From Salinibaculum rarum (GTDB lineage Archaea > Halobacteriota > Halobacteria > Halobacteriales > Haloarculaceae), in the NCBI RefSeq assembly GCF_030505615.1, contig NZ_CP129994.1, forward strand, positions 496,001-560,000: 64,000 bases of DNA, in the 5' to 3' direction. The position numbers and the translations under genes were made by a program. The stretch's first letter is position 1. Every line of letters begins with the position of its first letter. Below are positions 1-64,000 of the stretch, one piece after another. The notes under the pieces were generated by a model. The model made no database searches. It saw only the letters and a list, made by a program, of their open reading frames with translations, and was not told the DNA's origin.

Positions 1-1139
1 GACTCAAGGCGTTCGATTTCTGTCTCTAACTCGTCTGCATCATCCTCTTTGTCACCAGCCTTTTCCTCGTTTTGCTCGGCCTCTTCACGGAGATTAGTTG
101 CGTCAGTCTCGGCTTGCTTAGCTCGGAGTTCGAGTTGTGTGATGGTCTCGGACAAATCGTCAATTCGCTCGTTGATGGTTTCAACCGCATCTTCGATCGC
201 ATCCTCGTTTATTTCGGCCACACGAGTATCTACGAGTGCTTTGTCTAGGTTCTTATCTAATTCAGTGATGCGTTCTTCCGCAGTATCGATAGCATCATCG
301 CACTCAGCGATTTCTGCTCGGCATTCTTGAAGTTGCTCAGTGAGAGAGTTAAGACGCGTTTCAACCTCGTCTAACTCGTTGCGCTTCTCTTCTTGCACTT
401 CCAGTTGTTCGACGGCTGCATCACGGGTGTCTTCTACATCCGATTGCTCGTCTTCGACATCGTTGATCTCCTCATTAATCTCCTTGAGGCGTGATTCAAT
501 TTGGGAAAGTCGTGCGGGAAGTTCTTGTTCGCGGCGCTGCTTGATTTGCGCGTTAAGATCATCGAGCGCGCCTTCACGGTTGTCTCGGACTCGCCCGATA
601 CCGACGCGGATACTCCCCGCTCGGTCTCGGTATTGCTCTAATACGCCCAGCTGGAGGAGACCATCAATGATGTCTTGCCGTTCTTTCGGCGTGGCGTTGA
701 TGAGTTTGTTCACTTCGCCTTGCCGGACATATGCCGAATTGAGGAATGAATCCGCGTCCATCCGGAACATCTCCGCAATCTCGTCATCCACAGCACTTGC
801 ACCTTCCAGTGTGTTTCCTGGCGTTTCAAGGACGACATCACTCTGGGTGACGCGGCGTGTTCCTTCACGGAGTCGGCGTTTAACGTGGTATGGGTCACCG
901 TTGTGACTGAACCAAAGTTCGACGATGGTTTCTTCACTCCCGTTTGTCATCACATCGCCGAGTGTGTCATTGTCGGCTTGCAGTGCGCTGCTACCGTACA
1001 GTGCGAAAAAGCAAGCTTCTAGAAGTGAAGACTTCCCGGAGCCATTCGCGCCATGAACAACGGTGACGCCGCTATCGAATTCGATGGTTTCGTCTTCGAA
1101 ACACCTGTAGTTCGTGAGGCTGATTTCTCTAAATTGCAT
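1..1139 (-). CDS. rad50: DNA double-strand break repair ATPase Rad50, N-terminal part (runs off window)
   Basis: Rad50 is the SMC-like ATPase of the Mre11-Rad50 complex, which tethers and processes broken DNA ends. Translating the minus strand from the ATG at 1137-1139 gives an uninterrupted frame to the window edge, about 379 residues. Residues 1-13 match the family start (MQFREISLTNYRC). A Walker A motif GANGSGKSS lies near residue 30, and a Q-loop region (YVRQGEVN) near residue 140. After about residue 190 the sequence becomes charged heptad-like coiled coil, which explains its Glu/Arg richness. The zinc hook and the C-terminal ATPase half lie outside the window. It begins 2 bases after the mre11 stop, so the two are almost certainly co-transcribed. 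Confidence 0.96.
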   Translation of the reverse strand, partial: MQFREISLTNYRCFEDETIEFDSGVTVVHGANGSGKSSLLEACFFALYGSSALQADNDTLGDVMTNGSEETIVELWFSHNGDPYHVKRRLREGTRRVTQSDVVLETPGNTLEGASAVDDEIAEMFRMDADSFLNSAYVRQGEVNKLINATPKERQDIIDGLLQLGVLEQYRDRAGSIRVGIGRVRDNREGALDDLNAQIKQRREQELPARLSQIESRLKEINEEINDVEDEQSDVEDTRDAAVEQLEVQEEKRNELDEVETRLNSLTEQLQECRAEIAECDDAIDTAEERITELDKNLDKALVDTRVAEINEDAIEDAVETINERIDDLSETITQLELRAKQAETDATNLREEAEQNEEKAGDKEDDADELETEIERLE

Positions 1140-1141
1140 TG

Positions 1142-2578
1142 TTATAGATCGTCCAAGCTGAGTTGGTTAGTTGCTCCACCCGCTCCATCGTCATTGTCAT
1201 CAGTCACGCCATCATCGTGAGCAGAGTCCGTGCTGTTACCCTTGTCTTCGTCTGAGTGTGAGTCAGACTGGACGTCGCTTTCTTCTGTTTGAGTGGACTG
1301 TGAAGCATTGTTACCGTCGCGTGATGCATTTGGAGGTGTTTCGTCGGTCGCTGATCCGTCGTCCGTCTCAGTGTCATCTCGGGGGGTTGACTGAGTTGAC
1401 GGGTCAGTGTTTGTCTCTGGTGTCATGACTTCAGGCTCGCCAGGACGTTCAAACTCATCTAGGTCTGCGTCTTCGATAATGTCGTCGACGCGATCTTCGG
1501 TGACATCAGCAAGGTTTGCGTCGGCGACTTCTTTAGAGTCTCGCGCAAGTTCTTCGAATTCTAACGCAACCTCACTCAAGTCCAGTTCGCCACGCCGCTC
1601 TTTGACCGCATCAGTGGGATCAGCGAAACTCACTTCGCGGTAGTCTCGGTCACCCTCGGAAAAATCACGCCGGTCATTAATTTGGACTTTCAGAGCGTCA
1701 TGTTCGTATCCGAGTTCCTCAAGCGGTGCTGACGGAATTCGATCACCACCCCCAGTGATTGTGACAACGACCACACTCTCAGGGAAGTTCTCAGTATTAA
1801 CCTCCATTTGGCGTTTCACACGACTAAGCCCACCACCGTCACCCAGCTCCACGTCGATGTACTCAAAGTCTCGCGTATCTAGTTGGTGTCTGTCGATTCT
1901 CACGTCTGTCTCGGTGAATGTGACGAGTTGATAGCCACGTTCACTACGTTGGTCGGCAGCCGTTCGTTCCGTGCTGCCAGGATATGTCAGCACAGTCCCG
2001 GTGTCCCCGACGTCGTGTGTCTGTGGTTTGTGGTCGTCCCCTGCCAGAATCACGTCGAAGTCAACGTTGGTCCGGGATAGCAATTCTTCTGTGTCCCAGT
2101 CACCGTGTGGAATTGGCGTGAAGAGCCCGTGCGCGACGAGGGCGGCGTTTGGCGTGCTTGGCGGATCGTATTGGTAGGCAAGCGCATCGCGTTGATTCCG
2201 CTCGATGTGGTCAAGCCCATAGAAGGTCGTATCGCCGATTTCAATCCCGGTCGAGGAAAGGCGTGTAGCTAGTTCTAATGTCTCGAAGACATCCCCCCAC
2301 TGTTCACTGCGTGTCCCATCATGGTTCCCGACCACCAATAGGAACGGGATGCCAGCTGCATCGAGTCGCCGGAGTTCCTCAAGAGCGTGGGAGAGTGCAG
2401 GGATTCCCGGCCGACTATCGTTGAAGAGGTCGCCAGAGTGGATTACTGCATCAACTTCGGCGTCAATTGCTGCATCAATGACAGCAGTGAATGCCTTTCT
2501 GAAGTCTGCTGCACGCTCATCAAGATGGTATTGGTGATACCCGAGATGTGTATCGGCGGTGTGTAAGATAGTCACCAT
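1142..2578 (-). CDS. mre11: DNA repair exonuclease/endonuclease Mre11
   Basis: Nuclease partner of Rad50. The phosphoesterase motifs are in order: HTADTHLG near the N-terminus, HSGDLF near residue 50, GNHDG near 87, AHG near 150 and GDDHKP near 185. Together these hold the two metal ions. The catalytic and capping domains end near residue 340. They are followed by about 130 residues of acidic, Ser/Thr/Asp-rich and probably disordered tail, ending in QLSLDDL at the C-terminus, a weak PCNA-interacting-peptide-like motif. The frame can extend to a TTG at 2590, but the ATG at 2578 is preferred: it gives the usual family start (MVTILHTADTH) and lies about 32-38 bases from a TATA-like TTTAAG near 2612. 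rad50 follows by 2 bases. Confidence 0.96.
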   Translation of the reverse strand: MVTILHTADTHLGYHQYHLDERAADFRKAFTAVIDAAIDAEVDAVIHSGDLFNDSRPGIPALSHALEELRRLDAAGIPFLLVVGNHDGTRSEQWGDVFETLELATRLSSTGIEIGDTTFYGLDHIERNQRDALAYQYDPPSTPNAALVAHGLFTPIPHGDWDTEELLSRTNVDFDVILAGDDHKPQTHDVGDTGTVLTYPGSTERTAADQRSERGYQLVTFTETDVRIDRHQLDTRDFEYIDVELGDGGGLSRVKRQMEVNTENFPESVVVVTITGGGDRIPSAPLEELGYEHDALKVQINDRRDFSEGDRDYREVSFADPTDAVKERRGELDLSEVALEFEELARDSKEVADANLADVTEDRVDDIIEDADLDEFERPGEPEVMTPETNTDPSTQSTPRDDTETDDGSATDETPPNASRDGNNASQSTQTEESDVQSDSHSDEDKGNSTDSAHDDGVTDDNDDGAGGATNQLSLDDL

Positions 2579-2697
2579 TTGTCCTGCCAAATACTACTAT
2601 TGCATGGCTTAAATCCATTTGGCATTCCGAGGACAGTCTCGGCTTTCACAGAGACTCTAGGCACGGAATCTGACGCCTCCGGATGCAGAATAACCCG

Positions 2698-3030
2698 CTA
2701 TTGGAGAGGAGTTGTCGTGGGTGTTGCTGTCGTTGAATTATCTGTCGTGGAGTTCACAGTGCTGTTTTCAGGCGCACCTTGGGGTGGCTCCGTGTGGTCA
2801 GCGAGAATTTCGATGAAATCCTGTATCATCGCACCGAACCGCTCACCGGTTTCCATGATCGGAGCGAGATTCACATTCTTATAGAACGAGACAACAGGCG
2901 AAACATCCACCCCTGAATAGGTCCCGACCAACTGGATGACATCAACTACTAATCCCATTGGATTAACGAGGACCGCAGAGAGGACCATGAAAATCGATGC
3001 GCCAATTATGACTCGATACGGTGTCCCCAT
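2698..3030 (-). CDS. Small membrane protein, unknown function
   Basis: No family recognised. The 110-residue product starts MGTPYRVIIGAS and has a hydrophobic segment at about residues 7-40. A polar region follows, and the last 30 residues are rich in Thr, Ser, Asn and Pro, as in many haloarchaeal surface-exposed tails. The frame continues upstream to a TTG at 3120, overlapping the preceding gene by 14 bases. I prefer the ATG at 3030 because the added N-terminus is polar and uncharacteristic. The gene lies behind the 180-residue membrane protein gene at 3107-3649 and before mre11, all on the same strand, so co-expression is possible. Any link to repair is inference only. Confidence 0.6.
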   Translation of the reverse strand: MGTPYRVIIGASIFMVLSAVLVNPMGLVVDVIQLVGTYSGVDVSPVVSFYKNVNLAPIMETGERFGAMIQDFIEILADHTEPPQGAPENSTVNSTTDNSTTATPTTTPLQ

Positions 3031-3106
3031 AGTTAGATGAAAGGGATACAGGTCTTTTGTTCTTAGGGGTGGGTCGAAGGCTATGAAAGAGTGAAAGTCC
3101 CGAAAG

Positions 3107-3649
3107 TCACGGTCGGCCAACAGCCTTGTGACGGCGGTACAGGTACATGGTGCTGGTCATGTACTCAAATGGAGGTGGGACAAACAGCGCCCCTAAAAGG
3201 TATAACGCTCGGTTAGGGCGCCACCGGAGCGGGACAGGAGCGTTTGTGAGGAGTTTCGCATCTTTATACAGTGAGTACGGGATTAACAGCCGTAAGAATA
3301 CCATCAAAACAGATGTGATGACGAGAAGGCCAGTTGTGATCTGGTTTTGGAACATGAAGTGGAGGTACGTGATTCCGAAAAACACTACGAATAGAATTGG
3401 CCCGCCGATTAGTCCGGCGAGTGCGCCTTTCCACCATCCCGAAATTGGGTCTGGTGGGAAATCCTGTCCAGGTGACTGTTGAGTTACACCTGGCTGTGAG
3501 TTGAGGGTTTCATCACGAGTGTTTGCAGCGTTGGCACTCGGTGATTGTGATTCAGAATCGTTACTCGTGTCAGTAGAGTCCTGTGGTGATTCCCACTCAC
3601 CACGCTCAGCAAAGGCAGTCGAGTTAGAGTTTGATGACTCAGACGCCAT
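3107..3649 (-). CDS. Membrane protein with disordered N-terminus, unknown function
   Basis: A 180-residue protein. The first ~65 residues are Ser/Asn/Gln/Asp-rich and probably disordered. They are followed by hydrophobic stretches at about residues 73-95 and 104-125, and a shorter third one near 145-160. The C-terminus is basic (YRRHKAVGRP) and probably cytoplasmic. I do not recognise a named family. The ATG at 3649 lies 46 bases downstream of the MrfA-like helicase stop on the same strand, so it may be the distal gene of that operon. Its stop codon lies close to the start of the next small membrane protein gene. Confidence 0.65.
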   Translation of the reverse strand: MASESSNSNSTAFAERGEWESPQDSTDTSNDSESQSPSANAANTRDETLNSQPGVTQQSPGQDFPPDPISGWWKGALAGLIGGPILFVVFFGITYLHFMFQNQITTGLLVITSVLMVFLRLLIPYSLYKDAKLLTNAPVPLRWRPNRALYLLGALFVPPPFEYMTSTMYLYRRHKAVGRP

Positions 3650-3695
3650 TACCGATAGGTAGACACACTATCGACATAAAAACTGGGCGCCACCG

Positions 3696-6053
3696 TTACT
3701 CTGGTAGTGCATATTTTAGTAGAGTGACTGCCGCTGATTTCGAAACCGAGTCACTGTGTGATGTTGGCGTTGGACTCAATACGCACTTTGGACATCCCTC
3801 ATCATTGCTGCATGTACAATTTGTGATGCGCGAATATGCGTGTTCAGCAACCACTTCGAATTGCTCATAGAGCTCTCGAGCAAACCCAATCCCACCTGGT
3901 GCTGCATCATAGATGAACATTGCACTTGCTCCTTCTTCGGTGAGGCCGGTTCGCACACTACCACCCAAGTCACGAGTCTCAATGAGGAGTTCAGCTGGTG
4001 CCAAGTTTATGATCGTATTCATCGCAGCGGTTAACCCGTTCATGATATACTCTTCTCGGATTCCAGTGTTCGCCAAGAATTCACGATCGGAGATGTGCTG
4101 TTTTAATTCCGGTGACACGGTGAGCCACATTCCTTTTGTCCGCAGCACAGCTGGTGTCTCGATCCCGGTATCTTCGGTGCCGAGACTGTCATCTGACCCA
4201 ACATCGCGTTTCACATAAGAAGGGAAGTACTCTTTCGCTCTAACCTCTCCAAAATGCAAGGTTAGAGAGTTAGTGAGCTCACGGGAGATTTCTTCTGACA
4301 CGGGATTAACGGTGACTTCCCGATGAACCTCTGTATAGTAGTCTGCGTCTGTTGGCTCAAGCACAATCCGTCGTTCTCCTTGATCGAAGTCCACAACTTC
4401 ACATCGTTGCCCTTGATAGAGGTAAACAGCGCCTGGATGGAAATCTCGATATGCGCGGGATGCGTCTGCATTCGGCAATTCAACGGTTACGCCATCATCC
4501 TTTCGAAGGGTGACATCAAACGTTTCTCGGCTAGTTGCGTAAATATCGATTGAGAGTTCTGGGTGATCATCCTCTACGTATGTCACGCCATGCGGGTCGT
4601 TCAGTTCACCAATGAATTCGTCGCCATCCTTAAACATCTTAATAGCGTGCTGGAGTCGTTTCCCAAACCATTCTGTGTCGTCAAGTGTGAGCGGGAGTTC
4701 CCGAGCGGCAACGCGAACATGTTGCGCATACACCGTGTTATTATCCACATTCACGACCGCGTCCTCGACAGGATCTTCTAATACGTGATTTGGATTCTCG
4801 ACGATGTATTGGTTGAGTTGGTCTTCGTGTGGGACGAATACGCCAACGGCCATATTATCACCCCGACCGGCGCGTCCTAGTCGTTGCCAGAAGCCTTGGC
4901 GTGTCCCAGGATACCCGGCCAAGACTACACCGTCAATACTCCCAATGTTGATTCCCATCTCTAATGCACTCGTGCTTACCACTCCATCGATGACACCGGC
5001 CTTTAATTTGTCCTCAATACGGCGCCGATCTTGTTTTCGGTGCCCAGCATTGTACGGCCGAATCTCTGTGTCTTCTATATCTGTTTCTGCCATGCGTTCA
5101 ACCGCTCGTCGCGCCCACATCGCATCCAACTCGGTCATTTTCCGAGTGTCAGTGAAAAGAAGTGATTGATAGTCTTGCGCGGTGAGTGACGCTAAGATTT
5201 CACTTGCCGTTCGATGCGCGGATCCAGTAGTTTTACTCTCGTCGGTGTCAGCGTCGACGGCATCAGTAGTATCGTGTGGATTGAGGAAATACAGGTCACG
5301 GCCGCCATGCGGGGTGGTCGCGTTGGTGACTGTTTGAACCGGTTTGTTGATGAGATCCTCGGAGTGTTGCTTCGGGTTGCCAATTGTGGCAGAAGTACAG
5401 ATGTATTGCGGGTTAGCGCCGTAGTGATTAGCGATGCGGTCGAGGCGACGCGTAATCCAAGTGGCATGCATCCCGAGGATTCCCGTGTATGAGTGACTTT
5501 CATCAATGACAACCGTTGAAAGATGTTCAAAGAAATCATCCCAAGACGTGTGGTGTGGGAGGTATGCATTGAGCCCAGCAAAATTCGTGATGATGATGTC
5601 TGCGTTAGTGCGTGCAGTTTCTTTGGTTTGTTGTGGGGAATCACCATCGTACACGTAGATTTCTAAGTCAAGATTGAGTGTCTCAAACAGCTCTGTGAGT
5701 TCGGTTTGCTGATCACGGCTGAGAGCTTTTGTGGGGTAGATGAGTACCGCGGTTGCATTGTCATCATAAAATCGTTGTGCGGCAATATGAAGAGCGTAGA
5801 TGAGAGTTTTCCCGCTTGCAGTTGGTGTGGAAACGCAGAGATTTGCTCCAGTCTGGAGTTTCCGGAGTGCCTCGGCTTGATGCGTGTATAATGTGTCGTG
5901 TGGGAGGCAAGACGCGAGTTCTGGCAACAGGACATTTTCAGCCGGTTCGCCTGCTCCAGATTGTGGTGGGATATACTCGTGGTTTTTGATAGCTGATTCT
6001 GGGAGTGGGAGTGTTGCAGGGTCGAAATCGCTGTTCGTGCTGCGGTCAGTCAT
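3696..6053 (-). CDS. mrfA: MrfA-like DEAH-box helicase with C-terminal DUF1998 zinc site
   Basis: Superfamily 2 helicase of the YprA/MrfA-Hrq1 group. In Bacillus subtilis, MrfA acts with MrfB in repair of mitomycin C lesions outside the UvrABC route. Visible: Walker A TPTASGKT at about 76-83, DESH (motif II) near 185, SATIG (motif III) near 217, and motif VI with QRLGRAGR near 390. Near the C-terminus, CTCSNDEGCPKC supplies the four cysteines typical of DUF1998. The length of 785 residues fits the family. The ATG overlaps the stop of the upstream exonuclease gene by 4 bases, indicating translational coupling. The mrfA-mrfB pairing is conserved in bacteria; function here is inferred from family and order. 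Confidence 0.9.
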   Translation of the reverse strand: MTDRSTNSDFDPATLPLPESAIKNHEYIPPQSGAGEPAENVLLPELASCLPHDTLYTHQAEALRKLQTGANLCVSTPTASGKTLIYALHIAAQRFYDDNATAVLIYPTKALSRDQQTELTELFETLNLDLEIYVYDGDSPQQTKETARTNADIIITNFAGLNAYLPHHTSWDDFFEHLSTVVIDESHSYTGILGMHATWITRRLDRIANHYGANPQYICTSATIGNPKQHSEDLINKPVQTVTNATTPHGGRDLYFLNPHDTTDAVDADTDESKTTGSAHRTASEILASLTAQDYQSLLFTDTRKMTELDAMWARRAVERMAETDIEDTEIRPYNAGHRKQDRRRIEDKLKAGVIDGVVSTSALEMGINIGSIDGVVLAGYPGTRQGFWQRLGRAGRGDNMAVGVFVPHEDQLNQYIVENPNHVLEDPVEDAVVNVDNNTVYAQHVRVAARELPLTLDDTEWFGKRLQHAIKMFKDGDEFIGELNDPHGVTYVEDDHPELSIDIYATSRETFDVTLRKDDGVTVELPNADASRAYRDFHPGAVYLYQGQRCEVVDFDQGERRIVLEPTDADYYTEVHREVTVNPVSEEISRELTNSLTLHFGEVRAKEYFPSYVKRDVGSDDSLGTEDTGIETPAVLRTKGMWLTVSPELKQHISDREFLANTGIREEYIMNGLTAAMNTIINLAPAELLIETRDLGGSVRTGLTEEGASAMFIYDAAPGGIGFARELYEQFEVVAEHAYSRITNCTCSNDEGCPKCVLSPTPTSHSDSVSKSAAVTLLKYALPE

Positions 6054-7552
6054 TGTGTTTCCTCCTGGTTATTTGGAGTGGTTCCTTCAGCAGGTGTGGT
6101 GGCAGCGAATTCGTCAAGAGTGAGATTTTGGCCGGTAGTTTTGGTGTCAGCCGTTGAGGAGAATTCAACTACTGAGTTCGTTCCAGTTTGGGCATGTTGA
6201 GTGTCGATCTGGTCACGGTCGATGATTTTCTCCGCTGTTTTGAGGCGGTTGTAGATGTGGTGCATTGCCATGACGTCGTCACGACAGTATTCTTGCCAAG
6301 CATCCCAGTCGGGTTCGGCACCCCCATGCATCCATTCGGTGTATCGTTCAGCGGCGTCTGCTCCTGTGAGTTCGCCGTTACTCCAGTTAAATCCAACATG
6401 AGCCGCTATTGCAGAGAGTGTCCATGTGCGGGAGGGTACAGCACCGCATTTCTGAACGACATCAGTTTTCATATCCGCTTTCTTGATGCTGTTCCAAGCG
6501 CTCAGATGATCGTCTGTCCCGTACTTGGTGATGAAAGACTCAAGATGTGGGAAGTCAAAATTATTGCCGTTCCATGCAAGAAGAACATCCGCGTTGGTGT
6601 TAATGAGCCAGTCTCCAAACGCGGTGATGATATCGCTTTTCCGCTCTGGATCAGTTTGTATGAGTGATGCGTACTGGTCGGTAGACGCGTTATAGATACC
6701 GATCTGCCAAATGACCTCTGGCTGAAGACCATCTGTTTCGATGTCAATGAAGACTTTCTTAGAATCAGTGAATGGGACAGTGTCAAACCGGTACAAGGTG
6801 TCATCTTGTATTGCTCGCGCACCGCTAATGAACGCGGCTGCATTATATCCACCAACCCCTGGGACTCTCAGAATGTCTTCCGGGTCTGACTCACTGATGT
6901 CTTCCCGTGTCGTGTATCCGTGTGACTCAAGCCGATTCCGGTACTGGGAACCAAGTTGGTAAATTGCCTGAACGCCAAGTCGGTCACTCCGTAGGTGTTC
7001 TGTTTGCACATCACCACTTGCTGTAATCGTGGTTTTTGGAATGTACCGCGTTGGGTTCTGGGATTGGCCTTCTACCCAGTTAATCCCGCGAATCGGATTT
7101 GACAACTGTCGTGCGTTGATCGCATTTCCAGCTGGGATTTCAATAGTGAAATGCCGAATTGCTGGCGCAGTGATCGTCTGGATCGCATCGCGGTAGGCGC
7201 GAATATTGGTGATGCTATGGTCAAAGGTCGAGAAGTCATAGTCCTGGTCAAGGAATCCTGTGAGGATACTCACTGACTCGTCAAAACTTGCATTTGTGAT
7301 TCCAGAAAGCGTATCGAGGTATGGAATAACCAGCAGAGTTTCTGTGTCGAAATAGTACGGGGTTGGTTCAGCAAGTAATCGCGGGGCAACAACTCGTTTC
7401 CCAACTGTGTACGCAAGATGTTTCGGTATGTCTGGGTCTGTCGCGTCCGGAACGAGGTAGATGTCGGGGTCGAAGTAGAAATCAATATCAGTCAGATCCC
7501 CATTCGGGAGTTCTGACACCAAAAAACTCGGGACTGTAACAATCTCGAACAT
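6050..7552 (-). CDS. mrfB: MrfB-like DEDD-family 3'-5' exonuclease with helix-hairpin-helix
   Basis: A 500-residue protein. Its partner-specific N-terminal ~190 residues are unassigned. A helix-hairpin-helix lies near 205-246 (RVPGVGGYNAAAF). An RNase H-fold exonuclease domain spans about 267-470: DIE at 270-272, an aspartate in NGNNFDFPHL, and YCRDDV late in the domain, consistent with DEDDy catalytic residues. This is the YprB/MrfB architecture. The final 40 residues are polar and contain NLTLDEF. The start lies 14 bases after the stop of the tailed dnaK, and the stop overlaps mrfA, so dnaK-mrfB-mrfA looks like one operon. In known systems the helicase and exonuclease act together in DNA lesion repair. 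Confidence 0.86.
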   Translation of the reverse strand: MFEIVTVPSFLVSELPNGDLTDIDFYFDPDIYLVPDATDPDIPKHLAYTVGKRVVAPRLLAEPTPYYFDTETLLVIPYLDTLSGITNASFDESVSILTGFLDQDYDFSTFDHSITNIRAYRDAIQTITAPAIRHFTIEIPAGNAINARQLSNPIRGINWVEGQSQNPTRYIPKTTITASGDVQTEHLRSDRLGVQAIYQLGSQYRNRLESHGYTTREDISESDPEDILRVPGVGGYNAAAFISGARAIQDDTLYRFDTVPFTDSKKVFIDIETDGLQPEVIWQIGIYNASTDQYASLIQTDPERKSDIITAFGDWLINTNADVLLAWNGNNFDFPHLESFITKYGTDDHLSAWNSIKKADMKTDVVQKCGAVPSRTWTLSAIAAHVGFNWSNGELTGADAAERYTEWMHGGAEPDWDAWQEYCRDDVMAMHHIYNRLKTAEKIIDRDQIDTQHAQTGTNSVVEFSSTADTKTTGQNLTLDEFAATTPAEGTTPNNQEETQ

Positions 7553-7566
7553 ATCTGCGGGCGTGA

Positions 7567-10500
7567 TTACTTGTCGTTAGCTTGTCTGAGACCCTTCGCA
7601 GCATTGCCAAGACTGGTTTGCGTCGTTTCGGAAGTGGATGTTTCATCGTCGTTGGCAGCATCATCGTCACCCTCGTTAGTTTCGGTGTCGTCACTATCCG
7701 GAGTATCATTCTCACCGTCGTCATCTGCTACGGTCTCTTCTAGTTCAGTACCTGAATCTTCCTCGCTGCTGACTGCGCTCTCTGACTCGGGTGAATCTAT
7801 GTCTTCACCAATGTTCTCAGCATTTTCTGCCTCTTCCTTGGTTGCGTTCTCTTCGATATCGACTTTCAGCTCACCTTTTTGTTCTTTATTTTCGAACTCA
7901 CCTGTGAAATTGTCGTCTTCCTCTTCTTCAGTGTTACCAGTTCCACCTTCAGAGTCAGTAGTGGATTGATCTGCGTCGTTTGCAGCCTCTGAGTTTTCTT
8001 CCGAGAGGGTGGACTCATCATCCGTGTTATTGTTGTTGTTGGTTTCCGGAGACTCGGATGACTCCTGATGAGAGTTATCATCTTGGTCAGGATCCGGTTC
8101 AGGGTCAGATTTTGATTCAGGTGGGTTTTCAGTAGCACTAGTCTCGCTAGCACCATCTTGTGAGTCTGTCTCATCAGACACCGGTTCGGTTGCAGATTCC
8201 GTCTCATGAGTTTCAGACGCGTCACCAGTAGAAGAGAATGGCTCACCATCACCAGGATCGGCATCCACTGCATCGGCACGACTTACTGTGGCATCATCGT
8301 CATCTCCTTCAGCCATGTGTTCGGCCTCGCCAGCGCGTTCATCTTCTAGACTCTCTTCAGCATCTTTGTCTTCACTGTCTATGCCTTCAGTGCTATCAGA
8401 CTCTCGCGTCTCTTGTTCTGACGCTGTTTCCTCTTCATCAGACGTCCCAGTATTTTCCTCTTCATCCCCACTCTCTTCTGCATCTGTCTCAACGTCAGCT
8501 CCGGGTGGTGCATCATCATCCACATCATCGCCACCAGTGTTTGAACCACGGTCAACGTTTGAATCAGCACTTGTCGATGAGTTCGGCGTGACTGTTCCGT
8601 CTACTTCATCATTCGAATCGTTAGCTTCGGTTTCCTCGATTTCAAGAGAACCATCGCCATCTGATTCTTCACTGTCACCATCCTCAGAATCACTACTGTT
8701 CCCGTTCACGGAGGTTGTCTGCGTGGCTCCTCCACCCGTTGACGACACAGTCCCACTAACAAGCGATTCACTTTCCTCAGTCTCGTCATCAGACTCCGAC
8801 CACCCTCTTTGAATCCGTTTGTCACCGAGTTCTTTGAGGTGGTTGTTCAGAGTATCAAGAGCTTCATCAAGATCGGTGAGCGTGGCCTGCTGATTATCTA
8901 ATAGTTCTTTGACGTGCTGGATTGCTGCGTCGAATTCCTCGTATTCGGTGTCAGAGAGTTGGTCGGCGTGATTCTGTTTGAAACTTTCAGCCTCGCCAAT
9001 GCGTCGTTTGGCTTCACTTTGGAGTTCCACCCGTTTAGTGTGTTCATTGTCTTGTGACTCATTTTCTCTTGCGTCACGGAGGTACTCCTGCACTTCCTCT
9101 TCGGAGAGATTGTCAATCCGATTTTCTTTAATCGTGACCTTCTTCTTGTGGTCATCACCAGTATCGCTGAGCTCTTTTGCGGTTGCTGTTACGAGACCGC
9201 TATCACCGATTTCGAACTCGACTTCGATTTGCGGAGCACCTTGTGGTGCTGGCGGGATGTTTGTTAAGTAAAATTCTTTCAAGAATCGGTTTTTCTCTGC
9301 GAGTTTTCGCTCCCCTTGATACACTTCAATACGAACGTTCCGCTGGTTATCTTTACTTGTTGTGAAGATTTTCGTCTCATTAGCGGGAAGGCGTGTGTTC
9401 CTGTCAATGATAGACTTAAACAACCCACCTTTGACTTTCACGCCTAGGCTGAGAGGTGTGACCTGTTGAAGAGATACACTGTCATCATTACCGTGAATGG
9501 CTGCGCCTTTTGCAACAGCTTCGTCGGGATCCACCGATGTGTTCGGGACGATGTTGAATTCTTGTTCAAGGCGTTCACGTACTTGCGGCATTCGAGTAGC
9601 CCCACCAGCAAGCAAAATTTCATCCAGTTCATAGGAACTGTAGCCTGCTTTGTCAAGAGCATTCATCGTCGGTTCAATGGTTTGCTCGAGGAGGTGTTCC
9701 GTGATATCTTGGAAAGTTCGCATCGTTAGTTCAACTTCCAAGTGTTTCGGATCGCCGTCGACGACCATTAGGTACGGAACACGCAAAGTGACTTTTCCGT
9801 CACCCTGTGAACACAACCGTTCTTTGGCGTTCTTGGACTGTTCCCGGAGACGATATTTCCGCTCTCTGAGGTCACTATCACCTTCACCGGGCTGTTTTTC
9901 TAACGGGTTCACCCCGTATTGTATCTCAAACTGGTCAGCAGCCCAGTCCATGATTACTTCATCCCAGTCGTCACCACCGAGATGTCTGTCGCCACCCGTG
10001 CCTTCGACGCTGAAGTTCCCCTCTCCAATTTCAAGGAGAGATGCATCAAATGTTCCACCACCAAGGTCGTACACGAGGACAGTTTGCTCTTTGCAGGTTT
10101 CCTCGTTATACCCGTATGCAATCGCGGCTGCAACGGGTTCACGGATTGTATCAACAGCATCAGAGAGATCAACCCGGTTCCCTTCGGAATCCCCAAATTG
10201 AGCGCGTTTAGCAGCAGCAAGAGTAGCTTGGTTTTGATCTTCAGTGAAATACGCTGGGATTGTGATGATAGCGTCACTGATTTTGTCGATTGGTTTTGCT
10301 AGGCGCTCGGCAGCGTCGAACCGGAGTTTTTCGAGGATGTGAGCTGAGATGTCGGGTGGAGAATGTGATTCCCCGTCAATTCGGACAGTGTAGTCTTCTC
10401 CCATGTGGCGTTTGATAGATTTCACAGTGCGGTCAGGATATGCTTCAGCGCCATTGAGTGCGGGTTCCCCAACATAGGGTCGGTCACTGTCTTCTGATTC

Positions 10501-10635
10501 ATCGGGGAAACGAACGACAGAAGGTGTGGTAACGTCACCTTCTGCGTTTTTGAGAATCTCGGCTTTACCGCCTTCCGTTATTGCAACTGCGCTGTTAGTC
10601 GTTCCGAGATCAATTCCGAGAACTGTATCTGCCAT
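7567..10635 (-). CDS. dnaK: DnaK-type Hsp70 chaperone with a ~410-residue acidic C-terminal tail
   Basis: Residues 1-612 are a full Hsp70. The nucleotide-binding domain has the phosphate loops [11 protein letters not shown] (7-17) and [11 protein letters not shown] (190-200). The substrate-binding domain follows (GERKLAEKN, IPPAPQGAP), then a helical lid to about 612. Residues 613-1022 are an extraordinary low-complexity tail dominated by Asp, Glu, Ser and Thr, with a short less acidic end (TSLGNAAKGLRQANDK). A usual DnaK is 600-640 residues; the second dnaK in this window (618 residues) has no such tail. The tail is in frame and uninterrupted, so it is not an artefact of a missed stop. The promoter matches that of the other dnaK. 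It lies directly upstream of mrfB and mrfA. Confidence 0.95.
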   Translation of the reverse strand: MADTVLGIDLGTTNSAVAITEGGKAEILKNAEGDVTTPSVVRFPDESEDSDRPYVGEPALNGAEAYPDRTVKSIKRHMGEDYTVRIDGESHSPPDISAHILEKLRFDAAERLAKPIDKISDAIITIPAYFTEDQNQATLAAAKRAQFGDSEGNRVDLSDAVDTIREPVAAAIAYGYNEETCKEQTVLVYDLGGGTFDASLLEIGEGNFSVEGTGGDRHLGGDDWDEVIMDWAADQFEIQYGVNPLEKQPGEGDSDLRERKYRLREQSKNAKERLCSQGDGKVTLRVPYLMVVDGDPKHLEVELTMRTFQDITEHLLEQTIEPTMNALDKAGYSSYELDEILLAGGATRMPQVRERLEQEFNIVPNTSVDPDEAVAKGAAIHGNDDSVSLQQVTPLSLGVKVKGGLFKSIIDRNTRLPANETKIFTTSKDNQRNVRIEVYQGERKLAEKNRFLKEFYLTNIPPAPQGAPQIEVEFEIGDSGLVTATAKELSDTGDDHKKKVTIKENRIDNLSEEEVQEYLRDARENESQDNEHTKRVELQSEAKRRIGEAESFKQNHADQLSDTEYEEFDAAIQHVKELLDNQQATLTDLDEALDTLNNHLKELGDKRIQRGWSESDDETEESESLVSGTVSSTGGGATQTTSVNGNSSDSEDGDSEESDGDGSLEIEETEANDSNDEVDGTVTPNSSTSADSNVDRGSNTGGDDVDDDAPPGADVETDAEESGDEEENTGTSDEEETASEQETRESDSTEGIDSEDKDAEESLEDERAGEAEHMAEGDDDDATVSRADAVDADPGDGEPFSSTGDASETHETESATEPVSDETDSQDGASETSATENPPESKSDPEPDPDQDDNSHQESSESPETNNNNNTDDESTLSEENSEAANDADQSTTDSEGGTGNTEEEEDDNFTGEFENKEQKGELKVDIEENATKEEAENAENIGEDIDSPESESAVSSEEDSGTELEETVADDDGENDTPDSDDTETNEGDDDAANDDETSTSETTQTSLGNAAKGLRQANDK

Positions 10636-10659
10636 TACTCTATTTCGGTGGATGGAACT

Positions 10660-10672
10660 GTTTAAAAGTTAG
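10660..10672 (-). promoter_or_regulatory. Promoter (BRE-TATA) of the tailed dnaK
   Basis: On the minus strand this reads CTAACTTTTAAAC, a BRE-like CTAAC followed by a TATA element. It lies about 25-35 bases upstream of the ATG, giving a leaderless or nearly leaderless mRNA. The identical 13-mer occurs at the same spacing before the canonical dnaK (46748-46760). Confidence 0.75.
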
Positions 10673-10908
10673 GTGGATGGATTAAAATCACCAGATGTCT
10701 CTGACAAAGAATCCCCACCGCACAGCAACAAAGAGACCGTGAAGTGTCTCGGGGTCAAGGCCCGTGGCATTCGCCTTGACCGCCTGTAATCACTTCGTCC
10801 ATACGCGGGTTTGACGCCGGGAAGACAAAGAGAAGACGATGCAAACACTGGTTCACACGAAAGGTCATGAATCCGAAGAAATCCCTTACACTTCAACACG
10901 ACCAGGCG
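10673..10908. other. Intergenic region with a 9-bp perfect hairpin, possible IS200/IS605-type remnant
   Basis: No convincing gene is present. GGTCAAGGC (10753-10761) and GCCTTGACC (10773-10781) form a perfect 9-bp stem with an 11-base loop. The surrounding sequence resembles the non-coding ends of haloarchaeal IS200/IS605 elements, but no transposase frame remains. It may instead be a terminator for the membrane J-protein gene, which ends at 10909 reading leftward. The origin is inferred; the stem is seen directly. Confidence 0.4.
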
Positions 10909-12306
10909 TCAACGCTGTTCGGCAAACCGCAATAAGAAACGCGTTCGGACAAAGTACAACCTTGGTATTGTGAATGACAACACTAGCCCGACCACTCCGA
11001 TAGTCACAAATGACACGTCACCACCTGTAATGGCAAAGGCGTTCTGCACCCAGGTTGGGGTCTGGCCAACGTGAAGCCACCCAATCGTTGCTGTTGGGAA
11101 TGCTGCCGCCCACAGAAACGAGAGTAGTCCAACAACCATCAACGGCTCCCACAATGTTTGATGAATGGGGAATCCTCGCACATACCGGTCATACCAGGTG
11201 TCGATACTCAGACCGATGATTGCGAACACACTCCCTGCGAAGAACGACGCCAAAAACAAGATGACGCCGCCAATTCGAAGAACCGGGAGTAATGTGGGTG
11301 CGTTGAATACACTCGGTGACACCCACGGATTTGTAAGTGCTCCAGCATTCCCGAAGATCATCCTACGGGAGAACACCCACGGATGAACATTACCACCTGC
11401 GTTTGCCTGTGCTCCGAGGAGAGTGAAGAAGAGGGCGACTATGAGTAGGACTCCGCCACGACGCCGATAAAAACGCGCTTTCTCACGGGTGAATAGGCTT
11501 TCACCCAGTGAATCAGCGTCATCAATAAATCCGCCTTGCGGGAGGCGGAGTTCAGCACTGTACGATGTGAGACCGACAATTAACGCGCCTAGTGACACCG
11601 AGAGAACAAAGATGTTCCCTGGATTGACGAAGTGTGCGATAGCATTCGGAGTTTGAGGAATGTATGTGATTTCAGCGGCGGTTACCTGCAAGACTCCCAC
11701 GAGGCCAGATAGTAGGAGTAGACTGAGGCGATATTGCCAGGATTTCTTCCAAACGGAGAGTACAGTGTTAAGTGATTCAGCGGCTGAGGAGTCACCGCGG
11801 AATGAACTCACCCAGTTGTAGACTTGGTTTTGAGTAGTGGCGTCCGAAGATTGGGGTTCACTCTGGAAGCTGTTCCCCGTCTGTCGAGTGGGTTCATCAG
11901 GTGTATTTGATCGTGTTGGCTCGCTCTTTGTTGTTTGTGTCTGTTCTGGGTTAGTTTCCTTCAGAGAGTCATCTGCGGGCTGCCATTCTGCGCCGTCATT
12001 TTCTTCGAAAGAGTCCACTTCTTCTCTCTTTTTCTGGTAGTAGTCTTTGTGTCCGAGATCGTTGTACAGTTTCCGCTCTTTAGGATTGGTGAGTACGTTC
12101 TTTGCCTCAGTGAGCTGTTCAAAACAAATTTGCGCGTCAGCGCGGTCAGTCCGATCTGGATGGTACTCTTTGACGAGTGTGCGATATGCCTTTTTGATGT
12201 CTTCTTCATTCGCGGATTCGGAGACTCCTAAGAGTTCATAGAAGTCTTCAAAATCGAATCCGGGATTCTCAACATCAACAAAGGGGTGAGTCTCTCTCTG
12301 TCCCAT
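10909..12306 (-). CDS. Membrane-anchored J-domain (DnaJ-like) protein
   Basis: A 465-residue protein. A J domain lies at about residues 14-85 with the HPD tripeptide (KEYHPDRTDRA), which stimulates Hsp70 ATPase. A Gln/Ser/Thr/Pro-rich linker follows, then about six transmembrane helices from residue ~190 onward. The Gly/Phe, zinc-finger and client-binding domains of classical DnaJ are absent. It probably recruits an Hsp70 to the membrane. The neighbouring tailed DnaK, 273 bases downstream on the same strand, is the obvious candidate, but each gene has its own promoter. The start chosen is the ATG at 12306 (MGQRETHPFV); the longer frame to 12363 adds an unlikely basic leader. A TATA-like TTATAA lies near 12344. 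Confidence 0.85.
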   Translation of the reverse strand: MGQRETHPFVDVENPGFDFEDFYELLGVSESANEEDIKKAYRTLVKEYHPDRTDRADAQICFEQLTEAKNVLTNPKERKLYNDLGHKDYYQKKREEVDSFEENDGAEWQPADDSLKETNPEQTQTTKSEPTRSNTPDEPTRQTGNSFQSEPQSSDATTQNQVYNWVSSFRGDSSAAESLNTVLSVWKKSWQYRLSLLLLSGLVGVLQVTAAEITYIPQTPNAIAHFVNPGNIFVLSVSLGALIVGLTSYSAELRLPQGGFIDDADSLGESLFTREKARFYRRRGGVLLIVALFFTLLGAQANAGGNVHPWVFSRRMIFGNAGALTNPWVSPSVFNAPTLLPVLRIGGVILFLASFFAGSVFAIIGLSIDTWYDRYVRGFPIHQTLWEPLMVVGLLSFLWAAAFPTATIGWLHVGQTPTWVQNAFAITGGDVSFVTIGVVGLVLSFTIPRLYFVRTRFLLRFAEQR

Positions 12307-12486
12307 AGGCTCGATGTTCTTGGGTACTACCAGCAGCGTCTTATAACATTTCCCCCAAAACACCGCTCCATACGCGACATCCTTCCCACCGAACGACGGG
12401 GGATACTTTCCCCGAAGAAAGATATTACGTCAGTTTCTACAACAGTACTTGTGGTTGGCGTAGCGGGTTTAAAAGACAAAGGTTTG

Positions 12487-13233
12487 TTATTCACTCTGGA
12501 TGCGTGGCGCGAGCATGAACGTAGTGTTTGCATCACCTTCGACGGTCTGGAAGTGAATTTTGACAGGGAATTCTTCGCCGACTTCCATCGTCACTTCAGC
12601 ATCACCAGGGATGGATCCGTTCATGTCCTTCAGATAGTCTACACTGAACAGAGAGTCCGCGCCGCCAGCTTGGAGGTCGATGAGTTCGTCTTGAGACAAC
12701 TGGAGATTGACGTCGTCAGTGTCTCCTTCTGCTTCAGCGTAGAACACGCCGTCGGCTTCACTAGTGCCGAATGCAACATGGTCACTCACCATGTCTGCTG
12801 CGGTGATTGCACGGTCGAACTGTTTGCCTTCAAGAACAACTTCACTAGACAGTTCCAGGTCCGGGATGTCTGGCTCTTCACGGATGCTATCCGGATCGAT
12901 GAGGGCAAGTGTGTATTCAAGCCCACCACAGCTGAGATGGAGTTTGCGAGTTTCGTCGTCGAGTTCGATGTGCGCTGGTTCACCTTCTCCGTTGAACAGC
13001 GAAATGATGTCGTTGAATCGGTTGAGATTAATGCCGAGAACGCCACCATCTGCTTCGTAAGACTCGAAGGCGTCAGCATTCAGGGTGAGATCGACCATAC
13101 CAACGTTGGCTGGATCCACAGCACGAATTTGGATGCCATCGTCTTCGAGGTGGACTTTACACTCATCAACGAGTGCGCTTACTGGTGCAAATCCGTCTTC
13201 TAGCCGCGACGGCTCTATGATTGCGTTGAACAT
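12487..13233 (-). CDS. pcn: DNA polymerase sliding clamp PCNA
   Basis: Homotrimeric ring that tethers polymerase, FEN1, ligase and other partners to DNA. At 248 residues it has the family length. It carries the haloarchaeal signatures [15 protein letters not shown] near residue 18, [13 protein letters not shown] near 38, a linker region with [18 protein letters not shown] near 108-125, and the C-terminal LAPRIQSE, where partner PIP boxes dock. The ATG at 13233 is the only sensible start. A TATA-like CATTTATG lies about 45 bases upstream, so a short leader is likely. A long open frame on the opposite strand is a codon shadow. Confidence 0.97.
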
Positions 13234-13374
13234 AGATTGGAGCTTCCATCATAGTGTATTACCGGTTCACTCATAAATGTACGTGTCTTAGACTGGTGGA
13301 AGGTCACAGACACGTCACAAAACGCACCCATCATTCAAGTATAAATATTTCAAACCACTTTGTCAAAATAGGAA

Positions 13375-14016
13375 ATGCCATCACACAGGTCACCCCACGA
13401 TACTGTTCTTTCCACAGGCATATCAGACCTAGACGAGCACTTAGCAGGAGGAATCCCAAGCGGGTCTGTCGTTGTGCTCAAAACAGAGTCTGATTCTCAA
13501 AGCGAACTCCTGTTTTACTCGCTTGTTGCCGAACGAGAAACACTCTACATTAGCACGATCCGGAACGAACGCGTAGTCAGGGCGACCTTCGAGACTGTTG
13601 GAATTGACTTTGATGCCCTTGTGACCTATACACCACCTGGTACTGCAATCGAAGAAATCTCCGAGATTGCGTGCAATGCTGAAGGTCAAACCAATATCGT
13701 TGTTGATTCAGTAGGTATGTTGGAGTCTGCCGATCGAGAAGAGTATCAGGAATTCCTCAATGATGTGCAAAACCACGTTCGAGAGATTGGTGGTGTTGTA
13801 CTGCTTCATTGCCACAAAGAAAGGTCACCTGATAATCGAGAGATTACAACGACAGCAGCTGACATCATTCTTGACGTGGAGAGTCACGTAGAAGGTACAG
13901 CTGTTGAGCATTTCATCCATGTCCCGAAATACCGTGGAGGGAGAGCCTTCAGCAAACGTATCAAAGTCGAGTTCAGTGACTCTGTTACGATCGACACCGG
14001 TCGGGATATCGCTTAA
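13375..14016 (+). CDS. RecA-like (KaiC/RadA-fold) protein with degenerate P-loop
   Basis: A 213-residue protein beginning with the fold's TGISDLDEHLAGGIPSGSVVVL. The next segment, where a Walker A should be, is KTESDSQSELL and lacks the GxGK[S/T] core. Walker B-like hydrophobics end in NIVVDSVG near residue 110. This resembles the small haloarchaeal RecA-like proteins annotated as HTR-like or DUF7504. ATP binding is therefore doubtful and the role unknown; some relatives are thought to be regulatory. It is divergent from pcn, sharing a 141-base intergenic region with TATA-like AGTATAAATA near 13339 for this gene. Confidence 0.75.
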   Translation: MPSHRSPHDTVLSTGISDLDEHLAGGIPSGSVVVLKTESDSQSELLFYSLVAERETLYISTIRNERVVRATFETVGIDFDALVTYTPPGTAIEEISEIACNAEGQTNIVVDSVGMLESADREEYQEFLNDVQNHVREIGGVVLLHCHKERSPDNREITTTAADIILDVESHVEGTAVEHFIHVPKYRGGRAFSKRIKVEFSDSVTIDTGRDIA

Positions 14017-14024
14017 TTCAACCG

Positions 14025-14873
14025 CTACGAATCAGAGTTTTCCACAGCAGACACCCACTCTGGAGTTGGAACCGTCGTTGACCCAAATCCGTAGTATTCA
14101 GCAGTAACAGATAGTGTTCTCACGGTTCTGCCATCTTCCCACGTGACAGTGTAACTCGCGTAGTAGACACGTCCTGACTCACCCACAATAGCTAATCCAT
14201 TATAGTTCAGAGGTTTGACGTTGATTTCATCAAGGTCTGCTTTATTCGCCTGAAGAACTACTAGCTGTTCTTCCGTTGTGATATTGGTCGCTGGTTTCGT
14301 TCCTGCAACGGTAAACTCACCAGTAGAGAAGATTTCACGAATAATCGTACCTGTGAGCATATCTTGCACAGCTTTTGGCGGGCTTCCCGTCGAGTAGGTA
14401 GGCTCCTGTGAAGTCTCGTTTTTCACGTATACTGCGTCGCCACCAACATAATACACCATTGTCTGATTATTTTCAGTGACGTGAGACAGCGCACGTGACT
14501 CATCCATGTCCACACTCATCGTGATATTTCGAACAGTTGTAGACTCCGCACTGGCAAACGACTCTGAGAAATTCGCAGTAAAGCCTCCGCTTTCCAGTAC
14601 TGACTGAGCATGCACAGCCGTGAGCCTCGTCGCGTTTACGCCATTCCCTGTGATGCCAGGTGGAAGTTGAACTTGGGTGGAGTTATTCACCGAAGGTTCT
14701 GATCCTCCAGAGGAGTTATCTGGAGTTGGCGTCGGAGTGTCTGGTGTTGGAGATGGTGTCGCGGTCGGTGTCTGCTCCTCTCCACCGAACAACCCCCCAC
14801 AACCTGACAACAACACCATAGTGACTGTGAGCACAATGCCAATCTGTTGGCGAGTGGGTGATGAAAGACTCAT
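14025..14873 (-). CDS. Secreted lipoprotein, DUF7537-like
   Basis: The N-terminus has a hydrophobic segment ending in the lipobox LSGC near residue 23. A Thr/Pro-rich linker with TPTP repeats and Asn-Ser glycosylation-like sites follows, then a folded region of about 210 residues. The mature protein is probably anchored outside the cell by a diacylglycerol cysteine. It resembles the next gene (15037-16155) in layout and in the LTAVHA segment versus LTAAHD there. The pattern fits haloarchaeal lipoproteins annotated DUF7537, whose function is unknown. Start chosen at 14873 (MSLSSPTRQQ); an ATG five codons earlier is possible. It converges with the RecA-like gene, 8 bases apart. Confidence 0.7.
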   Translation of the reverse strand: MSLSSPTRQQIGIVLTVTMVLLSGCGGLFGGEEQTPTATPSPTPDTPTPTPDNSSGGSEPSVNNSTQVQLPPGITGNGVNATRLTAVHAQSVLESGGFTANFSESFASAESTTVRNITMSVDMDESRALSHVTENNQTMVYYVGGDAVYVKNETSQEPTYSTGSPPKAVQDMLTGTIIREIFSTGEFTVAGTKPATNITTEEQLVVLQANKADLDEINVKPLNYNGLAIVGESGRVYYASYTVTWEDGRTVRTLSVTAEYYGFGSTTVPTPEWVSAVENSDS

Positions 14874-15036
14874 ATCAGGAGTTCGCACTGTTCTGGTTTA
14901 CAAGGCGCCATAACTTAAACCTAAGAACACACCGATCGCACCCACAGTTATAGCTGACACTGTTCTTGGTTTCCACAGGCGGCACAAATTCCGAGCAGTT
15001 GCCGTGCCGGTGAATAGAGAGTGCTGACCGGAACTT

Positions 15037-16155
15037 TCAATTCACGACCGTGTCGCCGATTAGCCACCCGTCTTCGGTATGGAACACCAAGCGAAGACCT
15101 GGGACGCTGGTTGTGTTCACATCGGTGGGGTTGGAGTGAGATACTTCGAGTTCTCCATTCACAATATAGGCATAGATAGTACTTCCTTCTTCAACATGCT
15201 CAGACAGCGTTGCCTCGTACGACTGGTCACCATCTGACGCTGTGATAGTGGTGCCTGAAGGCAGGTTACTGTTCGAGACAGTCACTGACACAACACCTTG
15301 CTGAGATAACGAGGACTCAAACCGGGTTACTTGTTGCTCTGCCTCGGAGACCCATTGAGGCTCTGACACACTGGTAGTTGTGATTTCAGATGCGGAGTAC
15401 GAATACGTGTTATTCATTGTACCCACAGATGTCTCAACAGTTGCAGTTGCCGTGACCCGCTTAATGATGTCTGATTCACTGATAACGACTGTCGCGTTAA
15501 CCTCTTTGACGGAATTACCAAACGCGGATCTTAGTGCAGACTGATTTCTGATTTGTTCCCCGGTGAATGTGTGGAGTTCTTCTCCGTTTTTCTCGGATTC
15601 TTCGGTGAAAGTGTAATTCACTCCAGTGAGGATGTGTGTGACTCGAGTGGGCGTTCTGTATGTCGCTCGGTTAGGCCGCTTTTTTGTGTACAAGTAATGA
15701 TGTTCAGTGTTCTCCTCTACATCAAGAGTTGTGCGGTGATATGCACCACTCGAATGCACCCAAATGTCGCGTTTCGTAGTCTGCGCACCGAATTCATTGT
15801 ATCGAGTTTTGTGCGTGTTACGATTAAGCTGGAATCTCCATCCGGAAGATAGCCCTAAGAATTCGCGCTGAGACTCAATTGTATAGTTCTCAGCTGACAT
15901 CAGCGCACCATCATGTGCCGCTGTCAGGTTTGCTGGGCTGACGATTCCTTCTTCAGAAGTCCCTGTTGGGAATGTGGGCTCCGGAGGTGCTGGTGTAGGA
16001 GTGGGTGTGGGCGTGGTTGTATCTGGTGTCGATTGCTGGGCCGGTGTGTCTCCAAGTGACTGCCCTTGACCACCACCAAAAAACAGCGTGTACCCTCCTG
16101 TTAGGAGAATACCAACAAGAAGCACAACGATCGCTACTTTTCGTAGGCGAACCAT
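15037..16155 (-). CDS. Membrane-anchored surface protein, DUF7537-like paralogue
   Basis: A 372-residue protein with an N-terminal hydrophobic helix (residues 6-26, basic MVRLRK before it) but no lipobox cysteine, so it is anchored by an uncleaved helix. A Thr/Pro-rich spacer follows, then an extracellular region rich in Thr, Ser and Asn. The segment beginning NLTAAHDGALMSAENYT matches the position and style of NATRLTAVHAQSVLES in the neighbouring lipoprotein, so the two look like diverged tandem paralogues. The middle resembles a beta-rich, LolA/LppX-like lipoprotein fold, but that is a guess. Both are on the minus strand, separated by about 160 bases. Confidence 0.68.
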   Translation of the reverse strand: MVRLRKVAIVVLLVGILLTGGYTLFFGGGQGQSLGDTPAQQSTPDTTTPTPTPTPAPPEPTFPTGTSEEGIVSPANLTAAHDGALMSAENYTIESQREFLGLSSGWRFQLNRNTHKTRYNEFGAQTTKRDIWVHSSGAYHRTTLDVEENTEHHYLYTKKRPNRATYRTPTRVTHILTGVNYTFTEESEKNGEELHTFTGEQIRNQSALRSAFGNSVKEVNATVVISESDIIKRVTATATVETSVGTMNNTYSYSASEITTTSVSEPQWVSEAEQQVTRFESSLSQQGVVSVTVSNSNLPSGTTITASDGDQSYEATLSEHVEEGSTIYAYIVNGELEVSHSNPTDVNTTSVPGLRLVFHTEDGWLIGDTVVN

Positions 16156-16257
16156 CGTATATCGTGATGTACCGCTCCTGCTTCTATAAAGGCTAGCTCC
16201 GAGTGTCTTGATTCATTTGCCGCTGCGATAATTGTAGAAGAGTGGTTTCCGAAACCG

Positions 16258-16692
16258 TCAAAAGTCAACGAGGTTTTCGTACGGTGTCCCGTCATCAAGA
16301 GCGGTTTCTTTCTTCACGCGTTTGTTCCCTGAATTCGTTTCATACAACTCATCAGGGTGGAAAAAGTACCACCCGGAAACGTTATCGTTACCGTATCCAG
16401 GGTCACCAGATTCATGGTCGAAACGAACGCCGATGCGAGGTTCAGCTCCGAAGTTCTCTGCAAAGAACAGAAGGTCTTTGACTTCTTCTTCGTCGATGTA
16501 TATTGGATCACCACCGCTTGATTTTGCTTCGATTGCGTAGAAATTCCCGCTGTCACCTGCTAGAATATCAGGGAGCTCCCGTTCTGTAGCACTTCCACTT
16601 GCGGGAGCCCGCATCACGGCGAACCCGTCGCCATCAAGCAAATTTACGAGTTCTCGTTCTCGACGGTCTCCTTTCGTGTTTGAATTCGGCAT
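16258..16692 (-). CDS. hjc: Holliday junction resolvase Hjc
   Basis: Archaeal four-way-junction endonuclease acting at the end of homologous recombination. The 144-residue protein shows the conserved start [13 protein letters not shown] (catalytic Glu), then [18 protein letters not shown] (catalytic Asp), and EAKSS (the E-x-K of the PD-(D/E)xK fold). The C-terminal part has [17 protein letters not shown] and [11 protein letters not shown], all typical of haloarchaeal Hjc. The ATG at 16692 was chosen (MPNSNTKG); two earlier codons are in frame. A TATA-like CATTTATT lies about 30 bases upstream. Confidence 0.95.
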
Positions 16693-16758
16693 TAGCACAT
16701 TACTGTAAGAACTGGGGAAATAAATGATTGGAAGATTCCGTCGACGGGAACGGAGGTG

Positions 16759-17370
16759 CTACACAGGAAGTGCCTGTGTAGCCATGTAGGCACCAACGAC
16801 AAGCGCAGCTGTGTAGAGGAAATCGATGCCGATGATTTTGAATTTGTTCAGAAGAACAATGAGTGCGATCACGGGAACACCTAAGAGGACGAATGGATTC
16901 CGTGTCCATGCAGCTTTGGTGTGGCTCCAGACTTCACTTGCATCCTGCCGACTGGGGAACGCATGCAGTGAAAGAGATACACCGAACCACACCATAAGCC
17001 CGAAGATAATGAGTCCAGGAGAGGGTGGCCATGTGAGTGAGGGGGCAGTGAAGAACCGGTGATAGACCGCAAGTGTGTAAAAAACCCCGTATGCGAGAGT
17101 GGAGTTGATGAGGAAAGGAGCAATGGCGATGAAGAACATTGCGCGGTAGTATTTGGGTTTAGCGTGATTGACGTATCCAGCTGGTGTGTCAAATTGGAAG
17201 TAAACCACTTTTGAAACCGGGATGTGATATCGTTGGCAGAATTTTTTGTGCGCAAATTCGTGGAAGACAACACCGATGAAAGTGACGGTAGTGAGAACAA
17301 CACGGAAGTGGTAGTTAACGTACTGGAGATAATAGAGGAGTCGAGACTGTTTGATCGACTCAAATACCAT
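16759..17370 (-). CDS. Membrane zinc metalloprotease, HEFAH motif (M50-like)
   Basis: A 203-residue integral membrane protein with about five hydrophobic segments. HEFAH at about residues 38-42 follows a hydrophobic helix (TFIGVVFHEFAHKKF), the zinc-binding HExxH of site-2-type proteases. The third metal ligand is not obvious. Ser-Arg-Gln-Asp-rich segments near residue 150 resemble the conserved 'FPSRQDA' end of haloarchaeal metalloprotease-family proteins. The substrate is unknown. It is followed by hjc, but with a separate promoter for hjc. Confidence 0.75.
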   Translation of the reverse strand: MVFESIKQSRLLYYLQYVNYHFRVVLTTVTFIGVVFHEFAHKKFCQRYHIPVSKVVYFQFDTPAGYVNHAKPKYYRAMFFIAIAPFLINSTLAYGVFYTLAVYHRFFTAPSLTWPPSPGLIIFGLMVWFGVSLSLHAFPSRQDASEVWSHTKAAWTRNPFVLLGVPVIALIVLLNKFKIIGIDFLYTAALVVGAYMATQALPV

Positions 17371-17487
17371 TAATTCGCCTGTAGCGCCGGGCCGTATTTA
17401 ATCCTTACAGGGTGTCGCAGAGTGTTTCACCGAGAGAGGACCAAGGCGCACCAGGAGTCGAATTGTGGGGGAGTCACCCAACCGGGA

Positions 17488-17500
17488 TTTTTTATATTTC
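17488..17500 (+). promoter_or_regulatory. TATA element upstream of the TFB paralogue
   Basis: TTTTTTATATTTC forms a strong TATA box about 75-85 bases before the ATG at 17574. The mRNA would carry a leader of about 50 bases, unlike most genes here. Confidence 0.5.
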
Positions 17501-17573
17501 AGTCTACCACTTACAGACAAGGTTCAGTAGCGCTTCGCATCCCACTAAATAGAATACACTGACTCATCTCACC

Positions 17574-18650
17574 ATGACTCCTGGGAACTCGGATGAATCT
17601 GACTCCTCCTCTGGCAGGTTTTGGGAATCCTCAGCCGCAGTATCTGAGTCACCCAATGAGTCATCTGGCGGTTCATCTACTGAACCAACAGACTGGGTGC
17701 CTACTTCGTGCCCGATTTGTAGCGGTGGGCCCCTTATCGCAGATGGGAGCTCAGCAATCTGCTCCAGTTGCGATCGGGAATACACAGAGGATGAACTTTG
17801 CGAGGAATGCGGGGGTTGCATCGATTATTCTAATTCACCACCCCATTGTCGGGATTGTGGGATTGTTGTCGATGACACTCCAAGCCTTGAGAGTCAACAC
17901 GGGTGGGAAACCGCGCGTGATAACAAACGAACAGGGCCAGTGGAAACAGAAACCAAGAGAAACCGCGGTCACACAACGAGTATCGGTGAGATAAGAGATA
18001 TTAACGTCTCTCTATCAGACTCTCAAAGGCACCGTATTCAACGCCTTCAGAACACCCAACGTCAATTCCGTAGATACGGGAGTTCAGAGCGCACCACAAA
18101 GTACGCGATGGATGAGCTTAGTCGGATGGTTCCGGGACTTGGACTCCCGACACGCGTCCGTGAAACCGCTGCTGTCATCTACAGACAGGCTACAAACAAA
18201 GACCTGCATATTGGCCGGTCTGTTGAAGCGATTGCGACTGCTGCTCTCTATTTTGCATGTCAACAAGAGGATGTTGCTCGTCGGCTTGAAAAACTCGCAG
18301 AAGTATCTCGTGTAGACCAGTCATGTGTTTTCAATGCGGTGAAAACGCTGAGTCAGGAGCTTGGAATCCCAATCAAACCAACAGACCCCGGGAAGTATGT
18401 CTCACAATTCGCGTCCGAACTCGCGGTCTCTGGAGAAACAGAACGGTCAGCACGGGAACTTCTTGAAGAAGCAGAGTCACGGAACGTGTTTTCTGGTCGG
18501 AATCCCGCTGGGCTTGCAGCAGCAGCCATCTATGAGGCTTCATTATCACCAGAAGCGCAACACCTCTCCCAAGACGAAGTTGCTGAAGCTACTGATGTCT
18601 CTATGAAGACGATTAGTGCTGCCTACCGGAAACTCCGGGAAGATGACTAA
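17574..18650 (+). CDS. tfb: Transcription initiation factor TFB paralogue with extended N-terminal zinc region
   Basis: TFB recruits RNA polymerase to the TBP-TATA complex. Two cyclin-like repeats fill residues ~160-358 (YAMDELSRMVPGLGLP, SVEAIATAALYFACQQ; then FASELAVSGETERS, NPAGLAAAAIYEAS). The final helix-turn-helix recognises BRE. The N-terminal 40 residues are Ser/Glu-rich. They are followed by CPIC...CSSC and then a second set, CEECGGC...CRDC, ahead of the B-finger region. Ordinary TFB has a single C4 ribbon, so this one has an added metal-site-like segment. It is distinctly divergent from the canonical TFB at 43772-44743 and probably serves a subset of promoters. Confidence 0.9.
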   Translation: MTPGNSDESDSSSGRFWESSAAVSESPNESSGGSSTEPTDWVPTSCPICSGGPLIADGSSAICSSCDREYTEDELCEECGGCIDYSNSPPHCRDCGIVVDDTPSLESQHGWETARDNKRTGPVETETKRNRGHTTSIGEIRDINVSLSDSQRHRIQRLQNTQRQFRRYGSSERTTKYAMDELSRMVPGLGLPTRVRETAAVIYRQATNKDLHIGRSVEAIATAALYFACQQEDVARRLEKLAEVSRVDQSCVFNAVKTLSQELGIPIKPTDPGKYVSQFASELAVSGETERSARELLEEAESRNVFSGRNPAGLAAAAIYEASLSPEAQHLSQDEVAEATDVSMKTISAAYRKLREDD

Positions 18651-18693
18651 TGGTTGCGGTTCTGCCCAAGTCAACATCTAGGAGTGGGAACCG

Positions 18694-19686
18694 TCAAAAG
18701 AGGTACACAGTGAAGACCAGAATAAGATTCCCCATTGTGAGTGCTATACTGAGTCCCAAAACGATCGGGACCATGTAAGGAATCCCAGGTGAGATCCAAA
18801 CAGTTTCGTGTGGGTGTGAAGAGAGATAGTCGAGAGATTCTCGGAGTTGCCCTGGTGTGATACGACTTGAGGGAAAAGCAGATTCTTGAAGAAATACTAC
18901 TGCACCCCACGGATCGCCGCCACCGGACTCATCTAGTGGTGGTTCTGAGATGGGGGTGTCGGTTTCAGCAGTTGTTCCTGGATTTTCCCCAATACTGAAC
19001 GACCGATATGACGACGAGTCGTCGATGAGTTTTTCAACGGTTGTTTCTCGCCAATTCACGTATTTTTTGAGGACACCGATGTCAACACCCTCTTCAGAGC
19101 CGTCAAAAAAGGTCTGAATGGGGACGCCACGTGAGTTAGTGATGTTTTGGATGTCAACGGGACGTCCAACAAACATGAATGGTGAGAAATTCCCATGGAG
19201 GGCATTCCAAATTGCAAGCCCGAATGGGAAGGTAATCCCGATGATTACGACGTTTAGGAGGATGGTGAATGAAAAGACACCGTATTCTGTAAAGAGGAGT
19301 GGGAAAGCTCTTGGGGCTCCTAATTGCGTGAATACAGCTGGAACGGCGTAGTGGGGAACTATAGGATACAAAAACGAAAATACCATGATTGCTTTGGCAT
19401 CAGCGCCGCCGAGCCATTTTGTATACCAAGCCAGATAGCCGAATGGGATCAAGACGGTGATACTGATGATGGTAGCAATGAAGAAATGCGGTGTTTCACG
19501 GTATACTGCTTGGTTCCCGGCGATCTGGGAAAGATCGAGGAGGAACGCAGTAAAGGCTAACCCAACGATCGGGAGCCAGGTTTTGTTGGGGACACGGCGT
19601 GTACTGTAGTCTTTCCATGCAGCCCATCCAAAGATGGGGAGAGCAAGTAAGCGGATGAGGTCAGGGAGTAACGGAGATCGCAACAT
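18694..19686 (-). CDS. Prepilin peptidase (A24 aspartic protease, PibD-like), copy 1
   Basis: Membrane aspartyl protease that cleaves class III signal peptides of archaeal pilins and archaellins. The first catalytic Asp is in WKDYSTRRVPN (D26); the second is in GGADAK (D96), the archaeal form of GxGD. About six hydrophobic helices lie in the first 180 residues, then a cytoplasmic segment of about 110 polar residues, and a last hydrophobic helix (ETVWISPGIP...). A second copy with the same layout, including the WVSPGLP segment, is at 29105-30136. No pilin gene is visible nearby. The ATG at 19686 is preferred because it starts the first helix; TATA-like TTTTAATT lies near 19732. Confidence 0.88.
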   Translation of the reverse strand: MLRSPLLPDLIRLLALPIFGWAAWKDYSTRRVPNKTWLPIVGLAFTAFLLDLSQIAGNQAVYRETPHFFIATIISITVLIPFGYLAWYTKWLGGADAKAIMVFSFLYPIVPHYAVPAVFTQLGAPRAFPLLFTEYGVFSFTILLNVVIIGITFPFGLAIWNALHGNFSPFMFVGRPVDIQNITNSRGVPIQTFFDGSEEGVDIGVLKKYVNWRETTVEKLIDDSSSYRSFSIGENPGTTAETDTPISEPPLDESGGGDPWGAVVFLQESAFPSSRITPGQLRESLDYLSSHPHETVWISPGIPYMVPIVLGLSIALTMGNLILVFTVYLF

Positions 19687-19753
19687 AGTGATTTCGTGGT
19701 TCGTTGTTAGTATGTCTTGCAGGTTATCTCAATTAAAAGTATGCGTGGGAGAA

Positions 19754-19945
19754 CAGCACGGCTACGCTGCATGACATTCTGTGCAACGACGAAATTGATG
19801 ACAGTAGGACAGACAGCACCACTTCGGTGTGCTAGGTTTTCGAAGTGGGACGGGTTCCTGAGTGCCGTGCTGATTACCGGTCGGGCACCCCAGAGAGGCG
19901 TCCTAGCTGGCCTCTGGGAATCCGGTAATCACGGTCACTCTATTT
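19754..19945 (+). ncRNA. Candidate structured non-coding RNA
   Basis: The gene-free stretch between the prepilin peptidase and a PH-domain gene contains nested helices. CAGCACGGC (19754-19762) pairs perfectly with GCCGTGCTG (19864-19872). This is immediately followed by GATTACCGG (19872-19880) pairing with CCGGTAATC (19922-19930). Inside the first helix is a hairpin closed by C(UUCG)G (AGCACCAC-UUCG-GUGUGCU) and a further CACTTCG/CGAAGTG pairing. Inside the second is CCCAGAG...CTCTGGG. The C(UUCG)G tetraloop favours the plus strand. A TATA-like ATTAAAAG lies at 19731-19738. I see no RNase P, SRP or tRNA signature. It could alternatively be the end of a mobile element. Confidence 0.4.
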
Positions 19946-19972
19946 TCAGCTTTAGTACCGTCCATACTGAGA

Positions 19973-20095
19973 CTAATGCCTCAGTATTTGTCGCGGCATC
20001 TGGAACCTATCGACGCCGCTTGGGTCTGTGTTCTTGATGATTGGTCGAATCACCTCGGTTGGTTCATAGTTTGCATACGTGTCTTGGAACAGCAT
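19973..20095 (-). CDS. Possible 40-residue protein, unknown
   Basis: A short frame (ATG at 20093-20095, TAG at 19973-19975) encoding 40 residues that start MLFQDTYANYEP and end MPRQILRH. A good haloarchaeal promoter (AAGTTTTAACATAC, 20114-20127) lies at leaderless spacing. I do not recognise the product; it might be a small protein or the truncated start of a lost gene. It points toward the folded region at 19754-19945. Confidence 0.35.
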   Translation of the reverse strand: MLFQDTYANYEPTEVIRPIIKNTDPSGVDRFQMPRQILRH

Positions 20096-20144
20096 GTTGG
20101 GCTAATGCTTTGAGTATGTTAAAACTTCGCTTATAGAAAACTCG

Positions 20145-20693
20145 TCACAGGTCTGGATTAACTGCTGGGCTCTTTTCACCCTTAGCCCCGTTAATATGCG
20201 CTTGCACACGATTTTTCACGTCGGACGTGTCTTCAATTGTCTGGAACACGATGTCTGCTTGGTGCGGACTTGAAGAGTAAATCACGACATCACCCACAGA
20301 GAGCAACCGGGCCAGCGGTGACTGGTTAACTCGAATATGATCCGCATCTTCATACCGAATCTCAGTGTCCCCACCGATGATTCCCGTTTTCACAATCACG
20401 CGTTGGTTAGTGACTACGTAGTATGCAAGCTCTCGACGCGCATATCCCCACACGCAAACTGTGACTCCGAACGGTGCAAGAACCACAGCAAACAGTTCGA
20501 ATTTCCCTATGAGGTCTACAAACATAGGGAACAGTACACCAAACACTGCAATGACAATTCCGCCTGCAATAATCCCGTACATCTGCTTCTCCGACGGTTG
20601 ACCAACCCATTCCACCTCTTCGTCGGGATGTTCTTCGAACCATCCGGTCTGTTTAACTGGCGAGCGAAGTGCCATCATCATACACTTGGACAT
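20145..20693 (-). CDS. PH-domain (bPH2/YdbS-like) membrane protein
   Basis: A 182-residue protein. The N-terminus carries a short W-x-GQPSEKQ segment (WVGQPSEKQMYG) followed by two transmembrane helices (about residues 38-58 and 65-83). A bacterial-type PH domain follows: YYVVTNQRVIVKTGIIGG with conserved TNQR near residue 95, then IRYEDADHIRVNQSPLARLLSVGDVVIYSS. This is the YdbS/DUF304 architecture. The role is unknown; relatives are small membrane proteins of unclear function. Four in-frame ATGs compete near the start. By spacing from TATA-like CTAAAAGG (near 20710), the ATG around 20681 may be the real one. Confidence 0.78.
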   Translation of the reverse strand: MSKCMMMALRSPVKQTGWFEEHPDEEVEWVGQPSEKQMYGIIAGGIVIAVFGVLFPMFVDLIGKFELFAVVLAPFGVTVCVWGYARRELAYYVVTNQRVIVKTGIIGGDTEIRYEDADHIRVNQSPLARLLSVGDVVIYSSSPHQADIVFQTIEDTSDVKNRVQAHINGAKGEKSPAVNPDL

Positions 20694-20769
20694 CCGATGG
20701 TTTACCTTTTAGCAACGCTCCGAAAGTTTCGACCACCATCTTTGGTCTTGAGAACCGAGTGGGAAGAGT

Positions 20770-21477
20770 TCACTGGCGTTGATTTGGTGCTCCGTATTTG
20801 AGTCGTTCAATAGCGCCGACGATCGACTCGTATGTCGGTTGCACTTGCTTCCCATTTACTAACACAATGAAAGTCGGCGAATTCGCGCTACGATCCGCGC
20901 CTTGAGTGGCGTTCTCGGTGGTGGGGAGTTGGGCTAGTGCTGACTGCGCATCATGCCGAATAACCTCACCGTATGTATCTGATTGCACCGCAGTCTGAAG
21001 TTGTTCCTTTTCTACACCAATTTCGACACCAAGTCCGTAGGCTTCCTCAACGGATGACACACCTCGTTTCATGAGTAGGTCAATCCAATCCCAAAACACT
21101 CCGTCACCACGTTGATCTTGAATGCATCGTCCAATAGTCGCTAATTTGTACGACAGTGTAGACGAGTCAAGCGGTGGGGCATCATGATGTTCATATCGGA
21201 TGCGTGTGCCATATTGATGTTCAATTTCAGGAAGGACGCTGTGCCAATACGTTGGGGCACGGTTGGCTGCGTAATCAACATACTGCGCAACGATAACTGG
21301 AGCACTATCTTCGCACCGTGTAGGTGCAGGAAGACCTGTCACAGGATTTTCGTCGGTTGAATACACGTCTCCAGTGACCAACGCGCGTAGCGTATCCCCG
21401 GTGAAAGGGTTTGACAGAAAGATTTCCGCAGAGTCAGTTACGCGTTTGCGGAGAGCTTGTACTCGTTCATCATCCAT
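20770..21477 (-). CDS. DsbA-like thioredoxin-fold protein lacking the CxxC active site
   Basis: A 235-residue protein with the DsbA/thioredoxin_4 layout. The first strand and helix region is VAQYVDYAANRAPTYWHSVLPEI, which in active family members reads F-x-D-[YF]-x-CPYC. Here the CPYC position is NRAP, with no cysteines. A helical insertion domain follows, and then SPTFIVLVNGKQV, which preserves the cis-proline loop (TPTxxVNG). The only cysteines in the protein are elsewhere. It is therefore probably not a redox enzyme and may bind peptides or partners. No signal peptide is visible, so it is cytoplasmic. Fold assignment is fairly secure; function is unknown. Confidence 0.68.
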   Translation of the reverse strand: MDDERVQALRKRVTDSAEIFLSNPFTGDTLRALVTGDVYSTDENPVTGLPAPTRCEDSAPVIVAQYVDYAANRAPTYWHSVLPEIEHQYGTRIRYEHHDAPPLDSSTLSYKLATIGRCIQDQRGDGVFWDWIDLLMKRGVSSVEEAYGLGVEIGVEKEQLQTAVQSDTYGEVIRHDAQSALAQLPTTENATQGADRSANSPTFIVLVNGKQVQPTYESIVGAIERLKYGAPNQRQ

Positions 21478-21518
21478 AGCCCGTCTACCTCAGAATAGAG
21501 CATCGAATTGGTAAAGAA

Positions 21519-22142
21519 TTAGGGGTGTGCTTCGGTCTCTCCTCCCCACCGATGAATAGTCACAGCATCCCTTGAGACTGTGATATTAGTCTCATAGCGT
21601 TGTTGGGTCTCCAAAAGTGGTGATTTGGCTTGAAGATCTCGTTTGGCTTCCTCAACGTTTGTTTCTAGTTTTTCGACATCAGGTGAGGGCTTACTTGGAG
21701 AGTCTACAGCAATTACCGCGTCAGCAAGCTTCTCGTGATGGTGACTGATGAGGAGTGACTGAGCAAGAAGTGTATTTGCCGCGTACACATCGGAGAGTTG
21801 GATTTGATTCTTAGTGTTGTCGAGTGTTTCAACACGGGCAAAGATGCATGGTGGATTGAACGTCCAGTCCCCTAAAACCGGATGCTCATCTAGAAAGCCA
21901 GCCGAGAACTCTATCAGATCATGTTTAGGGAATTCTGTAAAAACGCGACATATAGCTTGGATAACTCGGTCAGATTCGTCGCGTTGAACAGCAGTGTCAC
22001 TAGTTAACTTGAGATGTGGATAAGCAGTTGCGACCGCAGCCTGTGACTGGTAAGTAATGATATTACTGCTTGATTTGCTATCTGCTTCTCGGAGTGTGTC
22101 TACATTCTCAGATGACACAGCTATAGAGCTGTTTGCAGTCAC
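21519..22142 (-). CDS. Hypothetical protein
   Basis: A 207-residue soluble protein with no family I recognise. The start is a GTG at 22142; no in-frame ATG precedes it before stop codons. A TATA-like TCTAAACC lies about 30 bases upstream. The first 30 residues are Ser-rich and polar. A mixed alpha/beta region follows (residues 30-150), then a charged helix (PDVEKLETNVEEAKRDLQ) that could form a coiled coil, and a short C-terminal strand region. The gene lies 41 bases from the DsbA-like gene on the same strand and may be co-transcribed with it. Confidence 0.55.
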   Translation of the reverse strand: MTANSSIAVSSENVDTLREADSKSSSNIITYQSQAAVATAYPHLKLTSDTAVQRDESDRVIQAICRVFTEFPKHDLIEFSAGFLDEHPVLGDWTFNPPCIFARVETLDNTKNQIQLSDVYAANTLLAQSLLISHHHEKLADAVIAVDSPSKPSPDVEKLETNVEEAKRDLQAKSPLLETQQRYETNITVSRDAVTIHRWGGETEAHP

Positions 22143-22193
22143 GAGTCACATGGCTGTAATCCGTGGAACGGTTTAGACATTCGTGTTTTGATG

Positions 22194-22883
22194 CTATTCA
22201 CTCAGTTCAGCACGAGCAACGCGAAGGTTCTCATCAATAGCGCGCTCAGTGACATCACGGATTTCCGCAATGCGTTCAGTATCCCAGCGTTTGGGGCCTT
22301 CTTCGATAAGGAGATAGTCTATAGCAGCCTGTTCACTCCCAAGAATACGGATGAGTTCGGGAAGTCTATCCCACGCATTGACGTCACTCCCTTCATGTTC
22401 CCATCCACGTTGCACGCCGAAGAACGACGACGTTTCATGATCATAACTACCCCTGATCTTCACGTACCCGTTTTCTTCTAGGTAGCCGCGAATGTGGACT
22501 GGCAGTGTGTCGTAAGCATCTTCTGGAACCGGGTAACTTTGGAGGTCCGGGACTGAGAGAACATCAAAGACGTTCAGATCAAGATGATCTTCAGTCACGA
22601 ATCGCATCACGTATCCGCTTTTCGTCCCAATCTTCCCCTCAGTGATGCTAAGACTGTACTCTTCTTGCTGCTCGGTATCTTCGCTGGTGCTGTCGTCCGT
22701 GTCTGGAATATCGTCTCGAAGCTCGCCAGCACCTCGACCGCGTGCGACTTGCGAAGCCACTGATGTAGGGTCTGTTAGCTGGGAGAAGTCTGTCCCAGTC
22801 GATCCTTCGTAGATCAGAACATACACTAAGTTGTCATCGATTGACTCTTGAAGTGCATCAGATTGATTTGTGCTATCTGTCAT
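22194..22883 (-). CDS. Hypothetical protein
   Basis: A 229-residue acidic protein starting MTDSTNQSDALQ, family not recognised. Residues 10-60 contain a strand-rich start (NLVYVLIYEG) and a disordered acidic stretch near 50-75. Then comes YSLSITEGKIGTKSGYVMRF, another alpha/beta core, and a C-terminal helical part. The frame can be extended to a GTG at 22895, but the ATG at 22883 is better. That ATG overlaps the TGA of a very short upstream frame (see findings). A BRE-TATA element CCTAACTATTTTAAGG is at 22945-22960. Confidence 0.55.
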   Translation of the reverse strand: MTDSTNQSDALQESIDDNLVYVLIYEGSTGTDFSQLTDPTSVASQVARGRGAGELRDDIPDTDDSTSEDTEQQEEYSLSITEGKIGTKSGYVMRFVTEDHLDLNVFDVLSVPDLQSYPVPEDAYDTLPVHIRGYLEENGYVKIRGSYDHETSSFFGVQRGWEHEGSDVNAWDRLPELIRILGSEQAAIDYLLIEEGPKRWDTERIAEIRDVTERAIDENLRVARAELSE

Positions 22884-22981
22884 AGTTTTCGCCACTTGAG
22901 CGGGGCGCTCATCAGTGGTCTTGGTGCATAGTTCATGGTAGCAACCTTAAAATAGTTAGGCCGCTGTTCCGCCTCACTCAT

Positions 22982-23869
22982 CTACACTCTGCCCGCAGAA
23001 ACCTCTAGGGCGTATTCAACAAACTCAGCTGGAGTCGAAACTTCGTGACGGACATCACTAGACACTTCAAGAGTCTTCGAAGGAGCACCTCTCCCACCAG
23101 GATTCTCACCAACACCAATCAATCCTTGTTCCTCGAAGTCGTCCCGTCGACGCGTAATTGATGCGTCGGATGAAATCCCGATCGACGAGGCCCAACTACT
23201 CACCACAGATTGGTCCAATCCAAGCCATGCTCCCGTTAGAACAGCAAGATCTCCAACATCCAAGCCATCTCCGGCGGGATGCAAAGTTGAACACGCACCG
23301 ACCATTTTCTCAAACACATTCACCGCCTCACTTCCAGCAGTTGCTTCCAACTTCTCAAGAACATCTTCCCAGGACTCAATCTCAACCGTATACTTCTCGC
23401 TAGTACTCAAAATATCCTCTAAGGCGCCGCGATAGTCTTGAGGGTCATAGGCAGAGAAAATCCCGTGTGAATCCCCCATACAGATGATAGCGCCTACATC
23501 ATCCGGTGTGACAAATATGGTAGTGCTCCCCATCTCACGGATATCCTGGTTCGAAACGTAGAATCCAACATCCACATCTTCAAGTTCACTGTGGCTATTC
23601 GAAGTAGAAAGTTCGCTCATAAGCACTTCGAGTTTGAAATCAGCAGCCACTCGTTTCAAGATAGTTTCTTCTTCGACAACCACGGACACCTCGTCAACGT
23701 TAGCACCTGCTCCATGACCAATCTCACTCCACAAGACTCGCACGAGGGCATCTACGTGTGTCTCGTCTCTCATGTAGACACAGAGGTGGTCTGCTGCTTT
23801 CTCCAAGACTTTCAAATAAATCGGTCGGAGCTCACGAGAGAGTGTACGGTCGTAACTCTTCACCGCCAT
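22982..23869 (-). CDS. TbsP-like (DUF5821-like) transcriptional regulator
   Basis: A 295-residue protein with a two-part layout. An N-terminal alpha/beta domain contains VDALVRVLWSEIG and DVGAIICMGDSHGIFSA. The C-terminal winged helix-turn-helix starts LDVGDLAVLTGAWLG and continues SIGISSDASITRRRDDFEEQGLI, then the wing GRGAPSKTLEV. This matches the order and spacing of haloarchaeal TbsP/DUF5821 proteins, one of which regulates sugar-metabolism genes in Haloferax together with TrmB. The effector pocket and target genes here are unknown. Start chosen at 23869 (MAVKSYDRTLS); the longer frame adds MYCNYCLL, which looks spurious. Confidence 0.6.
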   Translation of the reverse strand: MAVKSYDRTLSRELRPIYLKVLEKAADHLCVYMRDETHVDALVRVLWSEIGHGAGANVDEVSVVVEEETILKRVAADFKLEVLMSELSTSNSHSELEDVDVGFYVSNQDIREMGSTTIFVTPDDVGAIICMGDSHGIFSAYDPQDYRGALEDILSTSEKYTVEIESWEDVLEKLEATAGSEAVNVFEKMVGACSTLHPAGDGLDVGDLAVLTGAWLGLDQSVVSSWASSIGISSDASITRRRDDFEEQGLIGVGENPGGRGAPSKTLEVSSDVRHEVSTPAEFVEYALEVSAGRV

Positions 23870-23945
23870 CAGGAGACAGTAGTTGCAGTACAAAGTTAAA
23901 CATGAGGTGGGGTCGGTGATTTACTGAGTCTTTGTACAGGCGGTT

Positions 23946-23961
23946 CGAGGCGACTGCCTCG
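23946..23961. terminator. Hairpin between two minus-strand genes, possible terminator
   Basis: CGAGGC (23946-23951), loop GACT, GCCTCG (23956-23961) form a perfect 6-bp stem in the gap after the gene ending at 23993. A second GC-rich stretch (CCCCGGGG) lies beside it. Archaeal terminators mostly rely on T-runs and FttA, so the assignment is weak. Confidence 0.3.
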
Positions 23962-23992
23962 AGGCTTGACCCCGGGGTGGGTTCACACTTTC

Positions 23993-24448
23993 TCAAACCA
24001 TGTGAAGAACGGTTCGGACAGATCGGTGTTTTTGCTCAAGCGCGTTCTGAAGATCGAACAGCAATTCTTCGAGTTCACGAGCATCTATGTCTGGGTTCTG
24101 TCCGACAACAACTTTCTCCTCCCCCAATTCTCCGGCAATCTGGTCAATAATGCTGCCCGCTCCGTGATTATTTTGTGCAGCATTGAACGCTCTTTCTGGC
24201 AGGGTTTGCTCTGCGTTAGGGTCAGTCGTGAGTTCTTCTTGGAGTTCGGTAAGAGCAGTGTTACAGTCTTTGAGGGCTGTTTGAACGATGGGGATCGTAT
24301 CTGCAATTTCTTGCCCAGCGACTACAGCAGTGTTTGTATTTGCTCCCGTGTGAGTCCTGTGAATTGCTGATCGAAGAGCTGTACGAGCAGTCTCGAAACA
24401 TCTGTTAATATCGGGAATTGCTGTTGCTTGCTTGGAATTGCTGGCCAT
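23993..24448 (-). CDS. Hypothetical helical protein
   Basis: A 151-residue protein, predicted almost all alpha-helical from its heptad-like Ala/Leu/Glu pattern. No membrane segment or motif is evident. Typical stretches are CFETARTALRSAIHR, IVQTALKDCNTALTELQEELT and ELEELLFDLQNALEQKHRSVRTVLHMV at the C-terminus. A four-helix bundle or self-associating protein is possible. The family is not recognised. The upstream gap (24449-24622) contains TTTAAATTT near 24590 and TTTATC near 24505 as possible TATA elements, so the leader length is unclear. Confidence 0.5.
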   Translation of the reverse strand: MASNSKQATAIPDINRCFETARTALRSAIHRTHTGANTNTAVVAGQEIADTIPIVQTALKDCNTALTELQEELTTDPNAEQTLPERAFNAAQNNHGAGSIIDQIAGELGEEKVVVGQNPDIDARELEELLFDLQNALEQKHRSVRTVLHMV

Positions 24449-24622
24449 ACTTTATTGAAATCACCCGATTGCGTGCATCTGTTACGAATCACGACACTCT
24501 GATAAACACTTGGAGTTTACGAGATTCCCCTGACTGAATCACTCACGGAGGGAAGTCAAAGAAGCGGGAACGCCTGTGCTAACAAATTTAAAGGAATTCG
24601 TGAAAATCAGGAAGTATTTGAC

Positions 24623-24985
24623 CTATTTGGAGTGGTCGAAATCGCATTCCGGACATACAGTTTCACGGTTTGTTTCAGCACACCAGGAATCAGAGGGTGC
24701 CGCGTAGCCACACCGTGCACAGACATGCCACCGAGGCATACTGTCGTCGCCAGGTGTGAACTCGAGCCATTGTGACATCGGAGCGGTTTCATCCACAATG
24801 ATGAGATTTCCGTGTCCGCCTTCATCAGTGACTGCATACACTGAATCAGCAATGAATGTCGGCTGTTTTCCGCTTTCACTAGTGGTTCCAGGAGGTGTGT
24901 TCGAGTCCACCTGTGCGGTAGCGGGTTCAGTGTCGTTTTCAGACTTATTCATGGATTGTCGCTGGTCAGAGGAGTCAGATCCCAT
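24623..24985 (-). CDS. Zinc-ribbon protein, unknown function
   Basis: A 120-residue protein. The first ~40 residues are polar and disordered. The C-terminal third holds two paired cysteines, CARCGY and CPECDF, typical of a rubredoxin-like zinc ribbon. A further Cys (WCAE) lies between them. Just before them is a strand-rich segment (ADSVYAVTDEGGHGNLIIVDE). Small zinc-ribbon proteins are abundant in haloarchaea and often of unknown role. No operon partner is clear. Confidence 0.6.
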   Translation of the reverse strand: MGSDSSDQRQSMNKSENDTEPATAQVDSNTPPGTTSESGKQPTFIADSVYAVTDEGGHGNLIIVDETAPMSQWLEFTPGDDSMPRWHVCARCGYAAPSDSWCAETNRETVCPECDFDHSK

Positions 24986-25109
24986 TTTCAGTGATTATCG
25001 GGAGGCAGGTCATTTCAAATTGTGTTATACTCAGCGGTGTGAAGTCATTCTACCCTGTCTCATCTCGAAATTATATACGGGCATCGGTGATTAATCCTTT
25101 ACGCCTTGC

Positions 25110-25265
25110 TCAGTTACGAGGAGATCGTGGTTTCCGGACATCTGCACCATCGCGGATTTTGTCTTCACAATTTGGGCAAACACGCGGACGGTCAACTTGT
25201 TCTGGTGTGAAAACTTTCACATATCGGTCTGTGACAAATGCTCCGCAATTTTGGCATTCAGCCAT
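25110..25265 (-). CDS. Small zinc-ribbon protein, DUF7563-like (51 residues)
   Basis: ATG at 25265 encodes a 51-residue protein starting MAECQNCGAFVTDRYVKVF with a second CPNC pair, then the family-typical end DKIRDGADVR. This matches the widespread haloarchaeal DUF7563 zinc-ribbon micro-proteins in length and sequence. The role is unknown, possibly nucleic-acid or protein binding. A longer frame runs upstream to 25475 but crosses the promoter and has unlike composition. TATA at 25289-25296 gives leaderless spacing. Confidence 0.85.
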   Translation of the reverse strand: MAECQNCGAFVTDRYVKVFTPEQVDRPRVCPNCEDKIRDGADVRKPRSPRN

Positions 25266-25288
25266 ACTCTGATTACTCACACTCAACG

Positions 25289-25296
25289 ATAAAAAG
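25289..25296 (-). promoter_or_regulatory. TATA element of the DUF7563-like gene
   Basis: The minus strand reads CTCTTTTTATCG around these bases, 24-31 bases upstream of the ATG at 25265. This supports the short 51-residue start over the longer frame. Confidence 0.6.
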
Positions 25297-25513
25297 AGTA
25301 AGGCGCTAACGCCGCGCCTCCAAGAAAATATCCCAACACATGCCGTTGATGTATTGCGAATTTCCACACTTTCACTCAGACAAGGGAATTTCATCGTGCC
25401 GTACGTTTTTGCCCAACCCCGACTTATACCGTGGTACGCCTTATGAGCCACTTCCTCAGCTCGCCGGTTCGGCATCGAGAAAGGAACATTCAGTCACGTG
25501 GAGGGTTCGAGAA

Positions 25514-27256
25514 ATGATAAACGGATGGTTGATTCTTGGAATCGCTGCGATCACATTCATCATCAGCATCTACGGACTCGAAAAGACAAATCTGCTACCC
25601 GAGTTCTTACAACCGTACGGGCCAGTGGTCACGGTGCAAACAGAACGAAGTAAACACACAATCGACACCATTGCCAATGCATCACCGCGATTCTGGCGAT
25701 ACTGGGGGAGTGGAGGTCTTATCGCCGCAGTCGGTGTTCTTCTGAGCACGATGGTGCTTCTTGTGGTTTCTGCGTTTACCGTCATCAGAAATCCGCCAGA
25801 ACCCACCGGTATTTACCATCCGACAAATATGCTCATTGTTCCTGGCGTTAATGACTATCTCCCATTATCAGTACTCCCAGAGATACTCATCAGTCTCGGG
25901 ATTGGAATCATCATTCACGAAGCTGGCCACGGTATCTTCTGCCGCGTCGCTGATATCGATATTGACCGTGTCGGCCTCATCTTATTTACTATTCTTCCAG
26001 TGGGAGCATTTGTCGAACCAGATGCGGATCAAGAAGAAAGTGCACCAACCATGGATCGATTGCGAATGTACGCTGCTGGCGTCACGAACAATTTCGCGTT
26101 CTCCATCCTCAGCTTCGCGCTACTGTTTGTGGTTATTGGCGCTCTGATTACACCAGCGGGGGGCGTGGCAATCGCCCACTCTTACCCTGATTCACCCGCA
26201 GACCATGCTGGTATCGAAGAAGGCGACCGTGTCACACACATAAACGGAACCCCAGTGAATGACCTTCCGGGAGCACAAAACAGACTTGCCGCGACGAACG
26301 CTGACACCGTGCAGATAACGGTGAACAGTGAAAAGCAGATCACGATCAGACGACAAGTGTACGTCGTCGGTGCACTCGAAGGCATAAATATCGCTCCTCG
26401 CGCAAAGATCACCGCTGTGAACGAGACCGAGGTCACCACTGAGCAAGAATTCGAAGCAGCAATCAGAAACGCCTCAACGAACACTGTTACGCTGACCACT
26501 GCCTCAAAGAAGAATGTGACTGTGCCCGTGGGCGTCCCAGTAAAAGCCTCCCCCGACTCTCCTGCTACGAACACTGCTCTCTCATCTGAGCAGACAATGT
26601 ACGTCACACATCTCAATGAGAAACGAGTGATCACGGCAGACGAACTCCAAAAAGTACTAGAAAATACGACTGGGGCAGTGACAGCACGTCTCTATCACGA
26701 TGGCGAAGTCAGAAACACAACCATCACCGCGAATAACGGTGAGTATGGTCTTATTCCTGCACGCGGCACAATAGGAATTCAAACAACCGATATTGGTGTA
26801 GAATCTTACCCTCTCCAGACGTACCTTGGATTCTACAAAGGTGATTTCTCCATGAATGGACAACTCCCTTGGTATCAGCAATTCCTACTCTTGTTAACTC
26901 TCCCAATGGCAACATCTCTTGGCCTCCCATTCAATTTCCCAGGAGTCACCGGGGCAGAAGCAAATTTCTACGATACAATTCCGGCACTTGCTGGTGTAGA
27001 ACCAGCTGTATTCTTCTTAGCGAATGTCTTGTTCTGGTCTGGTTGGATTAATATGCACATTGGATTATTCAACTGCATCCCAACTTTCCCCCTCGACGGA
27101 GGACATATGGTGAAAACCAGTATCGAAAGTCTCCTAGAACGGTACAACATTGCGGCCGAAGACAGTCGCTTGAGTTCAATACTCACTGTTGGATTCACAG
27201 TGGTGATCTTTATTGCACTTGCTTCTCTTTTTGCCGTCCCGTTTCTTTTCGGTTAA
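25514..27256 (+). CDS. Site-2-protease-type intramembrane metalloprotease with PDZ domains
   Basis: A 580-residue polytopic protein. HEAGH lies near residue 134 (IGIIIHEAGHGIFCR), and the third zinc ligand segment FPLDGGHM near residue 525. Between the catalytic halves are PDZ-type domains (YPDSPADHAGIEEGDRVTHINGTPV; a second around YVTHLNEKRVITADELQKVL). Haloarchaeal homologues begin with the same hydrophobic helix, which supports the ATG at 25514 over the longer frame from 25340. It probably cleaves membrane-bound signalling or stress proteins; the substrate is unknown. The ATG overlaps the TGA of a 24-codon upstream frame. Confidence 0.92.
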   Translation: MINGWLILGIAAITFIISIYGLEKTNLLPEFLQPYGPVVTVQTERSKHTIDTIANASPRFWRYWGSGGLIAAVGVLLSTMVLLVVSAFTVIRNPPEPTGIYHPTNMLIVPGVNDYLPLSVLPEILISLGIGIIIHEAGHGIFCRVADIDIDRVGLILFTILPVGAFVEPDADQEESAPTMDRLRMYAAGVTNNFAFSILSFALLFVVIGALITPAGGVAIAHSYPDSPADHAGIEEGDRVTHINGTPVNDLPGAQNRLAATNADTVQITVNSEKQITIRRQVYVVGALEGINIAPRAKITAVNETEVTTEQEFEAAIRNASTNTVTLTTASKKNVTVPVGVPVKASPDSPATNTALSSEQTMYVTHLNEKRVITADELQKVLENTTGAVTARLYHDGEVRNTTITANNGEYGLIPARGTIGIQTTDIGVESYPLQTYLGFYKGDFSMNGQLPWYQQFLLLLTLPMATSLGLPFNFPGVTGAEANFYDTIPALAGVEPAVFFLANVLFWSGWINMHIGLFNCIPTFPLDGGHMVKTSIESLLERYNIAAEDSRLSSILTVGFTVVIFIALASLFAVPFLFG

Positions 27257-27264
27257 CGGCATCT

Positions 27265-27292
27265 CACAGACGAACTTCTGGCGGCGTCTGTG
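27265..27292. terminator. Hairpin between convergent genes
   Basis: CACAGACG (27265-27272) and CGTCTGTG (27285-27292) pair perfectly over 8 bases. It lies 9 bases after the protease stop and before the end of the convergent gene at 27356. It could serve as a bidirectional terminator. Confidence 0.4.
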
Positions 27293-27355
27293 CACTTCTC
27301 TAAACAGCGAGGAGTTTCGACGGTCACGGCGGATGAAGACTTCACAGTGCAAAGG

Positions 27356-27970
27356 CTACGGCGAAACCGACCCGTTGTTGCTTGTGTAGGTTGACAGCGT
27401 CTCGTAGAATGTCACTGAGAACGCGGTGGTTAGTCCAGGGGGTTGTTGATGATGGGTGGAGATACCATTGGTTTTGAAGCTCTCACGAGTAGCATCAACC
27501 CATCCGTCGAAGATTGTGAGTACGAGTTCGCTTTGTTGTTTTGGCCGAGTCGTTGGGGTGTCTGCATCGAAGACGTCTATGACAGCCCAGAATTCGTCGA
27601 CGGCAGTTTTTGGACTGGTGATGTCGATTGCAGAGTCGGTTTCGAGTGATACACCGAGGACATCAACCCATTTGAGGAACGAATTGTGGATGATGGCTCC
27701 GATAGTGTCGCTGGTGATGTGTTCTCCGGTATCTGTATTGTCCCAGTTTTCAAGGAGTGGAAGAACATCAGCATGGACAGCCACATAGGTTTCAACGAGT
27801 TCCACGTATTGTTCGGTGGCGTCTTCGAGTGCAGCCTCAGCTTGGAGTGGGTTATCATCAACGAGGTCTGCCCATGTGTCGATACTGGATCGGACACGTC
27901 CTGCGGCGAGAAGAACCTCGTCGTCGATATTTGCAGGTATCTCTTCTATGGATTGTATCTCAGAGACCAT
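27356..27970 (-). CDS. Hypothetical protein
   Basis: A 204-residue acidic, helical protein. Its pattern (ELVETYVAVHADVLPLLENW, IIHNSFLKWVDVLGVSL, VLTIFDGWVDATRESFKTNG) looks like long amphipathic helices. No membrane segment, signal or catalytic motif is seen, and I do not recognise the family. The start ATG is 15 bases downstream of the tbp stop on the same strand, so it may be co-transcribed with tbp. Confidence 0.55.
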   Translation of the reverse strand: MVSEIQSIEEIPANIDDEVLLAAGRVRSSIDTWADLVDDNPLQAEAALEDATEQYVELVETYVAVHADVLPLLENWDNTDTGEHITSDTIGAIIHNSFLKWVDVLGVSLETDSAIDITSPKTAVDEFWAVIDVFDADTPTTRPKQQSELVLTIFDGWVDATRESFKTNGISTHHQQPPGLTTAFSVTFYETLSTYTSNNGSVSP

Positions 27971-27985
27971 TCGTAACCAGTCTAC

Positions 27986-28543
27986 TTAGACAAGGCCGTA
28001 TTCGTCAAGATGTGTGCGGAGTTCATCTAATGCGGTTTTGGCTTCGGAACGACTACTCGCGCCTGTGATTACGAGCTTGCCACTCCCGAAGAGCAAAGTG
28101 ACGACATCAGGCTCATCGAGACGGTAAACGAGCCCTGGGAATTGTTCGGGTTCGTACTCAACACTTTCCAGGCCAAGACCAATGGCGATCGCATTGAGGT
28201 TGAGGCGCTTGTCAAGATCCGCACTGGAGACAATGTTTTGGACAGTGATCTCTGGCTCATCGTATTCGAGCCCGAGACTGTCGAACTGGTTGAAAAGTTG
28301 GTTGAGTGCCTTTTTGGCGTCTTTGAGGCTTTTTGCACCGGTGCACACGATTTTCCCGGAACGGAAAATCAGAGTCGTTGCTTTTGGGTCTTGGCTGCGG
28401 TAGATGAGCCCGGGGAACTGTTCTCTGTTGTACTCTGATTGAGGCAGGTCGTTGTTCAGTGCGTCAAGGTCGAGTTCTGCCCCAGCTGACGTGGAAGTGA
28501 CTACGTTCTCCACGGTGACATCATTCATACTGGTTTGCGACAT
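27986..28543 (-). CDS. tbp: TATA-box-binding protein TBP
   Basis: Saddle-shaped general factor that binds the TATA box and recruits TFB. Two imperfect repeats of about 90 residues are visible: NVVTSTSAGAELDLDAL...FPGLIYRSQDPKATTLIFRSGKIVCTGAKS and NIVSSADLDKRLNLNAI...FPGLVYRLDEPDVVTLLFGSGKLVITGASS. The 185-residue length fits archaeal TBPs. It is the only TBP in the window, against two TFBs. The ATG at 28543 gives leaderless spacing to its own TATA element. Confidence 0.97.
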   Translation of the reverse strand: MSQTSMNDVTVENVVTSTSAGAELDLDALNNDLPQSEYNREQFPGLIYRSQDPKATTLIFRSGKIVCTGAKSLKDAKKALNQLFNQFDSLGLEYDEPEITVQNIVSSADLDKRLNLNAIAIGLGLESVEYEPEQFPGLVYRLDEPDVVTLLFGSGKLVITGASSRSEAKTALDELRTHLDEYGLV

Positions 28544-28568
28544 CGGTCATCCGGGAGTAAGGACACCT

Positions 28569-28585
28569 CTTTTAAAAGAGTTAGG
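28569..28585 (-). promoter_or_regulatory. Promoter (BRE-TATA) of tbp
   Basis: The minus strand reads CCTAACTCTTTTAAAAG, BRE-like CTAAC plus TATA, about 27-40 bases before the ATG. It is a one-base-longer variant of the element before both dnaK genes. Confidence 0.65.
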
Positions 28586-28740
28586 GGAGGGGAGAGATTA
28601 GCGGAGATTTATAGCAACGAAACAGGCACTATACCCAACCTTGAAGTATTTCAATACAACAACGTAGTTTCCCAACATGTCCAAGACGCGACCAAGGATA
28701 ACCCATATAGGACACCACCCAGAAAGCCACAACACATAGC

Positions 28741-29088
28741 ATGAGCGACTGTGATAACTCAGAACAGAAATCCGAAGATTCCCAGTGGAAATATAGCCTC
28801 GACGCCCTCAACTCTGACAAAGATGTCATTCAAACCATCGACTTTGAACTCATTAGAAGCATCCTCATCATCTTCTCTGCACCTCTCGTCACACCGTACG
28901 CCATCACAGTATTCATTCATTGGCGAAACCCCACTGCACCGCCTGCTGGACCAACCACTCTCCTCCTTCCGAACCAAATCATCCCATATCTCACGCCTGT
29001 CTCAGCCTTTCTCATCATAGCGTACTCTATTATTGCCGGCGTCGCACTGGTTTCTGCCTTCCGAACCGTGAGCCAAACCTACGAGTAG
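28741..29088 (+). CDS. Small membrane protein, unknown
   Basis: A 115-residue protein. The first ~40 residues are polar and cytoplasmic-like, followed by two hydrophobic helices (about residues 42-62 and 82-105) around a short Pro-rich loop. The family is not recognised. Its stop precedes the second prepilin peptidase by 16 bases on the same strand, so the two are probably one transcript. It is not a pilin: there is no class III signal peptide at the N-terminus. Confidence 0.6.
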   Translation: MSDCDNSEQKSEDSQWKYSLDALNSDKDVIQTIDFELIRSILIIFSAPLVTPYAITVFIHWRNPTAPPAGPTTLLLPNQIIPYLTPVSAFLIIAYSIIAGVALVSAFRTVSQTYE

Positions 29089-29104
29089 ACTCCCAAGAAC
29101 ACAA

Positions 29105-30136
29105 ATGATTAGCATCGGACCACTCGACACCACGCTTCCAAACCTCGTTCGTCTTTTGTTCATCCCTGTTCTCACCTGGGCAGCATGGCGAGACTACCAA
29201 ACACGCCGTGTCCCCAACATAACCTGGCTCCCACTCATTGTCGTAAGTCTAAGTCTCTATGGACACGACCTGCTCACTGCATGGTACGCCGGATTCCCCA
29301 CTTACACGACAATCCAGCTGGTCTTTGGAGGGTTATTCCTCCCCGTACTAGCGGTTGGGCTCTGGGCCGGGAATCTCTTCGGCGGCGCCGACGTAAAAGC
29401 CATTATCGTACTCGGGTTTGGATTCGCCACCTATCCAACATACTACCTTCCCACAGTCGCCGTGCCAATAGTCACACCAACACTCGGAATCTTCGCATTC
29501 ACTGTCTTCACAAACGCAGCAGTTATTGGTGCTGTCTACCCGGTAGTTCTAAGCCTCAACAACATCATTCAACACTCACCCCCGCGCCTTGCAGCCTATA
29601 CAGCCCGACATCGAGAGACTGCATCGCTTGCCGACCTGCACGGCCGGCTCATCGAACAAGATACACAGAACGGGCGACAAGGACTTGACCTAGACGTCCT
29701 CCGGATGTACCTACAATGGCGCGGTATCACACTCCCTGAACTCCAAACGAACCCTGAACAATACCGCACCACAACTCCGAACAATCCGAACAAACCCGGA
29801 AACGGACTCGTGACAGACGGCGGACACACCCCCCAACAGACCACGAAAACCGACACCGATTCTAGACGCACACCCGATGCAACGCACGACGATGGCGAAG
29901 TAGAGAATCGCACAGAAGAGGACGATCCATGGGCTGTCGATGCCTTTCTCGCGGACACCGAGGTCACCTATGGGATGGACGCTGCGACAATTCGCCGTGG
30001 ACTCAACACGATCACCACAGAGGAAACAGTGTGGGTCAGTCCAGGACTCCCATTTTTCATCCCACTCACAATCGGATTCATTATTAGTCTCACCTACGGC
30101 GATCTTGCTATTACTGTATTCTCCACTGTTTTGTGA
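29105..30136 (+). CDS. Prepilin peptidase (A24 aspartic protease, PibD-like), copy 2
   Basis: Same architecture as the copy at 18694-19686. Catalytic Asp is in WRDYQTRRVPN (D30) and in GGADVK (D96), with about six helices to residue ~160. A polar cytoplasmic segment of about 130 residues, rich in Thr, Asn and Asp, follows, then a last helix after WVSPGLPFF. Sequence identity between the copies looks moderate, so the duplication is not recent. Two such enzymes suggest separate substrate sets or growth conditions. No pilin or archaellin gene is in the window. Confidence 0.88.
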   Translation: MISIGPLDTTLPNLVRLLFIPVLTWAAWRDYQTRRVPNITWLPLIVVSLSLYGHDLLTAWYAGFPTYTTIQLVFGGLFLPVLAVGLWAGNLFGGADVKAIIVLGFGFATYPTYYLPTVAVPIVTPTLGIFAFTVFTNAAVIGAVYPVVLSLNNIIQHSPPRLAAYTARHRETASLADLHGRLIEQDTQNGRQGLDLDVLRMYLQWRGITLPELQTNPEQYRTTTPNNPNKPGNGLVTDGGHTPQQTTKTDTDSRRTPDATHDDGEVENRTEEDDPWAVDAFLADTEVTYGMDAATIRRGLNTITTEETVWVSPGLPFFIPLTIGFIISLTYGDLAITVFSTVL

Positions 30137-30138
30137 AC

Positions 30139-30294
30139 TATCAATGGCGTTCAACCACAGACGCTTCTTCAAATCTCAAAGAGCAGCGCACAGACCCGAG
30201 TACCGTCCACCGTGACGGAAATGTTGCTTCCGGGGAATCGGCATAGCCGAGACTCCCACAAGGAAAACTCCGGCGTTCACACCGGAGAGAATCA
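30139..30294. other. Non-coding gap with hairpins, possible IS200/IS605-type remnant
   Basis: CTCCGG (30268-30273) and CCGGAG (30282-30287) form a stem. CGGCATAGCCG (around 30239) forms a small inverted repeat. The arrangement 'AAGGAAAACTCCGGCGTTCAC' is reminiscent of the 3' ends of haloarchaeal tnpB elements, but there is no transposase frame and the GAGGATGTCA end seen elsewhere is absent. Confidence 0.3.
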
Positions 30295-30795
30295 TTAAGG
30301 CTGATTGGTTGCACCCCGTCGCCTCACAGCTTGAGCTTCAATGTGGTCTGTTATGATCGGCCCGTGCTGAAAGACTTGTATCACGTACTCAAGTGCCGCC
30401 TGAACACGATTCCAAGTTGACTCGTCGAACGGATACGCAATAATCGATGTGTATGTCGGCGACTGTCTTTGAATGGTGCCGTCAGAACCGCTAAAGTAGT
30501 CTTCAAAGTCTCGGTCTGGATGCGCTGTTGGCGTTCGAGTTGGCCAGATGGAGAGTGTAACTGGTCCAGCTCCAGGTGGATCAAGTGTAAGGTCGGTCTC
30601 AACACGGTGTCCGACTTCATGCAGATACCGTGATGTACCCCGGAGTGTCTCAATGACGGTCTCGTAGTCGGGGGTGATTGTGAGCGTCCGGATACGATCT
30701 TTGAGGTCGTCCTCAAGAATGAGTGGGGCTGCAAGACGGTTGCTTCCAAGTGCAGTGAGTGACGTGGGAGTGGTAGTTTCTTGGGAAGGAGGCAT
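30295..30795 (-). CDS. Hypothetical protein
   Basis: A 166-residue soluble protein, family not recognised. The first 25 residues are polar, and the rest alternates helix and strand (DRIRTLTITPDYETVIETLRGTSRYLHEVGHR, VTLSIWPTRTPTAHPD, WNRVQAALEYVIQVFQHGP). No cysteines or membrane segments. The C-terminus is basic (VRRRGATNQP). It lies at the downstream end of a run of unknown minus-strand genes (30295-32251). Confidence 0.5.
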   Translation of the reverse strand: MPPSQETTTPTSLTALGSNRLAAPLILEDDLKDRIRTLTITPDYETVIETLRGTSRYLHEVGHRVETDLTLDPPGAGPVTLSIWPTRTPTAHPDRDFEDYFSGSDGTIQRQSPTYTSIIAYPFDESTWNRVQAALEYVIQVFQHGPIITDHIEAQAVRRRGATNQP

Positions 30796-30925
30796 TGGAT
30801 TACGTGGTTCGAGTTAGGTAATACAGCCCCTTGAATACTAGATGATTCATCTGGTTCTTAGGAAAGGAGTATCAGTGGACACGCTGTTGTCTCGACGCAT
30901 TGCTGGTGAGTTGTCACTTGCGGTC

Positions 30926-32251
30926 CTAGTGTGTATCGTGAGGGATACCGCGTTTCTCTACCATGTCTTCAACGACAGTTTCAGCACGCGTGCTGAGTTC
31001 TTTGACATTGTCTTCAGTAGCCCATTCATCGAAGTCACCTGGTTTGTCTTCAAACGCGTCAGTTGGGCTGCTGAGAGTGTCAAGGACGCCGTCGAGAGAA
31101 GTGAGTCGTGCAGTGTGAAGTCCGTATGGATGCTCAAGGAGTGGCGTGTCGAGATCGTGCCGGTCGTAAGTAATGAGGAAGTGAGGCGTGTCGGTTGCAC
31201 CGGTGACGTAATAGACATGCAGAGTGTACGAAAACGGCGCATTGAGGCCAAGAACCTCGATGTACGCGTCACGGTAGAGTGCATGTAGGTATCGGCCACC
31301 TGAGACAGCTGTCGATTTGATGTCCATGAATTCATCAGCGGTGTATTCCGCAATCTCGTCAGTGGTGGCATTCAGCATGGTCACAGTAGGCGGGTCTGCA
31401 CTTGGATTAGCATCACGCACAACGAAGTGATTCGCAGTATGAAGACACACTTCATTCGACACGTCGCTAAGTGATTCCAGACCTGCGTTTGTTTCGCTGA
31501 GGAAAAGACGGTCACCAGCATAAACACCGTAGTCACCGCCCTGTTGGAGTCCAGTGCCATCTGTCACTGTTGGAATATCGGTTGTTTCCTGATGCGGTGA
31601 ACCACGCCGACCAGAGTCTTGTTCAGTTTCATCTGCCTGGACGACATCTTGGCCGAACCGTTGTCGAGCAACAGTTCGGGCTTCAATGACTAATTCATCA
31701 ACGGTCTCGTTAAGGCCACTCACTCTGTTGATGAGTTGTGAAAGGGTGCCAAGTTGCGGTTCAGATTCCCGATTACGGAACAGTTCTTCAAGTTGAGGGA
31801 ATGAATCTACGACGACACTGTGGACAGCATCACTTTCGTTACTGGGGTAAATAATTGGGATTCCTGGGCGAGCTGTAGCCCACCACGCATAGTAGACATC
31901 ATCACCTTTGGGATCATGGCCACGCCCAATAGAAAGATGCACACTTTCTCCAGTGGTAGAGCAGTAGTCTGCACCATAGGCAAGCGTGTAGTGGTACGGG
32001 AGGGTTGTTTCGACGAGTGTTTCGAGTTCCGGATTCGTGTACAGCTCAGATGATTCCGTGTCTGAATCATACACGTCTGCGGAGTCATTCAGTGGCCCGA
32101 GTCCAGTCCCCAGAATAAAATACACAGTACCGTCGTCTGTTAGAGCATCACCGGGGTAGAGATACCGGTCATTAACAGTGGCAGGTGCGATCGTTGACTC
32201 TAGGTAGGAAGAAGTCGCTGTTGGAAACCAATCCAACTGTTGGAATGGCAT
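30926..32251 (-). CDS. Hypothetical protein, 441 residues
   Basis: Family not recognised. The protein begins MPFQQLDWFPTATSSYLE and appears to have two alpha/beta parts joined by a polar linker near residues 215-235. Each part has strand-turn motifs around 'Y-x-GD': YLYPGDALTDDGTVYFIL in the first and YGVYAGDRLFLSETN in the second, so it may be an internal duplication. The second half of each part holds a helix-rich stretch (FPQLEELFRNR; FDEWATEDNVKEL). Soluble, without signal peptide. No neighbour gives a functional clue. Confidence 0.55.
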   Translation of the reverse strand: MPFQQLDWFPTATSSYLESTIAPATVNDRYLYPGDALTDDGTVYFILGTGLGPLNDSADVYDSDTESSELYTNPELETLVETTLPYHYTLAYGADYCSTTGESVHLSIGRGHDPKGDDVYYAWWATARPGIPIIYPSNESDAVHSVVVDSFPQLEELFRNRESEPQLGTLSQLINRVSGLNETVDELVIEARTVARQRFGQDVVQADETEQDSGRRGSPHQETTDIPTVTDGTGLQQGGDYGVYAGDRLFLSETNAGLESLSDVSNEVCLHTANHFVVRDANPSADPPTVTMLNATTDEIAEYTADEFMDIKSTAVSGGRYLHALYRDAYIEVLGLNAPFSYTLHVYYVTGATDTPHFLITYDRHDLDTPLLEHPYGLHTARLTSLDGVLDTLSSPTDAFEDKPGDFDEWATEDNVKELSTRAETVVEDMVEKRGIPHDTH

Positions 32252-32303
32252 ACGTTGTCTTTCCCTCGGTACCGAAGTAAAAGTAAGCGTGTGATCCGCA
32301 GAG

Positions 32304-33062
32304 TCAGTTAATGGTCAAGTTCCCGTACAGGGTGAGAAATTGAAGCGCGTTGAAGAGACCGTGAATGATGATTGGAACGAGGAGATTCTGGGATCGAATG
32401 TACGATGCGCCGAGAATAAGGCTGAACAGAAAGACTAACGCGAGGCTAACACCCATATTCGTTGCTTGGGCAGACATGTAGGACGGGATGTGAATCGCTG
32501 CGAACAGGAAACTAGCGAGGATGAGTGCTCTGTGTGGTGTTGTGACTTGTTCAATGTGGCGTTGAATAATATTCCGGTAGAAGAATTCTTCAGCTGGCGC
32601 CACCAAGAAAATCGAGACTGGAACCAGGTAAAGGAGGATTTGCGAATTCTCTGGAGTAACCATCTGTTCGATAGCGTGCTTTGAGGAGTCCACACCTGCC
32701 CACACGAGTAAGAGCTCCGCGAGCATCGCTGCCCCAAGAATCAACGCCACGCCACCAGCAGCAACACCGATGTCACGGAGTGACGGTTGTTGGATGTCAA
32801 TATATTCCCAGCCACGACCCGTGCGACGGAGATACCAAACCCCAAGAAGGACCTCAGCAATAATCACGCTCACCGTTTCCAATCCCAGTTTCGCACCTGG
32901 CATCTGTTTCACTCCAATTACCCCAGCGAAAGGATCGAGGACACTGATGACAAGCACCCCCAGAAACATCACTCCAATTGAAAGACCAAATCCTTCCCCA
33001 ACTGCGTACAACGCCGGTTTATAGTCTGCGACAGAGTAGTCGCCGAAAGCGTCTAGGCTCAT
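32304..33062 (-). CDS. CPBP-family intramembrane glutamic protease
   Basis: A 252-residue polytopic membrane protein with the CPBP (CAAX protease and bacteriocin-processing, Abi) signatures. APAEEFFYRNIIQ supplies the Glu-Glu and Arg, FLFAAIHIPSY the first His, and HGLFNALQF near the C-terminus the last. Eight hydrophobic segments are visible. In archaea these enzymes may process prenylated or lipidated proteins, but substrates are mostly unknown. The ATG at 33062 fits the first predicted helix. Confidence 0.88.
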   Translation of the reverse strand: MSLDAFGDYSVADYKPALYAVGEGFGLSIGVMFLGVLVISVLDPFAGVIGVKQMPGAKLGLETVSVIIAEVLLGVWYLRRTGRGWEYIDIQQPSLRDIGVAAGGVALILGAAMLAELLLVWAGVDSSKHAIEQMVTPENSQILLYLVPVSIFLVAPAEEFFYRNIIQRHIEQVTTPHRALILASFLFAAIHIPSYMSAQATNMGVSLALVFLFSLILGASYIRSQNLLVPIIIHGLFNALQFLTLYGNLTIN

Positions 33063-33158
33063 TTACTGTGATGTATCTAGCAGACAAATAAGTACCTTAG
33101 CCTGCCGTGGTTTTCCACCATTTTTCTTTCTTGAGACGAGTTGATTAGATGTCCACCG

Positions 33159-33647
33159 ATGTATTGGAAAGGTCACTATGGAATCACCTTGCTTCTTGCC
33201 ACCCCGATTAGTGCTGCACTTATCGTGACAGGGCACCCCTCAATCGCTTATCTTGTGACTGGACTCATGCTCTCAACTTCGGTCCTTCCTGACGTCGATC
33301 GGAAACTCCCCCTGGTTACGCATCGCGGCCCCACACACACGGTGTGGTTTGGTGCGGGAATAGGAGTTCTTGGTGCTGGGTTTTTCGGTAATTCACTCCC
33401 ACCGAGCACTCTCCCATTTGGTCTGTCTCACACGATGTTTGTCACAATCATATTCCTTGGTATGACTGCCGGGATCTTATCACATCTTCTTGGGGACATA
33501 ATCACGCACAGCGGCATCCAACCCTTCGCTCCGTTGAGCACTACCACGTACACGCTACATCTGACGACTGCTGCAAATTCAACACTAAACGCGGTTCTGT
33601 TCACTAGCGGATTGCTGATATGGGCTCTCACAATGGGACTTAATTGA
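33159..33647 (+). CDS. DUF457 (YdjM-like) membrane metal-dependent hydrolase homologue
   Basis: A 162-residue membrane protein starting MYWKGHYGITLLLATP. The DUF457 signatures are visible: H in KGHYGITLL, LPDVDRKLPLVTHRGPTHTVWF (Asp and His residues likely to bind metal), and GDIITHSGIQPFAPLS near residue 120. About four to five transmembrane helices. Family members are annotated as inner-membrane metal-dependent hydrolases, though activity is little tested. The frame extends to a TTG at 33141, but the ATG at 33159 begins the family pattern. Confidence 0.85.
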   Translation: MYWKGHYGITLLLATPISAALIVTGHPSIAYLVTGLMLSTSVLPDVDRKLPLVTHRGPTHTVWFGAGIGVLGAGFFGNSLPPSTLPFGLSHTMFVTIIFLGMTAGILSHLLGDIITHSGIQPFAPLSTTTYTLHLTTAANSTLNAVLFTSGLLIWALTMGLN

Positions 33648-33724
33648 CTAAGGGTCTTTCACGACGAGTGGCATCCTTTGCCCGCCACCATTCTCAAGGA
33701 TATTTCATCCAGAGATGAATCAGC

Positions 33725-34228
33725 TTAAGAGGTGAAATCAGATATCGACAGTTGATCATCTCCACCGGCATCTATGTCTGTTTCTTCATCAGAACTCGCT
33801 GCGTTCTCACTCGATCCAGTTTCAGAACGCTGTACAAAGTCCGAGATGTCTTGCACTTCTTGTTCCTTAGTGGAATCAGTGTCTTCGCCGTCGACGTCAC
33901 GTTCACCGCATCCCTCCTCATTACCCTCTGAAAAGTCAGTTTCCGCGTGGCTATTAACTCCCTCAGGGCTTTTTGTGGGTTCTGTCCCAGAGCTCTTGGC
34001 GTGTGATTCGGATGGAGTTAAATGAGAATGATCGGTTTGTGCATCTGGGCGCGAACTCTGCGGAGATGTTGAAGTGGAGGTGTCCAGGTTATCGACGACG
34101 GCAGTTTTGATAACTTCGGTTAGCCTGCGTATTTCTCCCGAGAAGTCGTCAACAAGATATGCTACGAACAGGCCTGCGATTCCATACACGAGGATTATAA
34201 CCCCGAAAAATAGGAGCAAGTTAGCCAT
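33725..34228 (-). CDS. Single-span membrane protein with long acidic tail
   Basis: A 167-residue protein. One hydrophobic helix lies at residues 2-27 (ANLLLFFGVIILVYGIAGLFVAYLV), then an amphipathic helix (EIRRLTEVIKTAVVDNL), then about 110 residues of Ser/Glu/Asp-rich disordered sequence. The protein ends in QLSISDFTS. With the N-terminus outside, the tail would be cytoplasmic. The last residues fit the archaeal PIP-box pattern Q-x-x-[I/L]-x-x-F and resemble the Mre11 end. Function unknown. The start chosen is the ATG at 34228; the longer frame from 34261 adds a non-hydrophobic leader. Confidence 0.6.
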   Translation of the reverse strand: MANLLLFFGVIILVYGIAGLFVAYLVDDFSGEIRRLTEVIKTAVVDNLDTSTSTSPQSSRPDAQTDHSHLTPSESHAKSSGTEPTKSPEGVNSHAETDFSEGNEEGCGERDVDGEDTDSTKEQEVQDISDFVQRSETGSSENAASSDEETDIDAGGDDQLSISDFTS

Positions 34229-34349
34229 GGGTGTTGATACTTGAGTATACGCAAGTTTCACGGAAAAGTCTCTGGTCGGATAGGCCCCAATTTTGAGTTC
34301 TTCCTAGCGATGAAATGCGAGTGCTTTCTCTTCGACTTTCGTTAATCTC

Positions 34350-35750
34350 TCAGATTTCATCTGGAAGGTTATCGGCAATTCCAGTATCTATGTCGGTGAA
34401 TGGTGCATTTGGGTCAGGTGTTGCACTGTACAGGTGTGAGCTGAAGACTGGGACAACTGTTCCGGGTTGATTGTCTTCAGTAGCATCTGGCCGTGGTGTT
34501 GAAGAAAATTCTGACCCAGGGGCAGGCTGATGATCACTGAAAACGGAGTTTGTGATTTCTTGATACCCTGATATCTGCTGCACAGTACCGAACCACAGCG
34601 GTTCCATTAACTCTTCGTACCCATCAAATGCTCGTTGCGCATCCAGCTGGACAGCTAACCATTGTCGAGCATTTGGTGCATGAACGACAACAGTATCACC
34701 TTTAGCGAGGTCAAATTGGTAGTTAGCTTCTGATTTCCATTGTTGCAAGATGCGTTGTTGATAGAGTCGTTCCAGCACCGTTGAGTCATGTTTTTCACGG
34801 AATCTTACGATATCACTTTCTTCACTGAGATTGATTGGAGTGGAACTGCGCACATACTCGACGACAGGATGGTTTGCCGCCAACAATTCATCCCGTTGGC
34901 GTGGCGTGAGGACATCAAATTCATTGTGAAAACATAGGAGGAGTCCGAGATGGTGGATTCCGACTTCGTTGCGTGTGCTGACACCGGGTACTTCTGCAAC
35001 GATTTCTTGAAAATCCGGTGACCCTACGGTGAGTAACTGTTCGAGAATCCGTGGGGAGTGTGGATGGAGAGTAAAAGCGGGTTCTGCCCAGTTTGCGCGA
35101 AAATTCGGCGGGTCAATCAAGTCTTTTGTGATGGTGTTAGAAGGCGATAAGTCACTGAACAGTTGCTTAGCTGTCTGTTGGAAAGCATGAATGGGGGCTT
35201 CAGCGTCAGTCCCGATTTGCGGGTAGATGTCTTGATCAGACACCTCAAATGAGATTCCATTCACTGATGCAGAAAATATGTCTGGATTCTCCTGATGATA
35301 GGATTCATAGAATAACCGGCGAAGAACTTCTGCGCCGATCGCGGCGTGACTTTGTTCATGGTAGTGCAATACGGGTGTCCAGTCCACATGTTGCACGTTT
35401 AGGTCTGCAAGCGGGTCGTTCAAAAGCACGCGCACAACGTTAAGGAGGTCGGCGTATCGAAGAGTCTCTGTTTCATCAGTTGCCCTGATTTCTGAACCGT
35501 CTAGGATTGTTACATCGACTGGTGTAAGATCGTCGCCACCGCTTGGTTTGAATCTATTTGGGAGTGCAGTAGGATAATACACGTCACCGTCACTAGTAGC
35601 GTAGACGGTGAATTGAAGGACGTCACCAGTGTCAGTTGTGGTCTGATCTAACTGCACGTTGTCATTCGATTGGAGGAGTTGAGAGCTGGTAGACACCGAA
35701 AAGTTCGGCTGTGTCGTGACGTGAAGACAAGTCTGATACGACAGAGGCAT
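34350..35750 (-). CDS. Hypothetical protein, 466 residues, divergent from a type IIG enzyme
   Basis: Family not recognised. The start chosen is the ATG at 35750 (MPLSYQTCLHV), because CCTAACTCATTTACAGG (BRE-TATA, about 35778-35794) lies at leaderless spacing; the frame can extend to 35822. Residues 30-100 are strand-rich, the middle is helical with HYHEQSHAAIGAEVLRRLFYE near residue 130 (an His/Glu cluster that is not a clear HExxH), and there is a later module with YQFDLAKGDTVVVHAPNARQWLAVQL. The C-terminal 60 residues are acidic and disordered. It is transcribed away from the restriction-modification-like gene, about 150 bases apart; association with it is inference from position only. Confidence 0.55.
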   Translation of the reverse strand: MPLSYQTCLHVTTQPNFSVSTSSQLLQSNDNVQLDQTTTDTGDVLQFTVYATSDGDVYYPTALPNRFKPSGGDDLTPVDVTILDGSEIRATDETETLRYADLLNVVRVLLNDPLADLNVQHVDWTPVLHYHEQSHAAIGAEVLRRLFYESYHQENPDIFSASVNGISFEVSDQDIYPQIGTDAEAPIHAFQQTAKQLFSDLSPSNTITKDLIDPPNFRANWAEPAFTLHPHSPRILEQLLTVGSPDFQEIVAEVPGVSTRNEVGIHHLGLLLCFHNEFDVLTPRQRDELLAANHPVVEYVRSSTPINLSEESDIVRFREKHDSTVLERLYQQRILQQWKSEANYQFDLAKGDTVVVHAPNARQWLAVQLDAQRAFDGYEELMEPLWFGTVQQISGYQEITNSVFSDHQPAPGSEFSSTPRPDATEDNQPGTVVPVFSSHLYSATPDPNAPFTDIDTGIADNLPDEI

Positions 35751-35777
35751 CACGGTACAGGAGTGTTTTGGGAGCAC

Positions 35778-35794
35778 CTGTAAATGAGTTAGGT
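35778..35794 (-). promoter_or_regulatory. Promoter (BRE-TATA) of the 466-residue hypothetical
   Basis: The minus strand reads CCTAACTCATTTACAGG, a CTAAC BRE followed by a TATA-like CATTTACA. It is about 29-44 bases upstream of the ATG at 35750 and decides that start. Confidence 0.5.
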
Positions 35795-35899
35795 GGGGTT
35801 GCATGACATTTTGACCCTGCAACCCCTTCGTTTCAATTGGAACTGGGCTACGTTTTTTCCCGGACTACCTACTACTCAAGACTAAGTACGCACCAACCA

Positions 35900-38800
35900 A
35901 TGGAACTCCAAACTCGCCCATGGAAGACACAACAACTCTTCAACGAGTACTACCTCACTGAGCGATTCCTAAACATCGACACTGTCAATCAAACCCCGGA
36001 AGATGAAGTGACCCACCACTTCGAACAAATCAAATCCCTCTATACACCAGACAACACCGCGAACACAGAGAATGAATTCGCACTCGAGGACGCATTCATC
36101 AAGCCAGTCCTCGATATTCTCGGGCACAGTTACGAAACGCAGAAAACAGTGCAAGATTCTTCTCGACGCCCGGACTACGGATTCTTCCCCAGTGATGCTG
36201 CCGCGAATACGGCATTTGAGCGCGATCAACGTGGCGAAGATTTCTACGAAGACGCCGTGGCTGTTGGGGATGCTAAACGATGGGGGCTCGCCCTCGATGA
36301 TGAATACGAGACACGCACATTCGATAACCCCGCCTATCAAATCCACGTCTACCTAGAGGAAACAAAATGCGATTGGGGTATTCTCACGAATGGCCGCCGA
36401 TGGCGTCTCTATTACGAACCCGATAGCTACGATCTTGACACATATTACGAAGTTGATCTTGGGCGGATTATCGAAGCTGAAGACGAAGACGCGTTCAAAT
36501 ACTTCTATTTCTTCTTCCGCCAAGCTGCGTTCACACCCGATGAAAGCGGCACATGCTTCCTTGATAAGGTCTATCAGCAAAGCGCGAGCATCGCTGATGA
36601 GCTCAGCGACGACCTCAAAAACCGCGTATACGATGCCCTTGAAGTGATTGCGACAGGTGTCGTCACCCACCCGGAGAACGACATCGAAAACACGGACGCA
36701 GTTACTATCCAACGCTCGGCATTCTTGCTGTTGTATCGGCTAATGTTCGTGCTGTATGCTGAACACGCAAACGGTCTTCTCCCGGCCGACGACGCAGTGT
36801 ACACAGAGTATTACAGCGTGAACGCGCTCAAACACGACATTGAGGCCGAGTTCGATGCCCCAACTACAGCCTATACGGAGACGCACACACGTCTCTGGGA
36901 CCGTCTCAACAACCTGTTCAGTCTGCTTTCGGACGGAACCACTCCTGAGCCGACCCCAACAGAAGAGATTGATTTGCCAGTGTACGGGAGACGGCTTTTT
37001 GGCACAGACACAGTCCCGGGTGAATTTCTTTCGGAACACGTCATTGGAGATCTTTATCTTGCTCGTGCAATTCAGCTCATTACGCGTGCTGAGACGGCTT
37101 CCGGAAACGAGGTCTTTGTGGACTACAATTCACTCAACATCCAACACCTCGGCAGTATCTACGAGGAATTCATCGAATATGATCTCAAGATTGCAGACGA
37201 GCCACTCATTGAGAACGGGACTGACTACACGCCTGTAACAGACAGCGACAACACGACTCCGGATGTCACCCCCGGCGACGTCTACTTCGTCACCGATAAT
37301 GACCGGCAATCTGCAACAGGTTCTTTCTATACACCAGACGCCGTCACAACAGAAATTGTAGACAGCACCGTCGAAGCAGTACTGGATGAGATTCGCGCTG
37401 AATTAGAGTCTACTGACTCCTATAACACGACGTATGCTGGGGATTTCACGAAACGCGTGCTCGCACTGGATATCGTTGACCCTGCGATGGGAAGCGGGCA
37501 CTTCCTCGTCGGTGTGATCGAGCAACTCGCAGAAGCCATTATGACCGCGCAAAGCCGGCAGATGCAGAAGTCTGATTCGAGGAGTTACTTAGTGCACGAT
37601 ATCGACTGGGCGCGGCGACAAGTCGCACAGAACTGCATCTACGGTGTCGATCGGAATCCATTTGCAGTGCAATTGGCGAAATTGTCAGTGTGGCTCCGCA
37701 CGGGGAGTGATACGGGCCCCCTAGTCTACTTGGATGACAGACTCCGCGTTGGTAACAGCCTTGTTGGGTGGAGTGCCCCTCCCAGTCACATCCCGGAAAA
37801 TGAATCACAGGTTCATACCCCAGCAGACACCAAGACGCCGTCACCGGCAGAACTCAACGCAGCATATTCACCGGCCTCGAGACGCGCTCATGACACCACT
37901 AGTCAAGACTACCACCTCGAAACAGATGGTGGACACGCTGGTCTTCAAGCATTTGTGACTGCTGCGAAAGCACGTTGCTCGCAACCCCCCGATGGGTTGG
38001 ATGATATTGAGGCGGCAATTGCAGCGTCAGAAACTGTGCAGAATCATGGATTCAAACGCGCAGTGAAACTCTATGCGGATACGCAGGTTGCTACCGGATT
38101 CTCCGACTGCGTTGGGGCGGATGCATGTGATGCGGCGTGGGATGTTCTCTGCGGTGATCGGACATTCGACGAAGTCACAGACACCGAGTGGTACGCCGCA
38201 GTCCAAGACGTTGTTGCGGAATATCTCCCGTTCCATTGGTGGGTAGAGTTCCCAGAGGTGTTCGCTGATGCGCTTCTTGATGAGGACACCTCATCGAATC
38301 AACACACACCAACTGAAGATTCGGAAAATGAGTCACCCACTGGAGTTGCAACAGCAGATACGGGGTTCGATGCAGTCATCGGGAATCCGCCACACATGGG
38401 GAGTCAAACAATGCAGGAACACCTCCCACAAGAGGCGGACTACTACCGAGAAGTTTTCACAACCCCTACAGGGAATTTCAATCTGTACGTGCCTTTCGTG
38501 GAGCGTGGCTATACTTTGCTGAATCACGGTGGCTTCCTGGGGTACATCCAACCGCACAAGTTTTTCCACGCTGAATTCGGGGAGCCACTTCGGGAGTTCA
38601 TTGCCACGCACAACGCACTATACCGGGTGATCTCATTCGGCCACTCGCAGGTCTGGGGAGATGTTGCGACATATACGTGCTTGCTGTTTTTGCGTCGTAC
38701 GCGGAATACGCAGTTCGCCTACACTGAAACAACGGTTAACAGACTTGCTGATGGCGAGCTGTCGTTCCGGGGAATCCCTGCGTCTGAGTATGACGCGTCA

Positions 38801-40378
38801 GCGTGGGTATTCCACGACGCCGAAACAACAGCAATTCTGGATACACTCCAATCTGAGGCCACTGAATTTGATGACTTAGCGAATATCTATGTCGGATTGC
38901 AGACGAGCGCTGATTCCGTGTTCATCGTGGAACCAATCGAGGAGAAACTCACCACAACGCAAGTACGCGGTGCTGACGGGGATACTTGGGAGTTTGATAA
39001 ACGAATGTTACGGCCATACCTCTATGGAAAAGATGTCCACCGGTATGAGGAACCGTCTCCACGCAAGTACGTCATTTTCCCATATCGGCGGCCTGATACA
39101 GACAGTACCGCGTCGCTTTCTGCCAGCCACGAAGATGCAAAAGCAGAGTATGAATTCATCCCGGAAGATGAATTAGCTACGCGACACCCACAAGTACATG
39201 AATATCTCACCACGCACAAGGACACACTCCTGAACCGGTCGAAGGTTGACCCAGATCGGTGGTACGATTTCGGCCGACCGCAGAATCTTGAGCGATTTGA
39301 CAAAGAGAAATTGTTGACGCCAAGCATCAGTTACGAATCGAATTTCACTCATGATGAGGTCGGCGTTGCACACAAAGAGAAGGTGTACGGGATCCGACTG
39401 AACGACGATGCCAGTTACACATATCGGAGTCTACTCGCAGTGTTAAACTCGAATATACCGTGGTATTACCTGTTGCAAACAGGGTACACGTTCCGAGATG
39501 GGTTCCGGACATTCAAGACGAAGTATCTCGGTCCGATACCAATTCCAGAAATCACCCCGTCGACGGACGCTGCTCTAACACGAGGCCCCAGTGCCGAAAC
39601 GCGTATCGAAGAGTACCTCAAGGATGCGCCACCAGACACGATACCCCCAGCGGTGTTTGATGAGGTGAATGCAGATGATGGTGAAGTACTAGAAGTCCTT
39701 GATGACTTGGCAGCGCAGATGTTGGAATTACGAGCGGACTATGACGAGCTGTCGGTTGAATTCACAGACCATGTCCCAGTGGATGATCTCACGTATGAGT
39801 CAACACTTGAAGAACGTGCTACGACCGACTTACGAACAGAGCGCAAGTCAATCTTGACGAGTACGCGAGACTCGTTCATGTACGATGGACTTCGCGTTGG
39901 GGATGTCGAAGTTGAATATGAACCCGAGAAAAACCAAGCGAAAGTGTTGATGGCAGCTCGATTCAAACCGGATGATGAAGACGCGGAGACTGACCCATAC
40001 GGATATACAACAACAGATGAGTTGTATCATGTGTTCACGTTGGGAGATGTGAGTGAGTTGGAGGCCGAGTTGTACTGCGAATTTATTCCTCACGCTGTGG
40101 ATGAAGGGAATGGAGTCGCTGGGTTCAGAGAAAAAGCCACTAAATCACATACACTGCTAGACCGGCTTCGCTCACTCCAACTGCCTGCTGTAGACGACGT
40201 CAGGGAAGAGATGCTGAACTTCCGCGCAGTGAAAAACACGAGTATAACGATTGAAACCCGGATTCAGAAGATTGACGCACTCATCGATCAATTGGTGTAT
40301 GGGTTGTATGGCCTATCGGCTACTGAAATATCGACGATCGAAGAAACTGTGTCGAATCACCGTAACCAGAGCGAATGA
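35900..40378 (+). CDS. Type IIG restriction-modification-like protein (nuclease plus N6-adenine methyltransferase)
   Basis: A 1492-residue single-chain enzyme. A PD-(D/E)xK-type nuclease appears near the N-terminus: RPDYGFF near residue 92 and VGDAKRWG near 125. The methyltransferase core follows: SAM-binding motif I DPAMGSGHFL near 526, NPFAVQLAKLSVWL near 593, and catalytic motif IV as NPPH near 828 (family usually NPP[Y/F]). A target-recognition region fills roughly 990-1330. This is the Eco57I/PglX-like layout. No partner (pglZ, brxL, hsdS) is adjacent, so it is probably a stand-alone type IIG system. Start chosen at ATG 35900 (MELQTRPWKTQ); the frame extends to 35837. Confidence 0.88.
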   Translation: MELQTRPWKTQQLFNEYYLTERFLNIDTVNQTPEDEVTHHFEQIKSLYTPDNTANTENEFALEDAFIKPVLDILGHSYETQKTVQDSSRRPDYGFFPSDAAANTAFERDQRGEDFYEDAVAVGDAKRWGLALDDEYETRTFDNPAYQIHVYLEETKCDWGILTNGRRWRLYYEPDSYDLDTYYEVDLGRIIEAEDEDAFKYFYFFFRQAAFTPDESGTCFLDKVYQQSASIADELSDDLKNRVYDALEVIATGVVTHPENDIENTDAVTIQRSAFLLLYRLMFVLYAEHANGLLPADDAVYTEYYSVNALKHDIEAEFDAPTTAYTETHTRLWDRLNNLFSLLSDGTTPEPTPTEEIDLPVYGRRLFGTDTVPGEFLSEHVIGDLYLARAIQLITRAETASGNEVFVDYNSLNIQHLGSIYEEFIEYDLKIADEPLIENGTDYTPVTDSDNTTPDVTPGDVYFVTDNDRQSATGSFYTPDAVTTEIVDSTVEAVLDEIRAELESTDSYNTTYAGDFTKRVLALDIVDPAMGSGHFLVGVIEQLAEAIMTAQSRQMQKSDSRSYLVHDIDWARRQVAQNCIYGVDRNPFAVQLAKLSVWLRTGSDTGPLVYLDDRLRVGNSLVGWSAPPSHIPENESQVHTPADTKTPSPAELNAAYSPASRRAHDTTSQDYHLETDGGHAGLQAFVTAAKARCSQPPDGLDDIEAAIAASETVQNHGFKRAVKLYADTQVATGFSDCVGADACDAAWDVLCGDRTFDEVTDTEWYAAVQDVVAEYLPFHWWVEFPEVFADALLDEDTSSNQHTPTEDSENESPTGVATADTGFDAVIGNPPHMGSQTMQEHLPQEADYYREVFTTPTGNFNLYVPFVERGYTLLNHGGFLGYIQPHKFFHAEFGEPLREFIATHNALYRVISFGHSQVWGDVATYTCLLFLRRTRNTQFAYTETTVNRLADGELSFRGIPASEYDASAWVFHDAETTAILDTLQSEATEFDDLANIYVGLQTSADSVFIVEPIEEKLTTTQVRGADGDTWEFDKRMLRPYLYGKDVHRYEEPSPRKYVIFPYRRPDTDSTASLSASHEDAKAEYEFIPEDELATRHPQVHEYLTTHKDTLLNRSKVDPDRWYDFGRPQNLERFDKEKLLTPSISYESNFTHDEVGVAHKEKVYGIRLNDDASYTYRSLLAVLNSNIPWYYLLQTGYTFRDGFRTFKTKYLGPIPIPEITPSTDAALTRGPSAETRIEEYLKDAPPDTIPPAVFDEVNADDGEVLEVLDDLAAQMLELRADYDELSVEFTDHVPVDDLTYESTLEERATTDLRTERKSILTSTRDSFMYDGLRVGDVEVEYEPEKNQAKVLMAARFKPDDEDAETDPYGYTTTDELYHVFTLGDVSELEAELYCEFIPHAVDEGNGVAGFREKATKSHTLLDRLRSLQLPAVDDVREEMLNFRAVKNTSITIETRIQKIDALIDQLVYGLYGLSATEISTIEETVSNHRNQSE

Positions 40379-40430
40379 CGAGTAGGCGGTTACGGGAGAG
40401 AACTTATGGCTGCGGACCTAGTAAACGCGT

Positions 40431-40598
40431 TTACAGGTCCCGCGGCTGAACCGTCTTCCGGTCGTTTCCTTCTGCACGACGTGCTGCGTCGTCGAGAAGT
40501 TCTTCGACTTCTTCGTTCAGTGCCTCGTAGAAGTCCGAGGACACATTTCGATCATCAAGCTCTTCCTTCACTGCTGCTTTGACTATTAGGTCTGCCAT
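40431..40598 (-). CDS. Small histone-fold (DUF1931-like) protein, 55 residues
   Basis: Starts MADLIVKAAVKEELDDRNV and ends RKTVQPRDL, the conserved sequence of a 55-residue haloarchaeal DUF1931/histone-like protein. A single helix-strand-helix histone fold is expected, probably dimeric. It may bind DNA, but for the haloarchaeal family this is not settled. The longer frame to 40652 adds a non-conserved Gly/Ser-rich leader. TATA CATATAAATG (40625-40634) sits at leaderless spacing to the ATG at 40598. Confidence 0.85.
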   Translation of the reverse strand: MADLIVKAAVKEELDDRNVSSDFYEALNEEVEELLDDAARRAEGNDRKTVQPRDL

Positions 40599-40624
40599 GC
40601 TGCACCCTGTGCTAGACCCGCCTC

Positions 40625-40634
40625 CCATATAAAT
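40625..40634 (-). promoter_or_regulatory. TATA element of the histone-fold gene
   Basis: The minus strand reads CATTTATATG, 27-36 bases upstream of the ATG at 40598, supporting the 55-residue start. Confidence 0.55.
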
Positions 40635-40775
40635 GTATGAGACTTTCCGCAAGAAGTAACGCCAATATCACCCAGAGAGGTACAAAAACGAAGACCATTC
40701 GACCCCGTACTAGTACCACTGCCCACAACGGAAAAAGATCGGTCGAAATTCACGTCACCACCGCCAAGAAAGCGG

Positions 40776-42041
40776 TTATTCCTCTGAGACTGAAACGACC
40801 TTTCCGGCTGCAATCGTCTTCCCCATGTCACGGATGGCAAACGATCCGAGCTCCGGAATGTCATCAGCTGCTTCAAGACTAACCGCCTTCTGCGGACGGA
40901 TTGTGACTACGGCAGCATCTCCAGCTTTGAGAAATTCGGGATCTTCATCAAGGACTTCCCCTGTTGCTGGATCCAGTTTCTTGTCGATGGATTCGAAGGT
41001 CCCTGCAACCTGCGCAGTATGCGCGTGGAACACTGGGGTGTATCCGCGTGTAATAGCACTGGGGTGCTGCATCACTACAATGCGTGCTTGGAACGTCTCC
41101 GGGACAGTTGGCGGGTGTTGTTCCGTCCCCATAACGTCGCCGCGTTGAATGTCGTCATTGGAAACGTGCCGGAGATTCACACCGATGTTGTCACCAGGCA
41201 CGGCTTCAGTAATTTCCTCATGATGCATTTCGATTGACTTCACCTCGCCGCTTTCTCCTGCTGGTTCAAATCGGACGTTTGCTTCCGGTTTTACCGTTCC
41301 AGTTTCAACGCGTCCGACAGCGACCGTGCCAACTCCGTCAATTGAGTACACGTTTTGGACAGGGAGCCGGAACGGGGTGTCTGTTGGTTGTGTTGGTTCA
41401 GGGAGGCTATCTAGTGCTTCCAGAACCGTGTTTCCATCATACCACTCAAGGTCGTCACTTTGTTCAGCGACGTTGTCGCCGTGAAGAGCAGACGCAGGCA
41501 CAAACCGAGTTTTTTCTTCCGGGAATTGCACCTGCGCGAGGAGAGACTTCGTGTCTTCCACGATGTTCGTGTAGTCTTCTTCGCAGTAGTCCACCATGTC
41601 GATCTTATTCACCACAACGATGAGTTCCTCAATCCCGAGGGTGCGGGCAAGGAACACATGTTCGCGGGTCTGTGTTTGGACACCGTTATTGGCAGAGACG
41701 ACCAGCACAGCGTTGTCAGCCTGGCTTGCGCCTGTGATCATGTTCTTCACGAAGTCGCTGTGCCCAGGACAGTCTACGATGGTGAATTCGTAATTACCCG
41801 TCTCGAATTCCTGGTGACCAATATCGATTGTAACCCCGCGGTTACGTTCTTCCTCGAGGCCATCCATCACGTAGGCGAATTCGAAGCCGCCCTTGCCTTT
41901 CTCTTCGGCTTTTTCTTTGTGTTGCTCAATGACGTGTTCGGGGACACTCCCTGTCTCGTAGAGGAGTCGTCCTACGAGTGTACTTTTTCCGTGGTCAACG
42001 TGCCCAATGATGGCCAGATTCTGGTGTGGATTCGCAGACAT
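40776..42041 (-). CDS. tuf: Translation elongation factor EF-1A (aEF1A)
   Basis: GTPase that delivers aminoacyl-tRNA to the ribosome. The 421-residue length and motifs fit: [10 protein letters not shown] (P-loop, about 14-23), the Thr of switch I in [21 protein letters not shown] (G3), NKID (G4) and SALHGDN (G5). G3 is DCPGHSD where archaeal EF-1A usually has DCPGHRD, a divergent detail. The C-terminal beta-barrels end with [19 protein letters not shown]. In many haloarchaea rps10 follows tuf; here a histone-fold gene follows instead. The start ATG is 30 bases from a strong TATA. Confidence 0.97.
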
Positions 42042-42069
42042 CGCTTACACCCCGCCCTATTGTTTCATA

Positions 42070-42079
42070 CTATATAAAC
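42070..42079 (-). promoter_or_regulatory. Strong TATA element of tuf
   Basis: The minus strand reads GGTGTTTATATAGTATG across this position. The TATA core is 29-38 bases upstream of the ATG at 42041, as expected for a highly expressed gene with little or no leader. Confidence 0.7.
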
Positions 42080-42238
42080 ACCTAGTTATTTCCTTGCTTG
42101 AGATCAGACGATTTCATGAAACCACTTTCACAACCGTCCCCATCTCACGACACAATTTCTTTCCAGTGTCTTTCGAGAGTTAGAGATAGCGAATTGTTCT
42201 ACCCCTAGCCACTAAAAGTGAGTACGCCCAATTTGAGT

Positions 42239-43546
42239 ATGTCTAACTGTACTGCCAACGGTTCGTACCTCATCTCCCATGTGAAAGGTGATTCTATGGT
42301 TCCATCGGGCCCAGACAACTTCAACACTCCAGAAAAGAACGCCTCTAATCAGTCGCATCTCCACGAGCGAATACTTGAACACCTTCCCAGGTCACTTTCA
42401 GTTGAAAATACGGAAACGATCGACGCCCCATCTTCCCCAACATCTGCAACACGGTATATTTTCACCACGACAGATGCCAGTGCGCCTGATGCGCACATAG
42501 AGAAGGTAAGAGAATTATTCAATCGACACTCACACCAGATCACCACGACTGAGACTCGATTATACGTCGACGTGTACGCATCTTCCGATGCACCTAGAGA
42601 ACCTCATTCTACTAAAGTAAATAAAAACACTACTAAGACAGTCCCCAATCCCGGGGTTACCACGGACTCTGATGACGCAGAGCCTCAATCACTCCGAGCA
42701 AAATACCCGATTACGAACATCGTAATGTTCGGGTTAACCGTTGTCACCACACTTTTCGCTGGGCTTCGCTGGTACGGAACAGCTGGTCTCTCTTTTGAAG
42801 GTGTCATCACTGTATTACCGTTCATGCTTTCAGTTCTCGGTGTGCTTGGGACACATGAGCTCGGCCATTATGTTGTGAGTCAGTACTACGGCGTTGACGC
42901 GTCATTACCTTACTTCATCCCAATGCCAAATCTTCTTGGAACACTTGGCGCCGTCATTCGGATGGAAAGCGAGGAGATCCCCAGTCGGAAAATTCTGTTT
43001 GATATTGGCATTGCTGGCCCGCTCGCAGGACTTATCGCTACGGTCTTCGTGACAGTTATCGGGTTAACACTCCCTCCCGTGACGCCACCGCCAAGTCTTG
43101 AAGTCCATCTAAACTATCCACCGTTCGTCCAAACTATTGCATGGATGCTCGGTGAACAAACCTCGTATGTCGGCGCAAAGACACCGAATCCCGTGTTGGT
43201 GGGTGCGTGGGCAGGCACCTTCATCACATTCCTGAATCTCTTACCAGTTGGCCAACTCGACGGCGGACACATGATGCGCGCTATTATTGGCCCTGCACAA
43301 CACAAAGTCCAGTTCGCTGTTCCACTTACTCTGGTTTCTCTCGGTGGCGTTGTGACGTTTGTACTGAATTCGCCAGGTATTGTTTGGTTCGTATGGGGAG
43401 TTCTCACGTTGGTGATGCTGACTGGCGGAACAGTTGACCCAGCTGATGAGACACCACTTAACCAGTCTCGCCGCATCTTAGCAGTAGTTACGTTCGGAAT
43501 TGGTGCTCTGTGTTTTGTCCCTGTCCCCGTTTCTTTGCTCTCTTGA
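42239..43546 (+). CDS. Site-2-protease-type (M50) membrane metalloprotease with N-terminal soluble domain
   Basis: A 435-residue protein. The first ~150 residues are soluble, with a small alpha/beta domain around VRELFNRHSHQITTTETRLYVDVY. Six or seven membrane helices follow. HELGHYVVSQ near residue 206 and LPVGQLDGGHMMRAI near residue 340 supply the zinc-site residues. The layout matches the second common haloarchaeal S2P type, which has an N-terminal domain but no PDZ. The start is the ATG at 42239 (MSNCTANGS), about 27 bases from TATA-like CTAAAAGTG; a GTG at 42218 lies inside that TATA region. Confidence 0.9.
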   Translation: MSNCTANGSYLISHVKGDSMVPSGPDNFNTPEKNASNQSHLHERILEHLPRSLSVENTETIDAPSSPTSATRYIFTTTDASAPDAHIEKVRELFNRHSHQITTTETRLYVDVYASSDAPREPHSTKVNKNTTKTVPNPGVTTDSDDAEPQSLRAKYPITNIVMFGLTVVTTLFAGLRWYGTAGLSFEGVITVLPFMLSVLGVLGTHELGHYVVSQYYGVDASLPYFIPMPNLLGTLGAVIRMESEEIPSRKILFDIGIAGPLAGLIATVFVTVIGLTLPPVTPPPSLEVHLNYPPFVQTIAWMLGEQTSYVGAKTPNPVLVGAWAGTFITFLNLLPVGQLDGGHMMRAIIGPAQHKVQFAVPLTLVSLGGVVTFVLNSPGIVWFVWGVLTLVMLTGGTVDPADETPLNQSRRILAVVTFGIGALCFVPVPVSLLS

Positions 43547-43771
43547 GCAGCGAATGGTTGCACCGTGCCCAATTATTCTGTCGAAAGATTCTTTCTGGGT
43601 GTCTCTTCTGAGGTTTGAGGAGTTCCAGTTGGAGACTTGACGAAGAGGCCGTGGCCGATGAGTGCAATTGACACTATAGAACCGGCTATAACTCCCAGAT
43701 TTGTCGGTAGAGCGGTGAAAAGACTGAGAAACGTTGGTATCTGAGGATGGAACTCAGTAGCCCCGACTCAG
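43547..43771. other. Gap between convergent protease and TFB genes with a start-less hydrophobic frame
   Basis: On the minus strand a frame of about 66 codons runs from just after the TFB stop to near 43575. It encodes a hydrophobic helix (LPTNLGVIAGSIVSIALIGHGLFV) and a polar tail. It has no ATG, and its only GTG is inside the helix, so it is either non-coding or a decayed small membrane protein gene. Confidence 0.3.
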
Positions 43772-44743
43772 CTAGACATCTTCGAAGACGTCAGCCGCTT
43801 CCACCAGCTCTTGGTACCGGTTGCGGATCGTGACTTCAGTTACTTGCGCCACTTCCGAGATTTCACGTTGCGTTCGTCTTTCTCCAGTCAAACATGACGC
43901 TGCATACAGTGCCGCCGCAGCTAATCCAGGCGGGGATTTTCCGGAGATCACCGTAGGGTCCGGGCTATCTAGCAATACTCTTGCCTTGGCTTGAACCTCC
44001 TCACTGAGCTTCAACTCGCTCGCAAACCGTGGTAGGTACTGTTTCGGGTCAGTTGGGCTGATTTCTAGTCCTAGTTCGGACATGATATACCGGTACGTCC
44101 GGGAGATTTCTTTTTTCTCCACGCGAGATACTTCACTTACTTCGTCCAACGACCGGGGAATGGTTTCTTGCCGACAGGCCGCGTAGAGAGCTGCTGTCGC
44201 CACGCCTTCAATCGACCGGCCACGAATCAGATCTTCCTTGAGCGCCCGTCGATAAATTACTGCTCCAACCTCTCGAACATCATCCGGAATTCCCATTGCA
44301 GATGCCATTCGATCCATCTCAGACAGCGCAAACTGGAGATTTCTCTCACCCGCATCTTTTGTCCGAATGCGTTCTTGCCATTTCCGCAGTCGATTCATCT
44401 GCGACCGACGGTCTGACGACAGCGCGTTCCCGTAAGCGTCTTTGTTTTGCCAGTCGATATTCGTCGTCAATCCTTTGTCGTGCATCGTCTTCGTCGTCGG
44501 AGCGCCAACACGACTTTTCGAATCTCTGTCTTCCTGGTCGAACGATCGCCACTCTGGCCCGTGGTCAATTTCGTCTTCTTCAACTACAAGTCCGCAATCC
44601 CTACAGACGACTTCGCCACGTTGTTCGTCTGTTTCTAGCGTTTCAGAACGGCACTCAGGGCATTCGCCTTCACGAACCTCTTCTGAGTCCTCATCTTCCA
44701 ATTCGTCCACGACTGTTTCGGTAGTTTGAGTCGTCTGAGTCAT
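43772..44743 (-). CDS. tfb: Transcription initiation factor TFB (canonical)
   Basis: A 323-residue TFB. An acidic N-terminus of ~25 residues is followed by a C4 zinc ribbon ([23 protein letters not shown], read as pairs CPEC and CRDC). Then come the B-finger/linker with [19 protein letters not shown] and the two cyclin repeats ([33 protein letters not shown]) ending in the BRE-reading helix-turn-helix ([12 protein letters not shown]). It contains every usual segment and is likely the housekeeping TFB; compare the unusual paralogue at 17574-18650. A TATA-like CAATATAAC lies 25-30 bases upstream. Confidence 0.97.
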
Positions 44744-44864
44744 TTTCGAAATTTACCGCCGTTATATTGTGGTTTGCAACCAGTGCGCCATAATTCACAC
44801 GGCTACTTATTGTTCGGGTATTTCTGCCATTTCTGCCCTGCCGGAGACACTGAGTGCCCCTGTC

Positions 44865-46721
44865 TTAGTCATCACTGAGATCTCGGAAACTCGCATCAAC
44901 GTTGTCAACTTCTCCGCCGGCTTCTGCGGTTGCGGTCTCCCCAGTACCTGCGTCAGTGAGTGCGTTGTCCTCTGATTTGGGGCTGGAGAGTTTTGATTCA
45001 TCCACTTTACCAAGAGTGGTCTCGATTTGACTGGCTACGCGATCGTACCGTGAAATATCAGTCGTACTCTCTTCAAGCGCAGTTTCAGCATCATCGATTG
45101 CAGCTTCCAGTTCTTGAACAACATTGTTTGCAATGGCGTCACGGTTCTCTTGGAGGACCCGTTCTGCGCGTTGCTTCATCTGTTCGGCATGAGTCTGCGC
45201 CTCGATGCGACGACGTTGCATCTCATCTTCGTCGGAATGCTGCTGTGCGTCTTGCTTCATACGTTCGACTTCCTTGTCGCTGAGACCGACACCACCTTCG
45301 ATTGTGACTTTCTCATGTTCCCCGGAGTCACGCTCTTTGGCGGCGACATGCATGATTCCACTTTCGTCAATCTGGAACGTGAGTTCGATTTTCGGGGTTC
45401 CAGCTGGGGCTGGTGGGATGCCTCGGAGTTTGAACTCATCTAGGAGTTCGTTTTCTTCAGCGACTTCGCGTTCACCTTGGAAGACTCGGATCTGAACCTG
45501 TCTTTGTTCGTCTTCCGCAGTGGTGAACACTTTAGACTCAGATGTCGGGATTGTCGTGTTGGCGTTGATGATACGCTCGAAGAGCCCGCCTTTCACTTCA
45601 ACACCAAGAGAGAGTGGTGTGACGTCAAGAAGCACCAAATCATCAACTTCACCACTGAGGACACCGCCTTGAATTGCGGCGCCAAGAGCGGCTGCTTCAT
45701 CGGGGTTAACGTTCATCTGCGGTTCCATCCCAACGATGTCAGCGACTTGCTCTTTGATGACTGGAATCCGCGTAGACCCACCGACTAGGATGACTTCGTC
45801 GATTTCGTCTGTGCTGTATCCCGCGTCGGAGAGAGCCTTCTTTGTGGGAGCAGAAGTGCGTTCAACAAGGTGGTCAGTGAGATCTTGGAAGGTGTCGCGG
45901 GTGATTGACTTCTCGAGATGCATGGGGCCTTCGTCAGTGGAAGCAATGAAGGGAAGGTTCACTTCAGTTTCCTTCCGAGAAGACAGCTCAATTTTGGCTT
46001 TTTCTGCGGCATCACGAAGGCGCTGAAGAGCTTGACGATCATCTCGGAGGCTGATGTCATGTTCGTCTTCAAAGTGGTCTGCGAGCCATTCTTTGACTGT
46101 TTCGTCCCAGTCGTCACCACCAAGACTCGTGTCACCGTTCGTAGCAACTACTTCGTGGACACCATCACCGAGTTCTAACACAGAAACATCGAATGTTCCA
46201 CCACCAAGGTCGAAAACAAGAACAGACTGGTCACGAGTGTCATCAAGTCCGTATGCCATCGCCGCGGCAGTGGGTTCATTGATGATGCGTTCGACATCAA
46301 ACCCAGCGATACGTCCTGCGTCTTTTGTGGCTTGGCGTTGCTTGTCGTTGAAGTACGCTGGAACCGTGATGACAGCGCGTTCGATTTCTTCGCCGAGGTA
46401 CGTTTCGGCGTCGTTTTTGATTTTCTGGAGGATGTGTGCCGAAACCTCTTCAGGGGTGTAGGATTCTCCACCAAGTTCAACGGTGTAATCCTCCTCTCCC
46501 ATATGGCGTTTAATCGATTCGACTGTGTTCTCAGGGTTTTGGATAGCTTGGTTCTTCGCAGGCTCCCCAACGATAAGTTCATCGTCATTGTAGGCAACAA
46601 CAGATGGAGTTGTCCGGTCACCTTCTCCGTTGACAATGACTTCGGGGTCCCCATTCTCCATTACGGCCATTGCGGAGTTGGTTGTACCGAGGTCTATACC
46701 GAGAATCTTATCCGATGCCAT
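44865..46721 (-). CDS. dnaK: Molecular chaperone DnaK (canonical Hsp70)
   Basis: A 618-residue Hsp70 with [11 protein letters not shown] near residue 7, the second phosphate loop [17 protein letters not shown] near 170, the substrate domain ([25 protein letters not shown]) and a helical lid. It ends in a short acidic segment (FRDLSDD). No grpE or dnaJ gene is adjacent; the only J-domain protein in the window is the membrane form at 10909-12306. The promoter contains a 13-mer identical to that of the tailed dnaK, so both are probably under the same regulation, perhaps heat or osmotic stress. Confidence 0.97.
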
Positions 46722-46747
46722 CGTAGTCCTGTTTTCCCACGTCTCAC

Positions 46748-46760
46748 GTTTAAAAGTTAG
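46748..46760 (-). promoter_or_regulatory. Promoter (BRE-TATA) of canonical dnaK
   Basis: The minus strand reads CTAACTTTTAAAC, base for base the same as before the tailed dnaK at 10660-10672. It lies 27-39 bases upstream of the ATG at 46721. Confidence 0.75.
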
Positions 46761-46888
46761 AGTGGGTTCAATTAAGACTGCTCCAAAATCACATCTTCTT
46801 CACCGAGCAGTCTTTGCGAACGACCCGAGAGAAAAAGACCGATTCCTCGAAGAGAATCCGGTGTTTCGGGTACATCAACGAAACGCTA

Positions 46889-49213
46889 TCAGCTTTTGTA
46901 GTCTTGGTAGTTACAAATTGGACATCCAATCTCCCACGGGTTATTCTCTTCTTGGTGGACAATGAGCTCCGGGAGGTCGTGCTCAGGGCATACTTCGTCT
47001 GTGATTTCGATGTCGCCATCTCGAGGAAGTGGGAGTGAATAATCGCAATCAGGGAACTGTGTACAGCCAACAAGCCGTGACCCACTCTGGACGCGTTTGA
47101 TAGCGAGGTCTCCACCATTGTTATCATGACATTCCGGGCACTCTCCGATGATGCGGTCGTCTGTATCCTTAGCGGCTTGTTGTTCGCACGCTGGACAGCC
47201 GAATGTGAATGTCTTGGAACCTGCAAGCATCTTCACATGGTGAAGTCCATGTTCAGCGCATGTCTCATCGAGAAGGTGAACGCCTCCCTTGTTCGGCAAC
47301 GGGAGTGTGTATTCACAGTCCGGGTATCCGTTACAGCCCACAAATTGTGACCCACTGTTTGCCTCTCGCGGAACCAAATCATTGCCGCACTCGGGACACT
47401 CGCCAATCACTTCTTTGTCTTCCTCTTGCTGCTCGATTGAGGCCTGAATTTGCTCTGCAATATCTTCTTCAGCGCCTTGCAGCGCGGTGAAAATATCTCG
47501 CAACATCGACCGGGATTCCTTGGTGACCGACTCTAAAGACGTGCCGCCATCAGCGATCGCCGTCATATCATCTTCCAACTGGGATGTCATATCCGGTGTG
47601 ACAACTGGGTGTGCGTACTCTTCAGCTGCTGAAATCACATTTCGCGCTAAGTCTGTTGGTTCAGGTGGATTACCCTCAATGTAGTCACGATCGTACAGCT
47701 TGTCGATTGTATTGTGGCGCGTGCTTTTTGTCCCAAGGCCAAGTGACTCCATCTTCTCGATGAGTTTCGAATGCCCGTACCGATTAGGAGGCCGGGTTTG
47801 TTTTTTGTCAGCGCGGACATCAGTAATCTGTAAGTCAGCACCTTCGTCAAGATCAGGCACAACGGTTTCCTCGTTATCATAGTATGGATACACTGCATGG
47901 TATCCTGGCGAAATGAGCGATTTCCCGTTCGCCTTCAGAGAGTGACCTGCTGCGGTAGCATCAATACGCCGGTGTGCCCATTTCGCTGCATCAGCAAACG
48001 TTGCGATAAACCGCCGTACAACAAGTTCGTATATCTCCCACTCAGTGTCACTGAGCGCGGACTTAGATGGAGTATCTTCAGTGGGATAAATCGGCGGATG
48101 GTCAGTTGTCTCTTCGTCACCCCTTGTTGGAGATAACGTGTCCTTATCGAGAATGTGGTTTGCCTCATCAGTGAAATCAGTGAGATCGCTAAGAGTTTCT
48201 AAGAGTGACTTCGGATCTAAGTCGTCAGGGTATACCGTGTTATCTGTCCGTGGATACGTGATATGCCCATCTGTGTAGAGGTCTTCTGCAATGCTCATTG
48301 CAGGTTTCGCATCGTACCCAATCGCATTTGCGGCCTTAATGAACTCTGTTGTTGAAAATGGGATGGGTGGATTGTCGCTGCGCGTCTGTTCAGACACGTT
48401 CTCAACGATAGCCGTATCAGCACTTTCTATGTCGCGTTTGATGTTACCGGCAGTATCGATGTCCCAGAGTCGTTCAGCTTCATTATCCTCGTTGTTGAGG
48501 TAGAAATACTGGGCTTCGAATGCATCACTCTCAGTGTTTTCACAAAGGTCGGCGAAGATTTCCCAGTAGTTGTCCGCGTCAAAATTCTCGATTTCGCGTT
48601 CACGGTCAACAATGAGTTTCAGCGTTGGCGTCTGGACGCGTCCAAGACTGATGAAATCACCTCCGAATTGGTTTGCTGCAAGGGTGAAGTAACGCGTCAA
48701 AGATGCTCCCCAGACAAGGTCAATGGTTTGGCGGGCTTCCCCGGCTGCTGCGAGGTTGAAATCTATTGTGTCACGGTTTTGGAATGCGTCAGTGACTTCG
48801 GGGCCTGTGAGTGAGGAAAACCGGACACGGTCAATTGGAACGTTCTGGGCAACATCTTTAACGAGGTCATAGGCTTCTTTTCCGATGAGCTCGCCTTCCC
48901 GGTCGTAGTCTGTTGCAATAACAACCCGATCAGCGTCTGTCGCTTGGTCGTTGAGTGCAGAGACGATATCTGGTTTTGATGGATACTTTGTGATGTCTGC
49001 ATCTAGGAGGGTCGCCGGACTGACAGCATTCCAATCGTTGTATTCATCCGGAAAGTCAACTTCCACTACGTGGCCAGCAAGCCCCATACATCTCTTCTCA
49101 CCCCACTCATAGACTGTAACGCCGTTCACGCGTGTGCTAGAGAGGTTCCCGGCGCTGAGAATTTCAGCGATTCGTTTTGCAGCGTTGTGTTTTTCGGAGA
49201 TAATAAGCTCCAT
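46889..49213 (-). CDS. topA: DNA topoisomerase I (type IA, TopA)
   Basis: Relaxes negative supercoils through a 5'-phosphotyrosine intermediate. The 774-residue protein begins with the Toprim domain (MELIISEKHNAAKRIAEIL; TDYDREGELIG near residue 100). The catalytic tyrosine lies in GHITYPRTDNTVYP near residue 315. The C-terminal ~170 residues carry zinc-ribbon repeats: CPEC...GCNGYPDC, CAEH...CPAC, CPEC...GCTQFPDC, CPEH...CPIC. This is the usual archaeal arrangement with four metal sites. dnaK's promoter lies just downstream, and the two genes are on the same strand. Confidence 0.96.
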   Translation of the reverse strand: MELIISEKHNAAKRIAEILSAGNLSSTRVNGVTVYEWGEKRCMGLAGHVVEVDFPDEYNDWNAVSPATLLDADITKYPSKPDIVSALNDQATDADRVVIATDYDREGELIGKEAYDLVKDVAQNVPIDRVRFSSLTGPEVTDAFQNRDTIDFNLAAAGEARQTIDLVWGASLTRYFTLAANQFGGDFISLGRVQTPTLKLIVDREREIENFDADNYWEIFADLCENTESDAFEAQYFYLNNEDNEAERLWDIDTAGNIKRDIESADTAIVENVSEQTRSDNPPIPFSTTEFIKAANAIGYDAKPAMSIAEDLYTDGHITYPRTDNTVYPDDLDPKSLLETLSDLTDFTDEANHILDKDTLSPTRGDEETTDHPPIYPTEDTPSKSALSDTEWEIYELVVRRFIATFADAAKWAHRRIDATAAGHSLKANGKSLISPGYHAVYPYYDNEETVVPDLDEGADLQITDVRADKKQTRPPNRYGHSKLIEKMESLGLGTKSTRHNTIDKLYDRDYIEGNPPEPTDLARNVISAAEEYAHPVVTPDMTSQLEDDMTAIADGGTSLESVTKESRSMLRDIFTALQGAEEDIAEQIQASIEQQEEDKEVIGECPECGNDLVPREANSGSQFVGCNGYPDCEYTLPLPNKGGVHLLDETCAEHGLHHVKMLAGSKTFTFGCPACEQQAAKDTDDRIIGECPECHDNNGGDLAIKRVQSGSRLVGCTQFPDCDYSLPLPRDGDIEITDEVCPEHDLPELIVHQEENNPWEIGCPICNYQDYKS

Positions 49214-49286
49214 GCGCAGATCTTACTGAATATTAGGAAAAGCCTCTTGGTAAACGTTAGGCGTTCCGGGGTTGTTCACTGGTTGG

Positions 49287-49526
49287 TCAGACACCTGGTC
49301 CGAGGAGTTGTTCAACCATTTCGGTGTCTGGGTTGACTTTTGCTTCGTACATTTTTCCAAGAGAGAGTTCAATGTCGTCTTGAATATTTTCAACATCCCG
49401 GTGCAACATTCCGACGTCAGTGGGGAGTCGGCTTTGAGTCGTACATCGGAACACTGCCTGTTCGTCATTAATGTGCTCAAGGCGAACAATGCATTCAACA
49501 GTACTCGTATCGCCAGTGAGACTCAT
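49287..49526 (-). CDS. Small hypothetical protein, 79 residues
   Basis: Starts MSLTGDTSTVECIVRLEH and ends MVEQLLGPGV. Predicted strands at the start (VECIVRLEH, EQAVFRCTTQS) are followed by a helix. No family recognised. A TATA-like GATTTACAC about 25-30 bases upstream of the ATG and a codon pattern like its neighbours make a real gene likely. It ends about 70 bases before topA, on the same strand. Confidence 0.55.
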   Translation of the reverse strand: MSLTGDTSTVECIVRLEHINDEQAVFRCTTQSRLPTDVGMLHRDVENIQDDIELSLGKMYEAKVNPDTEMVEQLLGPGV

Positions 49527-49673
49527 ACAAACCCCTAGTTTGTCAAGGCGTGTAAATCATTCCCTCACAGCAAAACGAGCGGTTGCTGGTTGAAAACAGT
49601 ACATCTAGCGGTTTCTTGAGAAGTGTAGTAGTGCTGAACCGGTGTGCAAGGACCGGGTGGAACTGCGTGTGCG

Positions 49674-50312
49674 TTACTGGAATGCGCGGTCGATGACTTC
49701 GTCTACGAATTCATCGTAGAGATCGTCCGGGACTTCGCCAGTTTTCAGGAATTCTCTCACAGTTCCTTGTGAGAATTCGACTGTGATCGTGTCAGAGTCA
49801 CCACTTGCCTCTTCAACGACCTGCTGTTGCCTCTCATTCATGTCAACATTGCTGGTGTCTTCAGTCTCGGATTCCGTGCTGGTCGATTCCTCTTCCGAGT
49901 CCTTTTCGGTGGTTTCCGCGGGTTCTGATTCAGTATCCGGCTCAGGCGTGCTCGGTTCTTCTGTCGTGTCAGGCTCTTCAGCCTCGGGGGATGCCTTGTG
50001 GGGCCGGTCTTTGATCGTTTGGAACCCTGAATCGTCTTCTTCAAGTTCTCCCTCGAAGGGATCACCGGTGGTAGTTTGTTCGCCAGATTCGCGCTGGTTT
50101 CCGAGTATGTCAGCTCGGTAGTCCACGAGGTCGTCGTATTCGTCGAGGACTTTGCTTGTGTATGACGGATTTGCATCCGACATTTCCGCAATGGTGGCGT
50201 TCTGCGCGTTGGGGTTTTCTGCTCTGGCGTCTACGATTTCCTGTTGTTTCTCGGTGAGGTCTTCGTATTTGGATTCCATCTCTTGGTCGGGTGCGGCCTT
50301 TGCTGAAGCCAT
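49674..50312 (-). CDS. HTH-containing acidic protein, unknown
   Basis: A 212-residue protein. A helix-turn-helix-like start (KYEDLTEKQQEIVDARAENPNAQNATIAEMSDANPSYTSKVLDEYD; residues ~12-60) is followed by about 90 residues of Glu/Ser/Thr/Pro-rich disordered linker, then a C-terminal helical domain (residues ~150-212). Both ends contain an 'R-QQ-V/I' helix (EKQQEIVDARAE near the N-terminus, ERQQQVVEEASG in the C-terminal part), hinting at two related HTH segments. It could be a DNA-binding protein, but no target or effector is evident. The ATG at 50312 is preferred over a GTG at 50324. Confidence 0.6.
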   Translation of the reverse strand: MASAKAAPDQEMESKYEDLTEKQQEIVDARAENPNAQNATIAEMSDANPSYTSKVLDEYDDLVDYRADILGNQRESGEQTTTGDPFEGELEEDDSGFQTIKDRPHKASPEAEEPDTTEEPSTPEPDTESEPAETTEKDSEEESTSTESETEDTSNVDMNERQQQVVEEASGDSDTITVEFSQGTVREFLKTGEVPDDLYDEFVDEVIDRAFQ

Positions 50313-50324
50313 TACATTAGTCAC

Positions 50325-50638
50325 ATGACTCTCGCCCCTTTAGTTATTTACGGTTTTGCAAATATGTGTGCTGGGGATGATAAGGAATGTTTCCCCTTCA
50401 TGTGCCCGGGTTTCATCCACAATTTTAACTGACTTGAAATGACATGGCGGAGAATTTTCCGCGTTCTAAGACCTCATAAACCCATAAAGCACTGTTTAAC
50501 CAACGCAGAGTCTACTGACTATAACACAATCAACACAACATCCCACACCAGCCACCCATCACCTGGCTACCGACAATCAACACTCGCAAAATCCGCACAA
50601 CATCCAATAGTGAGTTTCATTCTGTTGTTGCTCGTGCA
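50325..50638. other. Intergenic region, nothing recognised
   Basis: About 310 bases between minus-strand genes. The right half is A/C-rich on the plus strand and low in GC. No frame with a plausible start, no strong hairpin and no repeat was found. It holds the promoter of the gene starting at 50312 (TATA-like ATTTACGG near 50347 on the plus strand) and little else I can name. Confidence 0.5.
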
Positions 50639-51433
50639 CTACATATCATCCTCTTCAAGTCGGTCACCATACCGCTCCATATAGTACGCCACATGGTACG
50701 TGACAACCCATGCTGATGCGACTGCCACCACACCAAATCCAATGACGCCACCAACAACAATCCCCCACGTTCCATCGGTGACGTATCCTACACCAGCTCC
50801 CACAACAAGCGCGACAGCATACCCTACAGCAGGAATCATCCCTCGCAGAAGTGTGTATCCAACTGTGCTTACTGGGTCATCACGAACGATTTCGTATGCA
50901 CGTTGGTATGCCTCTAGTATCTCAGCCCCTTCAATGACAATACTCACATCAAGAAACTGCACTACCATTGCAATTGCAAACATTACAACACCGATCACCA
51001 GCATTGCTAGGAGCATCAAAGCCCCGAGAACTGTGAACATTGCATCGCCAGTTCCAGATGCCATCGCACCCAACCCGCCCATCATGAGGGCTATGACAAG
51101 CAAAATAACCCCAAACACTAGTGTGATGACAAACATCCCAATCTGGTAGAGTGCATACCCACCAAACAACGTGAGGAAATAATCGTTCAACCCATCAACC
51201 CACGCAGAGAGAGTGTCTGACCCATCAGTTGCATATTTATACACCATCGTGACAGTTGTCGCAAGGAAAAACGGAGCGACGACAACCCCCGCGACGAGTG
51301 ACCCGAAAATCGGGATGAAAGCCAGGACAAACGATGCAATCATCGCTACGACCGCTGTCCCAAAACACACTAATCCGATTTTAGGTGTGAGTAACTGTAC
51401 AGACTCATCTAACGCATCAATCGCGCTTCCCAT
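50639..51433 (-). CDS. Multi-pass membrane protein, DUF7847-like
   Basis: A 264-residue protein with about six transmembrane segments rich in Gly, Ala, Val and Met. A conserved-looking loop EILEAYQRAYEIVRDDPVSTVGYTLLRGM lies in the second half. The layout matches haloarchaeal membrane proteins of the DUF7847/DUF4013 type, with no known activity. The start chosen is the ATG at 51433 (MGSAIDALDESV), as the BRE-TATA CTAACTTTTTACT (51456-51468) gives leaderless spacing; the frame extends to 51526, across that promoter. Confidence 0.72.
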   Translation of the reverse strand: MGSAIDALDESVQLLTPKIGLVCFGTAVVAMIASFVLAFIPIFGSLVAGVVVAPFFLATTVTMVYKYATDGSDTLSAWVDGLNDYFLTLFGGYALYQIGMFVITLVFGVILLVIALMMGGLGAMASGTGDAMFTVLGALMLLAMLVIGVVMFAIAMVVQFLDVSIVIEGAEILEAYQRAYEIVRDDPVSTVGYTLLRGMIPAVGYAVALVVGAGVGYVTDGTWGIVVGGVIGFGVVAVASAWVVTYHVAYYMERYGDRLEEDDM

Positions 51434-51455
51434 ACTATAATTTCTTCCGTGAAAT

Positions 51456-51468
51456 AGTAAAAAGTTAG
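51456..51468 (-). promoter_or_regulatory. Promoter (BRE-TATA) of the multi-pass membrane protein
   Basis: The minus strand reads CTAACTTTTTACT, same BRE and TATA pattern as both dnaK genes with a different 3' end. It lies 23-35 bases from the ATG at 51433 and sets that start. Confidence 0.6.
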
Positions 51469-51690
51469 CAGTGGGAACAGTCTTCATAATGCGGCGCGGA
51501 ACGTCGGGTTTCGGCTTGTCCAGCACTGGCTCAAGTCTGGTGCTGGACGCGCAGAGTGTCAGGTTGCGCTGAAGTCAGGGGCGGTGAACGGGAATGGCGA
51601 GTTTACGCCTGCCACGGATTCTAGTGGCCAGACCGGGAGTCCACTGACAAGCCCACCGCTTGCGGTGGGTGCCTGACACCACCCCTACTC
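51469..51690. other. Non-coding region with three hairpins, probable mobile-element remnant or RNA
   Basis: GTCCAGCAC (51518-51526) pairs with GTGCTGGAC (51540-51548). GCCAC/GTGGC lie near 51611-51628. CCCACCGC (51652-51659) pairs with GCGGTGGG (51662-51669) around a 2-base loop. The block GACAAGCCCACCGC-TT-GCGGTGGGTGCC resembles the hairpin ends of haloarchaeal IS200/IS605-type elements. No transposase frame is left, and the GC content is higher than in the flanks. Confidence 0.45.
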
Positions 51691-51721
51691 TGAAAAGTAA
51701 CGTCGACGTACATCGCACCAC

Positions 51722-52447
51722 ATGGGAAATCAAGAAGTGAAAACAATGGCAGATGAGAGTCTCTCAGGAGGCACGCCAAATAAACTCGACAGTCTCCCTG
51801 ATCATCCGCTTTCTGAACGGGAAGCCAGTAGTCTGGATGTCAGCGACGCAGTTTCCTTTTTTCGGCCTGTTGCCGCATTAAACGACATCCACCCTGACCA
51901 AGTCGTCGGTGGATTCATTGGGAAAGAATCCATGGCGAACATAATCGTCTTCCACCCGGGACACGATGCTTGGTACCACACAAAGACAATTCAATCCAGT
52001 TCCCCATTTGACACCCTAGCTTTCGATGGGCGCGTCCTCAATGCCACACGAAGTTACTACGGCGATGACGTTGTTTCACACCACACACCCAAACTTGACC
52101 CTGACACGCCCGGGAGCGCACTAGCAATTATTCTCCCTAACCGCAGAATCACCGAACATGATGTGTGGTTGCTCGAAGATTCAATCACCAATGTGCAGAC
52201 AGCACATCCCACTGTTGTCACAGATACCGACGACACGATCGTTGTGTTTGTAGTGATCCCGCCAACCACGACAACACCAGGAAAATGGGTGTTCACCGGG
52301 TATCACCCTCCCAGCGAGACATGGGAAGAAATCGACAGTGGGACCCTTACAGAAGCAACCACTGACTTCTCAATGGATACTGTCACAGAATGGGTTGCTG
52401 AACATTACAATGCTGAAACTGTGGAATTCACCACTCCAGAGATGTGA
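51722..52447 (+). CDS. Hypothetical protein
   Basis: A 241-residue soluble protein, family not recognised. The first 40 residues are polar. An alpha/beta core follows (VSFFRPVAALNDIHPDQVVGGFIGKESMANIIVFHPG; then ALAIILPNRRITEHDVWLLEDSI; VVFVVIPPTTTTPGKWVFTGYHPPSETW). The repeated strand pattern with conserved 'W' turns looks like a single globular domain. TATA-like TGAAAAGTAAC lies about 30 bases before the ATG at 51722. A second ATG eight codons in (51746) is also possible. Confidence 0.55.
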   Translation: MGNQEVKTMADESLSGGTPNKLDSLPDHPLSEREASSLDVSDAVSFFRPVAALNDIHPDQVVGGFIGKESMANIIVFHPGHDAWYHTKTIQSSSPFDTLAFDGRVLNATRSYYGDDVVSHHTPKLDPDTPGSALAIILPNRRITEHDVWLLEDSITNVQTAHPTVVTDTDDTIVVFVVIPPTTTTPGKWVFTGYHPPSETWEEIDSGTLTEATTDFSMDTVTEWVAEHYNAETVEFTTPEM

Positions 52448-52515
52448 GACTGCTTGGCAAAGACTGCACTACGAGTCTTCCAAAGAAATTCTCCGATACT
52501 AACCGGAAGAAGATG

Positions 52516-53838
52516 TCAAGGCGCCCACGAACACCCACATTCTCCTGCTCGTGCAAAGGCTAAGCGCCGAGACACTGTGTCAGGGCCTGGTGTTGTCTCC
52601 GCTCCCAACCAGTGCGCCCATTCATCGCAGCTGGCACATTCATACACGGCTTCTCCGTCACCTCGACGAAAAGTACTGCGCGCCTCAACAACAGCAAGCG
52701 CTGTGCGGAGACTATCTACAGTTGGCGGTGTCTGAAACGCTACTGCCAGTACACTCTCTGTCGTTTCCTCCGCGGTGGGCACTACAACCCATGCTGCGTC
52801 ATCAGTAAACGATGTACTGGCCGGAGAGGCAGACACATCATCTGTCTGGTTGAGGATACGGTACACGACCCAGTTAGTGATAGGTGCTTCATCCGATAGT
52901 CTGAGGGTCTGCTCGGTCTGTTCAACACCGAAGTGTTCCTCAATAGTCGCTGTGAATTCGTCTTCATCCGGGACATACCGCAGTTCAGCAACGCCCCTGA
53001 ATGCGGCCTGTTGTTTCAACTGTTCGAAAACAGCATGTGTGCGTTCTCCCCAGGGCTCAGTTGCCCACGGAATCCCTGTGTATCGCTCATGACGGAGTGT
53101 TACGTCCACGCCGGGTTCTGGTTCGTCGTACCGCAGGTTTTCCACCTCCACCGGGAGATCGTCAATGGGAAGATCAGCCGAGGTGATATCTTCCGGGACA
53201 AAACACGAGATGTAAAGATTTCCAAGGGCGTCCGGCCCGTATTGCCCGAGATGTACGCGGGGATGCCCAGTGATACTGTCTCGTCCCGGCGCCGGGTCGT
53301 TGAACTCACTGACACGGGCATCAAGTGTCTGTGCCGCCGTCGCAAGTGCATGGACTTCAGCGCCAAAATCTGTATTGTCGTAACTGTACTCGTGGTCACT
53401 TGGCGGCGTTGTCGCATCAACTGCCTCCGCATCAATCTTGAGACCAGCACCCTGCACAGCTGCGGGGGAAGTGACACCACTGACAGCAGCTGGGTCAAGC
53501 GGCACAAGCACCGGGAACTGCAAATCAACATCGTCATCGCCGCGGTAGGCCTGGAGTGCAAACTCGAGGCCCGTCGCGTTCGTCAACCCAACATACGTGC
53601 TGTCGAGCGGGCCGTGCCCCGGGACATTGAATGCAGCGTGTTTGTCGAGAAGACGTCGAAGTTGTCCCCAACGGTTTCCTCCCGGGTGCCACTCGTCCGG
53701 CACAGATGCAGGGTCGTACTTTCCTGCGTGTGAAGTCCCATAGTATTCAACAGCATTCTGCACCTGTTGAGGCGGTGGATTTTGGACAGCACCCCATTCA
53801 ACTTGGAGTATCGGCTCAAATTCATCAGGCACCGACAT
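52516..53838 (-). CDS. Hypothetical protein with C-terminal four-cysteine site
   Basis: A 440-residue soluble protein, family not recognised. It has a strand-rich N-terminal part (EFEPILQVEWGAVQNPPPQQVQNAVEYYG) and a middle with helix ALATAAQTLDARVSEF. The C-terminal ~100 residues contain an alpha/beta segment (AWVVVPTAEETTESVLAVAFQTP). The last 40 residues contain CASC and, near the end, CGC, four cysteines likely to bind zinc. Higher GC than several neighbours. It converges with the gene ending at 52447. Confidence 0.55.
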   Translation of the reverse strand: MSVPDEFEPILQVEWGAVQNPPPQQVQNAVEYYGTSHAGKYDPASVPDEWHPGGNRWGQLRRLLDKHAAFNVPGHGPLDSTYVGLTNATGLEFALQAYRGDDDVDLQFPVLVPLDPAAVSGVTSPAAVQGAGLKIDAEAVDATTPPSDHEYSYDNTDFGAEVHALATAAQTLDARVSEFNDPAPGRDSITGHPRVHLGQYGPDALGNLYISCFVPEDITSADLPIDDLPVEVENLRYDEPEPGVDVTLRHERYTGIPWATEPWGERTHAVFEQLKQQAAFRGVAELRYVPDEDEFTATIEEHFGVEQTEQTLRLSDEAPITNWVVYRILNQTDDVSASPASTSFTDDAAWVVVPTAEETTESVLAVAFQTPPTVDSLRTALAVVEARSTFRRGDGEAVYECASCDEWAHWLGAETTPGPDTVSRRLAFARAGECGCSWAP

Positions 53839-53908
53839 ACGAAAACATCACGTGCGCCATGAATAAAGCCCTCAGGGATCCATGCTCTCATACGTGACTA
53901 CTTAGTAC

Positions 53909-55135
53909 ATGGAAGAAATACAGGTAGATTACATGGGTGCTGACGATGCGGACGCGACCATAACCGAAGATACGCCGGTGAATGATCTTGATGGTGAGGT
54001 TCTCTCCGTCGGTGATCTAAATTCTGAACTCGCTGACATCGTCGAAAGCGATGCGCCTCATTTCGATTTCCTTGTAGGAGATTGTTCCGACCGGTACATT
54101 TCCAGCGCCGACCATCTCCACTTTGATCTTGTGCACAACGACAGTACTCTCCACTGTATCGTGTTTAGTTTCCGGCGGGATTGGCTCACTGACGAAATCA
54201 GCGAAGATTCACACCTCGCTGTGAGCGGTGATTTGTCTTACTACGCTGAAGAAGGCCAAGTCAGCGTCGTTGTCGAAGAAGCTCTCGAGATTGGTGATAG
54301 TGAATACGGTGCCATCTATCAAGAGAACAGAGACACACTCGCTGACGACGGACTCTTAGACAGTGACGCAAAAGTCGCACTTCCAGAACACCCGACGACG
54401 ATTGGGCTTGTTACCAGTGCCGAAAGTGATGCACGGAAAGACGCTATCACCAGTTTACAGTCCCGTTACCCAGAGATCAACGTGGTTGTCCAAGATACCC
54501 CCGTTCAAGGTGATGCTGCAATGGGGTCACTCCTGGAAGCAATCAGTGAGCTTGACCGTGATGCTGAGATTGATGTGATCGTTGTCACGCGCGGTGGTGG
54601 TGCTGATAAACATCTCCGCGTCTTCAACGAGCTCCCGCTGTGTCGCGTTATCGCAGGAGCAGACACCCCAACTGTAGCAGCAATCGGTCACGAAAACGAT
54701 ACCGTTCTCGCGGGCGAGGTTGCTGACGCGCGAGCAATGACACCCACACACGTTGGCGAAACCGTGCTTACGCACTCGAAAGACGACGTGTTAGAAACTG
54801 TGAAAACATTGCGAGACCGGACTGATACAGCATACACACGGCATGTTGCTGAGATACTGGAAACCGCTGAACAATCAGTGAATGATGCCTACCAGTCAAC
54901 TGTTACGACGCAACTCAACGAGTGGGGTACTGCTGTTGAACATGAGTATGAAACCGTTGTGAAAGACCGAATTACGACCTATGAACAGCAAGTTGCGCAC
55001 GCGTACCAGCAATGTGAACAGCAACACGAGCATGCAGCTGAGAAAGAAACCTACCAACGCCGCCAAAAAATCCTCGCTGCGCTCGTCATTCTGTTAGTCT
55101 TAGTTATTCTCGGCCTCATTTTCTTGCTCTTCTAA
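53909..55135 (+). CDS. xseA: Exonuclease VII large subunit (XseA) with a C-terminal membrane anchor
   Basis: Exonuclease VII degrades single-stranded DNA. The N-terminal half carries the OB-fold region (DYISSADHLHFDL, LAVSGDLSYYAEEGQ). The catalytic domain shows TRGGGADKHLRVFNELPL, IGHENDTVLAGEVADARAMTPTHVGE, which are the family's hallmark residues. A helical arm of about 110 residues follows. The last ~22 residues (LAALVILLVLVILGLIFLLF) form one transmembrane helix, so the protein looks tail-anchored. Standard XseA is soluble. The small subunit gene follows by 18 bases. The 408-residue length matches other archaeal XseA proteins. Confidence 0.92.
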   Translation: MEEIQVDYMGADDADATITEDTPVNDLDGEVLSVGDLNSELADIVESDAPHFDFLVGDCSDRYISSADHLHFDLVHNDSTLHCIVFSFRRDWLTDEISEDSHLAVSGDLSYYAEEGQVSVVVEEALEIGDSEYGAIYQENRDTLADDGLLDSDAKVALPEHPTTIGLVTSAESDARKDAITSLQSRYPEINVVVQDTPVQGDAAMGSLLEAISELDRDAEIDVIVVTRGGGADKHLRVFNELPLCRVIAGADTPTVAAIGHENDTVLAGEVADARAMTPTHVGETVLTHSKDDVLETVKTLRDRTDTAYTRHVAEILETAEQSVNDAYQSTVTTQLNEWGTAVEHEYETVVKDRITTYEQQVAHAYQQCEQQHEHAAEKETYQRRQKILAALVILLVLVILGLIFLLF

Positions 55136-55153
55136 CACAAAAGGTGACCTGAA

Positions 55154-55369
55154 ATGACTGATACAGACTCCATCGACAACGCAACTGACGCACAGATCGA
55201 TCAATCAATCTCGGAGAAAGTAGAGCGCGTCAACGACATCATCGAAACTTTGGAGAACCGAGACGTGTCGCTCTCAAAGGCAAAAGACCTGCGCGATGAG
55301 GCTCACACGCTCCTTGAAAGTCTGGAAACCGACATGGACCTCGGCGACGCATCGATCATCGAACGGTAG
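55154..55369 (+). CDS. xseB: Exonuclease VII small subunit (XseB)
   Basis: A 71-residue, almost fully helical protein: SISEKVERVNDIIETLENRDVSLSKAKDLRDEAHTLLESLET. This is the XseB pattern, with the conserved 'L-E-x2-[DE]-x-[PS]-L' step near the middle. It binds the coiled arm of XseA in several copies. A plausible ribosome-binding site (AGGTGA) precedes the ATG at 55154. The gene is 18 bases from xseA and they form a two-gene operon. Confidence 0.9.
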   Translation: MTDTDSIDNATDAQIDQSISEKVERVNDIIETLENRDVSLSKAKDLRDEAHTLLESLETDMDLGDASIIER

Positions 55370-55486
55370 ACGCCCACCGCCTTTGACCACTCTCAAGACA
55401 CTCACACAAAGCAAATTCCGAAGAATACAGTCACAGCCTACGCCGTGAATGGCCCGAGATCGGTCTATGCGTCGACGGGACGACCG

Positions 55487-56071
55487 CTACGGTGAACCAA
55501 AAGTCGCAGGTTCCACTATTTCGTCTTCTTGGTAGCAGACGCGGACTGTTGCGTGTTCCATTTCAGCCCGGCGTTTTGCAGTTTCATGCGCTTGTGCTTT
55601 CGTTGGGGCTTCCACGAGAAGTGTTTGATCTTGTTGGTCACGATCGCCTGGTTCTGGTGTGAGGCCGACTTCCCATGTGTACCAGTCGTGCTCGGCAAGC
55701 ACTGTGCTAGGGATGCGTTCAATTCCGGCGGCTGCTGGGAGTGTCCCGTTCCCATTCCGCAGTCGGCCATTTTGGTACACGACAACGCCGTCATTCCCAT
55801 AACAGAACCGCGCCGCGTCAGCATTGGCTTCAACGACTTCGAATTCTAACCCGCAGAATGAGACTGTCTCCGTCAGTTCTCGGCCGTCTGTCACCCACCC
55901 GGACGTCCATGTGATGGCTCCGTCACGGGTGGGGCGCTGATATGCAGCATAGTCACCGACGTGGAGTCGGCGAACAATGTCAGCAGTATCGAATCCGTGT
56001 GGTGCTGGGTATTCATATGCCCCATCCATCAGTGGCGCGGAGGGGGACAAATCGTCGTTTACATCTGACAT
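55487..56071 (-). CDS. Hypothetical protein
   Basis: A 194-residue soluble protein, family not recognised. Strand-rich sequence with many aromatic and Gly turns (DYAAYQRPTRDGAITWTSGWVTDGRELTETVSF; FCYGNDGVVVYQNGRLRNGNG; DWYTWEVGLTPEPGD), suggesting a beta-sandwich. An amphipathic helix (KAQAHETAKRRAEMEHATVRV) lies near the C-terminus. No catalytic motif stands out. It converges with xseB, separated by about 120 bases. Confidence 0.55.
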   Translation of the reverse strand: MSDVNDDLSPSAPLMDGAYEYPAPHGFDTADIVRRLHVGDYAAYQRPTRDGAITWTSGWVTDGRELTETVSFCGLEFEVVEANADAARFCYGNDGVVVYQNGRLRNGNGTLPAAAGIERIPSTVLAEHDWYTWEVGLTPEPGDRDQQDQTLLVEAPTKAQAHETAKRRAEMEHATVRVCYQEDEIVEPATFGSP

Positions 56072-56148
56072 GCACTTATCGTATTTTTCGCGGCAACCGG
56101 TGTAAAAGCTCGGAGTTTCCCGGATGCGAGAAGTGTGGAGTGAAAGAG

Positions 56149-56640
56149 TTAATCTCGGCTTGGCGGGTAGTGCATCGTGATTGCGGTCTGTTCATCAGCT
56201 TCTTTCTGGCCTTCTGCGGTTGAGGGTGGTGCAGTATTCACAATTTTCTGGAAAGGGAACGTTTGCGTGTTGTCGCGCGTTGCGAGTTCATGTGCGTACA
56301 GTCCGTCAGATATTGTACAGTTAAATACTGATTCGAGTAAATCGATGAGACTGTATGCGAACTCAGCCCATGCTGGCCCGACACTTGTTAGCGGGAGTGG
56401 CTTATCATTCGGGAGAGGGTTGCGGCGCATATTATTCTCCACAATGGTGGCTGGGAGATAGACTGTCATGAGAATACACTCTGGTTTCGTTTTCTCGACT
56501 TTGAGAGTCATCCCGCCGTCAGAAAGGTCATCGACGATGACAGCTGATGAGTCTGCGCTCGTGGTGGTGTTAAGGCGCTTCAACTCCGTCTTGATGTCGT
56601 CTTTAGACACTGTTGACGGTACGACACATGGCGTCTCCAT
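56149..56640 (-). CDS. Hypothetical protein
   Basis: A 163-residue protein, family not recognised. It opens with a polar region and a helix (KDDIKTELKRL), then a strand-rich segment (SSAVIVDDLSDGGMTLKVEKTKPECILMTVYLPATIV), a helix (WAEFAYSLIDLLESVFN), and an acidic C-terminus. Cysteines are scattered and do not form an obvious site. Same strand as the gene ending at 55487, about 80 bases upstream of it. Confidence 0.5.
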   Translation of the reverse strand: METPCVVPSTVSKDDIKTELKRLNTTTSADSSAVIVDDLSDGGMTLKVEKTKPECILMTVYLPATIVENNMRRNPLPNDKPLPLTSVGPAWAEFAYSLIDLLESVFNCTISDGLYAHELATRDNTQTFPFQKIVNTAPPSTAEGQKEADEQTAITMHYPPSRD

Positions 56641-56891
56641 CGTACCACAAAAACACAGACGCTAACAAATAAAAAAGGAACATTCCTAGCCGATCGAAAC
56701 CCCCGCTCGAGATCACCCCCGGCACGTTAGCCCGTAGCGCTAACAAAGGCAGGTTGGGTTTCCTCCACAGTGCTGATGACGTACCGGGGAAGTCCAGTGT
56801 TTTTGAGGGACGGGATCATACATAGCGTATCGCCACCAAGTGTGGTTTCCCGCACTGACGACTGAGTGCGCAGTCTAAACTGTCAGAACAC

Positions 56892-57311
56892 ATGTCATTA
56901 CCAGACAACCTCAAAACTCGGATTGAAGACACACGTATCACCTATCCAAAGAGAGAACACGGGTTCACAGTTCGCGGGTCTCCGTTCACTTGCACATTCC
57001 ACAATCCTGTTAACCCCAAGAACGTGTGCGAAACAGTATGCACGGCCGAAGATCCGTGGCGTATGTTCGGATTGCGAACGAAAATTGGTGAGGACTATTG
57101 GAAGGTTGTTGGGAACCTCTTCCACATCGAAGACGGTGGCATTATTGACACCTCGAAAATTTCATTTGAGGTTGCACCTGAGTACGTACGAGTGTATGTG
57201 AAAGAAGACTGCTCTGCAACTCGAGTCGCTGAATTTGTCCAAGCACTCGATGATAAATACGGAGTGACTGTTCACTTCACCGATGACGCCGATCGCGCTG
57301 AAACCAACTGA
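56892..57311 (+). CDS. Hypothetical protein
   Basis: A 139-residue protein, family not recognised. Alternating strands and helices (HGFTVRGSPFTCTFHNP, YWKVVGNLFHIEDGGIIDTSKISFEVAPEYVRVYVKE, VAEFVQALDDKYGVTVHF) suggest a small alpha/beta sandwich. The acidic C-terminus is haloarchaea-like. The upstream 250 bases contain the inverted repeat GTTAGC/GCTAAC (56726-56744). The gene converges with the Tat lipoprotein gene. Confidence 0.52.
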   Translation: MSLPDNLKTRIEDTRITYPKREHGFTVRGSPFTCTFHNPVNPKNVCETVCTAEDPWRMFGLRTKIGEDYWKVVGNLFHIEDGGIIDTSKISFEVAPEYVRVYVKEDCSATRVAEFVQALDDKYGVTVHFTDDADRAETN

Positions 57312-57351
57312 CATTCCTCGTCATGACATCTTTCGGTGCTCCGGGACAGCG

Positions 57352-58152
57352 TCAATCAGTGAACTGCACCTCGTACGCGGACCCGTTTGAGGCGAGGTAG
57401 TCACTCTGTTCAGCTACCCACTTCGCTTTCGGTGGCGTCCCACCAAATTCCCGGTATTGTTCCGAACCTGTAACGCTGTGTAGTTTGTTCATGAAGTATT
57501 CTCGTGTCTTCCACGGGACGTCCTCGAAAATGAAGCGAATATCAACTACCGTCCCGTCGACGGTTTCTGCGCGCTCAGCATCGAAATATTCGTCAAAGCC
57601 ACTGTCTAGATTGTGCTTCACTCTCCATTTGAGCAAGTACACCGACTCGTTGTGTTTCACGTAGGTGTGGATAGTACTGGTATCGAACTGCTTGTCAGGA
57701 TCCATTGAACGGACAGTTGTATACTCACCACGTTTGATAGCCGTTCGAATTGCCTGCTGTTCAAATTCGGGGTACTTGGTGAGTTGTTTCACTCTCCCAT
57801 CTTGCGGTTTTCCGTTTATCTTTTCCGGGCGAAGATATGTGGCCTCCGGACCCCCCACGAATTTTTCAAGACGGTACAGATCGTCATCCACGCGAATCCC
57901 CTCAAATGGCCAAATTGAAGGGAATTTCCCATGTCTGAAATTCGTCGAAGTGACTGATGACTCGTACAATGACTCCTTCAGCGCCTTTTCCAACTCCGGC
58001 CCGAGGATGCTGACTGTTGCGCCACTCTCAATGTTCGAAGGAGGTTTTTCGTTCACGACAAGCGTTTCTGAGACGATGCCGAGACATCCTGCGGTGGTTG
58101 TTACACCAGCGATACAGCTGCCGTATCTAAGGAAATCGCGCCGCGAGACCAT
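57352..58152 (-). CDS. Tat-exported lipoprotein, unknown function
   Basis: A 266-residue protein. SRRDFLR at residues 3-9 is a Tat twin-arginine motif, followed by a hydrophobic stretch and the lipobox TAGC near residue 22. The mature protein would be folded before export and lipid-anchored on the cell surface. The rest has two strand-rich segments (VVDIRFIFEDVPW near residue 215) but no recognisable catalytic residues. The start chosen is the ATG at 58152, which puts the twin arginines at the N-terminus; the longer frame to 58173 would push them inward. Confidence 0.72.
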   Translation of the reverse strand: MVSRRDFLRYGSCIAGVTTTAGCLGIVSETLVVNEKPPSNIESGATVSILGPELEKALKESLYESSVTSTNFRHGKFPSIWPFEGIRVDDDLYRLEKFVGGPEATYLRPEKINGKPQDGRVKQLTKYPEFEQQAIRTAIKRGEYTTVRSMDPDKQFDTSTIHTYVKHNESVYLLKWRVKHNLDSGFDEYFDAERAETVDGTVVDIRFIFEDVPWKTREYFMNKLHSVTGSEQYREFGGTPPKAKWVAEQSDYLASNGSAYEVQFTD

Positions 58153-58282
58153 GTGTGATACTATTCTTTGCAAGTTCGACAGTTAACCCCTTGCACCGAC
58201 CGTACGCCATCAACCATTGATGTGCCCCTCACAAGAATCGCGGTGAAAATTTGTCCCGACAACTCACCTGCACTTCACACCT

Positions 58283-58822
58283 TCATTGATTCGGGTATGA
58301 CTGCGCATTCTCCATGACACAGTGGAGTCGGGTTTTCGGAATGAATGACCGTTCTGCTCGTGAAATAATCGCATCAAGATCGTTTGGTTGGGTGTCAGAT
58401 TCTGTGAGCGCGCGCTGTCGGACATTCGCGTACAACTCTTCTATATCCAATTCGGCAAGGTACATGGCTTCTGCATTTTCAATGTCGTCCTGCACCCATT
58501 CGTCGAAGCACTCTCGAAGATTATAGCAATACTGCCATGCGATTTCATGCGTTTTCTCAACAGTTTCACCAGGCGTGTACAGACCACACTCCTTGATTTC
58601 TTGTTCGACAGTGTTGTAGATGTGGGCCGGAATCCACGGGTAATACGCTGCAACTACTTCTTGGAGACGCGCCAGGTAACTTCGGTCATTGTTTTTCCGA
58701 CATGCAACATCCTCAAATGTCTCTGAGAGGGCGGTTATGTCAAAATCGTCTCGGTGACGTAATTGGACATGCTGTAAGAGAGTATCCGAGTCAGCGTCAC
58801 CAAGGTCTCCATGGTGGGGCAT
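58283..58822 (-). CDS. Hypothetical protein downstream of orc1
   Basis: A 179-residue helical protein with no family I recognise. Helices such as YLARLQEVVAAYYPWIPAHIYNTVEQEIKECG and HEIAWQYCYNLRECFDEWVQDDIENAEAMYLAELDIEELYANVRQRAL dominate. It starts 57 bases after the orc1 stop on the same strand. It is probably transcribed with orc1, which makes a replication or plasmid/segment-maintenance role possible but unproven. Confidence 0.52.
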   Translation of the reverse strand: MPHHGDLGDADSDTLLQHVQLRHRDDFDITALSETFEDVACRKNNDRSYLARLQEVVAAYYPWIPAHIYNTVEQEIKECGLYTPGETVEKTHEIAWQYCYNLRECFDEWVQDDIENAEAMYLAELDIEELYANVRQRALTESDTQPNDLDAIISRAERSFIPKTRLHCVMENAQSYPNQ

Positions 58823-58878
58823 ATTTTGTGATGGTGGACCAGTCCTTGTAATGGTAAGTGTGGGATTTCCGCTTCCGA

Positions 58879-59883
58879 TTAAGGCACCGCAATATATTCG
58901 CGCCCCCGATTTTCACCACGTGACTTGATGAGATTGTAATGCTCCATTTTTTGGAGATAATTCCGAACCATGCGCTTAGTACGCGCATCTTCAACCCGGT
59001 CAGTGTACGCTTCATACAGATCACCGGGGCAGATCGCGTTGTGCTCAGTGATGATCTCATAAAGAACGCGTTGGTCGTCTGTGAGCTTCTCAACGGTTTT
59101 CTGTTGGATTTCCGTTTTCGCTTCCGATACCGCAGATTGGATGTGTTCTGGTTTAATCTCTGACGCACCAGACCCGTCAGCGATGCGTGCTGCGACGCGG
59201 AGAGTCCCAATTGCTACGCGAGCATCACCGGCCGCTTGATCAGCGATCTCATTGAGTTGCTCCTCAGAAATCACACCAGGTTCCAACCCCCAATCTATGC
59301 GGTCGCGGAGAATTGCAATGAGCTTCTCATCGCTGTAACTATCGAATTTAATGCGAGCACAAGTTTGCATCCGGCTGGCGAGCCGGTCATTCAGCTCTGC
59401 GAAGAATTTAATCTCCTCATTTGCGATGAAGATGAGTTCGAGATTCTGAGTGCGGAGTAGTTCATACAGGAGTTCTTTGTCGGTTAATTGATCTGCTTCA
59501 TCGAGAATAATGACGTACCGCGGCCCATCGTACTCGTGGAGCCGATCGATCAGAACGTCGGTTGGCGTAGATTGTCGGTGAATATCGAACGTGTTGTCAA
59601 GTCCTTCTAAGATGCGGTAAAGGACTTTGAACCGGGAATGATTTTCCCAGCAGTTCACGTACTGCGTATTCAACGAGATGACTTGTTCCCGCAATTTTTC
59701 GACCGTGTACTGTGCAATGCAGGTCTTCCCAGTCCCACTTGGACCATGGAGAAATGCGGGCGTTCCCGGGTCACCATCCGCAATAGGCTGTAGGACGCTT
59801 GAAAGGTGGTTAATCTCAGTATCCCGATGCACTACGTCATTCGGAACAAAGTCAGTCTGGAAGACGCGTGCATCCCTTATCAT
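58879..59883 (-). CDS. orc: Orc1/Cdc6-type origin-recognition AAA+ ATPase
   Basis: A 334-residue protein. The AAA+ domain has Walker A GPSGTGKT near residue 48, Walker B VIILDEADQL near 120, and the sensor/lid region GDARVAIGTLRVAARIAD. A C-terminal winged helix follows (ICPGDLYEAYTD, RNYLQKMEHYNLIKSRG). Haloarchaea have several such genes, some with no origin beside them. No clear origin-recognition box repeat is visible here. Start chosen at 59883 (MIRDARVFQ): the 57 extra N-terminal residues of the longer frame are basic/aromatic and cross the TATA (59910-59917). Confidence 0.92.
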   Translation of the reverse strand: MIRDARVFQTDFVPNDVVHRDTEINHLSSVLQPIADGDPGTPAFLHGPSGTGKTCIAQYTVEKLREQVISLNTQYVNCWENHSRFKVLYRILEGLDNTFDIHRQSTPTDVLIDRLHEYDGPRYVIILDEADQLTDKELLYELLRTQNLELIFIANEEIKFFAELNDRLASRMQTCARIKFDSYSDEKLIAILRDRIDWGLEPGVISEEQLNEIADQAAGDARVAIGTLRVAARIADGSGASEIKPEHIQSAVSEAKTEIQQKTVEKLTDDQRVLYEIITEHNAICPGDLYEAYTDRVEDARTKRMVRNYLQKMEHYNLIKSRGENRGREYIAVP

Positions 59884-60059
59884 TGGTTGGGGATAATAAC
59901 CGGGGTGGTGATAAGTTCCGCGGCGCCATTTCCGATAATTCCGATAGTGACTCTGTCGTCGCACCGCAAGACCAACACTACTCTGAGTGAAACTCTGGAA
60001 ATCACACCACAAAACTGCGAAACGCTGATTTACATAGCCCCATAAACAGCGCACACCAC

Positions 60060-61970
60060 ATGAGTACTGCCGACCAACAACTCCCTGACATCGAGGCGCA
60101 AATTAAAACCATTGTACCCGCGTCCGTCACTATCAGCAAAATCGGGTACGAAGGCCCTGAAATCATCATCTACACCGATGACCCGCAAGAACTCTTCTCT
60201 CATGAAGGCCTCGTTCAGGAGATTGCGCAAGGCATCCAGAAACGCGTCACTGTCCGTCCAACAACTGACGTTCTCCCACCGAAGAAAACCGTCAAGAACG
60301 TTATCCACGACGTCGTCCCCGACGAAGCACACCTCACAAACATCGAATTCAACGACGATATCGGTGAAGTCATCATTGAAGCTGAGAACCCCGAACAAGT
60401 TGTCGGACAACACGGCCGCAACCTCCACGCCATCACCCAGCAAACCGGCTGGACGCCAGAAATCCTTCGAACTCCACCACTCGATTCCTCGACCGTCGAC
60501 GACGTGCGAAACTACCTGAAACGTGAACGTGAAGATCGGCACGACATTCTTGAACGCGTCGGCCGGCAAATCCACCGCGACACCACCAGCGATGACAGCT
60601 GGGTGCGAGTCACCACACTCGGCTGCTGCCGTGAAGTCGGCCGATCCGCGTTCGTCATCAACACGACAGACTCACGTATTCTCGTAGACTGTGGCGACAA
60701 ACCTGGCAGCGACGATGTCCCTTACCTGCAAGTCGCCGAAGCACTCGGAGCCAAGGACTCTTTCGACGCAGTTGTCCTCACGCACGCCCACCTCGACCAC
60801 AGTGCACTCATCCCACTCCTGTTCAAGTACGGGTACGACGGCCCCGTCTACATGACCCCGCCAACGCGTGATCTCATGGGGCTGCTGACGCTAGACTACC
60901 TGAACGTCGCCGGCAAACAAGGCCGTACACCGCCCTACGAGAGCACGCACGTCCAAGAAGCCATCAAACACACTATCCCCATCGAATACAACGAAATCAC
61001 AGACATCACGCCAGACGTTACACTCTCTCTGCATAATTCCGGGCACATCCTTGGTAGCGCAAGCGCACACTTCAACGTGAACGACGGTGAGCACAACCTC
61101 GTGTTCTCCAGTGACATCCATCAAAACCCAACACACCTGTTCAACGGCGCCAACAACCAATTCCCAGGCGCCGACACACTCATCCTCGAATCCACATATG
61201 GTGGGAATGATGACTATCAAGAGTCACAAGCGGATGCTGAACACGACCTCAAACAAGCCATCGTCGAAACGCACGCCCGTGACGGTACTGTTCTCATTCC
61301 GTCATTCGCTGTAGGCCGCAGCCAAGAGTTAATGCTCATACTCGAAGAGGCAATGCGCGAAGGCGAAATCCCGAAGATGCCTGTTCACCTCGATGGAATG
61401 ATCAGGGAAGCCACCGCCATCCACACCGCACACCCGGAATATCTCCGTGACGATGTCCGGGACCGAATCATGGTTGAGGGTGAAAACCCATTCCTTGCCG
61501 AGCAATTCAATCACATCGACGGTGGTGAGTCTGAACGCCGCAGCATCCGCGACAGCGGCCCCAACATCATCCTCACGACATCCGGTATGGTGACTGGTGG
61601 GCCCGTGATGAGCTGGCTGAAACATCTCTCTGCTGACCCGGACAACACGATGATGTTTGTCGGGTACCAAGCCGAGGGAACACTTGGCCGAGAAATCCAG
61701 AACGGCCGTAACACCATCACAGTTGACGATCACGGCCAAGATCAACAACTCACATTGGACTTCGACATTCGGTCAGTGTCTGGGTTCTCCGGGCACGCTG
61801 ATCGTGCTGGGCTCGAAGAATACGCCACCACGATGCGCCCCCAACCCGACAAAGTCCTGTGCGTTCACGGCGATGAAAAATCCGTGCAACAGTTATCGTC
61901 CGGACTGTACCACGACTACAACATGAATACATTCGCACCGAAGAATCTGGAGACATTCCGCTTCAAATAA
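60060..61970 (+). CDS. fttA: Archaeal transcription termination ribonuclease FttA (aCPSF1)
   Basis: KH-metallo-beta-lactamase-beta-CASP endoribonuclease that terminates archaeal transcription. At 636 residues it has the family length. Two KH domains occupy about 1-145 (VGQHGRNLHAITQQTGW), then the MBL with HAHLDH near residue 245 and GHILGSASAHF near 325. The beta-CASP domain follows (PSFAVGRSQELMLIL, TTSGMVTGGPVMSWL, GFSGHADRAGLEEY). The role is well supported in other archaea. The ATG follows the divergent orc1 region by about 175 bases. Confidence 0.96.
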   Translation: MSTADQQLPDIEAQIKTIVPASVTISKIGYEGPEIIIYTDDPQELFSHEGLVQEIAQGIQKRVTVRPTTDVLPPKKTVKNVIHDVVPDEAHLTNIEFNDDIGEVIIEAENPEQVVGQHGRNLHAITQQTGWTPEILRTPPLDSSTVDDVRNYLKREREDRHDILERVGRQIHRDTTSDDSWVRVTTLGCCREVGRSAFVINTTDSRILVDCGDKPGSDDVPYLQVAEALGAKDSFDAVVLTHAHLDHSALIPLLFKYGYDGPVYMTPPTRDLMGLLTLDYLNVAGKQGRTPPYESTHVQEAIKHTIPIEYNEITDITPDVTLSLHNSGHILGSASAHFNVNDGEHNLVFSSDIHQNPTHLFNGANNQFPGADTLILESTYGGNDDYQESQADAEHDLKQAIVETHARDGTVLIPSFAVGRSQELMLILEEAMREGEIPKMPVHLDGMIREATAIHTAHPEYLRDDVRDRIMVEGENPFLAEQFNHIDGGESERRSIRDSGPNIILTTSGMVTGGPVMSWLKHLSADPDNTMMFVGYQAEGTLGREIQNGRNTITVDDHGQDQQLTLDFDIRSVSGFSGHADRAGLEEYATTMRPQPDKVLCVHGDEKSVQQLSSGLYHDYNMNTFAPKNLETFRFK

Positions 61971-62018
61971 CGCAATTTCACCAGTTACCTCCCACTGGTC
62001 TGGCGTTTGGCCTGCGAT

Positions 62019-62177
62019 TCACCTTCGCACATACAGATAAACGAAGGCGACACCAGTTAAGAAAATACTCAGCGTCAAAAGAGACGTTCTCGATGAAAGA
62101 GAGGCTGCCAGTCCTACACTAAGGATGAACAACACTGCTGCAACACTCGTTAACTGCTCCTCACGGAAGGCTGGCAT
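62019..62177 (-). CDS. Small membrane protein, 52 residues
   Basis: ATG at 62175-62177, TGA at 62019-62021. The product has two hydrophobic segments (LTSVAAVLFILSVGLAASL and LTLSIFLTGVAFVYLYV) around a short polar turn, and ends VRR. A TATA element (GTTATAAACC, 62208-62217) sits at leaderless distance, so the frame is likely real although short. Function unknown; it converges with fttA, about 49 bases apart. Confidence 0.6.
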   Translation of the reverse strand: MPAFREEQLTSVAAVLFILSVGLAASLSSRTSLLTLSIFLTGVAFVYLYVRR

Positions 62178-62420
62178 GGGTTTACTATGAGTCTAAGCAT
62201 GTCTGAGTTATAAACCTGTGTCAGACACCAGCACGCTCGGACAATCGACGCGGCACCCCTGCCGCTGATTGTTGGTACTCAAGACGACCACACGACAAGA
62301 AGACTCCTTTAGAAAAGTAGATAATGCCCTCCAAGGCAATTAGTGATAGAAAAGTAGATAATTCTCTCCAAGGCAATTAGTGAGAAAAATTGTTTACAAC
62401 TGAGAGAATAGGGGACGGTA
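62178..62420. other. Intergenic region holding a tandem 37-bp repeat
   Basis: The left part holds the TATA of the 52-residue gene. The right part holds the direct repeat listed separately, just before the ATG at 62421. Nothing else is recognised. Confidence 0.5.
62311..62384. repeat. Two tandem copies of a 37-bp repeat
   Basis: Copy 1 is 62311-62347, copy 2 62348-62384. Both begin AGAAAAGTAGATAAT, differ in three bases (GCC versus TTC), and continue CTCCAAGGCAATTAGTGA. They lie head to tail with no spacer, 37 bases before the ATG of the next gene. Tandem operator sites or a recent duplication are both possible. Confidence 0.8.
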
Positions 62421-62900
62421 ATGGAGTCGAAGAGCGTGATTCACGCGATCGAACCGGTAGGTGACGGGAATAAACAAGTCATCTCAGGTGAGGTAGATAT
62501 TGATGATATCTCGGTGAGCATCACTCAACCGTTCGGAGACTCAAACTCACAAAGGAATCGTCCTGAACGGACAGTGTGGTTATCAAATGAAGTGCTGCGG
62601 AACCACGTAGCCGTGCATAACCCAGGCCCAGAGATGCCATATGATGCGGTGATCAGTATCGCGGGTGCGCCACTTCCGGATGCGGTTGATTCGTCTGAAG
62701 ACTTGTCTGTGAATATCTCTGTCGAGCAGGTGCGACAGGCGAAGGCTGCCAAATGTCCTCAGTGTGGAGGTGACCTTCGGGAAACGTTCGAAGATGGAGG
62801 GTGTACCGTGTGTGGGTTCTACTTTGATGGGACTCATCTCAGCGATGAACGTCAATCTGAGCTGGATCACATCTACGAAGAATACGACGCTGAGAACTGA
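62421..62900 (+). CDS. Zinc-ribbon protein, unknown
   Basis: A 159-residue acidic protein. The N-terminal ~100 residues are strand-rich (VISGEVDIDDISVSITQ; DAVISIAGAPLPDAV). The C-terminus has CPQCGGDLRETFEDGG followed by CTVCGFYF, a zinc ribbon, then a helical acidic tail. Family not recognised. It lies directly behind the tandem 37-bp repeats, which may regulate it. Confidence 0.6.
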   Translation: MESKSVIHAIEPVGDGNKQVISGEVDIDDISVSITQPFGDSNSQRNRPERTVWLSNEVLRNHVAVHNPGPEMPYDAVISIAGAPLPDAVDSSEDLSVNISVEQVRQAKAAKCPQCGGDLRETFEDGGCTVCGFYFDGTHLSDERQSELDHIYEEYDAEN

Positions 62901-63132
62901 AATACGGGTGTGACACTCTAATCGGTAGGTATTCTGGAGTGACATCCTCGCCCGCCGTGAACGCTTAGCGGGGTATTCGCAACTGAACGGCACGCTCGAG
63001 TTGCGAACGACACGAAACGTTCATGGATTAGGTTCTGTGGATAGTCAGTAGTTATGACTCCCCAACACCAACACCTATTGTATACACGCGTATATACGAG
63101 TTTTTATACTCTCACAGTTATTTTGTCTTATC
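62901..63132. mobile_element. Solo IS200/IS605-type end (PATE-like), no transposase
   Basis: TGACATCCTCGCCCGCC at 62940-62956, read on the minus strand as GGCGGGCGAGGATGTCA, is the characteristic end of haloarchaeal IS200/IS605 tnpB elements. CCCGC (62951-62955) pairs with GCGGG (62968-62972) beside it. No tnpA or tnpB frame is present, so this is a solo end or short non-autonomous derivative. The A/T-rich stretch after 63085 is the promoter of the next gene. Confidence 0.6.
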
Positions 63133-63987
63133 ATGGCAAATCAACGAGAGCAAGATGAACACAGTGAATTTGAGAAGGAAGTCAAGGAATTTGGAAATGG
63201 TGCTCACGTCACCTTACCGGGCGAATATGTTGGTGAAACAGTCATTGTGAAGCCAGTCGCTGACGAGAAGCCAACACTCCACCCACCAATTACGAAAGGA
63301 AAAATTAAATCCACTCTCACAGATGCTACACGAGAAGATTTCACCTTTAGAACTCGGGAAGACGACAATTTCCCACGAGAAGGTGAATATCAGTATGACA
63401 GTGATCTTCGACTGTCTATTGACGTTGAGCTTGTGTGGGAAGGAGATGGACACCAAATCATCGAAGAAGAGACGGGGAGAGTCGTGCACCAGCTTCATGA
63501 TGCAACGTCAGGAGAATTAGTTGAGCATACCGATTGGTGGACTGAAGAAGATGCTCAGAGGGTCGTCGGGAAGAAGGAAGATGGATCAGACATCACAGCA
63601 TCACCCGAACCGGTGCTATTATGTATCGATCCTGCTGTCTCGGATCTATTCGACCATGCTGGCGTCGGCTACGGAGACGCCTATCGCTATTCAGTGAAAT
63701 GGAACGATAGCGAGATTGTGTCTGTGATGTTCTGCAATCGCATGGCAAAGAATGGCCGATTCTATGTCCCGTTCTGGGAAAACTACGAATCGCTTGAGCA
63801 GTACCAGTCATCAATCTCGTATGCACTTGCCACAGCAATCTCAAAAACCCCATCTGAAGAATATGACCAGTACTTGGAGGTCATGACTAAGCGGGGAATT
63901 GGGTGGAATGGTGATGCAGACCCTGCTGCAACTCGAAATCTCTCTCATCACGAGAAATTAGAAGAAACAATCGTTTGCCGACCTTAG
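63133..63987 (+). CDS. Protein with AbrB/DUF2080-like N-terminus, unknown remainder
   Basis: A 284-residue protein. Residues 10-40 (EFEKEVKEFGNGAHVTLPGEYVGETVIVKPV, shown in parts) match the swapped-hairpin AbrB/DUF2080 motif found on small proteins linked to haloarchaeal transposable elements. The remaining ~240 residues, rich in strands and turns, have no family I recognise. The fusion is unusual, since DUF2080 proteins are typically about 60 residues. It lies beside a solo IS200/IS605-type end, which fits a mobile-element connection. TATA-like TTTTTATACT lies about 30 bases before the ATG. Confidence 0.6.
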   Translation: MANQREQDEHSEFEKEVKEFGNGAHVTLPGEYVGETVIVKPVADEKPTLHPPITKGKIKSTLTDATREDFTFRTREDDNFPREGEYQYDSDLRLSIDVELVWEGDGHQIIEEETGRVVHQLHDATSGELVEHTDWWTEEDAQRVVGKKEDGSDITASPEPVLLCIDPAVSDLFDHAGVGYGDAYRYSVKWNDSEIVSVMFCNRMAKNGRFYVPFWENYESLEQYQSSISYALATAISKTPSEEYDQYLEVMTKRGIGWNGDADPAATRNLSHHEKLEETIVCRP

Positions 63988-64000
63988 ATGAACTAATAGA

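Follow-up and report, generated by a model that had tools for sequence, protein, structure and literature searches.

A 458-base gap between two protein genes of Salinibaculum rarum may give rise to an orphan transcript of about 360 nt from the minus strand, which would be either an intergenic sRNA specific to the species or a short mRNA whose 3′ tail is structured, and we put this reading forward tentatively. The preliminary description of the locus proposed a novel non-coding RNA, and a structured intergenic RNA outside the Rfam families is still the leading idea; what has changed are its strand, its ends, the role of the TATA-like element and the tetraloop. On the grounds of fold z-scores and promoter matches, the earlier bounds of 19731 to 19945 on the plus strand are replaced by about 20095 to 19735 on the minus strand. 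That the unit is transcribed, where it begins and ends, that any open reading frame in it is translated and that its hairpins stabilize or terminate an RNA are all proposals of ours.

The gap (19687-20144) lies in a window of 64,000 nucleotides, the whole stretch analyzed here, which corresponds to positions 496001-560000 of a contig of 560,538 bases (C3) in a genome of three contigs and 3.54 Mb; coordinates are those of the window unless prefixed with the contig. The GC content of C3 is 52.9%, compared with 63-64% in the main contig of 2.93 Mb, sampled in three stretches of 20 kb. Both flanking genes are on the minus strand. The upstream neighbor encodes a bacterial-PH-domain protein of 182 aa (20145-20693; Pfam PF03703 above cut-off) and the downstream neighbor an archaeal A24 (prepilin) peptidase of 330 aa (18694-19686; PF01478 and PF06847 above cut-off). 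Another paralogue of the A24 prepilin peptidase, recognized by Pfam and 34% identical to the first, is located 9 kb away at 29105-30136.

Both perfect 9-bp helices of the preliminary description are present exactly where they had been placed, with base 19872 in common. Helix 1 pairs CAGCACGGC (19754-19762) with GCCGTGCTG (19864-19872), and helix 2 pairs GATTACCGG (19872-19880) with CCGGTAATC (19922-19930), the latter amounting to 10 bp once T19871 and A19931 are included. Taken alone on the minus strand, the helix 1 element (19754-19872), in which the 9-bp arms enclose a branched interior, has a fold z-score of -3.33 (plus strand, -2.24), and the helix 2 element (19871-19931), consisting of the 10-bp perfect arms and an inner hairpin, one of -3.18 (plus strand, -2.94). 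The interior of helix 1 includes an 8-bp helix formed by CCACTTCG (19819-19826) and CGAAGTGG (19841-19848), and the C(UUCG)G tetraloop described earlier has to be given up, as the TTCG at 19823-19826 is placed inside this helix by both the minimum-energy and the centroid structure of the plus strand.

The structured stretch extends further, to about 20019, and comprises two more clear hairpins and one weaker hairpin, all predicted by folding of the minus strand. Hairpin A (19993-20019) has 8 bp including one G-U pair between GCGGCGTC and GATGCCGC, hairpin B (19964-19987) has 10 bp including one G-U pair around a 4-nt loop (ATACTGAGGC with GTCTCAGTAT), and the weak hairpin C (19931-19961) pairs ACGGTACT with AGT-ACCGT. 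On the plus strand, the G-U pair of hairpin A and that of hairpin B each become an A-C mismatch.

Mostly, the fold z-scores and the promoter matches favor the minus strand, although this preference depends on how the region is cut. In all eight of the bounded pieces that were compared, the bounds being chosen by us, the minus strand had the lower z-score. For 19750-19935 the values were -2.69 on the minus strand (equalled or bettered by 3 of 200 shuffles) and -1.53 on the plus strand (14 of 200), and with exact bounds they were -3.52 and -2.3. The same direction is seen for 19754-20025 (-3.34 versus -2.21), for 19690-20144 (-3.45 versus -1.16) and for 19932-20025 (-3.85 versus -0.67), which is structured on the minus strand only, while 20026-20144 shows no excess structure (minus-strand z -0.15). 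Two cuts favor the plus strand, namely 19671-19820 (-2.14 plus, +0.44 minus) and 19582-19941 (-2.43 plus, -1.67 minus).

A non-coding RNA on the plus strand with the originally proposed bounds appears very improbable to us. It would draw on the main helices, which are purely Watson-Crick and fold on either strand, on the plus-strand z-score with exact bounds and on raw folding energy, which is lower on the plus strand for several pieces, including the one with exact bounds (-69.0 versus -66.2) and 19690-20144 (-145.5 versus -134.5). Against it stand the loss of pairs in hairpins A and B on that strand and the distribution of promoter-like sites described below.

How exceptional the minus-strand fold is depends on the yardstick. 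The best-bounded piece, 19871-20021, reaches a z-score of -4.85 with none of 200 shuffles as good, its bounds having been picked after the fold had been seen; the lowest value among 852 regularly placed 150-nt windows is -3.63. For 19735-20094, 20 shuffles gave -4.19 on the minus and -1.25 on the plus strand. When 196 strand segments of 360 nt, taken at random from the window in a scan of 98 positions, were treated likewise with 20 shuffles each, a z-score of -4.19 or lower was found in one, at another locus, and a z-score of -3 or lower in five, of which one overlaps the gap. The fold is therefore within the top 1% and yet not exceptional for 64 kb of DNA.

Evidence on transcription was sought in a 14-base promoter motif that was learned de novo from 347 regions upstream of C3 open reading frames of at least 120 aa. 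The motif resembles the haloarchaeal BRE (CGAAA) and TATA element (TTWT) as given for Haloferax (PMC4983044), and its sites of at least 9.5 bits peak 28-52 nt ahead of the starts of C3 open reading frames, as expected for leaderless genes. The 99.99th percentile of the motif score, determined over both strands of the first 500 kb of C3, is 10.05 bits. Between 19601 and 20200 the two highest-scoring sites belong to the minus strand and bracket the structure; the plus strand of the same interval holds no site above 5.7 bits, which weighs against transcription in that direction. The first of the two, AAGCGAAGTTTTAA at 20132-20119 (10.0 bits), is a predicted BRE/TATA promoter and should be outside the training set, since it is upstream of no open reading frame of at least 120 aa. 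The second, ACGCATACTTTTAA at 19746-19733 (10.4 bits), is the predicted promoter of the A24 peptidase gene, and its score is slightly circular because the upstream region of that gene falls under the rule for the training set. The TATA-like element noticed earlier does correspond to a promoter-like match, the one at 19746-19733, but it is on the minus strand and likely serves the A24 gene.

A lone promoter site is nevertheless weak evidence, because many intergenic sites have no suitably placed open reading frame: of the 189 sites of at least 9.5 bits on C3, 92 are intergenic, and 51 of the 189 are intergenic without an open reading frame of at least 120 aa located 25-75 nt downstream. Sites of at least 10 bits occur at 0.32 per 1000 positions in intergenic and 0.06 in coding DNA.

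Downstream of the 20132-20119 site is an open reading frame of 40 codons (19973-20095, minus strand; MLFQDTYANYEPTEVIRPIIKNTDPSGVDRFQMPRQILRH) that could be a leaderless small gene. Its ATG at 20095 is 37 nt past the start of the promoter motif, within the spacing peak of C3, and its stop codon is overlapped by hairpin B. The mean codon score of the frame is 0.083, between the means of real genes (0.287) and of wrong frames (-0.194); a score this low or lower is seen in 13% of real-gene pieces, and one this high or higher in 6.9% of wrong-frame pieces. The 40-aa sequence has no Pfam match, and neither plasmids and phages, at E values up to 10, nor the 391 order genomes other than its own (of 392), at E ≤ 0.01, yielded a match.

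From these elements we derive a proposed minus-strand transcript of about 361 nt, from about 20095 to 19735, with its start set by the promoter spacing and its end at the first minus-strand run of four Ts past the 40-codon frame (19738-19735). An RNA of about 360 nt would be longer than a typical sRNA. In the proposed sequence of events, the BRE/TATA promoter at 20132-20119 would start transcription on the minus strand near 20095, and the RNA would cross the possible leaderless frame and then the contiguous hairpins A, B and C, helix 2 and helix 1, probably to end at the T run, inside the promoter-like site of the A24 gene. The hairpins may constitute a stable, exonuclease-resistant 3′ part and may aid termination ahead of the A24 gene. 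The arrangement invites another interpretation, that the structure is a long 5′ leader of the A24 peptidase mRNA, akin to a riboswitch or thermosensor; it is on the same strand and stops about 67 nt ahead of the ATG at 19686, but a separate promoter match for the gene follows downstream of the structure, at 19746-19733, and we regard such a leader as improbable.

An orphan minus-strand transcript would have features of three known kinds of haloarchaeal element. Like the intergenic sRNAs of Haloferax volcanii (PMC4983044; PMC6560208), of which the first study mapped 395 as novel intergenic RNAs, it would be small and intergenic with a predicted BRE/TATA promoter of its own, and the locus carries no protein family; unlike them, it is predicted from sequence and has no relative in the genomes searched. 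Like haloarchaeal leaderless small-protein genes (PMC10716476), it would have 40 codons and a predicted promoter placed to start transcription near the ATG; in contrast to these, the encoded 40 residues contain no cysteine and hence no C(P)XCG zinc finger. Finally, the arrangement of hairpins with a T run after them on the coding strand resembles haloarchaeal hairpin terminators and structured 3′ untranslated regions (PMC7237163). In H. volcanii, according to that work, intergenic termination uses a stretch of Ts, 503 termination sites are preceded by hairpins, and a Haloferax hairpin that was tested ended 59% of transcripts. The row of hairpins here, however, spans about 265 nt, which would seem more than a terminator should need.

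The earlier statement that no known RNA signature is present holds for the window as a whole, in which 4227 Rfam models gave no match above the gathering cut-off and ARAGORN found no tRNA or tmRNA. Within 19680-20150, allowing E values up to 10, Rfam returned only C0299 and SNORD43, both far below cut-off. We rejected a C/D-box reading, as the SNORD43-type match is at chance level and inspection by eye revealed no closing stem around the boxes, and likewise an H/ACA guide RNA, for which no fitting ANA box or pocket was seen by eye.

Relatives of the DNA were sought in 146 genomes of the family and in 392 genomes of the order, an even draw from a larger group, and in neither set did the spacer have any beyond short matches at chance level. 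A match at E ≤ 1 occurred in 65 of the 146 family genomes, one being the genome itself; in the other 64 only pieces of about 16-42 nt were matched, with a best E value of 0.006, and that piece was again the sole non-self match at E ≤ 0.01 among the 392 order genomes. For each of two structure models, R1 and R2, a single sequence entered twice served as input. Apart from itself, R1 found one match at E 8.5 in its own genome; the sister genome gave none, and within the window the next best match was at E 0.31. R2, searched against the 146 genomes with stricter filters, found itself and nine weak matches, and in C3 without the last 538 bases only itself. All nine were read: eight cover the helix 2 part only, in the ninth many pairs are broken, and at least five resemble, by eye, one and the same protein-coding stretch; for these reasons we treat them as chance. 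The sole match to the helix 2 pattern in viral contigs, inside a long open reading frame, was discarded.

The best match of the A24 protein, in the sister genome, is 39% identical; the protein has no plasmid match and no close relatives in viral or genome contigs, and close relatives of the neighboring proteins and of the EF-1alpha encoded on C3 were not found in viral contigs either. By profile, relatives of the PH-domain protein were found in 15 of 58 genomes and those of a 235-aa neighboring protein in 173 of 392, the genome itself being included in both counts. Among 27 loci of such relatives, examined with about 1.5 kb of flank each, none had a second of the four neighboring proteins, and none had spacer-like DNA at E ≤ 0.1.

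These searches bear on whether the locus acts as DNA, for example as the end of a mobile element, the main alternative named in the preliminary description, or as a palindrome for recombination or replication. The inverted-repeat arms and the plasmid-like character of the replicon would suit such an element. The dispersed copies that a mobile-element end might have left were not found: the locus is single-copy in its own genome, also when C3 was scanned alone, and searches of 72,556 plasmid and 50,697 phage records gave no match. Between 19600 and 20200 there are no direct repeats of at least 10 bases (shorter duplications were looked for by eye only), and the G-U pairs of hairpins A and B favor one strand, which a DNA element does not need. 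We consider a DNA-level role unlikely.

A stronger competitor is that there is no functional RNA and that two or three ordinary plasmid inverted repeats happen to lie side by side; we regard this as a serious possibility. The window contains 23 perfect 9-bp inverted repeats with a span of up to 125, compared with 24.3 (sd 4.3) in 60 dinucleotide shuffles, and each of the two helices alone is accordingly expected by chance. Their adjacency is mildly unusual, as two such repeats back to back were seen in one of the 60 shuffles. In the spacers of the window, five inverted repeats with 9-bp arms and a spacer of up to 60 were counted against 1.8 expected, a 2.8-fold excess similar to the 3.0-6.7-fold seen in stretches from four further haloarchaeal plasmids and the 2.0-fold in 460 kb sampled from the main chromosome. 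The absence of conservation in the family and order genomes and the shift of strand preference with the cut also fit a neutral origin. On the other hand, a strand asymmetry in eight of eight pieces together with promoter matches on the same strand would not be expected of neutral DNA palindromes, and the minus-strand z-score of -4.19 was matched by a single one of the 196 random segments. The minus-strand transcript is, on balance, the reading we prefer.

C3 as a whole is much richer in such repeats, with 172 in all its spacers against 17.0 expected, ten times as many. They show no preference for the type of gap or gene orientation, for position or for a following T run, and the excess is concentrated at C3 200-500 kb, where it is about 15- to 20-fold over shuffled sequence. 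As the window has an excess of only 2.8-fold, like other plasmids, the gap is not clearly part of the phenomenon at 200-500 kb, and a replicon-wide explanation of the locus is narrowed to that extent. The scan of fold z-scores over C3 spacers left out the 19687-20144 gap, part of which is covered by a 106-aa open reading frame. It revealed spacers with long near-perfect hairpins, for example at C3:261808, 253968, 284380, 367232, 440042 and also 172827. The hairpin-rich spacers often contain several hairpins in a row, reach z-scores down to -14 (16 shuffles) and have sequence in common in at least 17 of 109 cases.

The replicon itself carries genes of the information-processing and chaperone kind. 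An EF-1alpha gene, named by its matches, is found at 40776-42041, with a best identity of about 70% to copies on other haloarchaeal plasmids; the best 15 plasmid matches listed are all haloarchaeal, and in the stretches that were read of three haloarchaeal plasmids bearing EF-1alpha most of the remaining genes are of ordinary metabolic or plasmid types. A PCNA-like frame (12487-13233) and two DnaK-like frames (7567-10635 and 44865-46721) were recognized by eye, as was one of two TFIIB-like frames (43772-44743), the other (17574-18650) being identified by Pfam. ARAGORN predicts 19 tRNA genes on C3, tRNA genes being present in the loci L048, L050, L051, L060 and L064, and Rfam adds two tRNA matches (L051 17933-18010 and L064 9766-9893). 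tRNA genes are unusual for a plasmid. In C3, scanned without the last 538 bases, no rRNA match attained the Rfam cut-off. Within a cluster of tRNA genes is a diverged archaeal RNase P RNA (C3:133488-133886; L044 1501-1899), which scores 63.7 bits against a cut-off of 84 and has long matches to the conserved stretches of the model; the host's own RNase P RNA, on contig C1, scores 171 bits. That the gap encodes an undescribed structured RNA of about 360 nt, perhaps with a dual function through a 40-aa product, that serves the replicon's own RNA biology strikes us as quite improbable.

The locus also carries a caution for the interpretation of raw sequence, from which the helices can be read but not the strand. 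In this case the strand opposite to that first proposed is favored by fold statistics and by promoter matches. If transcribed, the gap would add one more orphan intergenic RNA to those of the haloarchaea, and its interest would be local. Mainly, we believe, it points to the replicon on which it resides, a 560-kb molecule of lower GC content that carries tRNA genes and its own RNase P RNA.
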